Part shown: positions 1 through 64,000 of the stretch, piece by piece
Numbering within the stretch: position 1 is the first letter of the stretch
How the letters are laid out: every line of letters begins with the position of its first letter
NCBI GenBank assembly: GCA_040754075.1
Contig: JBFMDH010000034.1
Location: forward strand, 1 to 64,000
Length of the DNA stretch: 64,000 nt
From: Acidobacteriota bacterium
GTDB taxonomy: Bacteria > Acidobacteriota > Blastocatellia > UBA7656
Reading direction: 5' to 3'
Program-made: the position numbers and the translations under genes
The notes under the pieces: generated by a model
Databases searched by the model: none
Told to the model about the DNA's origin: nothing
Seen by the model: only the letters and a program-made list of their open reading frames with translations

Positions 1-1
1 G

Positions 2-124
2 CTAACATACGGGCTCGAGGCACCAAGGGAGTCCGACCTGATTGACGCTGAGACTTCAAAGAGCATACTCCGACTCGATCCATTTTTCATCGTTGGTTGT
101 GAATCAACCATTCATGACAGCTAA
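2..124 (+). CDS. possible 3' end of a gene entering from the left
   Basis: One frame is open from the window edge for 40 codons and ends at TAA (122-124). The peptide ends in FFIVGCESTIHDS. I do not recognise a family and the fragment is too short for a domain call. It would converge on the ABC1 kinase gene that follows on the opposite strand. A 40-codon open frame can arise by chance at this composition, so this is only a possible partial gene. Confidence 0.25.
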   Translation, partial: LTYGLEAPRESDLIDAETSKSILRLDPFFIVGCESTIHDS

Positions 125-170
125 CATGAATTCGGCGTCAGCCGCCCGAATAAAGGGCATCAAAATTTAT

Positions 171-1586
171 TCAATCGCCGCCAAGATAGAGGTCATAAGC
201 CATCTTTGCCATTGTCCATAAACGATTCCATTCAAATTTTCCTGTGCCGATTTCTTTCAAATAATCCCAAGCCATCTGTCTTAACTTTGACGATTCGCGC
301 CGGAAAAGCATATCGCGCACATAAGGCTTGGCGACTTCAAAGAAATTAAAATCGGGATTCATCACGATGCTGACGCCTTCAAGGGTCATCAACGCCCGCA
401 TCAAATAAGTGAAATGCGAAGGCGTGGTAATCGGATGCTGATAAATCACCGGCGCTAAATCATAAGTGAGTTCTTTGAAGCGCACCTCTTTTAACCGGAG
501 ATTGAGTTTACGTTTCATCACATCCGCGACGACGGCGCGAATCGCTACGGCATCGGCTTCGGGCGCAAGAAATCCGAGGTCAATCATATCCTGCACCAGC
601 CCTTGCTCATCGCGATTGTAGAGGTGAAAAAAGGCTTCGATGATTTTGCGTTGCACAATGTCGGATACGCGACCGACCATGCCGAAATCGAAAATCGCCA
701 ACCGCCCGTCAGCCATCACCAGCAGGTTTCCCGGATGCGGGTCGGCATGAAAAAAACCGTCTTCAAAAAGCTGTTTGAAATACGAGCGATAAATCAATTC
801 ATTCAAACGTCGCGGGCTGTGACCGCGCTGGCGCAGTTCATCAAGGTCGGTCACTTTGGTTCCGGTGATAAATTCCATGACAATCAAACGGCGTCTCGAA
901 AAGGCGCGATAAATCAAGGGAACATGAATCGTCCGCCATTCGCGGAAATTATGTTTGAACTGCTCGGCGTTCGAGGCTTCGCGACTGTAATCCATCTCTT
1001 CGTGAATGACGCGGTCAAATTCATCAATCGCGCCGAGCCAGTCGGTGCCGGGAAAAAGTTTCGGGTAATGCGCCATAAACCGCGCAATCCAGCGCAGCAG
1101 TTCCAAATCATAACTGACTGCGGTTTCAAGATTGGGGCGTTGAACTTTGACCGCGACGATTTCGCCGGTATGAAGTTTGGCGCGATAAACCTGACCGAGA
1201 CTTGCCGATGCCACCGGCTGTTCGCCGATTTCGGCAAACACTTCGTTGACCGGTCGCCCCAACTCACGTTCAATGATTGCCATTGCCTGGTGGTTTGAAA
1301 ACGGCGGAACCCGGTCTTGCAGGAAACTCAGTTCATCGACGTATTCAATCGGTAAAAGGTCTGCGCGGGTCGCCAGCATCTGCCCGACTTTAATAAATGT
1401 GGGTCCCAGATGAATGAGGCGGTCGCGCAACCTGGCGGCTTGATTTCTCAGCTTTTGTTCACGTTTTTCGCCTTTTTTGCCTAACCAGTTTTTCGATTCG
1501 AGATAAACCGTCAGGGCGAACATCAGAAAAGTTCGGGCAACAGTGAGGCGGCGCACCAGTCGATAAATTTTCCCTTTGGGCTGCAC
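171..1586 (-). CDS. ABC1/UbiB/AarF family atypical kinase
   Basis: The 471-residue product has the ABC1 signatures in order: the KxGQ motif region (FIKVGQMLATRADLLP, about residues 64-80), the Ala-rich loop replacing the glycine-rich loop (ASASLGQVYRA), the invariant lysine in VAVKVQRP, the catalytic loop in FFHADPHPGNLL and the metal-binding FDFGMVG. UbiB-type ABC1 proteins support quinone biosynthesis or lipid handling at the inner membrane. A quinone role is plausible here because a quinol-oxidising complex is encoded further right, but that link is inference. The start gives a basic N-terminus (MQPKGKIYRLVRRL). No C-terminal transmembrane pair of the E. coli UbiB type is obvious; the C-terminus ends in a short amphipathic stretch. 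Confidence 0.9.
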   Translation of the reverse strand: MQPKGKIYRLVRRLTVARTFLMFALTVYLESKNWLGKKGEKREQKLRNQAARLRDRLIHLGPTFIKVGQMLATRADLLPIEYVDELSFLQDRVPPFSNHQAMAIIERELGRPVNEVFAEIGEQPVASASLGQVYRAKLHTGEIVAVKVQRPNLETAVSYDLELLRWIARFMAHYPKLFPGTDWLGAIDEFDRVIHEEMDYSREASNAEQFKHNFREWRTIHVPLIYRAFSRRRLIVMEFITGTKVTDLDELRQRGHSPRRLNELIYRSYFKQLFEDGFFHADPHPGNLLVMADGRLAIFDFGMVGRVSDIVQRKIIEAFFHLYNRDEQGLVQDMIDLGFLAPEADAVAIRAVVADVMKRKLNLRLKEVRFKELTYDLAPVIYQHPITTPSHFTYLMRALMTLEGVSIVMNPDFNFFEVAKPYVRDMLFRRESSKLRQMAWDYLKEIGTGKFEWNRLWTMAKMAYDLYLGGD

Positions 1587-1791
1587 GAGTTTTATTCTAA
1601 CCAGCCTGCGAGGCGCACTCCAGACAATTTCTAAATTAGACTCAGTATAAGTAATTTGCGTCTATTCAATAATTTTTTTTAATTTCCTAATCTTTCCAGG
1701 CGTTTGGTAAGATTCAAAACGTATAAATAAGATCGGAGAACCGGCGTGCACACGACGTAGGCGACTTGCACGGGGCTAGCAAGGAGCGGGT

Positions 1792-3294
1792 ATGAAAAAA
1801 GATATTGATGAGCTTTTTGAAAACAACTTTGCAGAAAAAAATATAGACGAAGAAGCCTCAAATGATTCGTCTGATGAAATTACACTTGAAGAGCAAGGCT
1901 ACGACCCAGACACCGCAGACTTGCTGAAACTTTACCTCAGAGAAGCCAGCCGCACACCGATGCTTGATGCAGCCGGTGAAATCGCGGCGGCTAAACGCAT
2001 TGAAAGAGCAAGAAATCGGTTCATGAGATTGCTTGCTCGCTCACCGATTGTCGCGGAATATGCAATCTATCTGCGACGCGCTTTCGCCGATAACAAAGAA
2101 ACCGCCTCGGACATCATCGAACAAATCAAAAGCGACAGGTTTTCGCAACCCTCTATTGATGCGCTCGACCTGGCGCTTGAAGATATTGAAATCGCTCACC
2201 TCGAACTCAATTCACCGAGACGCAAACCGGCGAAACGATTTCTCAAAAAATATGCGAAAACTTACGCAACGCGGCAGCATATCAAATTGCATCGCGCCGT
2301 AAGAAATCTGGTCTTCACACCGGCAACCGAACGTCATGTGGTTAAACTATTGGAAATCGCTGCAAACCTCGCTTCGTCGTATGTCAAAAAATCGCATGAA
2401 CGCTCAAGCCATAAAAAAACGGTGACTCTGGATGAACTTCACGTGAGTCACGATGGCGCGTTTGCTGTGGGACCGCTGGTTGCCAAAGCCATTCTTGAAA
2501 ATCCGAACGCGGCAAAAACCTTCGTCAAACTTTCGCAACGGGTGAATGCGGCGGCTTACGAAATGAGCAACGCCAAACAGCGCATGACCGAATCCAATTT
2601 GCGTCTGGTGGTTTCGGTGGCGCGACATTTCAACAATCGTGGGCTGGCGTTTCTGGATTTGATTCAGGAAGGCAACATCGGCTTGATGCGGGCGGTGGAA
2701 AAATTCGACTGGCGCAGAGGCTTTCGTTTTTCAACTTATGCGATGTGGTGGATTCGTCAATCGATGGCGCGCGCCCTTGATACGCAAAGCCGCATCGTCA
2801 GACTTCCGGCATCAGAGTTGGAGTTGATTAACAAAGTCACCAAAGCGGCGCGTTCCATGGGCGAAGAAAAAGCCGCTGACGTATCGAATCATGAAATCGC
2901 CGACAAACTCAACATTCAAGCCGACCGCGTCGGTGAAGCCAGAGGTTTTGCGCAACAAATCATTCCGCTCGATGTCGCGGCAAATGACAACGGCGAATCT
3001 GCCGTAGCCTTCATTGATGATGGCGGCGGCAACAATCCGTTCAAAGCGGCGGTGGCGCGTTCCCGCAGAGACGCCATCAGCAAAGCCCTGGCGCGACTGA
3101 CGCCACGCGAAGCCATGATTTTGAAACAACATTATGGACTGGAAACCGAAAGCGAACCGCGCACTTTGGAAGAAATCGGGCAGGATTTGTCTGTGACTCG
3201 CGAGCGCGTCCGTCAAATCGAAGCCGGAGCTTTTGCCAAGTTGCGGGAAATCGAAGAAGGGCAGATGTTGCGCGAATACCTGGCGGTTGGCTAA
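1792..3294 (+). CDS. RNA polymerase sigma-70 factor, RpoD-like
   Basis: The 500-residue protein starts at an ATG behind a good Shine-Dalgarno (AAGGAGCGGG). It has an acidic N-terminus, a region 1.2-like segment ([16 protein letters not shown], about residues 42-57), and a long non-conserved spacer of about 180 residues. Region 2 follows ([20 protein letters not shown] through [13 protein letters not shown]), then region 3, and region 4.2 with helix-turn-helix ([20 protein letters not shown]). Sigma-70 family members direct core polymerase to promoters. The 2.4 segment ([29 protein letters not shown]) differs at several positions from textbook RpoD, so it could be a second group 1/2 sigma factor and not the primary one. 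It is transcribed divergently from the ABC1 kinase gene. Confidence 0.93.
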
Positions 3295-3372
3295 CCCCAT
3301 TGACAATGCCGGGCGCAAGTCAGTAAAAACAGCTAGCCCTGTCTCAATCGCTCGGCATTGTCCTATCCTTTT

Positions 3373-3750
3373 TTAAGACTCCAAAATCACCTGAGCAATA
3401 GCCAGTTCTTTGGAATGCGACAGCGAAACGTGAATGTGGCGCGCGCCTAAGGCGATAAATCGTTCAAGCGCCTTACCGGTTAAGTTAATCATCGGCTTTC
3501 CCGCTTCGTCATTAATCACCTCAATATCTTTCCAGGCGACGCCCTCAGCCCAACCGGTTCCCAGAGCTTTCATCGCCGCTTCTTTGGCGGCAAAACGCGC
3601 GGCAAAGCTGGCGAATTTTGAAGCCCGCGCTTCGCAATAAGCGATTTCATACGGCGTATAAATGCGGTTCAGGAATCGCGTCGCGCCTTGCGCCAGATTT
3701 TCTTCAATGCGCACAATTTCAACGATATCAATGCCAATTGCAACAATCAT
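3373..3750 (-). CDS. acpS: holo-[acyl-carrier-protein] synthase
   Basis: AcpS transfers 4'-phosphopantetheine from CoA to the serine of acyl carrier protein, activating it for fatty acid synthesis. The product of about 125 residues has the family length. It carries the N-terminal metal-binding GIDIVEI and the second motif FAAKEAAMKALGTG, and ends in a hydrophobic strand (HIHVSLSHSKELAIAQVIL). I chose the ATG at 3750 because homologues begin with an MIVAIGIDIVEI-type sequence; the longer reading adds 13 residues with no family match. The gene lies downstream of RNase Z on the same strand, separated by a hairpin at 3764-3805. Confidence 0.94.
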   Translation of the reverse strand: MIVAIGIDIVEIVRIEENLAQGATRFLNRIYTPYEIAYCEARASKFASFAARFAAKEAAMKALGTGWAEGVAWKDIEVINDEAGKPMINLTGKALERFIALGARHIHVSLSHSKELAIAQVILES

Positions 3751-3763
3751 AATGTTGGTTTTT

Positions 3764-3805
3764 AGTTTCTGGTTTCTGGTTCTATTCAACTAGAAACCGG
3801 AAACT
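3764..3805. repeat. inverted repeat hairpin between rnz and acpS
   Basis: AGTTTCTGGTTTCT (3764-3777) pairs with AGAAACCGGAAACT (3792-3805) at 13 of 14 positions, with a 14-nt loop. The left arm is built from a 7-bp unit (GGTTTCT-like) repeated in tandem. It is the first of several intergenic sites in this window with short-unit tandem arrays arranged as inverted pairs. It sits within the leader of acpS and may affect its translation. Confidence 0.65.
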
Positions 3806-3811
3806 CTTTAA

Positions 3812-4735
3812 TCAAACTTCAACTTCGAGTAAATCCTGTGCGAGGGTTACGTTTGCAAAAACGGCTTTGGCTTCATCAAGCAGCAAGGTTGCATCGGGAA
3901 AACGCGAACTGAAATGCGTAAGCAACAGATTGCGGGCTTGCGCGTCTCTGGCTACTTGTGCCGCCTGCGCCGCGGTTGAATGACCGAAGTGTTTAGCCTC
4001 TTCGACAAAGTCTTCGGTATAGGTGGCTTCGTGAATCAGCAAATCGGTTGCGCGCGCAAGTTCTACGGATGCCTCGCAAGGTCGCGTATCCAGACAATAG
4101 GCTGCCGATTTTCCGAGTCGCGCTGCGCCCAGCACATCCGCTGGACGCACAACCGTGCCGTCTGTAAGCGTCACCTCCTGCCCGTTTTGCAAACGTCCGA
4201 ACAGCGGACCCATCGGCACGCCCAACTGCAAAGCCCGTTCGACATTGAACCTGCCGGGTCGCGGCTTTTCGCTCAAGCGGTAGCCGAGCGCAAAAATCCG
4301 ATGGTCGAGCGCGATGGTCGAAACCGTGTAAGCGGCGGTATCAAACACTGCTGCGAGTTTGCCTTCGGGCAAATCTTTTTTGCCGTATTCAAAGACCTGT
4401 AGCGGATAATTAATCCACAAAATTTTCAACCGCGCCAAGGTGTCCAGATATTCGCGAATGCCGGGCGGACCGACAACCGTGAGTTCACGCGCGCGGCTAT
4501 CCATTCCCATCGTTGATAGCAATCCCGGCAAGCCGTTGAAATGGTCGCCGTGCAGATGAGTGATGAAAATCGCCGCCAGCCGATTCGGACTAAGTCCGGC
4601 GCGGATGATTTGGGTTTGCGCCCCTTCGCCGCAATCGAATAATAGCCACTCGCCTTCGCGAACCATCGCCAGCGCGCTCACATTACGTTTCAAAGTCGGT
4701 TTTCCGGAACTCGTACCCAGCGGTATCACTTTCAT
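3812..4735 (-). CDS. rnz: ribonuclease Z
   Basis: RNase Z is a zinc-dependent metallo-beta-lactamase-fold endonuclease that matures the 3' end of tRNA precursors. The sequence has the histidine motif THLHGDHFNGLPGLL near residue 60, the N-terminal VIPLGTSSGKPT pattern, a later aspartate/histidine region (DLLIHEATYTEDFVEEAKHFGHST) and a C-terminal LLLTHFSSRF. The start at 4735 (MKVIPLGTS) gives 307 residues, normal for the short bacterial form; a longer reading adds 15 residues unlike the family. It is followed on the same strand by acpS, suggesting a two-gene unit. Confidence 0.94.
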   Translation of the reverse strand: MKVIPLGTSSGKPTLKRNVSALAMVREGEWLLFDCGEGAQTQIIRAGLSPNRLAAIFITHLHGDHFNGLPGLLSTMGMDSRARELTVVGPPGIREYLDTLARLKILWINYPLQVFEYGKKDLPEGKLAAVFDTAAYTVSTIALDHRIFALGYRLSEKPRPGRFNVERALQLGVPMGPLFGRLQNGQEVTLTDGTVVRPADVLGAARLGKSAAYCLDTRPCEASVELARATDLLIHEATYTEDFVEEAKHFGHSTAAQAAQVARDAQARNLLLTHFSSRFPDATLLLDEAKAVFANVTLAQDLLEVEV

Positions 4736-4772
4736 CGCCTCAAAGATACCACAGCGAGTCAGGAATTCAGAA

Positions 4773-5063
4773 TCAGGCAAAGACAGAAAGAATTGGGTGA
4801 GATAATCTTGAAAGTTTATCGGCAGGATTGCGCTTGATAAAAGCCATTAAAGATTTGCCATTCGTTCGGTGAAAATTTCCACTCAAGCGTTGTCGGCATA
4901 ACTCGTCGATTCGCTCATCGCGTTTATTGAAAGTTTTTTGGACAGCCTTCCTGCAAAAAGGCATGATAGCTTCTGAAAAACTCTTTCTATCTGTCACTGT
5001 TATTCCAAGTGTACTCGCCAGATTAAGGATCATCTTGATCGGTAGCCATATGAAGTAATTCAT
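4773..5063 (-). CDS. unrecognised small protein in AT-rich island
   Basis: This 96-codon frame encodes a basic, cysteine-containing peptide (KSFSEAIMPFCRKAVQKTF, DELCRQRLSGNFHRTNGKS). I see no signal peptide or known motif. It lies in an AT-rich segment (about 4.8-6.6 kb) unlike the flanking housekeeping genes and could be a degraded fragment of a mobile or effector gene. The start codon has no clear ribosome-binding site. I would not be surprised if it is not expressed. Confidence 0.3.
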   Translation of the reverse strand: MNYFIWLPIKMILNLASTLGITVTDRKSFSEAIMPFCRKAVQKTFNKRDERIDELCRQRLSGNFHRTNGKSLMAFIKRNPADKLSRLSHPILSVFA

Positions 5064-5160
5064 GAATTATCGGGTAGCGCCCTAATGGATTTCTTGAAGC
5101 AGTGCCCTGAGATTAGGGCACTACCTCTCATTTGATTGCCTTGATTGACGCCAATAAAAC

Positions 5161-5736
5161 TTATTTGGCTTCTACTGGAATAGAAAATACTTTCTCACTA
5201 TTCGGATCAGGGCTAAAGATCAGCTGTTCTTTTTCATCAGGTTTCCAATAATAGTAAGCACGGAAATATCCGCTCTTCAAAGGAAAGGTGTTATCATAAT
5301 ACTCCTTTGCCGCCCGCTTCCCTTCTTCGCTGTCATCAAAAAAGAAGCACACACTGAGACGCGCTGTTTTCACTGCTCGCTCAATCATTTCTTTATCGCT
5401 GAAGATGGTAATTTGCAACTCTTCATAGGGAGAAAAGACAAAGGCTCGGAACTTGGGAGACAACTGTTTTATCGCTGTTCGGATATTCTCTTCGTTAAAA
5501 TATGAAGGTTCCAAATACAAAAACACCTCACGTGTTTTTATCCCGTCCTTTGGAGGCGGTAAATATGCTACAAGCCACAACGGGAAATTAAAATCCTTCA
5601 GCAATTTCCAATCTTTTCGCTGAATGTTTGGATTTTCGTTTTGTCTATAATGGGCAGAACAAGTTGGCGGGTAATACAACCACCAAAAACTTGGATAAAA
5701 AAGCGTAAACAAAATAAATAGAGATTTTTTTTTCAT
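5161..5736 (-). CDS. predicted secreted protein, function unknown
   Basis: The 191-residue product begins with a basic/hydrophobic leader (MKKKSLFILFTLFYPSFWW) that looks like a Sec signal peptide, though the following WLYYPPTCSA makes the cleavage site uncertain. The rest is rich in aromatic and charged residues with no motif I recognise. It follows a good ribosome-binding site (AGGAG upstream of the ATG on this strand). With the next gene upstream it forms an AT-rich pair behind the RHS protein, so a cargo, immunity or accessory role linked to the RHS locus is possible but unproven. Confidence 0.6.
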   Translation of the reverse strand: MKKKSLFILFTLFYPSFWWLYYPPTCSAHYRQNENPNIQRKDWKLLKDFNFPLWLVAYLPPPKDGIKTREVFLYLEPSYFNEENIRTAIKQLSPKFRAFVFSPYEELQITIFSDKEMIERAVKTARLSVCFFFDDSEEGKRAAKEYYDNTFPLKSGYFRAYYYWKPDEKEQLIFSPDPNSEKVFSIPVEAK

Positions 5737-5893
5737 CTTACTACTCCTTCATGACTGTCTATGACCGTTCACATAATTTTTTACACCCTCCATAACTATG
5801 GTTTTTAGTCACCCCATTAAATTTTGTTGCTGATGCTGGTCAACTATCTACTTTACTGACGCTGGTATTCGCCATGCTCAATTCGTAGTGGTT

Positions 5894-6586
5894 TTAAGAG
5901 TCACAATCTTTTTTAACTTGCCGGTACTTCTCAATTTGAAATAGCATCGGCTCAGAAGTAATTTCGTTGAACCAAAATTCCCCAATATTATGCCATCGCT
6001 CACGAAGTTCTTCTGCTTCCTCTATTGAATTATTCCAAGTGAGGACACTGATTTGAAGAAAATGTGTTCCGCTGTCTGGGTAGTCATCATCTTTTTCTTG
6101 ATTATGCCCTGCAATCACCAAAGAAACATTAAGATTTATTTGCAAAGAACGCTTTGGAGCTAAAATAACAAACGCAGAATTAGGTTTGTTTTTATCGAAA
6201 GGTTTGTGTTGTCCTACAATCTCATACGACACATCATAGATTTGTTTATATCGCCCTGCTTTTGCACGTTCCAATGTATCAGCAACTAATTTCTTGAAAA
6301 CGATATTACTATATTTGTAAAGTATCACTTTTCGCTGGCTTACATTTGAATACTTTAATTGTAATCTTAATTGAAGGCGGTCATGTTGACTCCCGTAAGG
6401 ATTACAATATTTTTTCTTTAGTATCTTTATCGTGAGTTGCAAAGGGGTTTTAATTTTTCCTGTTTGCCACGGTTCGCTTAATAGTTTGGCAGAAACTTGC
6501 CCTCCATCCTTCAAGCCAAAATTAGTGAGACTAAAAAGGCTAAAAAAAGAAATTAAAATAAGTAAACAATTTCTTCTCATAAGCAT
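5894..6586 (-). CDS. predicted secreted protein translationally coupled to RHS gene
   Basis: The product (about 230 residues) starts with MLMRRNCLLILISFFSLFSL, a typical signal peptide. I place the start at 6586 because this ATG overlaps the RHS stop codon in a TGATG arrangement, implying translational coupling; another ATG lies two codons further on. The body contains NSAFVILAPKRSLQINLNVSLVIAGHN and an Asp/Glu-rich segment, with no family I recognise. Codon use is much more AT-rich than in the RHS gene. Coupling to an RHS gene suggests an immunity or partner protein, but this is inference only. Confidence 0.6.
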   Translation of the reverse strand: MLMRRNCLLILISFFSLFSLTNFGLKDGGQVSAKLLSEPWQTGKIKTPLQLTIKILKKKYCNPYGSQHDRLQLRLQLKYSNVSQRKVILYKYSNIVFKKLVADTLERAKAGRYKQIYDVSYEIVGQHKPFDKNKPNSAFVILAPKRSLQINLNVSLVIAGHNQEKDDDYPDSGTHFLQISVLTWNNSIEEAEELRERWHNIGEFWFNEITSEPMLFQIEKYRQVKKDCDS

Positions 6587-9500
6587 CACTTTTTGAAACA
6601 AGCATCCAACTCTTCCCCGAATGGCAGGTGCGCTTGCCGACCAACGACTGCGCCACTCGCATCCAACGTCAAGCGCGCGCTCAAGCGGTCGCTCACATAG
6701 TAGCGCGTCACCGATGATGAGAACCGCGCTATCAACCGACTCCCCGAATAAATATTTTCACTGAGCAAGCCGCTGGTCGCCGCATCGTACTCGGCAATCA
6801 CTTGACCGCCTTCCCACACCGCGTGCGTCACGCTCGCGCCAATCGCTTTCTTGATGCGCCGGTTGTTCGCGTCATACGCATAGCTCGCCGTCGCTCCGCT
6901 GTCCACACTCGCCAAGCGATTCTCGGCGTCGTAAGTGTAGCTGTGCGCCCCGTCACTGGTCACATTGCCGTTGGCGTCATAGCTGTAATTCTTCGTCACC
7001 CCGCTGGTCGTCACGCTCGTCAGTCGGTTGGTCGGCGCGCCGCCGCTTTGTTGTAAGGTGAGTGATTGAATCTGCGTGCCGCCGCTTGTCGCATCATACA
7101 CCGATGTGCGATTGCCCCAGCGGTCATAGACGAAGCGCCGTTGCGCCGTCACCGTGTTGGTCGTTTGATTAGAAGTCACCAATCTGCCGAGATTGTCGTA
7201 GGTGTACGCCGCGCTCTCCGCCGTCGCATCAATCGTCCCGCTGATTGACATGAGTTGTCCGCTGTTGCCAGCCGTTGACCCTGCCCCGCTCTGTCCCGCC
7301 GATGCCGAATAATCGTAGGTGAGGCTCATCAATGAAGTCGCGCCTTTGGTCGCCGTCTGCGAAGTCAACTGCAAACGATTGGCGTCATACCCGTAAGCTT
7401 CAACCACGCCGTTACCCAAGGTCAACCCGGTCACTTGCCCGGCGACGTTATACCCCACTCCGCTCAAATAATTTGCCGATGCAGCGTCCGTCAACGACGT
7501 GAGTCTCCCGACGCTATCGCGGTTGATGTTCACCACCCGCGTCGAAGGATAGGTTATCCGACTCCGCACATCGCCCGCCCCGTATTGATAACTCGTCGCA
7601 TAACTCGCGCTATCTATTGTCCGCGTCAGCGAACTCAATCGCTTGTAAGTGTCATAGCCATAACTCTCTTGATAGGCATCCCAAGCCGCAGTCTTACTCA
7701 CTGATAACAACAACCCGTTGGTCGCGCTCCCATTCGTGTTGTCAAACGTGTAGTGTACTCCGGATGTCGCCGCCACTCCGCTCGCCCCGCTCGTGTTGTA
7801 ACTCACGCTCGTCAAGCGATTGAGGTTGTCATAGCTATACGTCGTAATCACCCCGCGCGCATCCGCGCGCGTCTGCACCGCATGAAAATCGGTGTAGGTG
7901 TATTTCATCGTCCATAACGTCCCTGTGCCATCGTTTATCGTCGCCGTCTGCTCAGGAATTTTTTCATAGAGCATTCGCCCCAGCGCATCGTACTTCCACG
8001 CTCGCGTTTGACTGCCTTGACTCACCCCCGTCAATTTATTCAACAGATTGTAACTGTAAGTCGTCTCCTGATTGAGCGCGCCACTTGAGACATCCTGCTC
8101 GGTGACTTTCGCAAGTCTGCCGAGTCCATCTATTTCGCGTTTGATTTGCCGCCCGACTTGATCGGTCAAGGTCATCGCCGCGCCGCTATAAGCGGTTTGC
8201 ACGGTTTGCGAATCGGGCAAGGTCGCCACCGTCACTCTGCCGAGCGCGTCATATTGATAAGCGGTTGCGCCGCCCGGCGAGCCGCCTGCCGTAAACGGAT
8301 TGGTAACGCTTGCGACTCTCGACAACGCATCATAGGTCGTATTCACTTGCCCGTTATTCGGGTCAACCTGTTGCTTGGTTCTGCCCCACCCGTCAAAGCT
8401 AACCGTAGTCGTTCCCTGTCCCGTTCTTGCCGTTGCCACAGTCAGATTCACATCATCGTAAGTTGCGGTCTCCTGGGTCCCGCCCGGCAATTCTTTTCTG
8501 ATCAATCTGAGCGCCGCGTCATAATAAAACCATCGCTTGCCCATATTGGCGTACTCGGTATACTTCGGCAAATCGGTGTTGAAATCGTAAGTCGTGTTAC
8601 TGTCCAGATGCAATCCTTGCGGGTCGCCTTGCGTCACCGTCGGCGGATTTGCCCAGTAATCGTTCGACGCAAAGGTAAACACTTTCTGTTTGCAACAAGT
8701 CACCTGTTCCTGAATCACATTGCCCATGCGGTCATATTTTCTGAGGCGCGTCGGCAACGTCGTGTTGTTGGCAATATCCGTCCACTGCGTTATGCCTGTG
8801 ACATTGCCGCGCAACGTGTAGCTGGTGGTATATTTCGCCGAATCGTGACCGGGTGGTTTCGGCGCGCGATCCTGCATGCCGCCGGTTGCCGCATAATCAT
8901 CGTAAGTGAACGATGTTTTCGCAATCAATACATCATCCGCGTCATTGGTGTTTTCCAATGCGTCAAACACTTCGGTCAACGTTACCAGGCTTCTGAGATA
9001 GGCATCCAGATAAACTTGATCGGTTTTGTAGGTGAGACGGGTTCGCCTGCGAACTTGCCAGTTGCCGCTGATTGGCGAACCATACTCGCGCTTGTTGGTG
9101 ACATTGCCATACTGGTCATAATCGAAATCCACTTTGGTCGCGCTGTTGGTGTCGTCATAAGTGGTAATCGTTTGCGGTTGCACATTGCTGCCGCCGTCTG
9201 TCGTATAAGCGGTTACGGTTTTTGAGTAGGAGATTGAATTTTTAGTGATTTCGGTTTGCGTCAATAACCCGTTCGCCGGTATTGAGCTATTAGTCGAGCG
9301 CGTCAATATCAGATTCGATGAATCGGGTCGGGCAATCGTAAAGGTCATCGTTTGCGCGATGGCGTCCGTTGAACTCGAATAAGTGTAAACCCCGGTTGAG
9401 GTATTCGGGGCGCTCTCTGTGCGTTGGGTAAACGCGGGCGCATCGGTAAGCGACGTGCTCCCAACCGTCGGATAATTGAAATTGACCGTCGCGTTTTCGT

Positions 9501-11082
9501 TGCCGTCGCTGATCGCGCCATTGGCATCTATGCTCATCTGCCGCCGCATCGAAAGCGTGTGCATCATGCCGTAATCGGAATAAGTGAACAGATAACCCGC
9601 GTTCGTTCCCGGAAAATAGATATGCTTCAATACCGCGACGCTGCCGCCTGGCGCATTTTCGACCGTTAGTCCGCTAAAGGTATAACTCAAGGTTCGCGTT
9701 TCATAATCGAATTGCGCGATGGTGCGGGTCACAGGGTTTTGCGCCGTGCCGCCATAACCCGGCGCGGTAATCGAAATCAATTGTCCCGACGCATCATAGT
9801 TGAATTGAATTTTTCTGCCTTTGGTATCGGTGACAAAATCAATCGCCAGCGGCGAGGCAACGCCGTACTTGTAAGCGATTTCAATATAATTGCCGTTTGC
9901 ATCGGTTATTTGTTTGGGCAACAGCCGATTGTTATAGGTATTGAAATCAACCTTGGTGCCGTCGCTGTAATACAACGCGCCATTGATGGATTTGCCAACG
10001 TAAGTAATATGCGTTCCGTCGGTGGTTTGATAAGTCGTCGTCACTGACCCATTGCCGGTGCCGAGATAGTGCAGGGTGCCATCCGGGTCAACCAAAACAA
10101 ATTTTGTGCTGGTGCCGGTTCCATAAGTCACAATGCGCCCGAAACCCAATGAAAAACCGGCAAACGGATTGCCGCCAATCGGACTAAAGGTTACATAATT
10201 GCCGTGCCGCGACCACACGCGAGAGTTATAAAACAGATTGAGACTTGCGCCAATGCCTCTGCCGCCAAGTCCGATTAACGGCGTTGCAAAATTAAAATTG
10301 CTGCCTTCGGGCAACACCGAGCCAAGCGCCATCGGTTCAAGCACACGATTGCGCGGATTGCCTGTAAGGTTGCGCGCTTCGCTCCACATCTCATCGAAAG
10401 GAAAATCGGTTCCCGCGTAACCGCCGCCTTGCGCCTGAGCCGTTGGCATGAGTTTATCAACCAAGGCTGGCAGAATTGCCCCGACACCGGTGGACTCCGC
10501 ATCGCTCAACGCATCCTGATCATTTTTCCATTCCCTATCGTTTTGTTTGGGACGATTGCCGGGTCGCACTAACACGGTTGCCGACGCTTGCGCGGTTCCG
10601 GCGCGGCAAATGATACGGCTTTGTCCCGATTCGTTAAAGGTCGCTTTGCCGGTATCATCAATGTGAATTTTTTCAGGACTAGCGGATTCCCAAGTGAAGA
10701 CTACGCCTTGAATGACTTGCCCCTGCGCATTCAAACCGACGGCATCGAATTTCAATGCATCGCCTTGATAAGCCACAAAGCGTGATGGCGATAGGCGAAT
10801 TTGCGCGACCTGGGCGAGGCGGTCATCAAGCGTCTCTTCACGCTGCGCGGCAGGAGAGCCAAATACATATTTGAGTATCGAAGCCAGATAGCTAACCGGC
10901 GAAGCGACGGAATTGAAAGCCGATGAAGCAACCACCGGCAATTGATAAAAGGCTTGTGAGGACATCGGCAACAGCAACAGACTGGCGACCAGAATCAGGC
11001 AAACCGTTCTTCTGATAGCGGCGCGTGAAAATTTATGGATTAGAAATTGCAGGGGGAGGGGTATGAGATTGACTACGCGCAA
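6586..11082 (-). CDS. RHS/YD-repeat secreted protein, lacking the core end and toxin tip
   Basis: The 1498-codon frame encodes a signal-peptide-like segment (RTVCLILVASLLLLPMSSQAF, about residues 25-45). A bacterial Ig/Big2-like domain follows at about 90-170 (QIRLSPSRFVAYQGDALKFDA). The rest is a long RHS region with dozens of YD repeats such as YDALGRV, YDANGNVTSDG and YAYDANNRRIKKA. RHS repeats form large shells that usually encapsulate a C-terminal effector. Here the protein ends at HLPFGEELDACFKK, just where homologues continue into the TGKERDxETGLDY core motif, so the tip is missing. The frame begins at a TTG with poor context. A better start, ATG at 11104 with AAAGGAG upstream, is one frame off and would join this frame if the GGGGG run at 11052-11056 had one base fewer. 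Confidence 0.85.
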   Translation of the reverse strand: MRVVNLIPLPLQFLIHKFSRAAIRRTVCLILVASLLLLPMSSQAFYQLPVVASSAFNSVASPVSYLASILKYVFGSPAAQREETLDDRLAQVAQIRLSPSRFVAYQGDALKFDAVGLNAQGQVIQGVVFTWESASPEKIHIDDTGKATFNESGQSRIICRAGTAQASATVLVRPGNRPKQNDREWKNDQDALSDAESTGVGAILPALVDKLMPTAQAQGGGYAGTDFPFDEMWSEARNLTGNPRNRVLEPMALGSVLPEGSNFNFATPLIGLGGRGIGASLNLFYNSRVWSRHGNYVTFSPIGGNPFAGFSLGFGRIVTYGTGTSTKFVLVDPDGTLHYLGTGNGSVTTTYQTTDGTHITYVGKSINGALYYSDGTKVDFNTYNNRLLPKQITDANGNYIEIAYKYGVASPLAIDFVTDTKGRKIQFNYDASGQLISITAPGYGGTAQNPVTRTIAQFDYETRTLSYTFSGLTVENAPGGSVAVLKHIYFPGTNAGYLFTYSDYGMMHTLSMRRQMSIDANGAISDGNENATVNFNYPTVGSTSLTDAPAFTQRTESAPNTSTGVYTYSSSTDAIAQTMTFTIARPDSSNLILTRSTNSSIPANGLLTQTEITKNSISYSKTVTAYTTDGGSNVQPQTITTYDDTNSATKVDFDYDQYGNVTNKREYGSPISGNWQVRRRTRLTYKTDQVYLDAYLRSLVTLTEVFDALENTNDADDVLIAKTSFTYDDYAATGGMQDRAPKPPGHDSAKYTTSYTLRGNVTGITQWTDIANNTTLPTRLRKYDRMGNVIQEQVTCCKQKVFTFASNDYWANPPTVTQGDPQGLHLDSNTTYDFNTDLPKYTEYANMGKRWFYYDAALRLIRKELPGGTQETATYDDVNLTVATARTGQGTTTVSFDGWGRTKQQVDPNNGQVNTTYDALSRVASVTNPFTAGGSPGGATAYQYDALGRVTVATLPDSQTVQTAYSGAAMTLTDQVGRQIKREIDGLGRLAKVTEQDVSSGALNQETTYSYNLLNKLTGVSQGSQTRAWKYDALGRMLYEKIPEQTATINDGTGTLWTMKYTYTDFHAVQTRADARGVITTYSYDNLNRLTSVSYNTSGASGVAATSGVHYTFDNTNGSATNGLLLSVSKTAAWDAYQESYGYDTYKRLSSLTRTIDSASYATSYQYGAGDVRSRITYPSTRVVNINRDSVGRLTSLTDAASANYLSGVGYNVAGQVTGLTLGNGVVEAYGYDANRLQLTSQTATKGATSLMSLTYDYSASAGQSGAGSTAGNSGQLMSISGTIDATAESAAYTYDNLGRLVTSNQTTNTVTAQRRFVYDRWGNRTSVYDATSGGTQIQSLTLQQSGGAPTNRLTSVTTSGVTKNYSYDANGNVTSDGAHSYTYDAENRLASVDSGATASYAYDANNRRIKKAIGASVTHAVWEGGQVIAEYDAATSGLLSENIYSGSRLIARFSSSVTRYYVSDRLSARLTLDASGAVVGRQAHLPFGEELDACFKK

Positions 11083-11431
11083 GCTTATTAAGATTAAATT
11101 TCATGCAAGTCTCCTTTTGCAGATACGAAGCGACATCATCAACTTTAGTAACATCCGGCATTTGTATTCGGAGTAAAAAGACATACCGAAACCTTATTGT
11201 TCACTTCAATCTAAAAAATCTGTAAGGGATAGTTAAAATTTATTTCCATCTGTCGGCAAAATCGCTTATTGCCATGATGCACGGGATACAATATCAACGA
11301 TTGGCTGAGATTGTTTTCAGGTCTAAACGCAAGAACGACGTTAAGATATTCCCGGTTGTTAATTTTTGTCACCTGAAATTCCTGTAAAGCGAATATTCGA
11401 TGTGCGATTAACGTGGGACTTGCTTTGGAGT

Positions 11432-11581
11432 GCGGTGACTGGTCACCGCTTTTGTGTCATTTGAAGACAGATAGGTTTCTCTCAGAATCTTATTACATCG
11501 GAACCTAGATTTCTTGAGGTTGAGAGTTACGCCTTTAGGCGTGAGAGCCGGACGCTTCACGCCTAAAGGCGTAACTCTCAA
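11432..11581. repeat. two palindromic hairpins upstream of the DUF1573 gene
   Basis: The roughly 580-base gap between the RHS gene and the next CDS contains two strong palindromes. GCGGTGAC (11432-11439) and GTCACCGC (11442-11449) are perfect with a 2-nt spacer. A perfect 25-bp inverted repeat spans 11520-11544 and 11557-11581 with a 12-nt loop; its core is ACGCCTTTAGGCGT. A short reading frame on the minus strand across this element looks like an artefact of the repeat. The rest of the gap shows nothing I can name. The element resembles REP-type intergenic palindromes. Confidence 0.7.
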
Positions 11582-11685
11582 CTCCTGCTTCGTTTTTTCG
11601 GGGCGGTGAAAAAATCGCAAGACACTGGAAAATTGATTTGCTATACTTCCGACTTCTGTTACTCAAATCAACCCGGAGACATTAC

Positions 11686-12774
11686 ATGAAGTTAAAACTT
11701 ATTTCTCTTTCGCTGGCTCTGGCGTTGGCATTTGCTTTGACCGCTGCGGCGCAGGAGAAAAAAGGTCCCAGCACCGCCAATGGCTCGCCGAAACTGGTGA
11801 TTGATTCGCTCATTCACGATTTCGGCGAAGTGAAAGCGGGCACCCCGCTGAACTTTACTTTCGTCATTAAAAATCAAGGCAAAGCCGACCTGGAGATTAC
11901 CAAAGTAGCGCCTGGCTGAGGTTGCACGGCAAGCGACTTTGATAAAGTCGTGCCTCCTGGTAAGGAAGGCAAAATTTCTCTCTCAGTTCCACACACCGAA
12001 GGCTTAGCCGGTGAAGTTGCCAAAGGCGCAACCGTCACCACCAACGACCCGGAACACGCAACCTTCGTGTTGACTTTGCGGGCGCGGTTTAAATATGAAC
12101 CACCGCCGACGCCACCCGGCGCAACCCCTGCGCCCGAACCCGGAAGACATCTTGGTCCCTTGAGTTTGTCGCCTACTGACCGTTGGATTACCAGCATCCT
12201 CAAAGGCACGCCGTCATCCGGTACGATTCATATCTATAACAATGACAGCAATCCGATTAAGGTAAAATCGGCAACCGTTAGCGGCAATGAGTTCACCGCT
12301 AAACTGACGACCATTGAAGAGGGCAAACGTTACGAATTGTTTGTTTCTACGAATGCCGCATTGAAACCCGGTCAATATCATCAAACGGTCAAACTCACCA
12401 CCGACAGCAAAGAGGTGCCCGAAGTCATCATTCAACTCGATGCGACGGTTTATTCGCATGTCTTTACAACGCCGACCAGTATCATCTTGCCGTTGATGCC
12501 AACGACGATTGAAGCATCGGCGGTCAATTTGCCATTCATTAACATTCGCAAGATTCGCGATGGCGGCTTGCAAATTAAAAAGGTGAGTTCCACCTTGCCG
12601 TTTATTCAGCCAACCCTGGTCACAGACGTTGAAGGACAGGTCTACAAAGTGACCCTGACTTTTAAGAAAACCAAAGGCATGGAAAAAGGCACGTACAAAG
12701 GCAAAATCATGATTGAAACCAACGACCCCGATTCACCAATGATTGAAGTGCCCATTCAGGGCGAATTCAATTAA
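11686..12774 (+). CDS. DUF1573 exported protein, candidate selenoprotein (in-frame TGA at 11917)
   Basis: Reading TGA 11917-11919 as selenocysteine gives a 362-residue protein. It has a clean signal peptide (MKLKLISLSLALALAFALTA), a GGAG ribosome-binding site, a DUF1573 domain at about residues 35-130 and a second Ig-like half (about 150-360). DUF1573 domains normally read SCGCT after the LEITKV strand. Here the sequence is LEITKVAPG-TGA-GCTASDFDKV, so the TGA replaces exactly the first Cys of CGC. The same frame continues for 285 sense codons with family-like sequence (VPPGKEGKISLSV). A hairpin suited to a bacterial SECIS follows the TGA. The alternative is a nonsense mutation or sequencing error at TGC/TGT. 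No sel genes are in this window. Confidence 0.75.
11917..11954 (+). promoter_or_regulatory. candidate selenocysteine codon and SECIS-like hairpin
   Basis: After the TGA there are 21 nucleotides, then an apical GAT loop (11941-11943) closed by an 8-bp stem GCGACTTT (11933-11940) with AAAGTCGT (11944-11951), containing one G-U pair. Beneath an AA bulge lies a 3-bp stem GGC (11928-11930) with GCC (11952-11954). Published descriptions of bacterial SECIS elements require a stem-loop shortly after UGA, a small loop with a G in its first positions and roughly 16-37 nt from UGA to the loop. All three hold here. Confidence 0.65.
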
Positions 12775-12789
12775 ACAGCCCGGTCAGAT

Positions 12790-12858
12790 AAAAACAAGCG
12801 GCGCGAGTAATCATTGACGAGAATTCATCAATGATTACCCGCGCTGCTTGTTTTTTTT
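12790..12858. terminator. bidirectional rho-independent terminator
   Basis: AACAAGCGGCGCGAGTAATC and the following TTGA pair with TCAA, GATTAC, GCGC and GCTTGTT on the far side, giving a long stem around a GAATTC-containing loop. An eight-T run (12851-12858) follows, with an A-run on the opposite side. It separates the convergent DUF1573 and amidotransferase-like genes and can serve both. Confidence 0.85.
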
Positions 12859-12880
12859 AACCATCCCGAAGTTGATGAGC

Positions 12881-13573
12881 CTATGAATTTTGCGCCAGGC
12901 GCGCCAACATGGAATAAATTGCCTCGCCGGTTTCGTCGGCTTCGGGATGCCATTCCACACCGAGCATATTTTTTGATTCAATGGCTTCGATGATGCCATC
13001 TGTGGAACGCGCCACAACGCGGAAATCCGCAGCCACTTGATTGACCGCCTGATGATGACGCGAGGCTACGATTGCCTTACGACCGAGCGCCGAAAAGAGC
13101 GATGAAGGTTCAGCTATTTTAATTTCATGCAAGGTTGCCTGATTGCTGTCACCGTGGTCGATGGCGTCAAGATGCGCCGCATAAATATCCTGATAGAGGC
13201 TGCCGCCAAAATGGACATTCATCAACTGCATGCCATAACAGACCCCAAGCACAGGCTTTGCTTGTTGCGCGAATATATCCAGCAACCGCCTTTCCCATTC
13301 GAGTCTTTCAATAGATTCCAGCGACGTTCGCTCGCTCAATGTTTCGCCGTAAAGTTCCGGTGGAATATCATCGCCGCCGGAAATCACCAGCGCATCACAA
13401 ATTCCTAAGACCGCCTGGGGCGCAATTTCCGTCGACAGCAAAATCGGATGCCCGCCCGCTTGTTGAATGGCTTGCGAATAGGCGCGACGAATGTATAGAT
13501 AATCGTGCCCCGCGCGAATTTTTTTTCCGTGGTCGAGACTCACAGTAATACCAATGACCGGCGCTTTGTTCAT
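12881..13573 (-). CDS. class I glutamine amidotransferase-like hydrolase (peptidase C26, PuuD-like)
   Basis: The product of about 230 residues has the C26 fold signatures. PVIGITVSLD is at the N-terminus, ALVISGGDDIPPELYGE precedes the nucleophile, and the nucleophile elbow GVCYGMQ is near residue 107. The histidine motif GVEWHPEAD lies near the C-terminus, with SRHHQAVNQ before it. PuuD-type enzymes hydrolyse gamma-glutamyl-GABA in putrescine breakdown, but neighbours give no polyamine context, so the substrate is open. I chose the ATG at 13573 because the reading starts at the conserved strand; a longer start adds 18 residues. The upstream region holds a purine-rich repeat array. Confidence 0.85.
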   Translation of the reverse strand: MNKAPVIGITVSLDHGKKIRAGHDYLYIRRAYSQAIQQAGGHPILLSTEIAPQAVLGICDALVISGGDDIPPELYGETLSERTSLESIERLEWERRLLDIFAQQAKPVLGVCYGMQLMNVHFGGSLYQDIYAAHLDAIDHGDSNQATLHEIKIAEPSSLFSALGRKAIVASRHHQAVNQVAADFRVVARSTDGIIEAIESKNMLGVEWHPEADETGEAIYSMLARLAQNS

Positions 13574-13602
13574 AACAATATAAAATTTACCACAGCGACA
13601 CT

Positions 13603-13901
13603 GAGAAGAAAGGGAGAGAGAGCGCAAGAAAGGGAGAAGGGGAGAGAGAGAAAGAAGGGGAGAAGGGGAGAAAGGGAGAAGGGGTGATGGAATTTGTTTG
13701 GCGCTTATTTAAGTAGGCAGGAAAAACTTCTTTGACAAAAACTATTGGAATTTCTTAGGAAATTCGCGGTTTCGTGTCAAAGAACTTTTTCGGTTCTACT
13801 TAGCTCGCTGCATCGAATGCATTATTTCGAGATTTAGAAAAATTCAGACTGCAAGAAAAATCTCCCCCTCTCCCCTTCTCCCTTTCTCCCCTTCTTCTTC
13901 C
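13603..13901. repeat. nested inverted repeat: purine array, 93-bp palindrome, pyrimidine array
   Basis: A GA-rich tandem array (13603-13684, units such as GGGAGAA and GGGGAGA) is mirrored by a CT-rich array (13861-13901). The 20-bp segments 13665-13684 and 13872-13891 are perfect reverse complements. Between them lies an imperfect palindrome of 93 bp (13710-13802) whose outer 28-nt arms match at about 23 positions and whose centre is GAATTTC-TTAG-GAAATTC. The array fills most of the gap between two genes on the minus strand. No coding sequence is evident. Confidence 0.8.
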
Positions 13902-13905
13902 GGGT

Positions 13906-14931
13906 TCAGCTAACTTTCAAAACTTTCGCGCCGCGAATCTTTTTCAGCTTGAGTTCAATCAATGCTTGATTAGCTTCGGCTAAGGCGTATTCTTGAATTT
14001 CCGGTTTAATTTGCATGGCGGCGGCGAGTTGCAGAAATTCGCTCACGTCGCGACGCGCCACATTCGCCACGCTTTTAATCTCTTTTTCCATCCACAGGTG
14101 CGTCGGGTAATCCAATTTGAGCAGCGCGTCTTTATCGCCTTCCTCTTTACGAATGGCGTTAATCACCAATCGACCGTCGGGCGCGAGATTTTCCAGGGCT
14201 TTCACAACCGGAAACCATGCAGGAGTGGTATCAATGATGGCAGGCAATTTTTCGGGCGCGGCATCTGCCGTATCGCCCGCCCAGATTGCGCCCAACTGTT
14301 TTGCAAACTCGCGTTCTTCGGCGCTGCGGGCGAAAACGAAAACCGGCGAGTTCGGATACTGAAATCGCGCCAGCTTTAAGACCAGATGCGCCGACGCACC
14401 AAATCCCGTGAGTCCGAGATTTTGTCCGTCTTTTAAATTCGCCAGTCGCAACGAGCGATAGCCGATGGCTCCGGCGCAAAGCAATGGCGCGGCTTGGGCA
14501 TCGGTGAAGAATTCGGGAATGCGATAAGCGAAATGCTCCGGCACTGTCATATACTGAGCGTAACCGCCATTCATATCGCGACCTGTCGCTTTAAATTCGG
14601 CACATAAATTTTCATCGCCCGCAAGACAGAGCGCGCATTTGCCGCAAGCCGAAAAAATCCACGCTACGCCAACGCGGTCGCCGATGTCGAGAGTCGTCAC
14701 TTCGCCTCCCTTCTCCACAACCCGACCAATGGCTTGATGACCGAGCACAACCGGCAGAAGCGGCGGCGCGCGTCCTTCGATTTCGTCGAGTTCCGTGTGA
14801 CAGACGCCGCACACTGAGACTTTGATTAGTATTTCATTGTTTTTTGGAGTTGGCTGAGGAAGTTCTTCGAGACGCAAAGGCGCGCGATTTTCTTCAAGAC
14901 TGCAAAGCTGATCAAGCACCATCGCTTTCAT
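13906..14931 (-). CDS. zinc-dependent alcohol dehydrogenase
   Basis: This 341-residue medium-chain dehydrogenase keeps the catalytic zinc ligands (VCGVCHTELDE near residue 41, GHQAIG near 64) and the four-cysteine structural zinc loop (CGKCALCLAGDENLC, about 97-111). The Rossmann segment reads LGLTGFGASAHLVLKLA, where GFGASA replaces the usual GxGxxG. It oxidises or reduces alcohols and aldehydes with NAD(P). The substrate cannot be read from the sequence. The start ATG at 14931 gives a family-like N-terminus (MKAMVLDQ). The gene stands alone between repeat regions. Confidence 0.92.
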   Translation of the reverse strand: MKAMVLDQLCSLEENRAPLRLEELPQPTPKNNEILIKVSVCGVCHTELDEIEGRAPPLLPVVLGHQAIGRVVEKGGEVTTLDIGDRVGVAWIFSACGKCALCLAGDENLCAEFKATGRDMNGGYAQYMTVPEHFAYRIPEFFTDAQAAPLLCAGAIGYRSLRLANLKDGQNLGLTGFGASAHLVLKLARFQYPNSPVFVFARSAEEREFAKQLGAIWAGDTADAAPEKLPAIIDTTPAWFPVVKALENLAPDGRLVINAIRKEEGDKDALLKLDYPTHLWMEKEIKSVANVARRDVSEFLQLAAAMQIKPEIQEYALAEANQALIELKLKKIRGAKVLKVS

Positions 14932-15031
14932 GAAATTACTCTCTTTACTTAATCAGGTTGCCAGTTGCCTAATCAAAGGAAATTAGCCTATGGCGTTACC
15001 ACAGGTGTATGAGAACGCCCAATCAATCGCC

Positions 15032-15127
15032 CCCTGAATGGGCGCACCTATTCAGGGCGCGCGTGTGACAACCCTGCACATTCCAGCGGCTGCACCGCTG
15101 GCTAATCTCCACTGCGCCTCCGGCGCA
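15032..15127. repeat. cluster of three short palindromes
   Basis: Three hairpins lie within 96 bp. CCCTGAAT (15032-15039) pairs with ATTCAGGG (15050-15057), CCAGCGG (15083-15089) with CCGCTGG (15095-15101), and TGCGCC (15113-15118) with GGCGCA (15122-15127). The cluster lies between an upstream-reading peptidase gene and the dehydrogenase gene and resembles REP/BIME-type elements. No protein is evident in the gap. Confidence 0.65.
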
Positions 15128-15149
15128 TTCCTAACAACTCGCAATCTTT

Positions 15150-16328
15150 TTACTTCGTCAAGCGATTATATTTTTTCAGAATCTCGCGCAACCTATCGTG
15201 CGGCAGCGCATAAACTTTGTTGCCATTAACCCCGGTCATGGTTTCGGCGGCGACCATCGCATTGACGATGGCTTCTTCGGTGGCTTGCACAGTAGCGCGA
15301 AATAGCGGATTGATTCTTTCATTCGGCAACATCTTGATATTGGCGACCTCTGCGGTCTTGGCGACTTCGGGATTAGCGGTTGAAAATGCGATAAAAATAT
15401 CGCCCGATGAATTTTCGCCTCTGCCGCCCATCACGCCGATGCCTAACGCGACGCGCGTCACCAGCCGTTTCAATTGATGTGGCAACAGCGGCGCATCGGT
15501 TGCCACAACCACGATGATTGAACCTTGCCCGTCATCTTTTTTGCCCGGCTGCGGCAACAGGTCAGGAATTTCTTTGCCGACCGGAACACCGGCGATTTGC
15601 AATAAATCGCGACGACCATAATTTGCCTGCACCAGAACGCCGACGGTGTAACCGCCATCTTGCGCGATGAGCATTCTCGACGAAGTGCCGATGCCGCCTT
15701 TGAATCCGTGCGCAATCATTCCTGTACCGCCACCAACATTGCCTTCGGCAACCGCGCCCGATTTTGCCGTTTCTATCGCTTGAAAAACATGCTCTTTTTT
15801 AACGTGAAAACCATTGATGTCATTCAAAAACCCGTCGTAGGTTTCTGCAACCACAGGCAAGCTGAAATCGCCCGAATAGCCTTCGCCGGGATTGCGTTTG
15901 GCGTTCCATTCAATCACCGCATCGCGAACCACGCCGACGCTATGGGTGTTGGTAATTAAAACCGGCGAACCCAGACAGCCGGATTCTTCAAGCCAGGTGG
16001 TGCCGGTCATCTCGCCGTTGCCATTCAAAGAAAACCACGCGCCGAATACGCGCTCCTTGAAATTTTTGCCCTGCGGAAAAATTGCCGTGACCCCGGTGCG
16101 CACAGTACCTTTGCCAACGACAAGTTTGCCGTCGCCGGAAATCAAAGTAGTGTGCCCGACCTCGACGCCTTTGACATCGGTAATCGCGTTGAATGCGCCG
16201 GGAGTTCCTTCAAAGGGAACGCCTAAATCTCTGGCGCGAGGTTTTTGTTGTGCAGGTGAAGACATTGGAATACCTGAAAAACTCAAGAAAAGAACGAAAA
16301 CGATTAATCGCCGGGAAGCTTTTTTCAT
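15150..16328 (-). CDS. P1 family peptidase (DmpA-like aminopeptidase), exported
   Basis: P1 peptidases are N-terminal-nucleophile hydrolases that self-cleave and act as aminopeptidases on small peptides. The 392-residue product has a signal peptide (RRLIVFVLFLSFSGIPMSS), the domain start ARDLGVPFEGTPGAFNAITDVKG, the repeated glycine-rich motif NVGGGTGMIAHGFKGGIGTSS containing the predicted cleavage/nucleophile Ser, and the C-terminal MTGVNGNKVYALPHDRL. The ATG at 16328 is preceded by GGAGG at good spacing; an upstream in-frame TTG overlaps that site and is unlikely. The signal peptide places it in the periplasm. Confidence 0.92.
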   Translation of the reverse strand: MKKASRRLIVFVLFLSFSGIPMSSPAQQKPRARDLGVPFEGTPGAFNAITDVKGVEVGHTTLISGDGKLVVGKGTVRTGVTAIFPQGKNFKERVFGAWFSLNGNGEMTGTTWLEESGCLGSPVLITNTHSVGVVRDAVIEWNAKRNPGEGYSGDFSLPVVAETYDGFLNDINGFHVKKEHVFQAIETAKSGAVAEGNVGGGTGMIAHGFKGGIGTSSRMLIAQDGGYTVGVLVQANYGRRDLLQIAGVPVGKEIPDLLPQPGKKDDGQGSIIVVVATDAPLLPHQLKRLVTRVALGIGVMGGRGENSSGDIFIAFSTANPEVAKTAEVANIKMLPNERINPLFRATVQATEEAIVNAMVAAETMTGVNGNKVYALPHDRLREILKKYNRLTK

Positions 16329-16434
16329 TGCGCCCTCCAATGAGTTAATGCCGGATGAAGATGTTCACACAGAAGCGGTGGTGAACAGCGCGTCACTTTA
16401 CATTTTCAATATTTGACTGCTCAGTTTTCTGCTT

Positions 16435-17385
16435 TCAATCTGCGCTGAATCCCACGGGTTGCAATTGAATCAATTCCTGTGGCAAAGCGAAATGGACATT
16501 CTCATCTTCGCCCGCGAGTTCAACAAACTGCGTTGCGCCAAGCTCGCGCAAATGCTCCAGCACGCGCTTGACGAGTTCTTCCGGCGCAGAGGCTCCGGCG
16601 GTCACCCCGACGCTTTCGGCAGCTTTCAACCATTCGCGTTGAATTTGGGTTTCGTCATCAATCAAATAAGCGGGTACGCCGTTGACCTTCGAGACTTCGC
16701 GCAGGCGTTGCGAGTTGGAACTGTTTTGCGAACCGACAACCAATAAAACATCAACTTCCTGAGCAATCGCTTTCACGGCATTTTGCCGGTTCTGCGTGGC
16801 ATAACAAATATCATCTTTGGGTGGCGATTTCAGGTTGGGGAATTTTTGTTTCAACGCTTCGCTGATTTCCGCGACATCATCCATGCTGAGGGTGGTTTGA
16901 GTGATGCATACGACATCATCAGGGTTTTCAACTTCGAGGTGTTCGACATCGGCAACCGAACTCACCAGATGCATGGGCGCTTCGCCCATCGTGCCTTCGA
17001 CCTCTTCGTGTCCGGGGTGTCCGATGAGCACGATGGATTTGCGGTCTTTGTGGTAGCGAATCGCTTCGAGATGCACTTTCGTAACCAGCGGGCAGGTCGC
17101 GTCGATGACCTTGAGATTTTTGTCCTCGGCAATTTCGTGAATTTGCGGCGATACGCCGTGGGCGCTGAACACACAGACATTGCCCGGCGGAACCTCTTCG
17201 AGACGATCTACAAAAATCACTCCGCGTTTGCTCAAATTTTCAACAACATATTGATTGTGGACGATTTCATGAAAAACATAGATGGGTTCGGGAAATAAAT
17301 CCAAAGCCCGTTCAACAATATCGATGGCTCTTACAACGCCTGCACAAAATCCGCGCGGTTTTGCCAATACCACTTTTTTTAACAT
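16435..17385 (-). CDS. ispH: 4-hydroxy-3-methylbut-2-enyl diphosphate reductase
   Basis: IspH (LytB) carries out the last step of the MEP isoprenoid pathway, reducing HMBPP to IPP and DMAPP with a [4Fe-4S] cluster. Cysteine sites are visible in PRGFCAGVVRAI, DATCPLVTKVH and DDICYATQNRQ, along with substrate-binding histidines (HEIVHNQYVVE, IGHPGHEEVEG) and the SQNSSNSQRL loop. The start at 17385 (MLKKVVLAKPRGFCAG) matches the family, giving about 316 residues; a longer reading has no support. A SnoaL-like gene lies immediately upstream on the same strand. Confidence 0.95.
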   Translation of the reverse strand: MLKKVVLAKPRGFCAGVVRAIDIVERALDLFPEPIYVFHEIVHNQYVVENLSKRGVIFVDRLEEVPPGNVCVFSAHGVSPQIHEIAEDKNLKVIDATCPLVTKVHLEAIRYHKDRKSIVLIGHPGHEEVEGTMGEAPMHLVSSVADVEHLEVENPDDVVCITQTTLSMDDVAEISEALKQKFPNLKSPPKDDICYATQNRQNAVKAIAQEVDVLLVVGSQNSSNSQRLREVSKVNGVPAYLIDDETQIQREWLKAAESVGVTAGASAPEELVKRVLEHLRELGATQFVELAGEDENVHFALPQELIQLQPVGFSAD

Positions 17386-17424
17386 CCTTACCTTCGCTTT
17401 CTTACTTGAACATCTCGCAACCAA

Positions 17425-17832
17425 TTACGCGACAGTGCCCATGTCATAGACCAGTTCGCGTGAAATTTTCCCGTCCCGCATCTCAAAGATATGCACCAGT
17501 CGCATATTAATTTTGCTGCCAACCGGAAAATGCCAGTAACCATCTTCGGCTACCTCGAAGGTGACAATGCTGTCATCGACCACGCGGTCTGCGGTTGCAA
17601 AGCGCTGAAGAAACTGAAACTGCACATCGCGCATGGAGGCAAACAATTGTCGATAATTCCGGGCAACTGCTTCTTTGCCGGAGAAGCGACGATTCAAGCC
17701 GTTCGGGGCAGGCGCTTCCCAAACGATGTCGTCGGTAAATGTTTCAAGCGCCGCTTCGACTTCATTGAGCGCCTCACTATGGAAATGGTTCTCTACTGCC
17801 GCAAGATTTTGCGCTACACCTTCACTATCCAT
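17425..17832 (-). CDS. SnoaL-like / NTF2-fold protein
   Basis: The 135-residue product has the NTF2-like pattern: an N-terminal helix pair (VENHFHSEALNEVEAALETF), the DDIVWEAPAPNG strand, and FSGKEAVARNYRQLF leading to FEVAEDGYWHFPVGSKINMRLVHIFEMRDGKISREL. Such proteins act as small isomerases, cyclases or ligand-binding proteins; nothing here fixes the ligand. It ends 39 bp before the ispH start and may share its transcript. The start ATG at 17832 is preceded by a GGAG-like site. Confidence 0.8.
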   Translation of the reverse strand: MDSEGVAQNLAAVENHFHSEALNEVEAALETFTDDIVWEAPAPNGLNRRFSGKEAVARNYRQLFASMRDVQFQFLQRFATADRVVDDSIVTFEVAEDGYWHFPVGSKINMRLVHIFEMRDGKISRELVYDMGTVA

Positions 17833-17985
17833 TCAAGCGTCTCCTTATTATTTTTCGTCCGGTGATTGAACTTCAAATTGCAAGTATACAGAGTAAGCAA
17901 TAGTTCGCTCAAATTTTTGGGAAGCCATCTTTCGCAATTCACACCTTTATCTGAGATAGGCTACCGGCAAAGTGACTTTGCAAAA

Positions 17986-19167
17986 TCAACCGCTCCCCGG
18001 CTTCCCCTCTTCCCTTCTCCCTGTCTCAGTAAAGCTGCCATCGCTTTGCAATTTAAAAACCTGTCCATCCCATTCAATCCGGTTGCTAAAGAGCGCCGCG
18101 CACCAGGCAAGCAAGCTAACCGCATCACGCCAGGGCAGTAACCACAACGGTTTTTGCAAAACCGTGTCGCGCATCCATTGAACGCCAATCATCCAAACCG
18201 TGAGCCATCGAATCAACAAGGTTGCTGCCAGCAACATCAGGCTGCTTGCGGAAAACCCGACAACCACACAAACCAGCACTGCCAGCGGCACTCCGTAATT
18301 TAAAGCCCAGACAAAAAATCCTGCGGGACGTAACCGGCGAAGCACACGGCGACGGCGAATTTGTCGCCGCAGCATTTCAGTAAAAGTTAAAAGCGGCAAC
18401 GGTTTTTCAACCGGATAATTGACCAATCGCACTTCGTATCCGGCGCGCGCGACGAGATTGCCAAGCGAAAAGGCTTCGGAAAAATGATTGCTGATGCTTT
18501 CAAAATCGCCGATGAGTTGGAGAATACTTTTCGTGGTTACGATGACGGTTCCAAGCGCGAAATCCAACCCCTTCGCCAGTCGCGCAAGCAACACCGCGAT
18601 GGCGAGTTCAGGCATCTCCAAAGCTTCAATTTTGGCATTGAAATCGGGCGCTTCACTGTTGCGGTAAAGCGTCGTCACCATTCCGACCTGTCTTTCGGCA
18701 AGCGGTTCAACGATTGTGGAAAGAAAATCTTCGCGCACCCGGAAACGACCATCAACGATGATTAACTGTTCGTATTTGACCCGTTCCAACATGCGTTGCA
18801 GATTGCTGATTTTCGGATTCGCGGAATTTATTGACGGATGTTTGACAATTTCAATATCGGCATCGGGAAAGTTTTCCTTGAGGGTGTTGATGAGCGAAAT
18901 CGCCGGGTCGTTCTGGTCACGAACACAAAATACCAGTTGATAAGGACAAGGATATTGTTGACGGCACAGGCGCGCATAATTTTGATAGACGCTTAAATCG
19001 GCTGCGGCAAGCGGAATCAATACCGAAGCCGGTTGGCATTCAATTTGTGGCGACGCGGTTCGCGTCAGAAAAAATTTCGCCGCTGCATAAAGCGCCAACA
19101 GATGAAAAGCGTTCGCCGCAATGACGCACCCTACCAGAATAATAATGATGATGAACATAAGGCTCAT
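17986..19167 (-). CDS. GT2/GT21-like membrane glycosyltransferase, altered catalytic motifs
   Basis: The 393-residue protein has an N-terminal transmembrane helix (LMFIIIIILVGCVIAANAF), a GT-A domain (PASVLIPLAAADLSVYQN to about residue 270) and C-terminal membrane helices (YGVPLAVLVCVVVGFSAS and following). It resembles ceramide glucosyltransferase/HpnI proteins, with KISNLQRMLERVKYEQLIIVD at the donor site. The expected DSD/DxD is VDGRFRV here and the QxxRW-type motif reads RQIRRRRVLRR, so activity may be altered or lost. The last eight residues (EEGKPGSG) come from a CT-rich tract (17993-18028) that seems to have invaded the 3' end. Start at 19167. Confidence 0.75.
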   Translation of the reverse strand: MSLMFIIIIILVGCVIAANAFHLLALYAAAKFFLTRTASPQIECQPASVLIPLAAADLSVYQNYARLCRQQYPCPYQLVFCVRDQNDPAISLINTLKENFPDADIEIVKHPSINSANPKISNLQRMLERVKYEQLIIVDGRFRVREDFLSTIVEPLAERQVGMVTTLYRNSEAPDFNAKIEALEMPELAIAVLLARLAKGLDFALGTVIVTTKSILQLIGDFESISNHFSEAFSLGNLVARAGYEVRLVNYPVEKPLPLLTFTEMLRRQIRRRRVLRRLRPAGFFVWALNYGVPLAVLVCVVVGFSASSLMLLAATLLIRWLTVWMIGVQWMRDTVLQKPLWLLPWRDAVSLLAWCAALFSNRIEWDGQVFKLQSDGSFTETGRREEGKPGSG

Positions 19168-19264
19168 TCAAACGAGAGCTTACTTATATCGCGAATTTCT
19201 GCAATATGCGAATCAGATGGGATGGTGAATTTTTGCATTGCCCCCAAGGCAACCGCAGGTGAAG

Positions 19265-19396
19265 AAAAGCAGAAGATCTGACAACGGGTGAAGGATACGC
19301 GAAGCCATCTCGCCTGTGCGGGTTGGAGAAGCGGCGGAGAATCCGGCTGATGAGCGGTATCTCTTAAAACTCCTCAACCCCTGGCAGGCATTTGCC
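19265..19396 (+). repeat. 132-bp dispersed repeat, copy A
   Basis: This segment matches 55240-55371 over its whole length with about 18 mismatches and no gaps by eye. The conserved core includes AGAAGCGGCGGAGAATCCGG and TTAAAACTCC. Both copies are flanked by short inverted termini (a GCAGG-like left end and CCCTGG/CTCTGC right end). Copy A ends just after the stop codon of the YhhN gene. The remaining gap between this gene and the glycosyltransferase holds nothing else I recognise. Confidence 0.8.
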
Positions 19397-19401
19397 CTGG
19401 T

Positions 19402-20091
19402 TCAAGCGCGAAGTTTTTCACGCAAAAAACCGAAAGCAATCAAACATTGTCCGAGGTAATAGGTCACCCACACCGCATAGCCATTATAAGGAACCGGCAT
19501 TTTGAATCTGCCGATGGCAATCAGGGAATCGGAAATCAGAAAAAGAATAGCGCCGAAAACGATTGAATAATGTGTAAATCCGGCAAGCGTCGCGGTAATA
19601 CACATCAAGATAATCACACTTAAATAGATGAGCGCGGGAATGCGCATCTCGCCAAGTCCAGGCCACAGCCAGGCTGCCATCGTTGCGCCGTAAACCAACA
19701 AAGAAAGCACCAGCAGTTTGTGCTTACCGGTGACTGCGAGTGACGAATGAAAATTGCGCGTGAATAACCAGATGTAAAACAGGTGAGCGATTAAAAAAGC
19801 AATCAAGCCATAAAGAAATAAATCATTGCGATGTAAACCGAGCAAGACATCGCCTGTGCAGGAAAAGATAAATACGATTGCCAGAATCAAGCCATCGAGG
19901 GTTTTCAAAACCCGAAACGCCAGAAGCGCAATCGGCGCGATGCTCAAGGCTTTGATGACGACGCTGCCAGGGTAGGGTTGATAATCAACGGTGACCAGAT
20001 AGAGCAGACTGCAAATCGCCGAAACCGCCATTAACAATTTGTCGAAGGGATGAAATTCGCGTCGTAGGGTGAGAGAAAGCACTGCGCTCAA
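19402..20091 (-). CDS. YhhN/TMEM86-family membrane protein (lysoplasmalogenase-like)
   Basis: The 229-residue product is almost entirely hydrophobic with about eight transmembrane helices. It has the conserved family motifs IFSCTGDVLLGL (about residue 75) and LFLISDSLIAIGRF (about 185), whose acidic residues are thought to be catalytic, plus the C-terminal YYLGQCLIAFG. Characterised family members hydrolyse the vinyl-ether bond of lysoplasmalogens; in bacteria the substrate is often unknown. Start ATG at 20091, with GGAG upstream. A repeat element lies directly after the stop. Confidence 0.85.
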   Translation of the reverse strand: MSAVLSLTLRREFHPFDKLLMAVSAICSLLYLVTVDYQPYPGSVVIKALSIAPIALLAFRVLKTLDGLILAIVFIFSCTGDVLLGLHRNDLFLYGLIAFLIAHLFYIWLFTRNFHSSLAVTGKHKLLVLSLLVYGATMAAWLWPGLGEMRIPALIYLSVIILMCITATLAGFTHYSIVFGAILFLISDSLIAIGRFKMPVPYNGYAVWVTYYLGQCLIAFGFLREKLRA

Positions 20092-20238
20092 AATGACTCC
20101 TTGGGTCGCTTAATAAAAACACCGGGCACGCCACTTATAGCATTCGATTGGCATTGTCTCAAGTTACAAGGTCAACGACCATAGCGAAATAACACAAATG
20201 CAACTTTATGGGATGCCAATGGAAATGGTTGAATGACC

Positions 20239-20260
20239 GGTTGCTCGGCGACGAGCAACC
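20239..20260. repeat. GC-rich hairpin downstream of the M48 peptidase gene
   Basis: GGTTGCTCG (20239-20247) and CGAGCAACC (20252-20260) form a perfect 9-bp stem with a GCGA tetraloop. It lies after the M48 gene stop and before the YhhN gene on the same strand. No T-run follows on either side, so it is not a canonical terminator. Confidence 0.5.
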
Positions 20261-20314
20261 AGTCCGAAAGATCATGATTTATAAAGTGTGCAAACTCGCC
20301 GTCGGTCAGGAAGT

Positions 20315-22258
20315 TTAATAACTCGCGCCGCGCGCGCGTCTGGCGATTAAATCGCTCATCTCATGGGTCAAGGCTTGTCGGTCGGTAAACAAATCCCAGA
20401 CCATTCCGGCATCCGCAACCGCGTGGTTGCAGGTGATTTTTCTCGCAAGACGGAAGCGTTCTGCCGGTGCCGGATGGGTGTCATCTTCAGAAGTCGGACG
20501 CTTGATGGCTGCTTCGATTTTATCTTCGATGCGGTCTTTATCGCTTTCGGGCACGGTGAGTTCGTATAGATTTTGCATAACCCGGTTCTGCTTTTGCGCG
20601 CCGTGAAGTTCCCAGTATGCGACCTCTTCAAGTTCGATGCCTCTGCGAATGACGTGGCGCAACCCCGATTCAAAGGCGTCGGCTCCATAATTCTTTACAG
20701 CGACGCGGTCTGCCAATACTTCCTGCAAGCGGGTCGCCCCGTGACTGATGCGGCGAAAAATAAAATGGTATAGGCGCAAAAACTGAAAGGCGATATTCCA
20801 ATAAACTGCTTGTCCGCGTTTCGCCATTTCGATAGCGAACTTCATCATATCGCTATTCACACGAATCGCCACATCGCCGCCCGCCGTATCCCGATGCGTG
20901 AAGTGTCCGTATTCATGTGCGAGCACGGCGCGAAAACTATTGGCTTTGAAATCGTTCAAATTGCCGACCCCTAAAATCAGGATACGCCGCGCGCGATCCT
21001 GCATACGTTCTCTGAAACTGCCGTTTTCATAAACCGCCATTTCGGTGCCGGGGGTGATGCGAATTTCATCAATCGGGCGGGTGCCGAGGGTATCGGCGAC
21101 CTGGCGCGTCAATGCCCAAAGCGCAGGCGCTTCTTCGGGTTTCAGGGGGCGACCCGGGTCTTCGCTATGGACGCGAATGAACAGTGAGCGAATCATGGTA
21201 AATATCGTTACCAAAGCGCCAATGACGACGAAGACGACCAATTTAATGGGAATCTGCCCGACCATGAAAACCCCGTAAAGCACGGACGCCGCAACCGCGA
21301 CGACCAGAAAGAGAATCACCGGCAAAGAGATGTAATAATAAAAGCCTGCGAAGTTAATCAGCGATTTGTAAATTTTGCGAAGCGACACCTGATCCTGACT
21401 TGTCGTTGAGTTGGGATCGCTGTTCTCTATCCAGTTCAAGGTTTTTCTCGACATCCCTTTGCCGAGCAAATAGAGCAGCAAAAGCCCGACCGCCCAGATG
21501 ACGACAAGCACTGCGGCAAGATAGGCGTAACGCCAGACGCTTGCCCGCGAATGGACGCCCGATTCTAAAAATTTATTTACGGCTTCGGCAGGCAACCCCA
21601 AACTCTGCGCCTTTTTAATTTCATCTTCGGCTTCCATCCAGTGTTCATCCATCGCGGCAACAATGGCGCTGAAATAATGTGTCGTCATGGTGTTGGGGTA
21701 TTCTTTCTTTAGATTTTTTGCGGCTTCGCGGAAATCTTTTTCCCGGTCAAGTTCCAAAGCGAGTTGCGCGATAATTGCTAAATAACTTTCATCATCCGTT
21801 TCAATCTTCTTTTGATAAGCCTCCTTGGCTAAAGCCAGACTGCGTTCCAGATTAGCGCGTGAAGGTTGAGCGGCGTTATCAACCGGCAAGGTCAGATACT
21901 GCGCCAGGCTGATGAGGTTTTCCGGCGAGCGTTTTTTCTCTACAGCCATTTCCAGCAACCCCATGCCTTCATTGACGCGCCCGACCTGCACCAGCATCAT
22001 CCCCAAACGTCGCATGACAGGGTCAAAATCCGGCGCTTTTTTGAATACCTCCTCGTATAGCTGTACCGCTTTTTCGGCATCGCCATTATCCATCGCGGTT
22101 GTCGCTTGTTTAAAAGTTTCAACCGATTTGGGTGCAACCTTTTCCAGTTGCTGCCAGATTTTCTCTTCTTTTTTCATATCACGCTCATTCAGTTGAGCTG
22201 GACAGACAACGGCGCAAAGGCTCAACAGGATAAATAAAAACGGCAGGTTTCGTTGCAT
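20315..22258 (-). CDS. M48-family zinc metallopeptidase with N-terminal TPR region
   Basis: The 647-residue protein starts with a signal peptide (RNLPFLFILLSLCAVVCPAQL) and TPR-like helices (about residues 45-215, e.g. AVQLYEEVFKKAPDFDPVMR). A transmembrane helix follows (YLAAVLVVIWAVGLLLLYLL), then two more, then the M48 catalytic domain with zinc motif HEYGHFTHRD near residue 445 and a later glutamate region (RLQEVLADRVAVKNYG). M48 proteases such as HtpX take part in membrane protein quality control. The TPR part is predicted periplasmic. The cysteine at the signal end is not in a clear lipobox. Confidence 0.9.
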   Translation of the reverse strand: MQRNLPFLFILLSLCAVVCPAQLNERDMKKEEKIWQQLEKVAPKSVETFKQATTAMDNGDAEKAVQLYEEVFKKAPDFDPVMRRLGMMLVQVGRVNEGMGLLEMAVEKKRSPENLISLAQYLTLPVDNAAQPSRANLERSLALAKEAYQKKIETDDESYLAIIAQLALELDREKDFREAAKNLKKEYPNTMTTHYFSAIVAAMDEHWMEAEDEIKKAQSLGLPAEAVNKFLESGVHSRASVWRYAYLAAVLVVIWAVGLLLLYLLGKGMSRKTLNWIENSDPNSTTSQDQVSLRKIYKSLINFAGFYYYISLPVILFLVVAVAASVLYGVFMVGQIPIKLVVFVVIGALVTIFTMIRSLFIRVHSEDPGRPLKPEEAPALWALTRQVADTLGTRPIDEIRITPGTEMAVYENGSFRERMQDRARRILILGVGNLNDFKANSFRAVLAHEYGHFTHRDTAGGDVAIRVNSDMMKFAIEMAKRGQAVYWNIAFQFLRLYHFIFRRISHGATRLQEVLADRVAVKNYGADAFESGLRHVIRRGIELEEVAYWELHGAQKQNRVMQNLYELTVPESDKDRIEDKIEAAIKRPTSEDDTHPAPAERFRLARKITCNHAVADAGMVWDLFTDRQALTHEMSDLIARRARGASY

Positions 22259-22491
22259 AAAAAATTCCTTTCCGGGTGACGCAGCGATCAGAAAATTTGA
22301 AAAGCGATTGTTTGAAAATCGAAATTCACTTGCCCCTATTCGTATGAATAACTGACAGATTGTTTGAAGACGGCTAGATAATAAGACAGGTAAATAAGGG
22401 CGTCAATACGCTTGAACCGGTGGCAGGTGACAAGTTGGTAAGGTAAGATTGATGGGCAGTTTCAATTTCATCAAATACAGGAAGGTGAAAG

Positions 22492-24213
22492 ATGAACGCT
22501 TTTACAAAAATTTGTTTTTTAATGCTATTGTTAGGTTTTGTTCTAATCGCGTGTACAACTCCTCAACCCCAAACCCAAAATAAAAATGCGGATAACTCAA
22601 AGATGAATGACAAATCGCTTGCGGCAAAAATCCGTCGTTTCGCTCCCACACCAATTACCGCTGACGCCACGAGTCTCTCGGAAAACGACCGTAAAGCTTT
22701 AGATAAAATTATCGAAGCCGCGCGTTATATGGATGCGATTTTCTTGAGACAGGTCTGGAGCGGCAACGTCGACCTGCGTAAAAAACTCGAAGCTGACACG
22801 AGCGACGCCGGTAAAGAACGTCTGCACTATTTCAAAATCAATGTCGGTCCCTGGGACCGGCTCGATAAAAACGAACCGTTCATTGATGGCGTACCCGCCG
22901 AAAAACCGCCACAAGCCGGGTATTACCCGGACGACATAACCAAAGAAGAATTTGAAGCCTGGGTAAAAACTTTGCCCGAAGCGGAACAGAAAAAAGCTAC
23001 AGGATTTTTCTACACCGCGCGACGCGGCGATGACCGAAAACTCAAACTGGTTCCTTACAGCGAAGCGTACAAAGAATTTCTCGAACCGGCAGCCAAACTT
23101 CTGCGAGAAGCCGCAGAACTAACCACCAATGCCACGTTGAAAAACTTTTTAAGCAAACGCGCCGACGCTTTTGCCTCGAATGATTATTATGCGAGTGATG
23201 TGGCGTGGATGGATTTGGACGCGCCGATTGATGTGACCATCGGACCTTATGAAACTTACGAAGACGAACTTTTCAATTACAAAGCCGCGTTTGAAGCCTA
23301 TGTGACCTTGCGCGATGAGGCTGAAAGCGGCAAGCTGACGAAGTTCGGCGGCTATTTGCAGGAGCTTGAAAACAACCTGCCGATTGACCCGAAATATCGC
23401 AATCCCAAGCTTGGCGCATCTTCGCCGATTCGCGTTGTGGATGTGGTCTTTACTTCGGGAGAAGGCAATCGCGGCGTGCAAACTGCTGCATTCAACTTGC
23501 CGAATGATGAAAAGGTGGTGCAGGAAAAAGGTTCCAAACGGGTGATGTTAAAAAATGTGCAGGAAGCCAAATTCAATCAAACGCTGGTGCCGATTTCCAA
23601 AGTCGTGCTCGACGCAACGCAGCAAAGCGATGTGGCATTCGACCCATTCTTCACCCACATTCTCGCCCACGAATTGATGCATGGACTGGGACCGCACAAC
23701 ATCAAAGTTGATGGCAAAACGACAACGGTTCGTCAACGACTTCAGGAAAACTATTCGGCGATTGAAGAAGCCAAAGCCGATGTGACGGGGCTTTGGGCGT
23801 TGCAGTATTTGATGGACAAAGGCATCGTCGATAAGAGCATGGAAAAAGCCATGTACACGACCTTTCTGGCGAGTATTTTCCGCTCGGTGCGTTTTGGCAT
23901 CACCGAAGCGCATGGCAAAGGCATTGCGTTGCAATTCAATTATTTTGTGGATGAAGGCGCGATAAAAGTTGATGAAAATTCCGGGACCTTCAGTATTGAT
24001 TTCGGCAAAATCAAAGATGCGGTTCGTAAACTCGCAGGCGAAATCATGACGTTGCAGGCAGAAGGCAGCGGTGAAAAAGCCAAAGCCCTGCTTACGAAAT
24101 ATGCGGTGATTCGCCCGGTCATGCAAAAAGCCCTGGATAAATTGTCGAATGTGCCGGTTGATATCGAGCCGCAATACCCGCTCGCGGAAAAACTGGGCGA
24201 CAGTATGAAATAA
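22492..24213 (+). CDS. M49-like zinc hydrolase lipoprotein
   Basis: The 573-residue protein begins with a lipoprotein signal (lipobox LIAC at about residue 21). The C-terminal half carries a zinc motif HELMHGLGPHNI (about residue 397) followed by EEAKADVTGLWAL, the arrangement of dipeptidyl-peptidase III-like (M49-related) hydrolases. These are often annotated as Zn-dependent hydrolases or as fused to NUDIX domains, but no NUDIX box is visible here. The lipobox suggests membrane anchoring in the periplasm. A GGAAGGTGAAAG ribosome-binding site precedes the ATG. The gene is monocistronic. Confidence 0.85.
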   Translation: MNAFTKICFLMLLLGFVLIACTTPQPQTQNKNADNSKMNDKSLAAKIRRFAPTPITADATSLSENDRKALDKIIEAARYMDAIFLRQVWSGNVDLRKKLEADTSDAGKERLHYFKINVGPWDRLDKNEPFIDGVPAEKPPQAGYYPDDITKEEFEAWVKTLPEAEQKKATGFFYTARRGDDRKLKLVPYSEAYKEFLEPAAKLLREAAELTTNATLKNFLSKRADAFASNDYYASDVAWMDLDAPIDVTIGPYETYEDELFNYKAAFEAYVTLRDEAESGKLTKFGGYLQELENNLPIDPKYRNPKLGASSPIRVVDVVFTSGEGNRGVQTAAFNLPNDEKVVQEKGSKRVMLKNVQEAKFNQTLVPISKVVLDATQQSDVAFDPFFTHILAHELMHGLGPHNIKVDGKTTTVRQRLQENYSAIEEAKADVTGLWALQYLMDKGIVDKSMEKAMYTTFLASIFRSVRFGITEAHGKGIALQFNYFVDEGAIKVDENSGTFSIDFGKIKDAVRKLAGEIMTLQAEGSGEKAKALLTKYAVIRPVMQKALDKLSNVPVDIEPQYPLAEKLGDSMK

Positions 24214-24286
24214 CGGATTTTAGAGAAAAAGCGAATCAGGGGCTTTTGCAAAAGCCCCTTTTCTTTTGGAAAGAGAAAAACGAAAA

Positions 24287-24568
24287 CTAACGGGATAAAT
24301 GTCTGACGGGTCGTTTCCGGGCTTGAATACGCGAAAGCAAGGCGTCGAGTTCTTTTTGCAAACGCATATATTCGGCGTTCGCCTGTTCCAAAGCAAGCTG
24401 TTTTTTGGTGAGCCGCACACGGTCGCGGGATTTGCCGCTGCCTTTAGCCGTAACGGAGGCAGCTCTGGCGGCTTCCCGGTAATCTTTTAAGACCTTTTTA
24501 ACAACTTCAGCTCTCTCTTTTACCCGAACTTCCAGTTCAGCAGCGCGCTGCTTTAATGTCTGTGACAC
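24287..24568 (-). CDS. small coiled-coil protein, function unknown
   Basis: The roughly 93-residue basic protein is predicted mostly helical, with coiled-coil heptads in SQTLKQRAAELEVRVKERAE and LALEQANAEYMRLQKELDAL. The start is best placed at GTG 24568, since AAAGGAGAGG sits at the right distance before it; the upstream in-frame extension lacks support. I do not recognise the family. A nucleic-acid or structural role is possible from the basic middle segment (KGSGKSRDRVRLTKKQ) but is a guess. Confidence 0.55.
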   Translation of the reverse strand: MSQTLKQRAAELEVRVKERAEVVKKVLKDYREAARAASVTAKGSGKSRDRVRLTKKQLALEQANAEYMRLQKELDALLSRIQARKRPVRHLSR

Positions 24569-24704
24569 AGCAACCTCTCCTTTGGTGCAGAGGGGCAACC
24601 AAAAACATTGCCTTAGAGGGACAAGGCACAAGGCTTCAAATTTTGTTGAAGCATTACTTTAACTTTTTTCTTGCAAACGACTGATTATTATGATATTTTG
24701 TGTC

Positions 24705-24842
24705 GCGTATGAGGTAAACACCGAGCTACGGGTGGGGCCGTAGCTCGGAAGGTTTTAGGTGGTGCGCGGAATTTTTTAGGACTATCGAGGTCGTGGGGGC
24801 TAAGATAATCCTGAATGTCAAGGGATTCAGCGCACCATTTTT
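24705..24842 (+). ncRNA. candidate structured RNA or leader upstream of kdsA
   Basis: The gap 24632-25176 holds no convincing gene but shows structure. A perfect 11-bp hairpin CCGAGCTACGG (24721-24731) with CCGTAGCTCGG (24738-24748) has a 6-nt loop. An outer stem GGTGCGC (24761-24767) with GCGCACC (24830-24836) encloses smaller helices (TTAG/CTAA, AATCC/GGATT) and is followed by ATTTTTA. A TTGCAA/GATATT promoter-like pair lies just upstream. It could be a small RNA ending at an intrinsic terminator, or a regulatory leader. It matches no RNA family I know. Confidence 0.3.
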
Positions 24843-25176
24843 ATACTCTGAAAACCCCTTTGATGTCAACAAAATAAACTTTTATCCCCCAGATTTTCCA
24901 CACTTTTTCCACTTTTTTAAAATCCTGTTGAAAACTTTTCCGACCCTGGTCACACGAGCGTTTGGCAAAACCCATTGCCGCAGATTCCGGTTACCGTCAG
25001 CCTGAGCAATTGCCTGTAGCGGGGGCTGCTTTATGAAGCCCTCAAGTCTTCCGCCTCTTGAAGAAGATTTAGTTGAAGTAGCGCCTTTGAAAATCGTTTG
25101 CCAGACGATTCACGAGATACCAATTCCTGCTTTTGCTTCCTTCTGTCTGACGTGTAGAATGTCTCTTCATTATTTT

Positions 25177-26010
25177 ATGCAAGCCGTTATCAAATCGTTT
25201 CAAATCGGAAATGTCGAAGCTGGCGCCAAGGAACTCTTTTTAATCGCCGGTCCTTGCGTGGTCGAAAGCGAAGCCCATGCGTTGAAAATGGCAGAAGCCA
25301 TCAGCGCCATTACTCGCCGTCTGCAAATTCCTTACATCTTCAAAGCTTCATATGACAAAGCCAACCGCACCTCGGCAAAATCCTATCGCGGGCCAGGACA
25401 GGATGAAGGTTTGCGCGTGCTTGGAAAAATCCGTAAGGAATTGGGGCTTCCGGTGCTCACCGATATTCATGAAGTCGCACAGGTGAAAGTCGCCGCCGAA
25501 GTCGCTGAGGTATTGCAAATACCGGCATTCTTATCGCGACAAACCGATTTACTGATTGCCGCGGCACAATCGGGTCGCGCCGTGAATATTAAAAAAGGAC
25601 AATTTCTCGCTCCTCACGATATGAAAAATGCGATAGAGAAGGTGACCGCGCAAGGCAATGAGCGCGTGATGGTCACCGAACGCGGGGCGTCATTTGGCTA
25701 TAACAATCTGGTCGTCGATTTTCGCGGCTTTCCGATTATGCGGAGTTTCGGCTATCCGGTCATCTATGACGTAACCCACAGCATTCAACGTCCGGGCGGG
25801 ATGGGAACGGCAAGCGGTGGCGACGCGCAGTTCATCGAGTATATGGCGCGCGCAGGTGTAGCTTGTGGCATCGATGGCATTTTTATGGAAGTTCACGATA
25901 ATCCGGCAGCGGCACTCTCGGACGGCCCGAACAATTTGCCGCTGGATAGATTGGAGTCGCTACTTAAAAAACTCAAAGCGATTCACGAACTCGTGCGTGA
26001 TGAAATCTAA
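25177..26010 (+). CDS. kdsA: 3-deoxy-8-phosphooctulonate synthase (KDO-8-P synthase)
   Basis: KdsA condenses phosphoenolpyruvate and arabinose 5-phosphate to KDO-8-P, the first committed step to the KDO of lipopolysaccharide, so its presence indicates an LPS-bearing outer membrane. Signatures include LIAGPCVVESE, FKASYDKANRTS, PVLTDIHE, IPAFLSRQTDLL, NIKKGQFLAPHDM and DVTHSIQRPGG. The start at 25177 gives 277 residues, the family length; 48 further in-frame codons upstream lack homologous sequence. The ribosome-binding site is weak at either start, so the exact start is uncertain. It is followed 19 bp later by the M1-like gene. Confidence 0.93.
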   Translation: MQAVIKSFQIGNVEAGAKELFLIAGPCVVESEAHALKMAEAISAITRRLQIPYIFKASYDKANRTSAKSYRGPGQDEGLRVLGKIRKELGLPVLTDIHEVAQVKVAAEVAEVLQIPAFLSRQTDLLIAAAQSGRAVNIKKGQFLAPHDMKNAIEKVTAQGNERVMVTERGASFGYNNLVVDFRGFPIMRSFGYPVIYDVTHSIQRPGGMGTASGGDAQFIEYMARAGVACGIDGIFMEVHDNPAAALSDGPNNLPLDRLESLLKKLKAIHELVRDEI

Positions 26011-26029
26011 ACACAAGGTTTGAAGTGTG

Positions 26030-28372
26030 ATGGTGAGAAAAATTTCTTTAGCTATTTGTCTGATGTGGTTCTGTGCTTTCACCGCCACCGCGCAAGACAC
26101 GGAAGTTGACCGCTACAACATCAATGTCCGTGCCGATACGGCGGCAAGCGCGCTGGATATTCGCGCAATGCTGGCAATTGCCAACCTCAGTCAAGCGCCG
26201 AAATCGCGAATCTATTTGCGACTCGCAAAAAACGCAAAGGTCAGCGCGGTTTCCGTCGGTGGCGCAACGGCGCAATTCGAGGTGCAGGATGACCGCCGCG
26301 TCACCACGCTCAACCAACTCATCATCTCACCCGCCACTGCCATCGCGGGCGGCGCAACCGCCAACCTTGAAATTACCTATCGCCTAGAAGCTCCCGAATC
26401 CAGTGCCTTGATTGCCGTTTCGCCGAGCGAAATTCTGATTTCACCCGATAGCGTCTGGGTGCCGATGCCATCCACAGGGTTTGCGCCCACTGGGGTTTTA
26501 ACTGCCCCGGTAACGCTTACCGCTTCGGTCGGAAATTTACGCGCTGCCTCAACCGGCACGGCAAAAAATGACACCGGAAATCAAACCTTTGAACAGACCC
26601 TCAACTCGATTCCTTTTCTGGTAGGGGGAAATTATGACCAACCGCTAAGCCTCGAACAAAGCGGCGTCAAACTTGAAATCTATGCGCCGAACGGACTGCT
26701 GGCGGCGGACGGCAAAACCAGCGCGAAGGACAATCTCCAAAAACTGCTTGCCGAAGCCGGACGCATCACCGACTTTTACACCAAAACTTTCGGCGCATTG
26801 CCCGCCGGTGCAACCTTCAGAATCATCTCTTCATGGCGGGCAAGTAATTTAGTCGTGCCGGGCGCAGTGGTGCTTAATGAACAGACACTGCGGCGCGATA
26901 CTTTGACAGCAAACACGATTGAAGTATTAGCCGATGCCATCGGGCGCATGTGGTTTGACGGACGTGTGCGTTTTCGCGGACAGGAATCCCGCGCCGGACA
27001 ATCGGCGCTGAGTTTCATACTCCTTCGTGATTCATTGCCGAGATATTTCGCGATGCTCTATATTGAAGACCGTTTCGGCAAAGAAGCCGGGTTGGAATCG
27101 CTCAACCGCATGCGGTGGATTTATACGCCGGTCGCCCAGGCGCGGCGCGACGCCGAACTTGATGTGCAAACGCTGGCGATGCCGACCTATTCTGCGGCAG
27201 CCTTTGGCAAAGGACCGCTGGTGTTGCGATTGTTTGCCGAGACCATTGGGCGCGATAAATTTATCGCCGCCCTGCGTTCACTCTTTGACGGCAATCAAAC
27301 CAAAATCGTTACCACCAATACCTTGCGTCAGGCATTGATAAAAGGCAACGATGCCAATCTCACCAAACTTTTCCAACAATGGGTTGATACCATCATCGAA
27401 CCCGATATTGTTGTAGGTGTCCCGCAACCGTCGGATAAACCGGGCACGCAAGTCGTCAACATCCGCAACCTCGGCACAGGTGATGTCAGCGTCAATGTCG
27501 TTGCTACAACGGCTTCGGGAAAAGCACTCACGACAACTGTTCAAGTGCCTTCGGAAAACATTACCTCGTTTGAGTTGGCGACTGCTGAAAAAATCAACTC
27601 CATCGAAGCTGACCCCGATAAGCTCATCATTCAATCGAACTACGATAACGACGCCAAACCCGCAAAAGCCTGGGGTCAGACGCTGTTCAATGAAGGCATC
27701 GCCGCGTTTAACAAAGGCGAACTGGCAAGCGCAGAAAATAAATTCAAAGAGGCATTAAAAACCAACTCGCAAAACGCCACGATTTACGCGTGGTTGGCGC
27801 GCGCCTATGCTGCGCAAAACAAGTATGACGATGCGGTGCGCGAAGCCAATGCGGCACTGGCGATAACGCCGACCACGACTTCGGCGCTCGCCTGGTCGCA
27901 CGTCGCGCTCGGACAGGCGGCGCTTGCCCGCAATCAAGCCTCTGAAGCCCTATCGCATACGCGTCGCGCCGTCATTGAAGCTGAAGAGACACCCGCGCAA
28001 TTTGCTTCGCGTGAACTTGCCGCGAAAGCCGAGCGCGCCGCCACACCCAATGCGCAAGCGGATGAAGCGGTGCGCGGTTTCATTAGCAAATTCGATACGC
28101 TGATCAAACAACCAACTTCCGATGCGCTTTACACGATTGTCATGAAGAGCAATCTGAAAAGATTTGTGCAGGGATTGGTGGTCAGTCAACCGACCGTGTG
28201 GACAACCGAAGTGTTACGCACAGATGTGATAGATGCTGGTCGTCTGGCGCTTGATGTAAAGATTACCGCCAAAGTCGGCGGACGCGACCAGGCAGGGACG
28301 GCAGTCTTTATTCTCAGCAAAGTTTCATCCGGCTGGATGCTCGAAGATATTCAACTGTTCGATGTGAAATAG
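26030..28372 (+). CDS. M1-aminopeptidase-like exported protein with TPRs, catalytic site lost
   Basis: The roughly 780-residue protein has a signal peptide (ISLAICLMWFCAFTATAQ), an M1-like N-terminal beta domain and a central gluzincin-like domain. C-terminal TPRs follow (GIAAFNKGELASAENKFKEAL, about residues 565-665), then a small NTF2-like tail. Where M1 enzymes carry HEIAHxWFG the sequence reads LADAIGRMWFDG (about residue 305), so all zinc ligands are missing, although the YFAMLYIEDRFGKE helix and downstream superhelix are kept. It is probably a non-enzymatic scaffold or binding protein in the periplasm. I prefer the ATG at 26030; GTG at 26027 is equally possible. Confidence 0.75.
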   Translation: MVRKISLAICLMWFCAFTATAQDTEVDRYNINVRADTAASALDIRAMLAIANLSQAPKSRIYLRLAKNAKVSAVSVGGATAQFEVQDDRRVTTLNQLIISPATAIAGGATANLEITYRLEAPESSALIAVSPSEILISPDSVWVPMPSTGFAPTGVLTAPVTLTASVGNLRAASTGTAKNDTGNQTFEQTLNSIPFLVGGNYDQPLSLEQSGVKLEIYAPNGLLAADGKTSAKDNLQKLLAEAGRITDFYTKTFGALPAGATFRIISSWRASNLVVPGAVVLNEQTLRRDTLTANTIEVLADAIGRMWFDGRVRFRGQESRAGQSALSFILLRDSLPRYFAMLYIEDRFGKEAGLESLNRMRWIYTPVAQARRDAELDVQTLAMPTYSAAAFGKGPLVLRLFAETIGRDKFIAALRSLFDGNQTKIVTTNTLRQALIKGNDANLTKLFQQWVDTIIEPDIVVGVPQPSDKPGTQVVNIRNLGTGDVSVNVVATTASGKALTTTVQVPSENITSFELATAEKINSIEADPDKLIIQSNYDNDAKPAKAWGQTLFNEGIAAFNKGELASAENKFKEALKTNSQNATIYAWLARAYAAQNKYDDAVREANAALAITPTTTSALAWSHVALGQAALARNQASEALSHTRRAVIEAEETPAQFASRELAAKAERAATPNAQADEAVRGFISKFDTLIKQPTSDALYTIVMKSNLKRFVQGLVVSQPTVWTTEVLRTDVIDAGRLALDVKITAKVGGRDQAGTAVFILSKVSSGWMLEDIQLFDVK

Positions 28373-28380
28373 CCAACGAG

Positions 28381-28535
28381 GATACAGGATTCAGGATTCA
28401 GGGAAAGGAAAGTATGAAGTAGGAACGATGAACGCTGAACGATGAAGTATGAACAAAAAGAATATCACCATATTCATCGTTCAGCCTTCATCGTTTCTTC
28501 TTCCCTGTATCCTGTATCCTGTATCCTGTATCCTG
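28381..28535. repeat. nested inverted repeat of 7-bp tandem units
   Basis: Four exact TATCCTG units (28508-28535) face ATTCAGG-type units on the left. The 24-bp segments 28381-28404 and 28502-28525 are reverse complements at 22 positions. Inside them a second pair (28422-28446 with 28473-28497) matches at 23 of 25 positions and uses a different unit (GAACGATGAA-like). The element occupies the whole gap between two genes on the plus strand and ends six bases before the next ATG. Confidence 0.8.
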
Positions 28536-28540
28536 AAATC

Positions 28541-29713
28541 ATGAAACGAAACCTCGGCGCGTTATCGCTCATCTTGATACTCTTTTTGCTGTTGGTCGGG
28601 TTGAACTTTCTTTTCATGACCGAAGAGCAAGAGAACAAAGAGAACGAACTGACCGGCAGCCGTTCTTCTTATCGTTCGACGCCTTACGGCACGATGGCTT
28701 ATTACAGCTTGCTGGAAGAGAGCGGTTTTGCCGTCACTCGCCTGGAAAAACCGTTTACCGCTCTCAAAGACCGCGCGGACATTTCAACATTGGTGATTAT
28801 CGGATTGCCGCCTGCGGGCAATCCCGACGAAGAAGAGTTTGCGGCGCTCAATGATTGGGTCGAATCGGGCAAACATCTGGTCATCATTGACCGCGAAATC
28901 GCTATTGAAATGGGCGATGTAAAAGTTCAAACCGGCAGTCAATTCGGCGAATCCGCGCCACGCCTTTTACAACCGACACGCTACGGTGAAGAAGTTACGA
29001 AACTCGAACTTTCCAAATATGCGACGCGGGTGAAAATCGAACAGGGTGCAGGCACTTATCTCATCGGCGATGACAAAGGCGCGATTCTTGCCGATGCCAC
29101 GGTTGGCAGCGGGCGGGTGGTGATGCTCACAGACCCATTCATCGTCGCCAACAACGGCATCGATAAAGATGACAATGTCGCGCTGGCAGTGAATCTGTTT
29201 GTGAATGCGCCCGCCGGTAAAATCGCTTTTGATGAATACCATCACGGCTATGGCGAAAGCGGCACCGAAGGCAGCACGCTCGCCTATTATAACGGCACGC
29301 CGGTGAAATGGATTTACTGGCAAGCTCTACTGATTACTGCATTGCTGGTTTATAGCTTTGGACGGCGCTTTGCGCGTCCGCTTCTGCTCAGGCGTGAACG
29401 CCGCACCACCAATCTCGAATTCGTCTCATCGATGGCAAACATCACGCGACTTGCCAGGGCAAGCGACCTGGCGATGCAAAACATCTACAGCGATTTTCAC
29501 AGCAAGCTTTGTCGGTACAGCGGGCTGCCGACGCGCGTTGAAGCGAGGCGGTTGGCGGCGGTCGTGGCGCGGCGCATGAAAGGCGACGAACAGGAACTCG
29601 GCAGGCTGCTGGAGAGATGCGAAGGCATCGCGCAGGGCGAATCGGTTTCTGAATCCGAATTGCTGAAACTGGTCACCCGCATTCGTGAAATCGAAAGAGA
29701 GATTCGCGTTTAA
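28541..29713 (+). CDS. DUF4350-domain membrane protein
   Basis: The 390-residue product has an N-terminal transmembrane helix (LGALSLILILFLLLVGLNF) and an extracytoplasmic domain with the DUF4350 pattern. This includes the SSYRSTPYGTMAYYSLLEESG start, LVIIGLPPAGNPDEEE and a gatase-like ALNDWVESGKHLVIID. A second transmembrane helix (WIYWQALLITALLVYSFGRRF) precedes a basic cytoplasmic tail. Such proteins usually lie beside MoxR ATPases and DUF58 proteins; none is seen here. I chose the ATG at 28541 because the longer frame is encoded by the repeat element. There is no strong ribosome-binding site. Confidence 0.8.
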   Translation: MKRNLGALSLILILFLLLVGLNFLFMTEEQENKENELTGSRSSYRSTPYGTMAYYSLLEESGFAVTRLEKPFTALKDRADISTLVIIGLPPAGNPDEEEFAALNDWVESGKHLVIIDREIAIEMGDVKVQTGSQFGESAPRLLQPTRYGEEVTKLELSKYATRVKIEQGAGTYLIGDDKGAILADATVGSGRVVMLTDPFIVANNGIDKDDNVALAVNLFVNAPAGKIAFDEYHHGYGESGTEGSTLAYYNGTPVKWIYWQALLITALLVYSFGRRFARPLLLRRERRTTNLEFVSSMANITRLARASDLAMQNIYSDFHSKLCRYSGLPTRVEARRLAAVVARRMKGDEQELGRLLERCEGIAQGESVSESELLKLVTRIREIEREIRV

Positions 29714-29770
29714 CCGGTAGGCGGTAATCAGTGGTCGGTAGTCGGTACTCGATAGCAGACAGCTTCTCTG

Positions 29771-29805
29771 ACTCCTGACTCCTGACTCCCGACTCCTGAC
29801 TCCCC
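29771..29805. repeat. heptanucleotide tandem array ACTCCTG
   Basis: Five 7-bp units (ACTCCTG, ACTCCTG, ACTCCCG, ACTCCTG, ACTCCCC) run up to six bases before the next gene's ATG. Related units such as GGTAGTCGGTA occur at 29735-29755 on the left. No clear inverted partner is present at this site. Confidence 0.75.
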
Positions 29806-29811
29806 ATAAAT

Positions 29812-30258
29812 ATGATTTGGATATTTTTATTACTGGCGTTTTTAGCGGGCGCGGTTGTGCCTTTGCAAACCGGCATCAATGCCTCGATGGCGAAATGGAC
29901 AGGCGGCAATGCGTCGTTTGCTTCGCTGGTCTCTTTTAGTGTTGGCACGATGACGATGCTGGTGTATATGTTGGTATTGCGCGTGCCATTTCCGGCGATG
30001 AATGAACTCACCAAAGCGCCGTTGTGGATGTGGACGGCGGGTGTGCTCGGGGCATTCTTTATCGCGTCAACGACGGTGGCGGCATCGAAGATGAGCGCAG
30101 CTTTGCTGATCGGCTTGATTACCGCCGGACAGTTAATCGTAGCATTGGTTTTGGATCATTTCGGCTGGCTGGGTTATGAAGCGCATCCCATCAATTTCTG
30201 GCGCATCATTGGTGTGGCGCTGTTAATCATCGGGGTGATTTTGCTCAGGCAATTTTAA
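29812..30258 (+). CDS. YdcZ-type (DUF606) DMT-superfamily membrane protein
   Basis: The 148-residue protein has five predicted transmembrane helices and the family pattern AGAVVPLQTGINASMAKWTGG near the N-terminus, with SVGTMTMLVYML and TTVAASKMSAALLIGLITAGQL in the middle. DUF606/YdcZ proteins are half-size members of the drug/metabolite transporter superfamily and often occur as pairs; here there is only one. The substrate is unknown. The ATG has no visible Shine-Dalgarno because a repeat array ends just upstream. Confidence 0.85.
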   Translation: MIWIFLLLAFLAGAVVPLQTGINASMAKWTGGNASFASLVSFSVGTMTMLVYMLVLRVPFPAMNELTKAPLWMWTAGVLGAFFIASTTVAASKMSAALLIGLITAGQLIVALVLDHFGWLGYEAHPINFWRIIGVALLIIGVILLRQF

Positions 30259-30360
30259 ACGATTGCCGGTTGTCTGATTCCGTTAAACGGCTTGAAGTGA
30301 CATGTTTTACCGCGCCTTTACAGGCTTTAGTTGCAGGTGCTATTGTTCGCAATGTCATCA

Positions 30361-30383
30361 TTATCTTGAATGATTCAAGATAA
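30361..30383. promoter_or_regulatory. perfect palindrome in the 445-bp leader of the C25 gene
   Basis: TTATCTTGAA and TTCAAGATAA are perfect 10-bp arms with a TGA spacer. The site lies in the long non-coding stretch (30259-30703) before the gingipain-like gene. It could be an operator or an RNA hairpin; no T-run follows. The rest of that stretch is AT-rich with no gene evident, and a GGAGGGGAAG ribosome-binding site closes it. Confidence 0.45.
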
Positions 30384-30703
30384 CCCTTGAGCCAGTAAGT
30401 GCGTGTAACCTCTACCTCATTAATTTAATCCCTGATTCTGCGGAGGAATTCTGCTTTGCATTGTTTTAAAGCAATTGTGTGATTGTTGTAAAAACGGTTG
30501 CGGATGCTTTAAGTAAAGCAAATTCCCAGGAACAAGGGCGAAACTTTTTAGCGACATAGACAATTGAGTTAGTCCACTAAAAAGTCAGATGAAAAGCTTG
30601 AAAATTTATTGCAACACCAGTGTAAGCGATTAACTTTGGAGAAGTAACAACACACCTGCCAGTTAGTACCGTTTTTAGGTACTGGATTAGTTAGGAGGGG
30701 AAG

Positions 30704-33700
30704 ATGAAATTAGTTGGTCAACTAGTATTTCGTAAAGCGATTATTTGTTTTTGCATAATTGCTACTTTCGTTCTGTTGCCATATTTTATGGGGCGAACGG
30801 TTAGTAGTAATTCGCTGACACAAAAAGGGCCAACAGCTTCCATAGAGATTTCTGGAACGATTACTTATTGCTCGGCAGCAACACCACCTGGAACCCCTAA
30901 CGCAGTGGTAAACCTTACTGGCGACTCAAGCGCCATGTCGACCACAGACACTTCAGGCAATTATTCATTTACCAATCTTCCCGGAATTATGACGTACACG
31001 GTTACTCCAACCAAAACTGGAGCAGTCAGTGGTATCAATACGACAGATGCGACGCGAGTTTTGAATTTTATTGCTGGGACATTTTCGCTTACTCCCTGCC
31101 AGCAATATGCTGCTGATACCAGTCAAAACAATGTCATCAACACCACTGATGTAACCCATATTCTGAATAATATTGCGGGCAATCCTCCGGTTGCTAGTAA
31201 TCATACTGCTGAATGGCGTTTTTATCGTATGCCGCTCAGTAGCTTTCCTGCTTCTTCCTGTACGGCTCCAGCCTGCCAATCAAGCACTACATATGTCAGT
31301 GTCAGCAGTGATCAGACAGGACAAGATTATGGAGCTGTATTGCTCGGTGATGTGTCGGGCAACTGGACACCCGCAGGTCCAACACCTGCCTCCATTCAAT
31401 CGGATTCCAGTTCAAAGCAACCAACAAATTCAGCCGTAACTCCACAAGCGCCCTGTGCGGCACCACCGATTCCAGTAACACTGCCGACTGCATCAGTCGG
31501 CACCAATGTAACAAACTTTACGCTGCCTATCCTGATTGGTGATACGACCGGCGAAAGCGTGACAGGCTTTAATATTCGTTTCACATACAACTCATCGGTT
31601 TTAGGATTACAGGGAACGCCTGTGACTACGACGGGCACCTTGAGTAGTGCCATGACCGTTGTTACCAACACCACCACCGCTGGGGCACTTGGAATCACTG
31701 CTGCCGGTGCTGCCGCAATCAGTGGATCGGGAACTCTTATTAATGTGAACTTCACACGACTCGGAGCGCAGTCAACATCGACAACATTGACTTGGACATT
31801 GACTCAGTTAGACGATGCCAACAACGATTGTGTGAAACCATCGACACCAGTCAATGGAACCATTACCATCGGCGCAGCACCGACGGCGGTTGCCATGTCG
31901 ACTACGAATGTGGCGGCTTATGACCGGGGTGTGAGTGTTGAATGGCAGACCGGGCGCGAAGCCGATAACTTGGGATTCAATCTCTATCGTGAAGAGAATG
32001 GGCAAAGGGTTCGCATCAACGCCAACCTCATTGCCGGTAGCGCGCTCAAAGCCGAAGCCTCGTTACTATCCGGCGAAAAATACGGCTGGTGGGATAACGG
32101 CGCAAAGCGCCATTCCGCTTACTGGATTGAAGACATTGATTTGAACGGCGAGTCAAGCTGGCACGGTCCCTTCTATGCCAAATTCGTTGGCGGCGAACCG
32201 CCGAAAACTTCACAGGCGGCGTTGCTCAGTCAACTCGGAACCGCCGACAACAACGGACGCACCCGCGTCGTTGAACCCTTTGCCGAGGTCGCGGGTCTAT
32301 CACTCGATGCCGCGCGAGCGCAAAAAGTCAAATCGTCACACCCCGCTGTGAAAGTATCCGTTAATCGCGCCGGCTGGTATCGCATCACCCAAAGCGAACT
32401 CTCTCGCGTCGGTTGGAACACGGCAAGCGACCCACGCAACTGGCATTTAAGCGCCGATGGGCAGGAACTGCACATCAAGGTCATCACCAATGCAGACGGC
32501 AGGTTTGACGAATCTTCGGCAATCGAATTTTACGGCTTGGGATTAAACACCCCTTCAACCAACCTTCACGCCTACTGGTTGACCGCCGATAGTCAACCGG
32601 GCTTGCGCATTCCTGTAAGCCAAGGCGAAGCCTCGCCAAACGGCGCGCAAAGTTTCGAGCAAACCGTTGAACTCGCGAATCGCTCGGTCTATTTTTCGAG
32701 CCTGCGAAATGGCGAAATCGAAAATTTCTTTGGCGCAGTCATCGGTCGCGCGCCGGTTGAACAACACCTCGACGTGACCCATCTCGATTTGGCTGCATCC
32801 GCAACCGCAAGCGTTGAACTCAAATTGCAAGGCGTCACCAAACAGGCGCACCGCGTCGGCGTTTCACTCAACGGATTGGTGCTTGGCGAATTGCATTTCG
32901 ATGAACAAAATCAAGGCGCAAGCCAGTTCCCTATTCCCGCACCGTTTTTGCGCGAAGGACGAAACACCTTCACGCTAACGTCGATGGCTGAGGGCAGCGA
33001 TATTTCGCTGGTCGATACGATTCGTTTGACCTACAGGCATCAATACACCGCTGACGGCGACCGTTTGAATTTTACCGCAAACGGCAATGAACGGTTGACC
33101 ATCGATGGCTTTACCTCTGCGGCGATTCACGTTTTTGATGTCACCAACCCTACAGTGGTCGAAGAACTCACAGGCGAAGTCGCGCAAAAAGAATCCGGCT
33201 ACGCCATCAGTTTTGCGGCAACCGGTTCGGGGCAAAGACGCTTGCTTGCGATTGCCGACGAACAATCTTTAGCGCCTGCGCGGGTCGCTTTGGATAGGGT
33301 GACGAATTGGCGCAACACTTCACAAAATGCCGATTTAATCATTCTCACCCGCAGCGAGTTTTTCGACGCGCTTGCGCCGCTTGTCGCCAAACGGCAAGCC
33401 GACGGATTTAAAGTTGCCGTCGTCGATACCGAAGACATTTACGATGAATTCAATAACGGCAATAAATCACCGCAGGCGGTGAAAGATTTTCTGCTGTACG
33501 CCAGGAATAACTGGAGCGTCGCGCCGCAGTTCGTGATTTTTGCAGGCGACGCCTCGCTTGACCCGAAAAATTATCTGGGGCGTGGCGACAACGATTGGGT
33601 GCCGACCAAATTGATTGACACAGCGTTTATGGAAAGCGCCAGCGACGACTGGTTCGTTGATTTCAACAACGATGACCTTGCCGATCTCGCAGTCGGTCGT

Positions 33701-34336
33701 CTGCCGTTTAGAACGGTTGGCGAAGCCGAAACTCTGGTTGCGAAAATCATCAGCACCAAACTTGCGAAACTCAAAAAATCGGCGCTGCTTGTGAGCGACG
33801 CCAGCGCAAGTTTTGAAGAAGCCAATGAGCAAATCAATCAATTGATTGCGGGCGCGGTTTCGGTGACGCAGATTAAACGCGGTAGCCTTTCAACCGAAGA
33901 GGCGAAAACGCAACTCATCAGCGCGCTTAATGCCGGACAGAAATTCGTGAATTATTACGGGCACGGTTCGGTCAATCTGTGGGCAGGAAATTTTCTGACC
34001 ACGGATGAAGCGCGGGCTTTGACCAACAAAGGCAATCTGCCGATATTCATTATGATGACCTGTTTGAATGGCTATTTCCACGATGCCGCGCTTGATTCAT
34101 TGGGTGAAGGACTCATGAAAGCCGAACAAGGCGGTGCAATTGCGGTCTGGGCATCGTCGGGCATGACTTATGCCGATATTCAATCGCAGATGAATCAACA
34201 GCTTTTCCGTTTGATGGCAAAACCCGGTAAAACCACGCTTGGTGAAGCCACCACAAAAGCGAAAGCGGCAATCACCGACACCGACGTTCGCCGAACCTGG
34301 GTGCTGCTTGGCGACCCCACCATGCGATTGAAATAA
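30704..34336 (+). CDS. secreted gingipain-like (C25) peptidase with dockerin and cohesin-like domains
   Basis: The 1210-residue protein has an N-terminal hydrophobic leader (CIIATFVLLPYFMG). A carboxypeptidase-regulatory-like/SdrD-type domain follows (ASIEISGTITY, about 47-105). A dockerin-like pair is next (GINTTDATRVLNFIAG and NVINTTDVTHILNNIAGN), then a cohesin-like beta domain (about 255-395). The C-terminal peptidase C25 domain (about 865-1210) carries catalytic His 1087 in YYGHGS and Cys 1120 in MTCLNGYF. C25 enzymes are cysteine endopeptidases. No type IX sorting domain follows; the protein ends at GDPTMRLK. The first 400 residues use noticeably more AT-rich codons than the rest. Confidence 0.87.
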   Translation: MKLVGQLVFRKAIICFCIIATFVLLPYFMGRTVSSNSLTQKGPTASIEISGTITYCSAATPPGTPNAVVNLTGDSSAMSTTDTSGNYSFTNLPGIMTYTVTPTKTGAVSGINTTDATRVLNFIAGTFSLTPCQQYAADTSQNNVINTTDVTHILNNIAGNPPVASNHTAEWRFYRMPLSSFPASSCTAPACQSSTTYVSVSSDQTGQDYGAVLLGDVSGNWTPAGPTPASIQSDSSSKQPTNSAVTPQAPCAAPPIPVTLPTASVGTNVTNFTLPILIGDTTGESVTGFNIRFTYNSSVLGLQGTPVTTTGTLSSAMTVVTNTTTAGALGITAAGAAAISGSGTLINVNFTRLGAQSTSTTLTWTLTQLDDANNDCVKPSTPVNGTITIGAAPTAVAMSTTNVAAYDRGVSVEWQTGREADNLGFNLYREENGQRVRINANLIAGSALKAEASLLSGEKYGWWDNGAKRHSAYWIEDIDLNGESSWHGPFYAKFVGGEPPKTSQAALLSQLGTADNNGRTRVVEPFAEVAGLSLDAARAQKVKSSHPAVKVSVNRAGWYRITQSELSRVGWNTASDPRNWHLSADGQELHIKVITNADGRFDESSAIEFYGLGLNTPSTNLHAYWLTADSQPGLRIPVSQGEASPNGAQSFEQTVELANRSVYFSSLRNGEIENFFGAVIGRAPVEQHLDVTHLDLAASATASVELKLQGVTKQAHRVGVSLNGLVLGELHFDEQNQGASQFPIPAPFLREGRNTFTLTSMAEGSDISLVDTIRLTYRHQYTADGDRLNFTANGNERLTIDGFTSAAIHVFDVTNPTVVEELTGEVAQKESGYAISFAATGSGQRRLLAIADEQSLAPARVALDRVTNWRNTSQNADLIILTRSEFFDALAPLVAKRQADGFKVAVVDTEDIYDEFNNGNKSPQAVKDFLLYARNNWSVAPQFVIFAGDASLDPKNYLGRGDNDWVPTKLIDTAFMESASDDWFVDFNNDDLADLAVGRLPFRTVGEAETLVAKIISTKLAKLKKSALLVSDASASFEEANEQINQLIAGAVSVTQIKRGSLSTEEAKTQLISALNAGQKFVNYYGHGSVNLWAGNFLTTDEARALTNKGNLPIFIMMTCLNGYFHDAALDSLGEGLMKAEQGGAIAVWASSGMTYADIQSQMNQQLFRLMAKPGKTTLGEATTKAKAAITDTDVRRTWVLLGDPTMRLK

Positions 34337-34405
34337 GTTTGTAAAATCAGTTAATCAATTTAAGGGATGAGGCGCGGTCTTCATCCCTTATTTTTTGCGG
34401 ATGGT

Positions 34406-34463
34406 TAGCTCAAACTTTGCAAAATGATTTACTGAGGTTTGATAGTTTTGCAATCTGCTAATA
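34406..34463. mobile_element. internally deleted copy of the 125-bp palindromic element
   Basis: Both ends of the 125-bp element are recognisable. The left part reads TTGCAAAATGATTTACTGAG (34417-34436), close to the copy at 61711, and the right part is TAGTTTTGCAATCTGCTAAT. The central GCGGTCTTTGACCGC hairpin is absent. The remnant sits just before the NfeD-domain gene and creates a spurious upstream TTG start for it. Confidence 0.6.
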
Positions 34464-34477
34464 TCTGCACAACGTTG

Positions 34478-34789
34478 ATGCAATACACCGGCAAAATTAT
34501 TTTCATTTTAGCGATTGCGCTGCCTGCGTGTGTGTTGTTGTTTTTTTTGTTGAAACTCGCGCTCTATTCGCGGCGGATAAAAATGCCGGTTGATGGCGGC
34601 TCAATGATTGGCATCATCGGACAAGCCAAAACCGACATCGCAGAAAGCGGCATGGTGATGGTGCGCGGCGAACTGTGGCACGCCACCGCGCACACTCAAA
34701 TCCCCAGTGGCAGGCGCGTGCGCGTCATCGGTTTCAAACAACTCGCGCTTGAAGTTGAACCTGTCGAAAACGATTTTAAACAGGGCTAA
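34478..34789 (+). CDS. NfeD-like OB-fold membrane protein
   Basis: The 103-residue product has one transmembrane helix (IIFILAIALPACVLLFFLLKLAL). A soluble OB-fold of the NfeD C-terminal type follows, with the pattern IGQAKTDIAESGMVMVRGELWHA and SGRRVRVIGFKQLALEVEP. NfeD proteins work with stomatin/flotillin-like proteins or membrane proteases; neither neighbour is present. I chose the ATG at 34478 over an earlier TTG that lies within a repeat remnant. The 3' end overlaps the convergent methyltransferase gene by four bases. Confidence 0.8.
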   Translation: MQYTGKIIFILAIALPACVLLFFLLKLALYSRRIKMPVDGGSMIGIIGQAKTDIAESGMVMVRGELWHATAHTQIPSGRRVRVIGFKQLALEVEPVENDFKQG

Positions 34790-35457
34790 TTTTTTCGCGC
34801 TTCCAGAACCAACAGCACCGGAAAGTTCAAATACTTTTTCGCGGCGGGAACTTTTTCAGCCAGTTGTTCATCGCCGAAAAACTCAAACTTGCGCAAACTT
34901 TTGAATCCCGCATCTGTGAGCAAATTCATATAATCGGCAACCGTATGACGAACCGCGCCAAGACGGTATTCAACCTCTTCGCGCTCGAAATTCGCTTCTT
35001 TACCGGCGGCGGCAAGTTCCGGGTGATAGACCGAAAACAGATACCGACCATCGGCTTTCAAGGCTTTGTGAGCTTCGCGAAAGACCGCAGGTAAATTATC
35101 GAGATGTTCGCCAATCAAGGCGCATAACACGGCGTCGAAACAGTTGGCTTTAAGCGGGTGAGGTTTTTGTAAATCGGCTTGCACAAGCGGCGCTTGCGGG
35201 TGATTGCGGCGCGCGACTTTCAGCATGCCTAAAGAAAAATCCAACCCGAATGCCTGACTTCCGGCGTTGATTAAGCCGCGCAAATTTCTGCCGGTTCCGC
35301 ATCCTGCATCAAGGATACGCTCGTCCGCTCGCGGTGCCAGCAATTTCAAAGTATGCCGCGCATCCATCGCCACAATCGGATTGGGGGTGGTGTCATAAGT
35401 TTCCGCCCACAGATCGTAACCTTGGCGGACATTCACGCGCTCTACTTTTTTTGCCAT
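34786..35457 (-). CDS. class I SAM-dependent methyltransferase
   Basis: The 223-residue protein carries the SAM-binding motif I (ILDAGCGTGRNLRGL, about residue 52), an acidic residue after the next strand (AFGLDFSLGMLKVARRN) and the post-I/II motifs FDAVLCALIGEHLDNL. The overall form is that of the methyltransferase 11/25 group acting on small molecules. The N-terminal RQGYDLWAETYDTTPNP segment is common in this group. The substrate cannot be told. The ATG at 35457 has AAGGAA-like spacing upstream. Confidence 0.88.
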   Translation of the reverse strand: MAKKVERVNVRQGYDLWAETYDTTPNPIVAMDARHTLKLLAPRADERILDAGCGTGRNLRGLINAGSQAFGLDFSLGMLKVARRNHPQAPLVQADLQKPHPLKANCFDAVLCALIGEHLDNLPAVFREAHKALKADGRYLFSVYHPELAAAGKEANFEREEVEYRLGAVRHTVADYMNLLTDAGFKSLRKFEFFGDEQLAEKVPAAKKYLNFPVLLVLEARKN

Positions 35458-35553
35458 AGCTGTTCCTTATAAATATCGGTGGTCATCTGATAACCGATTG
35501 CTGAATCGGCAGGTGGCTTACGGAAAAAGATCGGACTAATTGCCAATTTGAAT

Positions 35554-35684
35554 TTCCCAGCGGATTAAGCGGATACAGCGGATGAAGACGGATAATTTGA
35601 TTCAAGAGTTTACGACGATGACAGAGATTTATCCGTTTTAAAAAATCCGCGTTGATCCGCCGCATCCGCTTAATCCGCTGGGAA
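35554..35684. repeat. 21-bp perfect inverted repeat made of CGGATTAAG-type units
   Basis: Arms 35554-35574 and 35664-35684 are perfect reverse complements over 21 bp. The core is CAGCGGATTAAGCGGAT on the left, with further CGGAT/ATCCG units inside each arm (GCGGATGAAGACGGAT; ATCCGTTTT, GATCCGCCGCATCCG). The element lies in the 300-bp gap between two methyltransferase genes, with no gene inside. Similar units recur at 41521-41560. Confidence 0.75.
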
Positions 35685-35762
35685 GCCAACCTTAATGGGT
35701 TGCCCAATGATTTTCCATATCAACCCTTCTGATTTTTCGGTATCAACCCTTCAAGATGAAAA

Positions 35763-36776
35763 TTATTTATGCGAAATCAACACCTGTTGAAATGTCGGCG
35801 GCAATTGATGAAGCTCGGTCGAAGCGAATCCCGCATTGGCAAACATCTTTTCATATTCGGCAAAGGTGTAAGCATCGCCATTTGCGGTTGACGCCAGCAT
35901 CACCATCGCAAAGGTTGCCGGTTGCGGCGGACTGACGCGGTCTTCGTTAGGAACGAATTCAAAAGTCACGGCGCGACCGCTGGGCTTGAGCGCCGCATGA
36001 ACTTTTTTCATCAAGCCTTCGCAGGTCGGCACATCGAAGTGATGAAAGAAATTCGTCAGTAAAACCAGGTCATAGCCATCGCCAAATTCAACTTCAAACG
36101 CCGAACCGGGTTTGCAGGTCAAGCGGTCGGCAACGCCCATTTTTTCGGCATTTTCTTTGGCGACTGCCAACACCGCTTGCCAATCAACCGCGACGATTTC
36201 GGCATGGGGATTGGCTTGGGCGATGGCGATACCAAACATTCCATGACCGGCGGCAATGTCTAAAACTTTGCAACTCGCCATCGAGGCGGCATCAATCAAC
36301 TGCGCAATCAACTGCGCGGGCATCGCCATCATGCCGCCCATGCCGCGCGCAAAATCGACCCACACAGGATGGTTGTCTTCAACCGTGCCTTCGTCGCTTA
36401 TAACCGTGCCGCCTTTGCGAACCGTCGCGGCAATATCATCATAAGTCGACATCAGGGTTGGCGAGAGCAAAAAGCGTGACACCGCTCCCGCATAGGCTGG
36501 GGAATGGCGACTCAGATAAAACGCTGCATCAGGCGCTAAGGCGTAGGTCTGTCCTTCTTTGGTCAAAAAACCTTTGACCGTCAGGTAATCACAGAGCACG
36601 CGCATACCTTTCACTGAAGCGTGACATTTTTCTGCAAGCTGATCGGCGGTGTTTGCGCCTTCGGCAATCGCTGTAAAAACATCAAGTTCGATTGCGCCTT
36701 TCAATACGGCGGATTGTTGATAGGCGATGATGGTTTCAAAAATCCGTTCAGGGGTCGGGGGGTTGTTGGGTTGCAT
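35763..36776 (-). CDS. O-methyltransferase-like SAM-dependent methyltransferase
   Basis: The 337-residue protein has an N-terminal winged-helix dimerisation domain (AIELDVFTAIAEGANTADQL; CDYLTVKGFLTKEGQTYAL) typical of acetylserotonin/hydroxyneurosporene O-methyltransferases. A Rossmann domain follows with SAM motif VLDIAAGHGMFGIAIAQ (about residue 175), VAVDWQAVLAVAKENA and the active-site-region LLTNFFHHFDVPTCEGLMKK. It probably methylates a hydroxyl on a secondary metabolite, quinone or pigment. It is not clearly linked to neighbours. Start ATG at 36776 with GAGGAGAG upstream. Confidence 0.87.
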   Translation of the reverse strand: MQPNNPPTPERIFETIIAYQQSAVLKGAIELDVFTAIAEGANTADQLAEKCHASVKGMRVLCDYLTVKGFLTKEGQTYALAPDAAFYLSRHSPAYAGAVSRFLLSPTLMSTYDDIAATVRKGGTVISDEGTVEDNHPVWVDFARGMGGMMAMPAQLIAQLIDAASMASCKVLDIAAGHGMFGIAIAQANPHAEIVAVDWQAVLAVAKENAEKMGVADRLTCKPGSAFEVEFGDGYDLVLLTNFFHHFDVPTCEGLMKKVHAALKPSGRAVTFEFVPNEDRVSPPQPATFAMVMLASTANGDAYTFAEYEKMFANAGFASTELHQLPPTFQQVLISHK

Positions 36777-36859
36777 AAGACTCTCCTCGAAATAGAATTA
36801 AAAGAAGGGGTATTCTAGCAATAAGGAAAGTTTCTGGCGATTGATAAAACAGTTTTACA

Positions 36860-37318
36860 TTGTCAATTACTCTACTTTTAAGCAATTCATATACTGTTGG
36901 CAGGGCAAAGCGGGATACGATTCACGAGGCTGTGAAGAATGCGCTCATCAAAGACGGATGGACAATTACCGACGACCCGTATCGAATTGAATATGAAGAA
37001 GTCAAACTGTATGCTGATCTGGCGGCTGAAAGACCATTTGCGGCAGAACGCGCGGGTCAAAAAATCGTCGTTGAAGTCAAAAGCTTTCTCAACCTTTCGC
37101 CGATTCATGATTTTGAAATGGCGCTTGGGCAATATAATGTCTATCGTGAATTGTTGACGCTCGTGGCTCCTGAACGAAAACTTTATCTGGCTGTGAGTCA
37201 CCTGCTTGAAGATAATTTTTTAAGCGGCAAGGCAATCCAATTAATCATTCACCAACAGAAACTCTCTCTGGTACTGATCAATATCGCCGACGAGGAGATT
37301 AACAAATGGATAAGCTAG
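36860..37318 (+). CDS. xisH: XisH family protein
   Basis: The product matches XisH, named from the cyanobacterial fdxN-element excision controlling factors. The family core is AKRDTIHEAVKNALIKDGWT followed by DDPYRIEY, YADLAAERPFAAERAGQKIVVEVKSFL and FEMALGQYNVYRELL. The E...ERxGxxxxVEVKSF arrangement resembles an endonuclease-like fold. Homologues start MAKRD or similar; here the equivalent codon is AGG, so translation must begin at a TTG 15 codons upstream (36860) or the gene has lost its start. It overlaps xisI by 13 bp. Function outside cyanobacteria is unknown. Confidence 0.75.
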   Translation: MSITLLLSNSYTVGRAKRDTIHEAVKNALIKDGWTITDDPYRIEYEEVKLYADLAAERPFAAERAGQKIVVEVKSFLNLSPIHDFEMALGQYNVYRELLTLVAPERKLYLAVSHLLEDNFLSGKAIQLIIHQQKLSLVLINIADEEINKWIS

Positions 37319-37647
37319 TGAATTACCGGGAAATCATTAAACGCATCCTCAACGAGTATATCGAACTCGATAAACGACAACCGACAGCGGGTGTCGAGTA
37401 TCTGCTGATTGCCGATGATGAGCGGGGTCATTATATGTGGCTCAATTTAGGCTGGGCAGGTAATAAACGACTGAATGCCGAAACCGTATATGTTCGATTG
37501 CGTGACGGCAAGTTTTGGATAGAGACCGACTGGACAGAAAAGGGAATTGCTGCGGATTTGCTGGAGGCGGGAGTGCCAAAAGAGGATATTGTTTTAGCGT
37601 TTCAGCATCCCGATATGCGCCCCTTTACGGATTTTGCCGCTGCTTGA
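37306..37647 (+). CDS. xisI: XisI family protein
   Basis: The 113-residue protein has the XisI pattern: NYREIIKRILNEYIELDK, YLLIADDERGHYMWLNLGW, VYVRLRDGKFWIETDWTEKGIA, and the terminal LLEAGVPKEDIVLAFQHPDMRPFTDFA. It is always found with XisH. The pair overlaps by 13 bp and is surely co-translated. In heterocyst-forming cyanobacteria the pair affects fdxN element excision; elsewhere it travels as an orphan module, perhaps a defence or toxin-antitoxin-like unit. A terminator follows. Confidence 0.88.
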   Translation: MDKLVNYREIIKRILNEYIELDKRQPTAGVEYLLIADDERGHYMWLNLGWAGNKRLNAETVYVRLRDGKFWIETDWTEKGIAADLLEAGVPKEDIVLAFQHPDMRPFTDFAAA

Positions 37648-37670
37648 AAAGCGCATCAAAAGTATTATTC

Positions 37671-37711
37671 CCTGAGCCTGTCAAATATCAATTTGGCAGG
37701 CTCAGGTGTTT
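37671..37711. terminator. bidirectional hairpin terminator
   Basis: CCTGAGCCTGTCAAAT (37671-37686) pairs with ATTTGGCAGGCTCAGG (37691-37706), with one T-G pair and an ATCA loop. TGTTTTC follows on the plus strand and AGGGAATAAT on the other. It separates xisI from the convergent acyl-CoA dehydrogenase gene. Confidence 0.8.
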
Positions 37712-37714
37712 TCA

Positions 37715-38872
37715 TTAAGCCGATGCGCCTTCTTTAATCAAAGCGCGGCTGATGACGACGCGCTGGATTTGATTGGTGCCTTCGTAAATCTGAGTAATCT
37801 TGGCATCGCGCATATATTTTTCAATTGGATATTCACGCGAATAACCGTAACCGCCAAACAGTTGCACGGCGTTGGTGGTCACCTGCATGGCAACATCTGT
37901 GGCGAAAACTTTGGACATTGCCGCAAGTTTGCCGACATTCTTTGCGCCTGCATCAATCGCCCGCGCTGCTGTGTAAACCAGTTGGCGCGCGGCTTCGACC
38001 TGGGTTGCCATATCTGCGAGCATCCATTGAATGCCCTGGAATGATGAAACCGATTGCCCGAATTGCTGGCGCTCTTTGGTGTATTGCAAAGCCAAATTCA
38101 GAGCGCCCGCCGCAAGCCCTACAGCCTGTGCGGCAACAAACGGACGCGCTACGTCTAAAGCCTGCATGGCGTGTTTGAATCCTTGCCCTTCTTTGCCGCC
38201 TAAAATTTGCGATTCGTGAATCCGGCAATTTTTCATATGGGTTTCATTAACCGGAACGCAGCGAATGCCCATCAAATCTTCGCGTTTGCCAACTTCAAAC
38301 CCAGGGGTTTCGCGGTCTACGATAAAGCCTGTGACGCCGCGTGTGCCGCGTTCGGGACTGACGGTGCAAAACATTGTGAAGAGGTGCGCCGCGCCGCCAT
38401 TGGTCGTCCACTTTTTATCGCCGTTTAAAACATAGTGGTCGCCGTCTTTCACGGCTTGCGATTTCAAACTGCCGGCGTCAGAACCCGAAACTTTTTCCGA
38501 AAGCCCGAAAGCGATTAACTTTTTGCCCTTGGCGATGTCGGGCAGATATTGCTGTTTTTGTTCGTCGGTGCCGCCGACGATAATGGGAAATGAACCGAGG
38601 GCGTTGACGGCGTAAGAAACGCCGACGCCGCCACAGGCTTTTGATAGCTCTTCGACGACGATGCAGAGGTTCAATTCGCCACCGCCTTCGCCGCCGTATT
38701 CTTTAGGAATCCATACGCCCATGAGGTTCGCTTCTTTCAAGGCGTTGATGGCGCTCCACGGGTATTCGCCGGTGCGGTCGTGTTCGGCGGCAATCGGGCG
38801 GACGTACCTCTCGGCGATTTCTCTAGTTAAATTGCGGTAATGAATATTTTCTTTGGTCAGTAATTCATCCAT
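37715..38872 (-). CDS. acyl-CoA dehydrogenase
   Basis: This FAD enzyme catalyses alpha,beta-dehydrogenation of acyl-CoA thioesters, passing electrons to ETF. The 385-residue protein has the standard domain order. The N-terminal helical domain includes WIPKEYGGEGGGELNLCIVVEEL, the beta domain has AFGLSEKVSGSDAGSLKSQA with KKWTTNGGAA, and the C-terminal helices have RQQFGQSVSSFQGIQWMLADMA. The catalytic-base region is IYEGTNQIQRVVISR with Glu near residue 367. The sequence is of the short/branched-chain type. A terminator lies just downstream; it stands alone on this strand. Confidence 0.94.
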   Translation of the reverse strand: MDELLTKENIHYRNLTREIAERYVRPIAAEHDRTGEYPWSAINALKEANLMGVWIPKEYGGEGGGELNLCIVVEELSKACGGVGVSYAVNALGSFPIIVGGTDEQKQQYLPDIAKGKKLIAFGLSEKVSGSDAGSLKSQAVKDGDHYVLNGDKKWTTNGGAAHLFTMFCTVSPERGTRGVTGFIVDRETPGFEVGKREDLMGIRCVPVNETHMKNCRIHESQILGGKEGQGFKHAMQALDVARPFVAAQAVGLAAGALNLALQYTKERQQFGQSVSSFQGIQWMLADMATQVEAARQLVYTAARAIDAGAKNVGKLAAMSKVFATDVAMQVTTNAVQLFGGYGYSREYPIEKYMRDAKITQIYEGTNQIQRVVISRALIKEGASA

Positions 38873-39049
38873 GAATGTAGTCTCCTTTTATCAAAACGGG
38901 TTTACCAGGCAGGTTCGCAAAAACGAAACGAGCTTTGAAGGCGGATTGTATCTGTCGCGGAAAAGCTGAGTCAAACCTTTGCACTCAGCCCCAGCGGTTC
39001 GAGAAAGCAGGGACTACAAGTTCGTTGGTAATAGTTTGTCGGCATTGAT

Positions 39050-40237
39050 TTAGTTGTTGGATGAAACGGTTTTCATCATCGTTTCTTTAAGGCGCGTCAA
39101 AATACCTCTGAACATCGTTACTTGATTTGCCTTTGAATAATTTTGACTTTGCGCTTCAACATCTTTTTTGGCTGGTCCCATATTCATTAGGAGAGTATTT
39201 CTCGCGTTATAAAATCCGCTTTTGAACTCCTCGTACAACATACTGATGGTTGGTTCATCAAAAGCCGGGTATTGGGTTTTCAAAAATTCAATCGCTGTTG
39301 GCTTATCCATTGCTTCCTGCATCTGCCAGAGGTCGGCTTCCATTTTAATGAAAACATCGGGCAACTCTTCATCTGAAACCGCGAGCGCCTGTTCAATGAT
39401 TGGCAGAAGTTTTGCCGCTTGGATTTTATAGCCTTCATTCCTGGCAAGGTAGCGGCTGGCGGATTTAGCATCGCCTTCATAGGTGCCATCGTTGTACAAA
39501 ATCATTTTTATTGTCAGTCCGTATTTTTCGATGTTGGTTGAGGAAAACCTGTTTATCGCTTCGTAGGTCTCTCCCGGTTTTATATCACCTGCACCCAAGC
39601 CGTTACTTCCGCTCCGCATTTCAACAGCCGTAATCGTTTTATCCGAGACGTTTTTGATTGTGAAGCGATAACCGGCGACCGATTTTTCAACTTCGGTAAT
39701 TTCAATCGCATTTGAAGGATTGAAAATGCGCGGATATTCATCGCGCTTTAATACGACAGGGTTAAAGCTGATCGCTTTGATTTCAAAAGGCTCGATGCCG
39801 AATTGCAGCAACTCGGCAGGGCGTAAAAATTCGCCAATCGCAATAGAATACTCACCGACCATTTTCTCTTTTTTATTTTTCCACCACTGCGGTTCGGAAA
39901 GTTTATTGTAGATAACCGATAACCGAACGCGAATGACACCTGTTACCATTTCGGCTTGAACCTCAACAAGCGAGAAATCCTTTGCCGTTTCTGTGTTGAC
40001 GATAGCCAGCGCATCACGGGCAATGGAAAAATGTCCCACAATGCCTTTATAAACCGGTTCGGTTTGGCGCGAAGTAATCACTTCAAGCCCGACGGTCGGC
40101 GCAGGAAATAATTTTCTTCTTTCACTTGCCGGGGATTCCGTTTGCGGTTTTTGCGCAAACACGGAAGTAAACAACGCTAATAAAGCTAAACAGAAAAGGC
40201 ACCACTGCCTTAACGAAAAAGGCTTTTGGTTAAACAT
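39050..40237 (-). CDS. predicted exported protein, function unknown
   Basis: The 395-residue product has a signal peptide (WCLFCLALLALFTSVFAQ). Most of it appears beta-rich (GYRFTIKNVSDKTITAVEMRS, an Ig-like FTIKN strand), and a helical C-terminal third follows (LLPIIEQALAVSDEELPDVF, LKTQYPAFDEPTISMLYEEF). I do not recognise a family. It lies 24 bp downstream of a predicted secreted zincin on the same strand, so the two may be an operon. The start at 40237 has AGGTTGT upstream, a weak site. Confidence 0.65.
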   Translation of the reverse strand: MFNQKPFSLRQWCLFCLALLALFTSVFAQKPQTESPASERRKLFPAPTVGLEVITSRQTEPVYKGIVGHFSIARDALAIVNTETAKDFSLVEVQAEMVTGVIRVRLSVIYNKLSEPQWWKNKKEKMVGEYSIAIGEFLRPAELLQFGIEPFEIKAISFNPVVLKRDEYPRIFNPSNAIEITEVEKSVAGYRFTIKNVSDKTITAVEMRSGSNGLGAGDIKPGETYEAINRFSSTNIEKYGLTIKMILYNDGTYEGDAKSASRYLARNEGYKIQAAKLLPIIEQALAVSDEELPDVFIKMEADLWQMQEAMDKPTAIEFLKTQYPAFDEPTISMLYEEFKSGFYNARNTLLMNMGPAKKDVEAQSQNYSKANQVTMFRGILTRLKETMMKTVSSNN

Positions 40238-40261
40238 ACAACCTCCGCAAAAGGTGAGTAT

Positions 40262-41296
40262 TCAGTTAGCCGTTTCGATGAGCAGCACGCGCTCGGCGGC
40301 GATGGCGGCGAGTTGCTCTTCGACATGTTCGCGCAGTTGCGTGGGTGGCATGCGAACAATCTGGTCGAGTGTATACATTGCCATGATGCGTTGCACGACT
40401 TCATAACCTAACAGATAGCCGCCGCGTTTGGGCACCTCTGTTGGCGCAGCATCGGTAAACCATTGTTCATATTTGTCGGGCGTGGCTTCAGCTTTAATTA
40501 ATTCCAAAAATTTGCGGGCACTGGCGGCGAGTTCTTCGCGCTGCGATTCAAATTGCTTATCGGTGAAATGCAAGTACAGCGTCGGCGGCATCGCCGGATA
40601 GACGGTTTCGGCTCCGGCAACCGCGAGACCCTCGACAATCAAAGGGATGTGCGCGGTGCGCACCTGTGCCAGCGTCGGTTGATTGAGCAGGTAATTGAAA
40701 TGATAGAGGTGAAAAAATTCATGTGTGAAAGCAATCTGCAATTGCTCGATGTTGTATTCGGTCAGCACTTCTGCGCCTAAACAGAGGGTGTCGGGTACGC
40801 CATTTTCGTTGCCCACAGGACGCACCGAACCATCGAACAGGAAAAAACTGAGACCGATGAAAATATCCTGTCGTTGATGATAAAACGGGAAGCGCGATTT
40901 GAAGTTATAAATCGCGATGCGCAGTTCTTCTTCGGCAATCTTGTTGAATTCGCGCAAACGATTAATGCGCGACGGCACCCGAATCAGAAATTGATGAAGC
41001 ATTACGAGGCGTTCGGGCGGCGTGGCGTTTTGATAAATGGCGCGGTCGAAATATTCCTGATGCTTGCTCTCTACCAATCGTTTCCAGAGTTTGTACTGGC
41101 GGCTCATTTTTTTGCCGCGCGCCTGTTCCCAGAAATTGAGAAAGTCATCAACCACATTGACGATTTTGTGCCCGTCAAACAAAGCGTCGAAATGCTCTTG
41201 CGAAGATGAGTCGTCCGAACGCGGCGCAGCCGTTGTGCTGACGGCAAATAGCAGGAGTGCAGCAAGCAGGACTAAAGTTTTTTTGAAGCTCAACAT
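40262..41296 (-). CDS. predicted secreted zincin-type metallopeptidase
   Basis: The 344-residue product has a signal peptide (LSFKKTLVLLAALLLFAVSTTAA). Its zinc motif THEFFHLYHFN (about residue 195) has an HExxH core within QLQIAFTHEFFHLYHF. A later Glu/aromatic segment (LIVEGLAVAGAETVYP) may provide the third ligand, as in DUF2268-like gluzincins. I recognise the motif but not the family. The start at 41296 (MLSFKK) has GGGAGC upstream; an alternative start adds six residues. It probably acts in the periplasm or outside the cell. Confidence 0.65.
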   Translation of the reverse strand: MLSFKKTLVLLAALLLFAVSTTAAPRSDDSSSQEHFDALFDGHKIVNVVDDFLNFWEQARGKKMSRQYKLWKRLVESKHQEYFDRAIYQNATPPERLVMLHQFLIRVPSRINRLREFNKIAEEELRIAIYNFKSRFPFYHQRQDIFIGLSFFLFDGSVRPVGNENGVPDTLCLGAEVLTEYNIEQLQIAFTHEFFHLYHFNYLLNQPTLAQVRTAHIPLIVEGLAVAGAETVYPAMPPTLYLHFTDKQFESQREELAASARKFLELIKAEATPDKYEQWFTDAAPTEVPKRGGYLLGYEVVQRIMAMYTLDQIVRMPPTQLREHVEEQLAAIAAERVLLIETAN

Positions 41297-41645
41297 TTTA
41301 AGCTCCCGGTGCAAAGAAATTCGGCTCTATCGGACGCTTGGCTACCCGAAATTAAGGGTGCACATACTTTAATTGAATTTCTGCAAAACACCAACCATTA
41401 ACCGAAAAATAATTTGCAACAAATTGTAAACGATTCAGGAAAGTTCCATCTTCCAATTCAATGCTGATTATTTGAAAGGGAAAAACTTCTCGTCGGATTG
41501 AGCAGGTCGGGCGGTTTGAAGGCATCCGATGAATCCGCTTCATCCGCCGAATCCCAAGATAAATTATTCCTCGCGCAAGGGGACGATTAAAAATTGTGTT
41601 GAAAAATGAACCCGAAAAGACGAACGGCGAAAATCAGCATCGCGC

Positions 41646-41675
41646 TTGACAACTTCGCGCTCGATTGCCGATAAT
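41646..41675 (+). promoter_or_regulatory. sigma-70-type promoter of the pheA-aroF operon
   Basis: TTGACA (41646-41651) and GATAAT (41670-41675) are separated by 18 bp, close to the sigma-70 consensus. Transcription would begin near 41682, about 30 nt before the leader peptide start. The 330 bp before it (41315-41645) hold no gene; they contain some CGGATG/CATCCG repeat units near 41520. Confidence 0.75.
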
Positions 41676-41714
41676 GCCGCCTGACTTTGTAATGCGCAAA
41701 GTCAAATCAGGTTT

Positions 41715-41828
41715 ATGAATCACCATCATTCAAAATTCACTTCCCACTCCAACACGCAGGGCGCGTGGCGTTACTTTTACTTTAGCTTTTTTAGCATCGC
41801 CAGAGGAGCGGGGAACGCGATGGTGTAA
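41715..41828 (+). CDS. pheL: Phe/Tyr leader peptide of attenuator
   Basis: This 37-codon frame reads MNHHHSKF, then continues to a run W-R-Y-F-Y-F-S-F-F (codons 18-26) and ends at TAA (41826-41828). Four of the nine run residues are Phe, all TTT, with two Tyr and one Trp. It follows a promoter and precedes an alternative antiterminator/terminator pair and pheA. Shortage of charged tRNA-Phe (or Tyr/Trp) would stall ribosomes in the run and favour antitermination. The gene is too short to show up by usual gene calling. The ribosome-binding site is weak (CAGGTTT). Confidence 0.75.
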   Translation: MNHHHSKFTSHSNTQGAWRYFYFSFFSIARGAGNAMV

Positions 41829-41897
41829 ACCGATAAACATCGCAAAGGTTTTTAAAAGCCCGCTCCTTCAAACGAAGGCAGCGGGCTTTTAAATTTT
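41804..41897 (+). terminator. transcription attenuator (antiterminator and terminator) before pheA
   Basis: The terminator stem is AAAAGCCCGCT (41854-41864) with AGCGGGCTTTT (41880-41890), topped by CCTTC/GAAGG with an AAAC loop and followed by AAATTTTT. Its 5' arm CCCGCTCCT (41859-41867) is also perfectly complementary to AGGAGCGGG (41804-41812) at the end of the leader peptide frame, giving the competing antiterminator. A CATCGC/GCGATG helix around the latter could act as the protector that lets the terminator form. Confidence 0.8.
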
Positions 41898-41915
41898 TCA
41901 GGACGAATATTTTTC

Positions 41916-42779
41916 ATGACCACAGATCAGACAACCTCAACCAAAGTCGCCTATCAGGGCGAACGCGGCGCGTTCAGTGAAGCGGCAGCCAAACGACTGC
42001 TCGGCGCAACCATTCAAAGTGTTCCCTGCCATTCGTTCGACGAAATGTTTTCGGCGGTTGCCACCGATGCGGTTGACGCGGCGCTTGCGCCCATCGAAAA
42101 CAGTCTCGCCGGTTCGATTCATAAAAATTACGATTTACTCGAAGAACACAATTTTGAAATCATCGGTGAAATCAATCTGCGCATTGTTCATAACTTGATT
42201 GCGCCGCCCAAGGTGACGCTTGGTGAGGTGCGGCGCATTTATTCGCATCCGGTGGCGCTCGCGCAGTGCGAAAAATTTTTACGCGCTCACCCGCAGATTG
42301 AAGCGATTTCGGCGCACGACACCGCCGGAAGCGTTCGATTGATGATGGAGGGCGGACGCGCGGACGAAGCGGCGATTGCCGGAACCATGGCTGCCCAAGC
42401 TTATGGCGCAAATATTATCGCCGAAGGCATCGAAGACAACCCGCAAAATTTCACACGCTTTTTACTGCTTACCAAACCCGAACGCGCCAGCGACATTCAC
42501 CCCCAGGCGACCAGCGATACGCGAAAAACTTCGATTATCTTTCGCGTGGCTAATATTCCGGGTTCGCTCTTTCGCGCCATGGCGGCGTTCGCGTTGCGGG
42601 ATATTGATTTGACCAAACTCGAATCGCGACCGATTGAAGGTCGCCCGTGGGAATACACCTTTTATCTGGATTTGATAGGCGATAAAACCGATTTGAATGT
42701 CCAACGCGCTTTATCGCACTTATCGGAGATGACCGAAAGCTACCGTGTGCTGGGGTCATATTATCGCAGCAAAGACTAA
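41916..42779 (+). CDS. pheA: prephenate dehydratase
   Basis: PheA converts prephenate to phenylpyruvate in phenylalanine biosynthesis. The 287-residue monofunctional form has the catalytic domain (KVAYQGERGAFSEAAAKRLL, LAPIENSLAGSIHKNYDLL, YSHPVALAQCEKFL, NFTRFLLL) and a C-terminal ACT domain (TSIIFRVANIPGSLFRAMAAF, LESRPIEGRPWEYTFYLDL) that binds phenylalanine for feedback control. There is no chorismate mutase domain. The gene is preceded by the attenuator and followed by a DAHP synthase gene, forming an aromatic amino acid operon. Confidence 0.95.
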   Translation: MTTDQTTSTKVAYQGERGAFSEAAAKRLLGATIQSVPCHSFDEMFSAVATDAVDAALAPIENSLAGSIHKNYDLLEEHNFEIIGEINLRIVHNLIAPPKVTLGEVRRIYSHPVALAQCEKFLRAHPQIEAISAHDTAGSVRLMMEGGRADEAAIAGTMAAQAYGANIIAEGIEDNPQNFTRFLLLTKPERASDIHPQATSDTRKTSIIFRVANIPGSLFRAMAAFALRDIDLTKLESRPIEGRPWEYTFYLDLIGDKTDLNVQRALSHLSEMTESYRVLGSYYRSKD

Positions 42780-42785
42780 ATTTTT

Positions 42786-42845
42786 CCTTGCGTCTTTGCG
42801 CCCGGTATTCAGCGCGTGATACCGCAAAGGCGCAAAGCCAAAAGG
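42786..42845 (+). repeat. long hairpin between pheA and aroF
   Basis: CCTTGCGTCTTTGCGCC (42786-42802) pairs with GGCGCAAAGCCAAAAGG (42829-42845) at 14 of 17 positions. An inner perfect stem CGGTAT (42803-42808) with ATACCG (42819-42824) extends it around a 10-nt loop. The right arm ends at the Shine-Dalgarno of aroF, so the hairpin could mask that site. It is made of GCGCAAAG/CTTTGCG units like other short-unit inverted repeats in the window. Confidence 0.65.
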
Positions 42846-42854
42846 AGCAAAACC

Positions 42855-43889
42855 ATGAGGAGAGAAGAAATGATTATCGCAATGAAGCCGGAAGCCACAG
42901 AAGCACAAATTCAGGAAGTTTGCCTGCAAATCGAACGGTACGGATACAAACCGCATTTGATTCGCGGCGAAGAGCGCGTCGTCATCGGCGCGGTCGGGCA
43001 CGGCGACAACAAAGACCACCTGCAAAGTCTGGTATCGGTGCCGGGGGTTGAAAACGTTGTGCCAATTCTGCAACCCTACAAACTGGTCAACCGTGAACTC
43101 AAAAAACAGAAGACCACGGTTCGCGTCGGCGATTTGGAAATCGGCAACCAACATTTGATTGTGATGGCTGGTCCCTGTTCGGTTGAAACCCGCGACCAGT
43201 TGCTGGAAACCGCGCACGCCGTCAAAGCCGCAGGCGCGCACATCTTGCGCGGCGGCGCATATAAACCGCGCACCTCGCCTTACGATTTTCAAGGGCTTGA
43301 AGAAGAAGGCTTGAAACTATTAGCCGAAGCGCGTGAACAGACGGGGCTGAAAGTCGTCACTGAAATCGTCACCACCGATGACACCGAACTGGTTGCCGAA
43401 TATTCCGATATTCTGCAAGTCGGGGCGCGCAATATGCAAAATTTCGCCTTGCTGAAACGACTGGGTAAAGTCGGTAAACCGGTGCTGCTGAAACGCGGCA
43501 TGAGTTCAACGATTAAAGAGTTGTTGCTTTCCGCCGAATACATCGCTTCGCACGGCAATGAACAAATCATGCTTTGTGAACGCGGCATTCGCACCTTTGA
43601 AACGGCGACCCGCAACACTCTGGATATTGCCGCGGTGCCGGTTTTGAATGAACTCAGTCACCTGCCGGTCATCGTTGACCCGTCGCATGCAACAGGCAAG
43701 CGCAGCCTGGTTAAAGCGATGGCGAAAGCCGGAATTGCCGCAGGCGCAGACGGCTTGATTATCGAAGTGCATCCGCGCCCGCAGGAAGCCTGGTCGGACG
43801 GCCCGCAATCGCTCACGCCTGCGGATTTCGCCCAGTTGATGAAAGAACTGCGCCCCTATGCGGAACTCGAATCGCGCAGTATGAATTAG
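42855..43889 (+). CDS. aroF: 3-deoxy-7-phosphoheptulonate synthase (DAHP synthase, type I beta)
   Basis: This enzyme condenses PEP and erythrose 4-phosphate, the entry step of the shikimate pathway. The roughly 344-residue protein has an N-terminal ferredoxin-like/ACT-type regulatory domain ([20 protein letters not shown]). A KDPGal/DAHPS barrel follows, with [53 protein letters not shown] and [13 protein letters not shown]. Both the ATG at 42855 (AAAAGGAGC upstream) and the ATG at 42870 (GAGGAGAG upstream) are good starts; homologues favour the second. It lies downstream of the pheA attenuator, so flux entry and the Phe branch are co-controlled. Confidence 0.94.
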
Positions 43890-43929
43890 CCGAAACTTGA
43901 TGATAGAATCGTCTGTGGAGGGACGGGCG

Positions 43930-44136
43930 ATGAGCATAACCATTGAAGCGATTTATGAGAACGGAGTTTTCAAGCCTTTAACGCCGGTTAAGGATATTTC
44001 CGAAAACGAAAAGGTGAAGCTGACAGTCAATCCTGTCAGTTTGATTGATTATCAACGCCGCCACCGCATTAAAGGTGATCCGGAACTTTTTCGTGAAATA
44101 GGCGATTCGGATAAATATAGTTTGCTTGAGGATTAA
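43930..44136 (+). CDS. DUF104-type antitoxin
   Basis: The 68-residue protein starts MSITIEAIYENGVFKPLTPV, the AF2212/DUF104 signature of small antitoxins, followed by SENEKVKLTVNP. I chose the ATG at 43930 behind GAGGGACGGGCG. It ends four bases before the PIN-domain gene, the usual antitoxin-then-toxin order. DUF104 proteins neutralise PIN-family nucleases and often repress their own promoter. The C-terminal half (YQRRHRIKGDPELFREIGD) would bind the toxin. Confidence 0.85.
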   Translation: MSITIEAIYENGVFKPLTPVKDISENEKVKLTVNPVSLIDYQRRHRIKGDPELFREIGDSDKYSLLED

Positions 44137-44140
44137 CTCT

Positions 44141-44638
44141 ATGTTGCGAGCTATTCCTCAAGGAGCGGTTTGTTTTATTGACGCCAACATCGTTTATTAT
44201 CACATTTTTGATACCCCACCACTTTCGGAGGAATGTTCGGATTTTTTATATCGGGTGGAACAGGGCGAATTAACACGGGTGATTTCGTCAGATATTCTTG
44301 CTGATGCTGTGCATAAAGTGATGATGACAGAGTTGGTTGCTCTGCATGGCATTCCCCGGGCAGGTATATTGGCAAGAGTAAAAAAACACCCAGAGTTGCT
44401 AGATTCATTAAATTTGCATAAAGCAATTCCTCCAATCATCCGAGGATTAAATGTAATTGTTGAACCCATCACTTTGGAACTGTTAGAAGCCGCAACTGAA
44501 CTGTCCGTTCAATATCGCCTGCTCACCAATGACGCGCTCATTCTTACGACCATGAAAAAATTCGGCATCGAACACCTTGCAACCAACGATAATGATTTTG
44601 ATAATATTTCTGACATACAGGTTTGGAAACCCAGATGA
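44141..44638 (+). CDS. PIN-domain ribonuclease toxin (VapC-like)
   Basis: The 165-residue protein has the PIN acidic residues: FIDANIV at the N-terminus, ISSDILADAVHKVM (about residue 50), LTNDALIL (about 130) and HLATNDNDFDNI near the C-terminus. PIN toxins are Mg-dependent RNases. It starts four bases after the DUF104 gene, forming a toxin-antitoxin operon. The ATG at 44141 is favoured over one five codons earlier, which would overlap the antitoxin end. Confidence 0.88.
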   Translation: MLRAIPQGAVCFIDANIVYYHIFDTPPLSEECSDFLYRVEQGELTRVISSDILADAVHKVMMTELVALHGIPRAGILARVKKHPELLDSLNLHKAIPPIIRGLNVIVEPITLELLEAATELSVQYRLLTNDALILTTMKKFGIEHLATNDNDFDNISDIQVWKPR

Positions 44639-44677
44639 AGTTGTCGATAGAAATTTAGAATTTGATTAAGTGAAGTT

Positions 44678-45682
44678 GTGCTGAAGACTTTAGAAAATTA
44701 CCTCACCGATGAACCGACCGCAAACTGGCTGCTGGAGCCGCTTTGGCGGCAACTTGGTCATGACCGCCGCTTTGCCAGAATCTTCATCGCTTCGATTATC
44801 GGGCATCTCATATTTTATGCCATTCTCGTTCGTTTCGATTTGAAGATGGAATTCGCCGAGCAAAAAGCGCGCGGGCAAGGCGAGCGCGTCGAAATTGTCG
44901 AAGTTGCGCCGCCCGCGAATAAAGGCTTACTGCCGCGTTCGATTAATGAACCGCTCGAACGCGCAGACCTCAGCCAGTTAAAATACGACCCCAATAATGC
45001 CAACGATAAAAATTTGCTGGCGCGGTCGCCCAATCCGACCACCGCGCGCGGCGTAGAAACCAAACTGCCGAGCGCCACCCAGATTGAAAAGCAGGTTGAA
45101 CGGACGCGAAACAACGCCACCTCTGGAAGCGGCACGGCAAACACGGCGACGGCAAGCCCAGCGACGCCCGCCCCCCGCCCCGCCGATAGCCCAAGCGTGC
45201 AACCGGCAACTGCGCCGCCAACCCCTGCAACAGCGGAAACTTCATCGCAACCGGCAACCTCACCCCCTGCCACAGCGCCCGCGCCGCAACCGAGTGAACC
45301 CGCCACCAAGGCGCAACCGGCTACCCCTGCGGGAACTCCCAATGCCGGAAACCAACAGAATAAAGCTTTCGGCACACAGGAAACCGAAGCCCAGTACAAT
45401 GCCTATATTCGCGCCAAAATCAAAAAGGTCAACGAACGCATTTATCCGAAAGAATTGGTCAAAGATTTGCTCGGCGACCGCGTTTCTGCTGACTTTCGAT
45501 TGGTCATTCGGCGCGGCGGTGAGATCGCTTCTTTGCAACAACTGCGCTCAACCGGATTTTCTGCGCTTGACAACATCGCGCGACAAGCGATATACACAGC
45601 TAAGCCCTTCGACGGCTACCCCTCAAATGCAGGAGATACAATCACACTCACGGTGACTGTTTATTATGCGCCCTGGCGGTGA
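44678..45682 (+). CDS. TonB-like energy transducer
   Basis: The 334-residue protein has a short cytoplasmic N-terminus, one transmembrane helix (FARIFIASIIGHLIFYAILV), and a long Pro/Ala/Thr-rich periplasmic spacer (about 130-230). The C-terminal domain follows the TonB/TolA C-terminal pattern (YNAYIRAKIKKVNERIYP, ADFRLVIRRGGEIASLQQLR, LDNIARQAIYTAKPFDGYP). Such proteins pass proton-motive energy to outer-membrane receptors; no ExbB/ExbD is nearby. It starts with GTG. It ends six bases before the SpoIID/LytB gene, so the two are probably co-transcribed. Confidence 0.82.
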   Translation: MLKTLENYLTDEPTANWLLEPLWRQLGHDRRFARIFIASIIGHLIFYAILVRFDLKMEFAEQKARGQGERVEIVEVAPPANKGLLPRSINEPLERADLSQLKYDPNNANDKNLLARSPNPTTARGVETKLPSATQIEKQVERTRNNATSGSGTANTATASPATPAPRPADSPSVQPATAPPTPATAETSSQPATSPPATAPAPQPSEPATKAQPATPAGTPNAGNQQNKAFGTQETEAQYNAYIRAKIKKVNERIYPKELVKDLLGDRVSADFRLVIRRGGEIASLQQLRSTGFSALDNIARQAIYTAKPFDGYPSNAGDTITLTVTVYYAPWR

Positions 45683-45688
45683 TCTCTC

Positions 45689-48388
45689 ATGCTTTCACAA
45701 AGAAGTTTTCTCTATTACAAGCGAAGCCTGGCTTTCGCGCTTGTCGGTTTACTCGTAACCGGTTTGACTTTTAACAATCTGACGTTGGCGCAAAACAGTA
45801 AAAATCGCACCAGCGCGACCATCAACAAAAGTGCAACTTCATCAACGACGCGCACCAGCGCGACCAATAGTTACGGCGCAAGCGGGCCCCTCGTCCGCAT
45901 CGCACTGGTTACGGATGTCGCATCCGTCGCGCTCAGTTCAGCAACCGGACTGGCGATTCGCGCAAATTCGTCGGATAAAAAAGTTTTTGCCAACGGGCAA
46001 ATCCTTGCCGAAATTCACCAACCGACCAAACCCGACACCATCGCGCAGGCCTCTGACGATGCGCCGCTCAAACCGCCGACTTCGACCACCATCACCGCCA
46101 CCGGCAGCGCCTATCATGTCGAAATCACTTCTGCCAGCGATTTAGCCAAAGCCAAACGCATCACTGAAAATGTCAAAACCCGCTATGACCAGACTGCGAA
46201 ATACAGCTACGACGGGCAAAACGGCACTTATAAAATCATCACCGGCAATTACAAATCGAAAGTTCAGGCATTGGATATGCTCGCGGTTTTACGCGAAGCC
46301 GGTTACGGCAAAGCGCGACTCGTCGCCATACAAAACAACGCCGCAAAAAACACCAGCAGCACCAAACCGGTAACCTACAAAGCCCAACCGGCAAGCAAGG
46401 ATGTAGCAAAACCCGCAGCGCCCAATTCGCGACCGGCGATTCTCACAACCCAGATTGCCGCATTCAGCGCCAGCAAAATGATTGCCGCAAGCGATAAAAC
46501 GCTTATCATTTCCGCCGAAGCCTCTGATATCGAAGCCGGTGATGACCAAGAAAACCGTTCCTATCGCACAGCGAAAACTGCTGCTTCATCAACCGGCAAA
46601 CCCTTGACCATTCGCGTAAGCGGCAAGGATTATCGCGGCGACATTCATCTGAAACTCAATGAACGCGGGCGCATCAATGTTATCAATGTCCTGCCGATGG
46701 AAGATTATTTGCGCGGCGTGGTTCCCGTTGAACTCTCGCCTTCGATTGCGCAAATCGAAGCGTTAAAAGCGCAGGCGGTAGCGGCGCGCTCCTATGCGCT
46801 TGCGACTTTAGGGCGCTTTAAAGATGAAGGATTTGATTTGCGCGATGACCAGCGTTCACAAGTTTATGGCGGCTATTCGGTTGAACACCCCACCACCAAT
46901 CGCGCCGTCGAAGAGACCCGCGGGGTGGTCGCTTTAACGTTCAATGAAAGCGGCAAAGGCAGCGCCATCGAAGCCCTCTACACGGCGGATTGTGGCGGCA
47001 AAACCGAAAACAGTGAAAATATTTTTAGCGGTCGGGCAATCGGTTATCTGCGTTCGGTTGATTGCGCGATGGATAAGGATTTGACCCAAAGCCGCGAGCT
47101 TGCATCGGTCGCCAAATTTGAACAACTCAATGAACCCTTCGGGCATTCGCTGTCGCGTGATGTCGCCCTGCTTGCGGTTTTAGGATTCAACCTGCCCAAT
47201 AAGGTTTCCAAAGATTATCTGGACGATGCGGTTGACCGCAGCGAATTGCAGACGTGGGCTGAACGCGCCGCGAAACTGACGCGGGAAATTGCCCCAAGAG
47301 ATTCGCGCCGGGACTCTTCGAGCCGCGATGAAACAAACGCCTTTGACATCCACCATGAAATGGCTTTGCTGCGCTCGAACAAACGCGACATCACCAAACT
47401 TCCGTCTTTTGCAACATTGATTGCGCTTGCAACCTACGGCGAAAATCGCGAAAGCTTGTTTATGTCGCAATCCGAAACCGATTATCTCCTGGCGGGACTT
47501 GGCGGCGAAGAAGTTTCGCGCGAGATGCGCGCCGATTTAGCCTTGCTTATCAAAGACAACATTTTGCGTTTGCCGGGAAGCGGGCAAATCAACACCCGCT
47601 CGTCCATTACACGCGCTCATGCGCTTGAAACCTTTGCCCGCGCCATTCGGTTCAAATCGCAAACCGGCACGATAAATTTACAGAGCGCCACCGCTGTCAT
47701 TGCAAAAAACAACGTGTTGACGATTGTCGCAGCCAGAAATGCCATCGCGCGAACCCCATCTGTGACGATGGCAAGCGCACGTCCATCGAGGACAGCGAAC
47801 GGGCAACAGGATGTAGAAATTGAAAAGGACGCGCGGTTATTTAAAGTATTCGGCGACCACAGCTACGCGGTTGAACGCCTCGGCATCATCGGTGGCGAAC
47901 GCCTCACCTATCATTTGAACGCCAGCGGGCGAATTGATTTCCTCGAAGTCGATGGCGCGCATCGCGATGTCGCAAGAGAGCAGGTCGCAGACGCCTCGAA
48001 ATGGCAGGAGAGTTTAAGCCCCGATGATACAGCCAGGCGTTTGACACGCGCTCGTATTGATGTCGGCGACATTGAAACCATTACGCCGCTCAAATATGGC
48101 GCGTCGGGTCGCGTGGTTGAACTCGAAATCGTCGGCTCGAATAAAACTCTGCAACTGCGCGGGCAACAGATTCGCACGGCATTCGGACTCAAAGAAAATC
48201 CTTTAATGATTGAACGCGAACGCAACGCCCAGGGTGAAATCACCAACTTTATTTTTACAGGCAAAGGCTGGGGACACGGCGTCGGCATGTGCCAGATCGG
48301 CGCAGCCAGACTTGCTAAACAGGGACAATCCTACATTGGCATTCTGCAAAAATATTACGCCGGGGTCAGCGTGCAGAAAATTTATTGA
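45689..48388 (+). CDS. SpoIID/LytB-domain exported protein
   Basis: The 899-residue protein has a signal anchor (RSLAFALVGLLVTGLTF). A SPOR-like segment follows (YHVEITSASDLAKAKRITENV ends near GYGKARLVA). The SpoIID/LytB domain begins LTIRVSGKDYRGDIHLKLNE and includes MEDYLRGVVPVELSPS, EALKAQAVAARSYAL and LYTADCGGKTE. The C-terminal hallmark GWGHGVGMCQIGA lies at about residue 865. SpoIID is a lytic transglycosylase acting on peptidoglycan glycans. Here a roughly 380-residue insert separates the two conserved halves. It may take part in cell-wall remodelling or outer-membrane function; no sporulation genes are seen. Confidence 0.85.
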   Translation: MLSQRSFLYYKRSLAFALVGLLVTGLTFNNLTLAQNSKNRTSATINKSATSSTTRTSATNSYGASGPLVRIALVTDVASVALSSATGLAIRANSSDKKVFANGQILAEIHQPTKPDTIAQASDDAPLKPPTSTTITATGSAYHVEITSASDLAKAKRITENVKTRYDQTAKYSYDGQNGTYKIITGNYKSKVQALDMLAVLREAGYGKARLVAIQNNAAKNTSSTKPVTYKAQPASKDVAKPAAPNSRPAILTTQIAAFSASKMIAASDKTLIISAEASDIEAGDDQENRSYRTAKTAASSTGKPLTIRVSGKDYRGDIHLKLNERGRINVINVLPMEDYLRGVVPVELSPSIAQIEALKAQAVAARSYALATLGRFKDEGFDLRDDQRSQVYGGYSVEHPTTNRAVEETRGVVALTFNESGKGSAIEALYTADCGGKTENSENIFSGRAIGYLRSVDCAMDKDLTQSRELASVAKFEQLNEPFGHSLSRDVALLAVLGFNLPNKVSKDYLDDAVDRSELQTWAERAAKLTREIAPRDSRRDSSSRDETNAFDIHHEMALLRSNKRDITKLPSFATLIALATYGENRESLFMSQSETDYLLAGLGGEEVSREMRADLALLIKDNILRLPGSGQINTRSSITRAHALETFARAIRFKSQTGTINLQSATAVIAKNNVLTIVAARNAIARTPSVTMASARPSRTANGQQDVEIEKDARLFKVFGDHSYAVERLGIIGGERLTYHLNASGRIDFLEVDGAHRDVAREQVADASKWQESLSPDDTARRLTRARIDVGDIETITPLKYGASGRVVELEIVGSNKTLQLRGQQIRTAFGLKENPLMIERERNAQGEITNFIFTGKGWGHGVGMCQIGAARLAKQGQSYIGILQKYYAGVSVQKIY

Positions 48389-48510
48389 GTCAAAGCGGGT
48401 AGAGCATTTTGGGCATAAAGTGTCTCGCCGCTTCCGCGCGGAGCAGACACAGCAGTTGTAGAAACCGTCGTGTGACCTTCTGCAACTCTGTGCCCTCTGC
48501 GTTTGCGAAC

Positions 48511-48635
48511 TAGAGCGGTTTGCGATTGAGTTTACTCAGCCTCGGTTGAGAAAGCGGTCTTTGACCGCGTATGACGGGAAACCCGGTCAAAGACCGCTTT
48601 CTCAACTTGAGTAAATAGTTTTGCAAACTGCTATA
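48511..48635. mobile_element. 125-bp palindromic MITE-like element, copy 1
   Basis: The ends TAGAGCGGTTTGC and GCAAACTGCTATA are imperfect inverted termini (about 20 of 27 positions). The core is a long hairpin GAAAGCGGTCTTTGACCG...CGGTCAAAGACCGCTTTC. An element of identical length and the same design is at 61711-61835. The rest of the 545-bp gap (48389-48933) holds CCCGACT-type repeat units near 48790 and no gene. Confidence 0.82.
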
Positions 48636-48933
48636 AAAACAATTTTCTAAGGCGAAGTAGATTGATGGAAAATCAACCGGCTCAGGAATCAGTTTGAATC
48701 TTGATTCCCGGATCGGGCGGATGAAACGGAATGTAGAACAATGATTTTCCGTCTGAGCATTCACGAATTTTGAAACCCGACTAAAACCCCACTCCCGATT
48801 CCCGACTCGATTATCTGAACCACATTTATCAATTCATCAATCAAAAAAATCATTCCCTGCTTTTCTAAAATGCCGGTTTGATGATTTAATCTGTGACCGC
48901 CGACAAATTCTTGAGCACACACTCGAAATCTGA

Positions 48934-49452
48934 ATGAGCCGAAGCCTAAAAATCATCGCGCTTCTCGTCATCATCTTTGTGCCCTTGGGATTTTTCATCC
49001 CTCGCGCCACAAATCGCCCAACCGCGCCCAAACAACCGATTGAATACAATCACTGGCAGCACGTTGTGAGCCAAGACGGCCCGCAACTTGATTGCGATTT
49101 CTGTCATGAAAATGCCGATAAATCTCCGCACGCGACGATCCCGAATATTTCAACCTGTATGGGCTGCCACGTCGCGGTCAAAACCGAAAGCCCGGAGATT
49201 CAAAAACTCGCGGAATTTTACAAGCGCAAAGAACAACCCAAGTGGGTGCGGGTTTATTATTTCGAGCGCGAAGCCAATGTCTTTTTTTCGCATAAGCCGC
49301 ACCTCAAAGCCAAAATGGAGTGCAAAGAATGTCACGGCGAGGTGACCGCATCGCCCGGAGTCAAACGCGAAGTCAACATGACCATGAGCTGGTGTTTGGA
49401 TTGTCATCGCCAGCGTCAGGCAAGCATCGATTGTTACGTATGCCATCGGTAG
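48934..49452 (+). CDS. actA: alternative complex III pentaheme cytochrome subunit
   Basis: The 172-residue protein has an N-terminal membrane anchor (SLKIIALLVIIFVPLGFFI) and five CxxCH heme-binding motifs: CDFCH, CMGCH, CKECH, CLDCH and CYVCH. This is the multiheme cytochrome c of alternative complex III, a quinol:electron acceptor oxidoreductase that substitutes for the bc1 complex. It sits in the periplasm and relays electrons from the iron-sulfur subunit. Its stop codon lies inside the left arm of an inverted repeat flanking the S23 gene. Its C-terminus follows the usual NMTMSWCLDCHR pattern of the family. Confidence 0.9.
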   Translation: MSRSLKIIALLVIIFVPLGFFIPRATNRPTAPKQPIEYNHWQHVVSQDGPQLDCDFCHENADKSPHATIPNISTCMGCHVAVKTESPEIQKLAEFYKRKEQPKWVRVYYFEREANVFFSHKPHLKAKMECKECHGEVTASPGVKREVNMTMSWCLDCHRQRQASIDCYVCHR

Positions 49453-49915
49453 CCGGTAGCCGGTGGCTTTGATTCTTCCGGGATTTTGTATGACTTCAAA
49501 AAGCTATCAAGATTTAGAAGTTTGGCAGAGAGCAATGGATGTGGTTGTTGAATGCTATCGGGTCACACAAGCTTTTCCAAAGAGCGAAGTTTATGGATTG
49601 ACCAATCAGTTACAACGCGCTGCCGTGTCAATTCCGGCTAATATCGCGGAAGGGCAAGGGCGGCAATATGACTCAGAATTTATTCAATTTCTATATGTCG
49701 CACCCGGTTCGCTAACAGAGTTGGAAACGCATATTCAAATAGCCGCACGGCTCAATTATCTGGCTTCATCAGAAGCAAATCATTTATTGGCTAAAACAGG
49801 AGAGGTAGGGCGATTGCTGAACGGTTTAATCAGATTTTTACGAAGCAAAACACAGAATAAATAACCGGCACCGATTACTCGCTGCCAGTTACCGACCACC
49901 GGCTACCGGCTACCG
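49447..49915. mobile_element. S23 gene cassette flanked by 20-bp perfect inverted repeats
   Basis: CGGTAGCCGGTAGCCGGTGG (49447-49466) and CCACCGGCTACCGGCTACCG (49896-49915) are exact reverse complements and are made of a 7-bp unit (GGTAGCC). They bracket one S23-family gene. The left arm begins in the last codon of actA and the right arm ends nine bases before the ATG of actB. It reads as a compact insertion into an operon that is otherwise contiguous. Confidence 0.7.
49490..49864 (+). CDS. four-helix-bundle protein, S23/IVS family
   Basis: The 124-residue protein has the signature of the 23S rRNA intervening-sequence (S23) family: YQDLEVWQRAMDVVVECYRV, PKSEVYGLTNQLQRAAVSIP, ANIAEGQGR and the helix EFIQFLYVAPGSLTELETHIQIAARL. 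Homologues fold as pentameric four-helix bundles with basic surfaces, related to the Avd protein of diversity-generating retroelements; the cellular role is unclear. The start at 49490 (MTSKSYQDLEV) is family-typical. It interrupts the complex III cluster and has no functional tie to it. Confidence 0.93.
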   Translation: MTSKSYQDLEVWQRAMDVVVECYRVTQAFPKSEVYGLTNQLQRAAVSIPANIAEGQGRQYDSEFIQFLYVAPGSLTELETHIQIAARLNYLASSEANHLLAKTGEVGRLLNGLIRFLRSKTQNK

Positions 49916-49924
49916 ACCACTGAT

Positions 49925-52150
49925 ATGAAACGACGTGAATTCATCATCCTTTCAAGCGTAGGCGCAAGTGCAGCGGGCGTCTTTTCGGCGTGCGGGCACC
50001 CGGAAGAAAAACTCATTCCCGCGCTCATTCCTGATGAAGAATACATCCCCGGTATTGATGTATGGAAAGCTTCGACCTGCGCGATGTGCGACGCGGGCTG
50101 CGGCATTCTTGTGAGAACCCGCGACCACAAAGCCAATAAAATCGAAGGCAACCCCAATCACCCGGTCAATCGCGGCGCGCTGTGTGCGCGTGGGCAAGCG
50201 GGACTGCAAGTGCTATACAACCCCGACCGCATCAAAGCGCCGATGAAACGCGCGGGCGAACGCGGCGCAGGTCAATTTGAAGAAATCACTTGGGACGAAG
50301 CGATAAAGACGCTTGGTGATAAACTGCGCGAACTAAGCGCGGGTGGAAAGGCAAACGCCGCACACTTTTTTACAACTGACCAGAGAGGGATTACTGCGCA
50401 CGTCGCATCGCGTTTGATGAATGCGTATGGTTCGCAAGCTTATCTGGTAAAACCGTTGTTTAGCGAAGAACAATCGCTAGGTGGATACTCAGATAGTTTT
50501 CCAGGGGTTAATAAACCGGTCTTTGATATAGCGAATGCGACGTTTTTACTCTCATTTGGTGCGCGGTTTTTAGAAAATTGGCATTCGCCATTAATGTACG
50601 CCCGCGCCTATGGCGAGTTTCGCCGCGCAAGCGGAAAAGCGCGCGGCAAATTCGTTCAAGTCGAACCACGAATGTCGCTGACCGGCGCAAACGCTGATGA
50701 GTGGTTGCCTGCAAAAACCAGCAGTGAAGCATTGGTTGCGCTTGCTATCGCGCAGGTGATTATCCGTGAAGGTTTAGCTAAGCATGCGCCTGATGCGGCG
50801 TTTGTTAAATCGCTTGAAAACTACGCGCCTGAAAAAACCGCCGTTTTAACCGATATTCCTGCCGAAAAAATTATTCAGGTTGCGCGTGAATTTGCGAAAG
50901 CTGAAAAGCCGCTTGCGTTGACTAGTAATGCGGTCGCCATGACGAATGGTTTGCCTGGTCAAGTGTGGGGAAATTTCTTAAACACCTTGGTCGGTAATAT
51001 TAATCAAAAAGGCGGCGTGTTGTTATCGAATAGAGACTACAATTTTCCATTGAAAAAATTAAACCCTGTAGACCGATTCCCCGATGTCAGGTATGGCAAT
51101 ATTCCGATGATACTGGCTGACCGCCCAATAGAAGTTTTAATGATTCATCAGTTCAATCCGGTTTATGTTCTTCCAGCAACAAAAGAGAAGTTGAAAGCCA
51201 TTCCCTTCATCGCCAGTTTTTCATCGTTTTTTGATGAAACAACTGAACTGGCAGATTTACTGCTTCCCGACCATACTTTTTTAGAGAGTTGGGATTTAAC
51301 TACCAGTGACATCACTAGCGATTTTATTGTGAATTTGACGAAACCGGTCGTTCAACCCGAATTCAACACTAGGCAAACTGCCGACGTGTTGATTGCCATT
51401 AGTCGCTTGTTGGGGGATAAAGTGGCTTCCTCAATTCCCATTACGTCAGCCGAAGAGATCGTTAAACAGGATTTCACCGCTTTTGCAAATAACGGCGCTC
51501 CGCCGGTTCCGAAACAGAAAGCTTCTGAAGCCGAAGAGTCTGAAGATGAAGAAGCTGAAGAGGAAGAAGATACCTGGACGCCGCTCAGCGAAAAGGGATT
51601 TTTAATCAGTCAGGTTAAAAATCAGACAACGAGTGAACCGCAACGAACTGCGCCGGCAAAAACTCTCGATGATTCGTTGCTTACCGTTGCAAAGGAAAAT
51701 TCCGAATATTCTTTGACCTTTTTGCCTTACGAACACCCGACACATGGTTCAGGCGAACAGGCCAATTTGCCCGTGCTTCAAGAACTGCCGGATGCGTTGA
51801 CTTCGGTGATGTGGGGCAGTTGGGTTGAGATTAATCCTAAGACTGCTGCGCAACTTGGTATCAAAGATGGCGATTTAATTGAAGTCTCTTCGCAAAACGG
51901 TGCCGTGCGCGCTCCTGTAGTTTTGTATCCGGCAATCCGCCCCGATGTGATTGCCATGCCGCTCGGTCAAGGACACACGAGTTTTGGACGTTATGCGAAA
52001 AATATTGGCACCAACCTGTTTGAATTGCCGATTGCCGATTGGGTTGAAGATTCAAAACCAATTCGCGTGAAAGTGACGAAGATTTCAAGTGACGGAAAAC
52101 TCATTCGCTTCGGCACGGGATTGCCTGAGCATATTGAATCGAAAAGATGA
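49925..52150 (+). CDS. actB: alternative complex III large subunit, molybdopterin-oxidoreductase-like part
   Basis: The 741-residue protein has a twin-arginine signal with possible lipobox (KRREFIILSSVGASAAGVFSAC). A CxxCxxxC...C iron-sulfur motif follows (STCAMCDAGCGILV then GALCARG), then a molybdopterin-oxidoreductase fold (about 60-520) and a C-terminal MopB-binding-like barrel (WVEINPKTAAQLGIKDGDLI). In many ACIII clusters this part is fused to the four-cluster ferredoxin domain; here that is a separate downstream gene. A very acidic stretch (about 533-553) interrupts the chain before the last domain. Codon use in 50.3-51.7 kb looks more AT-rich than at either end. The twin-arginine signal places it in the periplasm. 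Confidence 0.88.
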   Translation: MKRREFIILSSVGASAAGVFSACGHPEEKLIPALIPDEEYIPGIDVWKASTCAMCDAGCGILVRTRDHKANKIEGNPNHPVNRGALCARGQAGLQVLYNPDRIKAPMKRAGERGAGQFEEITWDEAIKTLGDKLRELSAGGKANAAHFFTTDQRGITAHVASRLMNAYGSQAYLVKPLFSEEQSLGGYSDSFPGVNKPVFDIANATFLLSFGARFLENWHSPLMYARAYGEFRRASGKARGKFVQVEPRMSLTGANADEWLPAKTSSEALVALAIAQVIIREGLAKHAPDAAFVKSLENYAPEKTAVLTDIPAEKIIQVAREFAKAEKPLALTSNAVAMTNGLPGQVWGNFLNTLVGNINQKGGVLLSNRDYNFPLKKLNPVDRFPDVRYGNIPMILADRPIEVLMIHQFNPVYVLPATKEKLKAIPFIASFSSFFDETTELADLLLPDHTFLESWDLTTSDITSDFIVNLTKPVVQPEFNTRQTADVLIAISRLLGDKVASSIPITSAEEIVKQDFTAFANNGAPPVPKQKASEAEESEDEEAEEEEDTWTPLSEKGFLISQVKNQTTSEPQRTAPAKTLDDSLLTVAKENSEYSLTFLPYEHPTHGSGEQANLPVLQELPDALTSVMWGSWVEINPKTAAQLGIKDGDLIEVSSQNGAVRAPVVLYPAIRPDVIAMPLGQGHTSFGRYAKNIGTNLFELPIADWVEDSKPIRVKVTKISSDGKLIRFGTGLPEHIESKR

Positions 52151-52173
52151 GCAAGGTCTCGCGAGTCTAGAAA

Positions 52174-52261
52174 GTCTCGCGAGTCTGGCGAGTCTTGCAG
52201 ACTGACGAGCCTAAAGAGTTATTCACAATCGAAATTCTAAAACTCGCCAGACTCGCGAGAC
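52174..52261. repeat. 20-bp perfect inverted repeat between the two ActB genes
   Basis: GTCTCGCGAGTCTGGCGAGT (52174-52193) and ACTCGCCAGACTCGCGAGAC (52242-52261) are exact reverse complements with a 48-nt loop. Additional GTCTCGCGA and AGTCT units precede and follow. It lies in the 145-bp gap inside the operon, exactly where ActB is split into two genes. Confidence 0.75.
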
Positions 52262-52295
52262 TGGGAGCGCAGCGAACCGCGAGACTAAAAAAACT

Positions 52296-53006
52296 ATGAG
52301 CGAAGCCAAATCAACAACTAATAAACCGCAGTGGGCGATGGTCATTGACCTTGATCGTTGCACAGGGTGTGAAGCCTGCGTTGTCGCTTGCAACGTCGAA
52401 AACAACATTCCGCAGGTCGGCGCAGAAGAAGCGGCGCGCGGGCGCACCATCAACTGGATTCGCATCGAACGTTATTTTGAAGGCGAATTTCCCGACGTGC
52501 GCGTCAAGTTTCGCCCCGTCATGTGCCAGCACTGCGAAGAAGCGCCATGCGAGCCGGTCTGCCCGGTCTATGCCACTTATCATACCGACGAAGGTTTGAA
52601 CGCGCAGGTCTATAATCGCTGCGTCGGCACGCGCTACTGCGCCAACAATTGCCCGTACTCGGTGCGCTTCTTTAATTTTTACGACCCCAAATATGATGCG
52701 CCTCTCGAAAAAGCCTGGAACCCGGAAGTTTCAATTCGTGATAGCGGGGTGATGGAAAAATGCACCTTCTGCATTCAACGCATTCGCGCCGGCGAAGAGA
52801 AAGCCAAAGATGAAAATCGCCCGGTGAAAGATGGCGATGTCACCCCGGCTTGCGTGCAGACCTGTCCGACGACGGCGATGGTTTTCGGCAACATCGCTGA
52901 CCCGACCAGCGCCGTCGCGAAATTATCCAGGAGCAGCCGCGCGGAAAAATTACTCGAAGATTTAGGCACTAAACCGCGCGTGATTTATCTCAAAGGCGGC
53001 GAATGA
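52296..53006 (+). CDS. alternative complex III iron-sulfur subunit (ActB ferredoxin-like part)
   Basis: The 236-residue protein binds up to four iron-sulfur clusters, shown by CTGCEACVVAC, CQHCEEAPCEPVCP, CVGTRYCANNCP and CTFC...CVQTCP. It matches the C-terminal half of fused ActB and also NrfC/PsrB-like ferredoxin subunits. It would wire electrons from the quinol site in ActC to ActA. It has no own signal peptide, so export presumably occurs as a complex with the twin-arginine-bearing partner. It begins 145 bp after actB, across an inverted repeat. Confidence 0.9.
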   Translation: MSEAKSTTNKPQWAMVIDLDRCTGCEACVVACNVENNIPQVGAEEAARGRTINWIRIERYFEGEFPDVRVKFRPVMCQHCEEAPCEPVCPVYATYHTDEGLNAQVYNRCVGTRYCANNCPYSVRFFNFYDPKYDAPLEKAWNPEVSIRDSGVMEKCTFCIQRIRAGEEKAKDENRPVKDGDVTPACVQTCPTTAMVFGNIADPTSAVAKLSRSSRAEKLLEDLGTKPRVIYLKGGE

Positions 53007-53232
53007 TTGAGGTTTATCGTTGCGCCTGTAACCCAATGCTTTGAACTTAAAGATGAACCCAAAGATGACAGAACAAACGGAAATATCGGAACAAACAGAT
53101 CGAAAAACTTTTGAAAAAGGTAATGCAAAAAATTGCCGATGCGGTTTTGTCTATTCGGTTATTTCCATTTGTTCCGTAGTCTCTTTTACTTTGAATTGAT
53201 GCCGGATGGCGGGCTGAGAGAGTAGCATCACC

Positions 53233-54591
53233 ATGCAAGAAACGGAAATGACCAACGAAAAAGTCAATAGCGATTTGTTGAGACCGCTCAAAGAGACCGG
53301 ATGGGCTTGGCGCGTCACGGTCATCGTTTGCCTGTTATTTTTAGCGGCGGCATTTGCCTCGTTTCTTGTGCAACTGAGTCGCGGTATCGGCGTGTGGGGC
53401 ATCAATCGCCCGGTGATGTGGGCGTTTGATATTACCAATTTCGTTTTCTGGATTGGCATTTCCCACGCCGGCACTTTGATTTCAGCCATTCTGCGCGTCA
53501 GTCGCGCGGAGTGGCGTCGGCCGGTCACCCGTTGCGCCGAAGCGATTACGGTCTTTGCGTTGATGATTGGCGGCATTTTTCCGATTGTCCATCTCGGCAA
53601 ACCTTTATTGTTTTATTGGCTCGCGCCTTATCCGAACGACCGCGGATTATGGCCCAATTTCCGCTCGCCGCTGCTCTGGGATTTCTTCGCTATCAATGCC
53701 TATTTTATCGGCTCGTTGATTTATCTCTATCTGCCGCTGATTCCAGACCTTGCTTTGGTGCGCGATAAATCCACCGGCGCGCGCAAACGGATTTACGCCA
53801 AACTGAGTCTCGGTTGGCGCGGCACCCAGCGTCAATGGGCGCGACTGGAGAAAGCCGTACAGGTGATGGCGGTCATCATCATTCCGGTAGCGGTTTCCGT
53901 GCATACCATCGTGTCCTGGGATTTTGCGATGGCGATTCAACCGATGTGGCATTCAACCATCTTTGGTCCGTACTTTGTCGCGGGGGCAATCTTTTCCGGT
54001 ATCGCGGCGTTGATTTTGGCAATGGCTGTCATCCGCCGCATCTTTCATCTCGAAGAATACCTGCGCCCATTGCATTTTACGAACCTCGGCTTTTTGCTGC
54101 TGACCATGAGCCTGATCTGGTTTTACTTCACCTTTGCCGAATACCTGACCGTCTGGTACGGCAACGAGCCGCATGAAAAAGTGGTGTTCGATTCCAAAGT
54201 GAGCGGGCACTATGCGCCGATGTTCTGGACGATGGTCATCTGTTGCTTTTTTATCCCCGCGCCGATTCTGGCGATTAAAAAATTGCGCACCATTACGGGA
54301 ATGGTCATTGCTTCGGCGGCGGTGCTGGTTGGCATGTGGATTGAACGTTTTTTAATTATTGTGCCGACGCTGGCGCAACCGCGCTTCACGTTTAACTGGG
54401 GCAGCTATCAGCCGACGATTTATGAAATCGCCATCGCCGTCGGCACGATTGCTTATTTCGTGTTGTTGTATGCCATGTTTACCAAGCTTTTTCCAATCGT
54501 CGCCATCTGGGAATACAAAGAAGGCTTGCGTCATCATCGCGAAGAACTCCATCCGGTTGTGAAAGAACCGGCAATGATGGTAAGCGATTAA
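53233..54591 (+). CDS. actC: alternative complex III NrfD/PsrC-like membrane subunit
   Basis: The 452-residue protein has about ten transmembrane helices and the NrfD family features GIGVWGINRPVMWAFDITNF, WIGISHAGTLISAILR, HLGKPLLFYWL and WHSTIFGPYFVAGAIFSG. ActC is the quinol-oxidising integral subunit. The start at 53233 is uncertain; a second ATG five codons later is equally likely. The preceding 226-bp gap contains an inverted pair GAACAAACGGAAATA (53071-53085) with TATTTCCATTTGTTC (53160-53174), matching at 14 of 15 positions. It is followed by actD. Confidence 0.92.
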   Translation: MQETEMTNEKVNSDLLRPLKETGWAWRVTVIVCLLFLAAAFASFLVQLSRGIGVWGINRPVMWAFDITNFVFWIGISHAGTLISAILRVSRAEWRRPVTRCAEAITVFALMIGGIFPIVHLGKPLLFYWLAPYPNDRGLWPNFRSPLLWDFFAINAYFIGSLIYLYLPLIPDLALVRDKSTGARKRIYAKLSLGWRGTQRQWARLEKAVQVMAVIIIPVAVSVHTIVSWDFAMAIQPMWHSTIFGPYFVAGAIFSGIAALILAMAVIRRIFHLEEYLRPLHFTNLGFLLLTMSLIWFYFTFAEYLTVWYGNEPHEKVVFDSKVSGHYAPMFWTMVICCFFIPAPILAIKKLRTITGMVIASAAVLVGMWIERFLIIVPTLAQPRFTFNWGSYQPTIYEIAIAVGTIAYFVLLYAMFTKLFPIVAIWEYKEGLRHHREELHPVVKEPAMMVSD

Positions 54592-54712
54592 GCAGGGGCG
54601 TTTGATTGTTTTAGCTATTGAAGTTGAATTCTTCACGAAAGACACGAAGCCACGAAGAACAAAATAAAATTTGTTTCGGGTTCTTTGTGCGCTTCAGGTT
54701 CCATTGGAATTT

Positions 54713-55207
54713 ATGACTGAAACCATTCTGGCAGCATTCGCCACTCACGAAGACGCCTTAGAGGCGGCGCGCGCTTTGCGCCGCGAGGGGCTACGGGAAA
54801 TCGAACTGATGTCGAGCGAACCGATTCACGAAGCGATGAATGGCGACTCGTCAAAAAGCCTCATCACCTGGTTTACGATTGCGGGCGGCATCACCGGCGC
54901 GACGGCGGCGATATTACTAACCGTTCTGACCTCGCGTCACGTCAACATTGTCACAGGGGGAATGCCGGTCGTTTCGTTCTGGGCTTTCGGGGTCATTATC
55001 TTTGAAACCGCGATGTTCACTGCCGTGTTGTTCGCACTGGGGCGAATGCTTTACGAAGCGCGATTATTCGGCGGCTCGCCGGTTGATTACGATGAAGCGG
55101 TCAGCGATGACAAGGTGGTTATGGCTGTGCGGTGCAGCGACGAAGCTTCAGTCAATACCGCAAAAACTTTGCTCAATGCAAACAACGCCACTCTCAATAT
55201 TGATTAA
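54713..55207 (+). CDS. actD: alternative complex III DUF3341 subunit
   Basis: The 164-residue protein has an N-terminal ferredoxin-like cytoplasmic domain (ILAAFATHEDALEAARALRR) and two transmembrane helices (TWFTIAGGITGATAAILLTV and FWAFGVIIFETAMFTAVLF). The conserved GGMPVVSFWAF and the tail AVRCSDEASVNTAKTLL complete the DUF3341 pattern. ActD is a structural membrane subunit of ACIII. I chose the ATG at 54713; an earlier TTG would add 14 residues from a CACGAAG-type repeat. No actE or actF follows; the next element is a dispersed repeat. Confidence 0.88.
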   Translation: MTETILAAFATHEDALEAARALRREGLREIELMSSEPIHEAMNGDSSKSLITWFTIAGGITGATAAILLTVLTSRHVNIVTGGMPVVSFWAFGVIIFETAMFTAVLFALGRMLYEARLFGGSPVDYDEAVSDDKVVMAVRCSDEASVNTAKTLLNANNATLNID

Positions 55208-55239
55208 ATAAATCTCCTCCAAAAAGCAATGCAGGGAAA

Positions 55240-55371
55240 AAAAGCAGAAGATGTGACAAAGGGTGAAGGGTACGCGAAGCTGCCTCGCGTGTGCGGATTG
55301 CAGAAGCGGCGGAGAATCCGGTTGATAAGCGTTATCTTTTAAAACTCCGCAACTCCTGGCACGCCTTTGCT
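55240..55371 (+). repeat. 132-bp dispersed repeat, copy B
   Basis: Copy B of the element at 19265-19396, in the same orientation. It is bordered by AATGCAGGG (55228-55236) and CTCTGCATT (55370-55378), which form imperfect inverted termini. It starts about 20 bp after the actD stop, the place where actE would normally begin. The rest of the gap to 55556 is AT-rich with a GGGAG ribosome-binding site at its end. Confidence 0.8.
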
Positions 55372-55556
55372 CTGCATTATCGCCTGGAAATCAATCCGCT
55401 GAAAGTGGCTGCAACCTCTCCTATGCATAATCAAACACTCACCAAATTCAGGCTTTTTAACAAATTTTAACAATTCCCAATGTATCTTTTTGCGCTTTCG
55501 CAGTTCTTCCAAAATGTAGGAGCGACCTGAATAAATAAACAACAAGGGAGTTCCTC

Positions 55557-56006
55557 ATGAAGAGAGTTCTATGCATTTTAGTCACCGTCACTTGCCTGCT
55601 GGTCGCTCCGGTCGTCGCGCAGGAGAAATACATAACCCTTTATAGTCAACCGATTCCCGAAAGCGACCTCATCACGATTCAAGATGACAGTACAGGGAAT
55701 TTTTTACTCATCAGTCTTTCAAGCGGCGAATACAAATTTTATCGTTGCCGTGATGGTCTGACCTTTGCCGGTATAGGAACCGTAAAATTAAATGGCTGTG
55801 CAGTGACTTTTGAATCAATCGATAAACTCCATCGGGTGCTGGCTTCGGTCGATGAATGCGACCAACAGGCAAAAGCGGCTATTGAAATTTTCACGCGCTG
55901 GGGAAATAAATTCGATATTGAACCGATTAAAGAATATTTGAGCGATTCCAATATGCGGGATAGCACGACGGAATGTACAACGAAAGCGCAATCCACCAAA
56001 CCCTAG
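55557..56006 (+). CDS. small exported protein, function unknown
   Basis: The 149-residue protein has a clear signal peptide (KRVLCILVTVTCLLVAPVVAQ). The mature part is about 125 residues with several cysteines (YRCRDG, LNGCAV, VDECDQQ, TECTTK) that could form disulfides in the periplasm. I do not recognise a family. It follows AACAAGGGAG at good distance. It is unlike ActE (no CxxCH), so it does not complete the complex III cluster. Confidence 0.7.
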   Translation: MKRVLCILVTVTCLLVAPVVAQEKYITLYSQPIPESDLITIQDDSTGNFLLISLSSGEYKFYRCRDGLTFAGIGTVKLNGCAVTFESIDKLHRVLASVDECDQQAKAAIEIFTRWGNKFDIEPIKEYLSDSNMRDSTTECTTKAQSTKP

Positions 56007-56060
56007 AATCGGGCGAACGGCAATCATTCATGGCTCAATTGCCGATATGCCCAACGATAA

Positions 56061-56154
56061 GCTTTGCCTGTAAGTTTGGCTTTACCATCGAGACACGGGT
56101 CTATATGGTAATACGGTCCTCCTATACTTGCAGGCAAAGCTCTATATTTTTTTC
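56061..56154 (+). terminator. long hairpin with T-run after the 149-residue gene
   Basis: GCTTTGCCTG (56061-56070) pairs perfectly with CAGGCAAAGC (56131-56140). An inner stem TTACCAT (56082-56088) with ATGGTAA (56105-56111) adds to it. CTATATTTTTTT follows. It may be the terminator of the upstream gene or part of a structured RNA. The rest of 56007-56380 holds no clear gene. Confidence 0.55.
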
Positions 56155-56380
56155 CTGACGTTTAATCCTCGACAGCATTTCAACCCGCGATAATCAAGCG
56201 CCCTGAGAAATCCATTCTAAAAAACCTTCCGTAATTTCTACATTGATGTTTTTCAATTTCGCCGAAGCGAGTATGATTAAGTAGGTCAACAGCCAAGGAT
56301 TCGCAACCGGACGCTTGAGTAAAAACCTCGCGAACAAGCGCCGAAAATTCTTAACAACTCAGTTTGTCAGAGGGATCGCA

Positions 56381-58234
56381 ATGAAATCTAATCTGATGAA
56401 ACCTTTTGTTCGTGCCACTTTTTTCGCTTTCAGTGTTTTGCTGATGGCGGTTTCGACATCCCCCGCGCAATCGGCAGATGACCAGCGACGCCTACAGGTA
56501 CAACCATCCGTCAATCGCCTGCCCGGCAATGCCAAACGTTATGCGTTGATTGTCGGGGTTGATGAATATCAGGATTCGCAAATCAACAAACTCACCGGCG
56601 CATCCAATGATGCCAAGGCGCTCGCCGACGCGCTGGTCAAATACGCAGGATTTCCGGGCGAAAATGTCATCCTTTTGACTTCCAATCAGGCGGTCGAATT
56701 GCAACCGACACGCGCCAACATACTGCGCCGGTTGTCGAATTTGCGGCAGGTGGTTCCTAAAGATGGACTCTTATTGTTTTCCTTCGCAGGACATGGCATT
56801 GAACGCAATGGTCGCGCTTACCTGTTGCCGATGGATGCGCAGGTCAGCACAGACATCGCCTTGCTCGAAGATTCCGCGATTAATGTCGAAGCCATGCGTG
56901 ACCGCATACGGCAAACCAATGTCGGGCAGGTGCTGCTCATCCTTGATGCCTGTCGCAACAATCCGACAACCGGACGCGGCGAATCGCGGAGCATTTTAAC
57001 CCGCACCTATACCGATGGCTTCAATTTTGATTTACGCAATCAGGACATCACGGCGTTTGCAACCCTGTATGCCACAGGGGTCGGACAGGCGGCGCTGGAA
57101 TTCAAAGATAAAAAGCAGGGCTATTTCACCTGGGCATTGGTTGAAGGCATGAGAGGCGCTGCGGCAAACAGCAAAGGCGAAGTCACCCTTGCGGGGTTGG
57201 TGAAATATGTACAGGAAACCGTGCCCAAGCGCGTCGCTATCGATTATGGCGCGGGCGAACGACAATACCCGTGGGCAGACATTCAAGGCTACAAAGCTGA
57301 CGAACTGGTTCTAGCGGTTGCCGGTTCAACGGTGAGCGCCGTCAGTACCACGCCGCCTGCGCGGGTTGACCCGGCGGCAGTCGAACTCAGTTTCTGGGAA
57401 ACGATAAAAGACAGCAACGACCCCGAAGATTTCAAAGCCTATCTGGAAAAATATCCGAACGGCACTTTTGCGGGGTTAGCCAGACGCCGCGCTTATCCGA
57501 CGCCATCTGACCCCGCGCGTAAAACTACGCCTACGCGACCCGCAAACCCGCGACCCGCGGAACCGGGCGCAGCGGTTACCGCAGAAGTCGCGCGCATCCT
57601 TGATAGATATATTCAATCGGTGGGCGGCAAAACCGCGATTGAAAATGTGACCTCGGTTTCCGCAAGCGGCGATTTTGAAATTCCCACACACGGCACCAAA
57701 GGAACCCTTCTCAGTTTCACCAAAGCGCCGGATAAAGCGTATTCAAAAATTACCGTGCCCGGTGTGCTCACCATCACCCAGGGTTACGATGGCAAAGTCG
57801 GATGGATTCAGGATACGGTCAATGGGGTTCGTGAAAAGAAAAGCCTGGAACTCGAAGGCGCCAAACTCGATAGCGTCTTCTACAATCAAACGAAACTTCG
57901 AGAGATGTATTCCATTCTCGAACTCATCGGAACACAGGCGGTCGGCGCGCGACAAGCACACGTCATTTTAGCGACCACGCCCAGCGGCATTTCAGACAAA
58001 TATTATTTCGATACGCAAACCGGTTTATTGATTCGTCAGGACAGCGACCGAACTGCCCCCGAAGGGCGAACCTTAACCGAAACTTATTATGAAGATTACA
58101 CAAGCGTGTGCGGCATTCTGTTGCCATCGGTGTTTCGTTCCGTCAGTCCGCAAATCACCACCATATTGAAAATCAAAACCTTTGATTGCAACAAAGCAAT
58201 TAATGACACGATGTTTATCATGCCACGCAAATAA
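56381..58234 (+). CDS. exported caspase-like (C14) peptidase fused to a LolA-like domain
   Basis: The 617-residue protein has a signal peptide (TFFAFSVLLMAVSTSPAQS). A C14 caspase-like domain follows (RYALIVGVDEYQDSQINKL to about residue 290), with the catalytic dyad His in FSFAGHGIE (about 138) and Cys in LILDACRNN (about 193). A short FWETIKDSNDPEDFKAYLEKYP segment is typical of bacterial caspase-like proteins. After a Pro-rich linker, the C-terminal 200 residues (ILDRYIQSVGGKTAIENV to YEDYTSVCGILLPSVF) resemble LolA/outer-membrane lipoprotein-sorting beta domains. I chose the ATG at 56381 because GAGGGATC precedes it. Confidence 0.85.
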   Translation: MKSNLMKPFVRATFFAFSVLLMAVSTSPAQSADDQRRLQVQPSVNRLPGNAKRYALIVGVDEYQDSQINKLTGASNDAKALADALVKYAGFPGENVILLTSNQAVELQPTRANILRRLSNLRQVVPKDGLLLFSFAGHGIERNGRAYLLPMDAQVSTDIALLEDSAINVEAMRDRIRQTNVGQVLLILDACRNNPTTGRGESRSILTRTYTDGFNFDLRNQDITAFATLYATGVGQAALEFKDKKQGYFTWALVEGMRGAAANSKGEVTLAGLVKYVQETVPKRVAIDYGAGERQYPWADIQGYKADELVLAVAGSTVSAVSTTPPARVDPAAVELSFWETIKDSNDPEDFKAYLEKYPNGTFAGLARRRAYPTPSDPARKTTPTRPANPRPAEPGAAVTAEVARILDRYIQSVGGKTAIENVTSVSASGDFEIPTHGTKGTLLSFTKAPDKAYSKITVPGVLTITQGYDGKVGWIQDTVNGVREKKSLELEGAKLDSVFYNQTKLREMYSILELIGTQAVGARQAHVILATTPSGISDKYYFDTQTGLLIRQDSDRTAPEGRTLTETYYEDYTSVCGILLPSVFRSVSPQITTILKIKTFDCNKAINDTMFIMPRK

Positions 58235-58315
58235 ACTGAATTTAAAAAGAAAGCCTGCAACCTTCATAAAGGGCAAAGCGTAGAAAAAGTCTTAACTGAA
58301 AAACCGGAGAGGCTG

Positions 58316-59314
58316 ATGAAAAAACTGCTGATAATCTTTTCTCTGCTGTTTACTACCCAGACATTTTACGGACAAAACCCTCAGAAAACCGCTTCGCCTG
58401 AACCGCAACGAGGCAAACCTATAGTTATTCCGACGCGCTATGACGAGCATCGCTTTGTGGCGTTGCCGGTTACGGATGGCGGACAGCAACTCGCTTTTTT
58501 CACGGATTCAGGTGGCGGGTTGTTTATATTCGATGACACAGCAGAAAAACTGAAACTCGATATACATCAAGGCGAAGAAAAAGGCGAAGACGGTCAACCG
58601 GTTAAATTTGCCGCGCTGCCCGGTTTCAAAGCCAGTGCCTTAATTCCGCAACCGCTCGGCAAAGCGGACGGGCGATTGTTTGTGATGGGGCATAAAAATG
58701 CGCCGCCGACTTTTGCAAAATATGACGGGATGCTTGGTCAACAGTGGTTCGCCGGTCGCACCTGGACATTCGATTATCCGAAACAACAATTGCTCTGGCG
58801 CGCCGCAGGCGACCTGCCCAAACATCAACCGGCACAGGCTGTGAAATTATTTTTTAAAACCGATGCGACCGGAAAACACCTCACAGACTTTGCGCGCATT
58901 CCTGTTGAAATTGATGGCGAGGTCATCGACTTTTTATTCGACACCGGCGCGACCAATGTTTTGCCCGATGAGGTGTTAAAGGTGATTAACGATGGTCGAC
59001 CGGCGGAACGTGCCGCCAGTTTTCTTACCAAATCGCAATTCGACAAATGGAAGCAGAAACACCCCGAGTGGCGGGTGTTGGAAAACATCAAAACCATGAC
59101 CGGCAATGCCATGATTGAAGTGCCGAAAATCAAGCTCGGTGGATTTGAAGTCGGACCCGTCTGGTTCACCGTACAATCCGACAACGCTTTTCACAAATAC
59201 ATGGCGCAGTGGATGGATAAACCAACCGAAGGCGCGCTTGGCGGCTCGGCGCTGCATTACTTGCGCGTCACGGTTGACTGGACTAATGGTATTGCGGTAT
59301 TCGAGAAACCTTAA
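58316..59314 (+). CDS. exported retropepsin-like aspartyl protease
   Basis: The 332-residue protein has a signal peptide (LLIIFSLLFTTQTFYG) and two aspartyl protease-like halves. The first has FFTDSGGGLFIFD (about residue 62). The second has FLFDTGATNVLPDEV (about 204), which is the canonical hydrophobic-DTGA catalytic motif, and the first half's DSG is a variant. The C-terminal GALGGSALHYLRVTVDW matches the retropepsin-like flap/GxD region. It begins after AACCGGAGAGGCTG. The next gene starts two bases after its stop, so they share a transcript. Confidence 0.8.
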   Translation: MKKLLIIFSLLFTTQTFYGQNPQKTASPEPQRGKPIVIPTRYDEHRFVALPVTDGGQQLAFFTDSGGGLFIFDDTAEKLKLDIHQGEEKGEDGQPVKFAALPGFKASALIPQPLGKADGRLFVMGHKNAPPTFAKYDGMLGQQWFAGRTWTFDYPKQQLLWRAAGDLPKHQPAQAVKLFFKTDATGKHLTDFARIPVEIDGEVIDFLFDTGATNVLPDEVLKVINDGRPAERAASFLTKSQFDKWKQKHPEWRVLENIKTMTGNAMIEVPKIKLGGFEVGPVWFTVQSDNAFHKYMAQWMDKPTEGALGGSALHYLRVTVDWTNGIAVFEKP

Positions 59315-59315
59315 A

Positions 59316-60146
59316 ATGAAAAAGCCTGAACCCCTCATTGTTGTCGATTTGTTTCCGTTGCTACTTGATGGCTTGCTTGAATTGCTCGCAAGTTTATCGC
59401 CGTCCGACTGGCAAAAAGCGACGGTCTGCAAAGACTGGTCGGTCAAAGACCTTGCCGCGCATCTGCTTGGCGGCGACGTCGGCATTCTCTCGCGCAAACG
59501 CGATGGCTTTGCATTCGTCAATAAATCTATCGACAGTTGGGCAGAACTCGTGGCATTCATCAATGAATTGAATGCTGTTTGGGTGCAGGCAGCCGGGCGG
59601 TTCAGCCCGCGCCTGCTGTGCGAGTTGCTGAGATTGACCGGCGAGCAGGTCTGCGATTATTTCAAAACCTTAGACCCCTGGGCGGTTGGCGACCCTGTGA
59701 GTTGGGCGGGCGATGAACCTGCGCCGGTGTGGTTGGATTTAGCGCGTGAGTATACGGAACGCTGGCATCATCAACAACAGATACGCGATGCGGTTCAGCG
59801 ACCGGGAATGAAAGAGCCGAAATTTTTTGCGCCGGTTCTCGACGCTTTCGTTCGCGCCTTGCCACATACCTATCGCAATGTTGAAGCCGATGAAAACACC
59901 CTCGTCACTTTAACGATTACAGGCGCAGCCGGTGGTCGCTGGTCGTTGCTCAGAGAAACGCAAATGTGGAATCTTTACCTTGATGTTGAGCGTCAGCCTG
60001 ATGCAGAACTGGTGATGGATGAAGACCTCGCCTGGCGATTGTTTACGAAAGGCGTGAACAAAGACCAGGCGCACAGGGTTGTAACTTTCAAAGGCGATGA
60101 ACGATTTGCTCTTAACGCATTGAATATGATTTCCGTCATCGCGTAA
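59316..60146 (+). CDS. DinB-fold protein, maleylpyruvate isomerase N-terminal-like
   Basis: The 276-residue protein begins with a DinB/mycothiol-dependent maleylpyruvate isomerase-type helical bundle: LLELLASLSPSDWQKATVCKDWSVKDLAAHLLGGDV, with the metal-type histidine in AHLLG and a later REYTERWHHQQQIRDA. The C-terminal part (VTLTITGAAGGRWSL, LVMDEDLAWRLFTKG) resembles the SCP2-like or MDMPI C-terminal domain. Such enzymes use a low-molecular-weight thiol cofactor; which thiol is unknown. Its ATG is two bases after the retropepsin stop. The start favours MKKPEPLIVV. Confidence 0.78.
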   Translation: MKKPEPLIVVDLFPLLLDGLLELLASLSPSDWQKATVCKDWSVKDLAAHLLGGDVGILSRKRDGFAFVNKSIDSWAELVAFINELNAVWVQAAGRFSPRLLCELLRLTGEQVCDYFKTLDPWAVGDPVSWAGDEPAPVWLDLAREYTERWHHQQQIRDAVQRPGMKEPKFFAPVLDAFVRALPHTYRNVEADENTLVTLTITGAAGGRWSLLRETQMWNLYLDVERQPDAELVMDEDLAWRLFTKGVNKDQAHRVVTFKGDERFALNALNMISVIA

Positions 60147-60166
60147 AATTGCCCGCGCGAGTTTTT

Positions 60167-61009
60167 ATGAATCTCTCACCCGAACAAATCGCTCGCTATG
60201 AAGAGGACGGGTTTCTCGTCCTTGAGAATTTCATCGGTCGCGATGAATGCGAATCGCTGAAAGCGCGCGCCGAAATGCTGGTTGAAGCCTTTGAACCGCA
60301 AGCAGTGAGGTCCATCTTTTCGACGCGCGAACAGTCCCGCACCAGTGATGAATACTTTTTAGATTCGGGCGATAAAATCAGTTTCTTTTTTGAAGAAGAT
60401 GCCTTTGACGGCGCAGGCAATTTACGCCAGAGCAAAGCCGAGTCCATCAATAAAATCGGGCACGCATTGCATGACCTCGACCCGGTCTTTGAAAAATTTT
60501 CGCGCCAGCCAAAAATAAAAGAGGTGGTTGATTCGTTGGATTATCGCAAGCCGCTGCTATTGCAATCCATGTACATTTTTAAACAACCGAACATCGGCGG
60601 CGAAGTGACCTGTCATCAGGATGCGACGTTTCTTTATACCGAACCCATGAGTGTGATGGGCTTATGGTTTGCGCTCGAAGACGCCACGCCTGAAAACGGT
60701 TGTATGTACGCGATTCGCGGCGGGCATAAACTCGGACTGAAAAAACGTTTCGCGCGCGCGGCAGAAGGCGGCACTAAATTCATCACGCTTGATGAAACGC
60801 CCTTCCCCGATGATGAACCGGTTTGTCTGGCGGTTCGGCAGGGGACGTTGATTTTACTGCACGGGTTGTTGCCGCATTTAAGCGGCGCAAATCATTCGAC
60901 GAAATCGCGTCACGCTTATACGCTTCACGTTATTGACGGCGCGTGCGACTATCCGCAAGACAATTGGTTGCGTCGCCGTGAAGGTATGCCGCCGCGTGGC
61001 TTTGAATAA
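60167..61009 (+). CDS. phytanoyl-CoA dioxygenase family protein
   Basis: This Fe(II)/2-oxoglutarate-dependent oxygenase of about 280 residues has the PhyH pattern: IARYEEDGFLVLENFIGRDE at the start, the metal-binding HxD in EVTCHQDATFLYTEP (about residue 148), the distal His in LLPHLSGANHSTKSRHAYTLH with the 2-oxoglutarate-binding Arg, and WFALEDATPENGCMYAIRGGH. Substrate is unknown; family members hydroxylate small molecules. I start it at the ATG 60167; an upstream TTG adds six residues. It is probably in one transcript with the DinB-like and GNAT genes. Confidence 0.9.
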   Translation: MNLSPEQIARYEEDGFLVLENFIGRDECESLKARAEMLVEAFEPQAVRSIFSTREQSRTSDEYFLDSGDKISFFFEEDAFDGAGNLRQSKAESINKIGHALHDLDPVFEKFSRQPKIKEVVDSLDYRKPLLLQSMYIFKQPNIGGEVTCHQDATFLYTEPMSVMGLWFALEDATPENGCMYAIRGGHKLGLKKRFARAAEGGTKFITLDETPFPDDEPVCLAVRQGTLILLHGLLPHLSGANHSTKSRHAYTLHVIDGACDYPQDNWLRRREGMPPRGFE

Positions 61010-61014
61010 AGGTT

Positions 61015-61527
61015 ATGGAATTGAAGTTTGAAAATTTCACCTTGCGTAATTTTCGCGCAGGCGATGAACCCTCGATGGCGCATCACGCCAACAATCGTAA
61101 AATCTGGCGCAATCTGCGCGACCGCTTTCCGCATCCATACACGCTTGACGATGCAACGTGGTGGATTCAATATGCCAATTCGACAATTCCGGTGACCAAC
61201 TTTGCCATTGCAGTTGATAGCGAAGTAGTCGGCGGCATCGGATTAATTTTGCGCGATGATGTCTATCGCCGGTCGGCGGAAATCGGTTACTGGCTTGGCG
61301 AAGAGTTCTGGGGAAAAGGCATGGTCACGCAGGCGGTTCGCGCGATGACCGACTATGGGTTTGCCAATTTTGAGGTGTGCCGCATCTTTGCAGAGGTCTT
61401 TGAATGGAATCCGGCGTCGATGCGTGTGCTTGAAAAAGCCGGTTATCAATTTGAAGGGCGATTAAAAAAAGCGGTATTCAAAGACGGACAAATCATCGAC
61501 GCCTGCATTTATGCTATCGCGCGTTAA
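61015..61527 (+). CDS. GNAT N-acetyltransferase, RimJ/RimL type
   Basis: The 170-residue protein has the GNAT fold typical of RimJ/RimL enzymes: NFTLRNFRAGDEPSMAHHAN at the N-terminus, FAIAVDSEVVGGIGLILRDD, EIGYWLGEEFWGKGMVTQAVRAM (acetyl-CoA-binding motif A), RIFAEVFEWNPASMRVLEKAG and the tail FEGRLKKAVFKDGQIID. It acetylates an amine or protein N-terminus. It starts six bases after the PhyH gene stop, so they are co-transcribed. No antibiotic-resistance motif is evident. Confidence 0.9.
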   Translation: MELKFENFTLRNFRAGDEPSMAHHANNRKIWRNLRDRFPHPYTLDDATWWIQYANSTIPVTNFAIAVDSEVVGGIGLILRDDVYRRSAEIGYWLGEEFWGKGMVTQAVRAMTDYGFANFEVCRIFAEVFEWNPASMRVLEKAGYQFEGRLKKAVFKDGQIIDACIYAIAR

Positions 61528-61582
61528 ATAGATTTTTGGAACGCGCTATCAAATTTTAAATAGTTCTTACTTTTGTGGATTG

Positions 61583-61659
61583 CCTCCGGCTTTAGCTGGA
61601 GGTATGTATTGCAGGCAGATAAATGGGCTTTAACCCAAGGCGGCATCAGGCTAAAGCCC
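61583..61659. repeat. REP-like palindromes with GGCTTTAG cores
   Basis: CCTCCGGC (61583-61590) pairs with GCTGGAGG (61595-61602) around TTTA. GGGCTTTA (61625-61632) pairs perfectly with TAAAGCCC (61652-61659). The two hairpins share a GGCTTTA/TAAAGCC core and lie between the GNAT gene and a MITE-like element. No protein is evident in 61528-61877. Confidence 0.65.
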
Positions 61660-61710
61660 GGTTTACTTCTGCCTTCTGTCCATGCATCGAAAGATGGAAG
61701 CAATTCAATC

Positions 61711-61835
61711 TATAGCGATTTGCAATACGATTTACTGAGGTTGAATAAGCGGTCTTTGACCGCGACTGCCCAATGACGCGGTCAAAGACCGCTCTCTCAA
61801 CAGAGACTGCGTAAACGCTTTTGCAAGCAGCTATA
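61711..61835. mobile_element. 125-bp palindromic MITE-like element, copy 2
   Basis: The ends are TATAGC (61711-61716) and GCTATA (61830-61835), followed inward by TTGCAA-type termini. The core is AAGCGGTCTTTGACCGCG and CGCGGTCAAAGACCGCT. Total length is 125 bp, the same as copy 1 at 48511-48635. It lies 42 bp before the oxidoreductase start and extends the apparent reading frame of that gene upstream. Confidence 0.82.
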
Positions 61836-61877
61836 AGAGTAACCCTTGTCGCCACATTCCACATTTCAGGAAGATTC

Positions 61878-62855
61878 ATGAGCAAAATTAAAATCGGGAT
61901 TATCGGTACGGGGTATATCGGCGGTGTCCATGCCAATGTATTGGCGCGTGATGAACGGGTTCAGCTTACTTGCGTCTTTGACCTTCATGCCGGGCGTGCC
62001 GAACAACTCGCCCGGTCAACCGGCGCAACCGTTGCTGCTGATGCAGGTGAAGTGATTGAAAAGGTTGATGCGGTGTATATCACCACGCCCAATACTCAAC
62101 ATACACAATTAACCCTTCAAGCCATTGCCGCCGGTAAACACGTCTTTTGCGAAAAACCGATGGCAACCACGCTCGCTGAAGCCCAAGCGGTTTTTGAGGC
62201 GACAACCAAAAGCGACAACATCTTTCAGGTCGGACATAATCGTCGTTTCGCGCCGGTCTATGCCATCTTAAAACAGAAACTTGATGAAGGACTGGTGCCC
62301 CATTCCGCGCACATCAAAATGAATCGCGGCGAACTGTTGAACCCCGCGTGGGTTGCGAACCCGGAAATTACCGGCGGTTTTCTGTATGAAACCACTATTC
62401 ATATGTTCGATATGGCGCGCTTTCAATTCGGCGAAGTCGCGCGATTAACGGCAGTGGGTTCAACTCACGAATACGCCGAAGAGGATGAGTTTTCCGTGTT
62501 GCTGGAATTTGCAAACGGCTTCCATGCGACCTTCGCTTCGTCTGCGGATGCAAGCTGGCTGTTTCCTTTTGAACGTATCGAACTGTTCGCGCATCACGCC
62601 ACCATCGTGACCCGCGAAATGGAAAGCATCACCTTCAGTCAAATGATTAACGGCGAATTCACTACCGTTTCAATGCATCAGTTGTCGAAGGAAGAACGGT
62701 GGGGATATGCGCAGGAAGACCGCGCGTTTATTGATGCGATGGTTGAGGGGAAACCGGCGACGGTGACGGCGCTGGATGGGTTGAAATCTGTGGAGCTGGT
62801 TGACGGCTGTTACAGGGCTGTGCGCAGTGGCGAGCGAATCAGTTTTACGAAATGA
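61878..62855 (+). CDS. Gfo/Idh/MocA family oxidoreductase
   Basis: The 325-residue protein has an N-terminal NAD(P)-binding Rossmann fold (KIGIIGTGYIGGVHANVLA), the family signature VFCEKPMATTLAEAQA with the catalytic-type EKP lysine, and the C-terminal alpha/beta domain (GGFLYETTIHMFDMARFQFG, with the conserved His region). Members oxidise or reduce sugars, inositols or sugar nucleotides. Which one cannot be told. I chose the ATG at 61878 after CAGGAAG; the upstream extension is encoded by the repeat element. It is followed by the convergent WecA/CapD-like gene. Confidence 0.92.
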   Translation: MSKIKIGIIGTGYIGGVHANVLARDERVQLTCVFDLHAGRAEQLARSTGATVAADAGEVIEKVDAVYITTPNTQHTQLTLQAIAAGKHVFCEKPMATTLAEAQAVFEATTKSDNIFQVGHNRRFAPVYAILKQKLDEGLVPHSAHIKMNRGELLNPAWVANPEITGGFLYETTIHMFDMARFQFGEVARLTAVGSTHEYAEEDEFSVLLEFANGFHATFASSADASWLFPFERIELFAHHATIVTREMESITFSQMINGEFTTVSMHQLSKEERWGYAQEDRAFIDAMVEGKPATVTALDGLKSVELVDGCYRAVRSGERISFTK

Positions 62856-62892
62856 AGTTTAAGAGAATGGATGGTTAAAAATATTTTAAGAA

Positions 62893-64000
62893 TTATTCGA
62901 TTCTAATGCTCATGCGGCGCAGACAAATTCCCTGACTGGTTAAACTTTTCAGATTCAATTCGGAAACCTTTTCACTGGAAACCAGGACTTCCGAGACGCC
63001 ATGCGTTTCGACCAGCGATTCGACTTCCGCTCTCGCAAAGATGCGATAGCCGTGCATCCTCTTTCCGGCTTTGCGTTCATCATCATCAATGAATCCGATG
63101 GGCGCATAACGGTGTTCGGGATTGTTCAACAGTTCGCGAATCAGTAAAGCGCCGCCATCACCCGCGCCGTAAATCAACACGGGCTTGGCGTCAGGCGATA
63201 CACCGTGACGATGCCCGATAATCAACGCCGGCAATAACCTGAACGACAGGCGGCTGCCGCTGACAAATAAAAACATCAGGATGCCGTTCAGAATAAACAC
63301 CGCGCGTGAAGGTCCCTTGAGCAGGTACATGGCAAAAATCAAGGCGCTGCTCATCAACGCATAAAGCAGAACCGCCTGGGCGATGGTAACTAAATCATTG
63401 ACGCCCGTATAACGCCACAATCCACGATAGACGCCGGTAAACCAGAATACCGCCATCTGCACGAGCATCAATATCGGCAGCGTTTTCAGCAAAATTTCCA
63501 TTTGTTGTTCGGGAATTTCGCCATCAAACCGCAACAGGTAAGCGCCGTAGTAAGCCAGGGCAACCAGCACCAAATCCAACAGCACTTCAAAAATCCGGCG
63601 TTTATATGAAAAATCGGCGAGCACGCGAATCAACGGATTGCCTTCGGGTTGTTCGCCCTCGTCATAGACGCGCATCTTGCCCAGGTAGAGACCGATGAAA
63701 ATCATCACCAGTCCGAAAGCCGGAATGATCATCACCACAATGCTTGGCGCAACGAAGCGGAGCATCATCGCCAGCGCCCCGGATAACGCTGTCAGGATAT
63801 AGAGCACAATCACGGCGCGCCGTTCGGACATGCCGATGGCAACCAGACGATGCGAAGAATGATCGCGTCCGCCTTGTGAAATCGGTCTGCCGGAAAGCTT
63901 GCGGGTAATCGTCACCAGACAGGTATCAAATATCGGGATGAGCAAAATCAACACCGGCGTCAGCAACACAGCGGTGAGGTTGCGCATGCGTCCGTAGCTG
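62893..64000 (-). CDS. WecA/MraY-like and CapD-like fusion (partial at right edge)
   Basis: The visible 364 residues and the still-open frame to the edge are the C-terminal part of a longer protein. The first 110 residues match the end of a polyprenyl-phosphate sugar-1-phosphate transferase (PIFDTCLVTITRKLSGRPIS, GGRDHSSHRLVAIGMSERRA). Then comes a CapD/PglF-type membrane region (FEVLLDLVLVALAYYGAYLLRFDG, VYRGLWRYTGVNDL) and its cytoplasmic nucleotide-binding-like domain (PVLIYGAGDGGALLIRELLN, IGFIDDDERKAGKRMHGYRI). The C-terminal epimerase/dehydratase domain of CapD is absent. It likely acts in extracellular polysaccharide or O-antigen synthesis. The true start lies beyond 64000. Confidence 0.85.
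   Translation of the reverse strand, partial: SYGRMRNLTAVLLTPVLILLIPIFDTCLVTITRKLSGRPISQGGRDHSSHRLVAIGMSERRAVIVLYILTALSGALAMMLRFVAPSIVVMIIPAFGLVMIFIGLYLGKMRVYDEGEQPEGNPLIRVLADFSYKRRIFEVLLDLVLVALAYYGAYLLRFDGEIPEQQMEILLKTLPILMLVQMAVFWFTGVYRGLWRYTGVNDLVTIAQAVLLYALMSSALIFAMYLLKGPSRAVFILNGILMFLFVSGSRLSFRLLPALIIGHRHGVSPDAKPVLIYGAGDGGALLIRELLNNPEHRYAPIGFIDDDERKAGKRMHGYRIFARAEVESLVETHGVSEVLVSSEKVSELNLKSLTSQGICLRRMSIRIE

Follow-up and report, generated by a model that had tools for sequence, protein, structure and literature searches.

Selenoproteins with a DUF1573 domain have been recorded before. A 'DUF1573 domain-containing protein' with the motif UGC is listed as a selenoprotein in two reviews (PMC9312934 and PMC13188914), of which PMC13188914 credits it to work of 2007 on the symbiont of Olavius algarvensis, and the available portions of both reviews state no function for these proteins. 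The table of the 2008 GOS survey has a row for OS_HP2, pfam07610 with a UxC motif (values 2, 2 and 354, under column heads not given here; PMC2398784, available in part), and NCBIfam holds the model NF041425, 'OS_HP2 family (seleno)protein'. In the accessible text on deep-Sep (PMC12013277), a single Acidobacteriota genome appears, credited with three known selenoproteins, and DUF1573 is absent.

The gene described here, at 11686-12774 on the forward strand of the window (the whole analysed stretch of 64,000 nucleotides from an Acidobacteriota genome), is very probably a selenoprotein gene of this already recorded DUF1573/OS_HP2 family. Judged by sequence comparison, the decoding of its in-frame UGA (11917-11919) as selenocysteine, together with membership in the family, is very probable. 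The DUF1573 domain of its product scores 107.3 bits against NF041425 (cut-off 100) and the Cys paralogue at locus L054 scores 111.3 bits. The model spans 98 positions, whereas the window protein adds two predicted beta domains, which are common to full-length Acidobacteriota homologues. As in OS_HP2, the UGC/UxC motif has Cys-type homologues, with UGC in the window and CGC in 22 of 23 TGA-free homologues. The listed DUF1573 selenoproteins CAB1076174.1 and MDJ0815992.1 have the same Pfam domain and UGC motif, a likeness drawn from their description only in the available text, and the OS_HP2 of the GOS survey, whose source is marine metagenome data, shares pfam07610 and UxC in the accessible part of the table (PMC2398784). 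Cys-type DUF1573 proteins of Bacteroidota and others carry CGCT at the same column, without a UGA; the Bacteroidota set is biased towards Cys forms because one of the two search patterns spelled CGCT.

The earlier note on this DNA presented the gene as a candidate new selenoprotein and knew of no described DUF1573 selenoprotein. That claim fails because NF041425 matches above its cut-off and the two reviews, in the portions available, list DUF1573 with UGC; the GOS row precedes it as well. The analysis adds the Acidobacteriota members, the switching between Sec and Cys, the presence in this one genome of three genes of DUF1573 type that each hold a single TGA, and a branch with adjacent Sec and Cys that falls below the family cut-off. 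A little-studied selenoprotein family is thereby extended across Acidobacteriota, with a clean exchange of Sec and Cys.

The frame opens with ATG at 11686, closes with TAA at 12772-12774 and is broken by a single in-frame stop, the TGA at 11917-11919, in agreement with the coordinates noted earlier. Read through, it encodes 362 residues with Sec78, and 284 residues and the stop lie downstream of the TGA, whereas a mechanical listing of open reading frames splits the gene into 11638-11919 and 11950-12774. PF07610 (DUF1573) matches residues 40-133 of the read-through protein (11803-12084, predicted beta) with the UGA inside the match (E 1.9e-24, 85.9 bits, cut-off 26.1). The UGA would give Sec78, the first residue of UGC, and its UxC partner Cys80 (TGC, 11923-11925) is invariant in 18 aligned homologues. 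Eight TGA-split frames in the window are candidates by length; only the one at 11917 looks family-like across the TGA by eye.

Upstream, a Shine-Dalgarno-like GGAG is found at 11675-11678, with the ATG 7 nt downstream. Residues 1-22 (11686-11751) form a putative signal peptide with KLK, a hydrophobic core and AAA followed by Q. A promoter scan found 1 site, with 1.3 expected. On the 3' side of the TAA there is a long terminator-like hairpin with a U-rich 3' side (12786-12858, forward strand), which a pattern scan lists on the reverse strand only; the piece 12774-12870 folds at -45.8 kcal/mol (z -10.65).

An AlphaFold2 model built on 18 sequences (mean pLDDT 82.4, pTM 0.49) is nearly all beta and Ig-like, with three predicted domains at residues ~35-136, 154-256 (12145-12453) and 259-361 (12460-12768), the second and third of them Ig/PapD-like; the spatial arrangement of the three is unreliable because of the pTM. 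Sec78-Gly-Cys80 lies in the first domain, between predicted strands 69-76 and 81-85. The top structural matches to the model are Ig- and PapD-like domains (VesC, 2qsv, CEP192, HYDIN and ciliary proteins), and most rows of the match list fall on residues 156-362. The VesC domain 6bqm matches residues 36-137 with Z 11.5 (rmsd 2.3, 98 aligned), 2qsv, of unknown function, matches with Z 11.7 (rmsd 11.3, 191 aligned) and HYDIN 2ys4 with Z 9.7 (rmsd 3.4, 107 aligned). The likeness to HYDIN, CEP192 and VesC is one of predicted fold alone, and a shared fold says nothing on function. A sequence search of solved structures gave one match, at E 0.07, which is not meaningful. A thioredoxin-like fold is absent among the matches listed, which does not exclude one; such a fold is usual, and not required, for a thiol/disulfide oxidoreductase. 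The Ig-like fold is not usually tied to redox chemistry.

The following mechanism is proposed. tRNA-Sec and SelB would act on a hairpin at 11933-11951 so that the UGA at 11917-11919 is decoded as selenocysteine. The protein, judging from its N-terminus, would be exported, as a chain of three predicted Ig/PapD-like beta domains in which Sec78 and Cys80 most likely form a reversible selenenylsulfide. Closed CXC disulfides are described as strained rings, mixed disulfides being preferred (PMC12509089, accessible in part), and the U-x-C motif suggests a strained selenenylsulfide. The preferred reading, tentative and drawn from the motif and from analogy, is that the protein might carry out thiol/disulfide (selenol) redox chemistry within the envelope. 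The earlier note had proposed an exported redox or metal-binding protein, and the signal-peptide-like N-terminus agrees with export.

In the rival reading that survives best, the protein is also a selenoprotein, with Sec78 and Cys80 binding a soft metal (copper, mercury or zinc) in the envelope rather than taking part in thiol redox. Pairs of the CxC and UxC type are able to bind soft metals, and His44 is invariant in the seven sequences of the window's family. The available part of the table in PMC13188914 also has a family for Cu/Zn efflux whose motif is UxC. However, no conserved Cys was found beyond the motif in the class A family alignment (7 sequences; class A is the window gene and its like), His44 varies among the 18 aligned sequences, and inspection by eye of the flanks of loci L079 and L083 revealed nothing recognisable as a metal-transport gene. 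Metal binding is considered rather unlikely, and a function other than thiol redox or metal binding takes the remainder of the likelihood. Gene neighbourhood was tried as a functional clue and rejected; the flanks of L079 and L083 look unrelated by eye (Lon-like and xanthine-dehydrogenase-like; phosphofructokinase-like).

The machinery for selenocysteine is present. The window's genome, of 7.58 Mb in 68 contigs and with a stated completeness of 100%, has a tRNA-Sec at 65.5 bits, over the cut-off, which ARAGORN also reports as tRNA-SeC with anticodon tca, and selB (383.5 bits), selA (565.9 bits) and selD (353.2 bits), each above its curated cut-off. Absence of selB or selC, named in the earlier note as a way in which the proposal could fall, is thereby excluded. 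With this complete sel set at hand, it is highly improbable that the UGA is read as some other residue through a variant code or a suppressor tRNA. TGA terminates 12 of the 30 open frames of at least 300 codons in the window (not all of them necessarily genes), which argues against a genome-wide code reassignment, and cysteine takes the column in 22 of the 23 TGA-free homologues.

The selD of the same genome (L191, C29:72690-73613) has one in-frame TGA, and its product reads CAGUAAKL. A Sec-type SelD is well known, and SelD of this genome is therefore probably a selenoprotein itself, a second and classical case of Sec in the genome.

An orthologue of the window gene with exactly one TGA, at the same codon, is present in 7/7 genomes of the family, which represent five genera, and the six relatives have 45-57% protein identity. 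G79 and C80 after the UGA column are invariant in these seven sequences and conservation at the protein level reaches the C-terminus. Random stops in relatives, which the earlier note named as a refuting finding, do not occur here. In a sample of 396 Acidobacteriota genomes, searched with a homologue threshold of E 1e-30 or better, 89 have a homologue: 25 genomes with a TGA-bearing form and 64 without TGA. In 25/25 of the former, seven read from loci and 18 from separately retrieved sequence, the TGA supplies the U of UGC. Loci were available for 23 of the 64 TGA-free genomes; 22 have CGC and the other, L162, has no such motif.

That the TGA is a true stop, leaving a pseudogene or a 77-residue product, has in its favour only that the window taken alone shows a stop. 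With the stop at the same motif codon in all seven family genomes and in each of the 25 genomes that have a TGA form in the phylum sample, and with protein-level conservation running to the C-terminus, this reading is exceedingly improbable. A sequencing or assembly error is more improbable still, with the same TGA in seven genomes of five genera and a marked codon uniformity downstream. The pseudogene, the sequencing error and the variant code were rejected on the conserved TGA, the conservation downstream of it, the codon uniformity and the TGA stops elsewhere. Selenocysteine at the first Cys position of CGC, as the earlier note had it, is very probable on these comparisons, and the interrupted gene is, as far as comparison can settle it, one intact selenoprotein gene.

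The presence of tRNA-Sec was rejected as a test to separate Sec from Cys genomes: it was found in 23/25 TGA genomes and 50/64 TGA-free genomes of the phylum sample, which is not significant (p = 0.22). When the TGA genomes are compared with all others of the sample (238/396 overall) the p value is 0.0005. No tRNA-Sec was found at the threshold in the TGA genomes G176 (96% complete) and G351 (84%). Genome G157 (89% complete), from the search of the class, gave none either, though it does carry selA.

The exchange of Cys and Sec at this column among relatives, proposed earlier as a check, is supported. Of 162 genomes of the class that were searched, 29 gave some form of match. Family f9 has a match in 10 genomes, with UGC in nine of them and CGC in G155, and in f6 UGC is found in G027 and G028 and CGC in G029. 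Genome G030 has tandem copies, one with CGC and one with UGC. In f9 the partial match of G151 carries three TGAs in all. The gene tree, built from 32 Sec and 24 Cys genes (56 in all) with the Sec/Cys column masked, implies at least four changes between the two states, with Sec and Cys forms adjacent in f6, f7 and f9; support within f9 is mixed.

Some loci hold both forms side by side. In locus L104, on a Zixibacteria contig outside the phylum, 952 bases separate a UGC unit from one with CGC. The tandem Sec/Cys DUF1573 pair of G030 is in L054 (G030:C153), and L081 is apparently the same contig. In L059 (G153:C24; reverse complement 1327 and 1648) a CGC DUF1573 domain is followed 107 codons on by a UGC domain in a single frame, and its sequence possibly encodes a two-domain Cys/Sec protein. 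The two tandem pairs and the CGC/UGC frame offer natural experiments on the contribution of selenium when an Ig-like scaffold bears a CxC site.

A bacterial SECIS-like element follows the UGA. Its upper stem-loop, GCGACUUU-GAU-AAAGUCGU, lies at 11933-11951 on the forward strand with the loop at 11941-11943; it has 8 pairs including a closing G-U, and the loop begins 21 nt past the UGA. The stem-loop reported earlier, with an 8-bp stem, a GAU loop and this spacing, is thus present. The outcome of folding depends on the piece that is folded. A 41-nt piece folds into this hairpin at -12.7 kcal/mol (z -1.71), and only in this fold is there a lower stem, where 11918-11922 pairs with 11952-11956 (element 11918-11956, forward strand). 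A 47-nt piece prefers a different pairing (-14.5 kcal/mol, z -0.93), and with 76 nt yet another one is favoured (z -1.91). The check by RNA folding that had been proposed thus recovers the hairpin in the shortest piece and not in the two longer ones. The fold of the window gene is only mildly above chance because the longer pieces choose other pairings, and with these z values single-sequence folding was rejected as the chief proof.

That the hairpin is beyond chance follows from the comparison of UGA genes with Cys genes and from the fixed codons. Hairpins whose loop has 3-8 nt and lies 14-24 nt past the UGA were measured in 47 UGA genes and, for comparison, in 33 Cys homologues; four UGA genes (L181, L187, L189 and L190) are outside this set. 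The median energy is -6.9 kcal/mol in the UGA genes and 0 in the Cys homologues, and a hairpin of -6 kcal/mol or lower is found in 31/47 and 1/33 respectively (p = 8e-12). The hairpin surpasses 95% of its synonymous shuffles in 23/47 UGA genes compared with 0/33 Cys homologues. A test of minimum free energy against synonymous shuffles at 5% singles out 16/34 UGA genes and 2/13 Cys genes (p = 0.013), which is supportive but not clean. The hairpins of L039, L059, L104 and the Sec gene of L054 are weak.

At the codon level, uniformity at positions +1 to +16 after the UGA in class A is 0.81, compared with 0.56 elsewhere in the genes, a difference reached in 0/20,000 permutations. This set comprises 21 UGA genes, two of them near-copies, and conserved codons were compared; D is GAC, K is AAA and V is GTC in 20/20 each. 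The same codon region in nine Cys genes shows no significant difference (0.66 vs 0.60, p = 0.14), and five class C genes, described below, give 0.82 vs 0.68 (p = 0.013). In other families of Acidobacteriota the sequence and register of the hairpin differ (GCCGAG UUC GACUCGGU and similar), which argues that the structure itself matters, beyond shared codons.

Covariation is thin. In a set of 21 chosen UGA genes 89.9% of cells are paired, a value reached by 0/500 shuffles. One pair has changed on both sides, a number that 403/500 shuffles reach: C18-G34 is G-C in five and U-A in one of these genes. A control in which the partner was slid by 3 columns gave a near-equal score (0.127 vs 0.125). Bacterial SECIS elements as a rule have a G within the first two positions of the loop, and such a G is not present in every loop here.

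The window's genome has five clear DUF1573-type genes and a sixth, weak match in a frame of 947 codons. Three of these genes carry one TGA each and represent classes A, C and D; class A is the window gene, with UGC, and class B consists of two short CGC genes (L026 and L033). Class C (L041, C5:217629-217916 in the same genome) is short and has UGC; its start is lipobox-like, and it contains a Pro-rich linker. This form with UGC occurs in 5/7 family genomes (L041, L035, L037, L042 and L046). Two representatives of class C score 73-75 bits against NF041425 and two of class D 36-42 bits, all below the cut-off.

Class D (L047/L111, C1:230967-232079 in the same genome) differs in having Sec and Cys adjacent, in the motif PSUC, or YTUC in L032, and is a three-domain, DUF1573-related protein with exactly one TGA in 7/7 family genomes; further members are L036, L039, L040, L043 and L044. 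A profile comparison shows kinship with class A along most of the protein (probability 99.9, E 1.3e-34). Across the 162 class genomes searched, the next match drops to 111 bits and is a class A gene, so that no Cys orthologue of class D was recognised. The hairpin measure, with its loop of up to 8 nt, found none in the class D genes L040, L044 and L047. A scan of two class D proteins against NCBIfam gave no model of their own, and the available portions of the literature on DUF1573 selenoproteins hold no description of the adjacent UC form. This branch may merit its own family model. It is possible that the lineage has assembled three selenoproteins of DUF1573 type (A, C and D), probably of the envelope, as a dedicated selenium-based redox system on Ig-like scaffolds; this suggestion is put forward with some reserve.

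Two features were observed upstream of the window gene. A near-perfect palindrome at 11519-11582, for which the piece 11515-11590 folds at -53.3 kcal/mol (z -9.78), is a dispersed repeat with 20 hits in 12 places of the genome at 75-100% identity, and is possibly a REP- or MITE-like element. The adjoining frame of 1498 residues (6586-11082, reverse strand) looks RHS/YD-repeat-like by eye.
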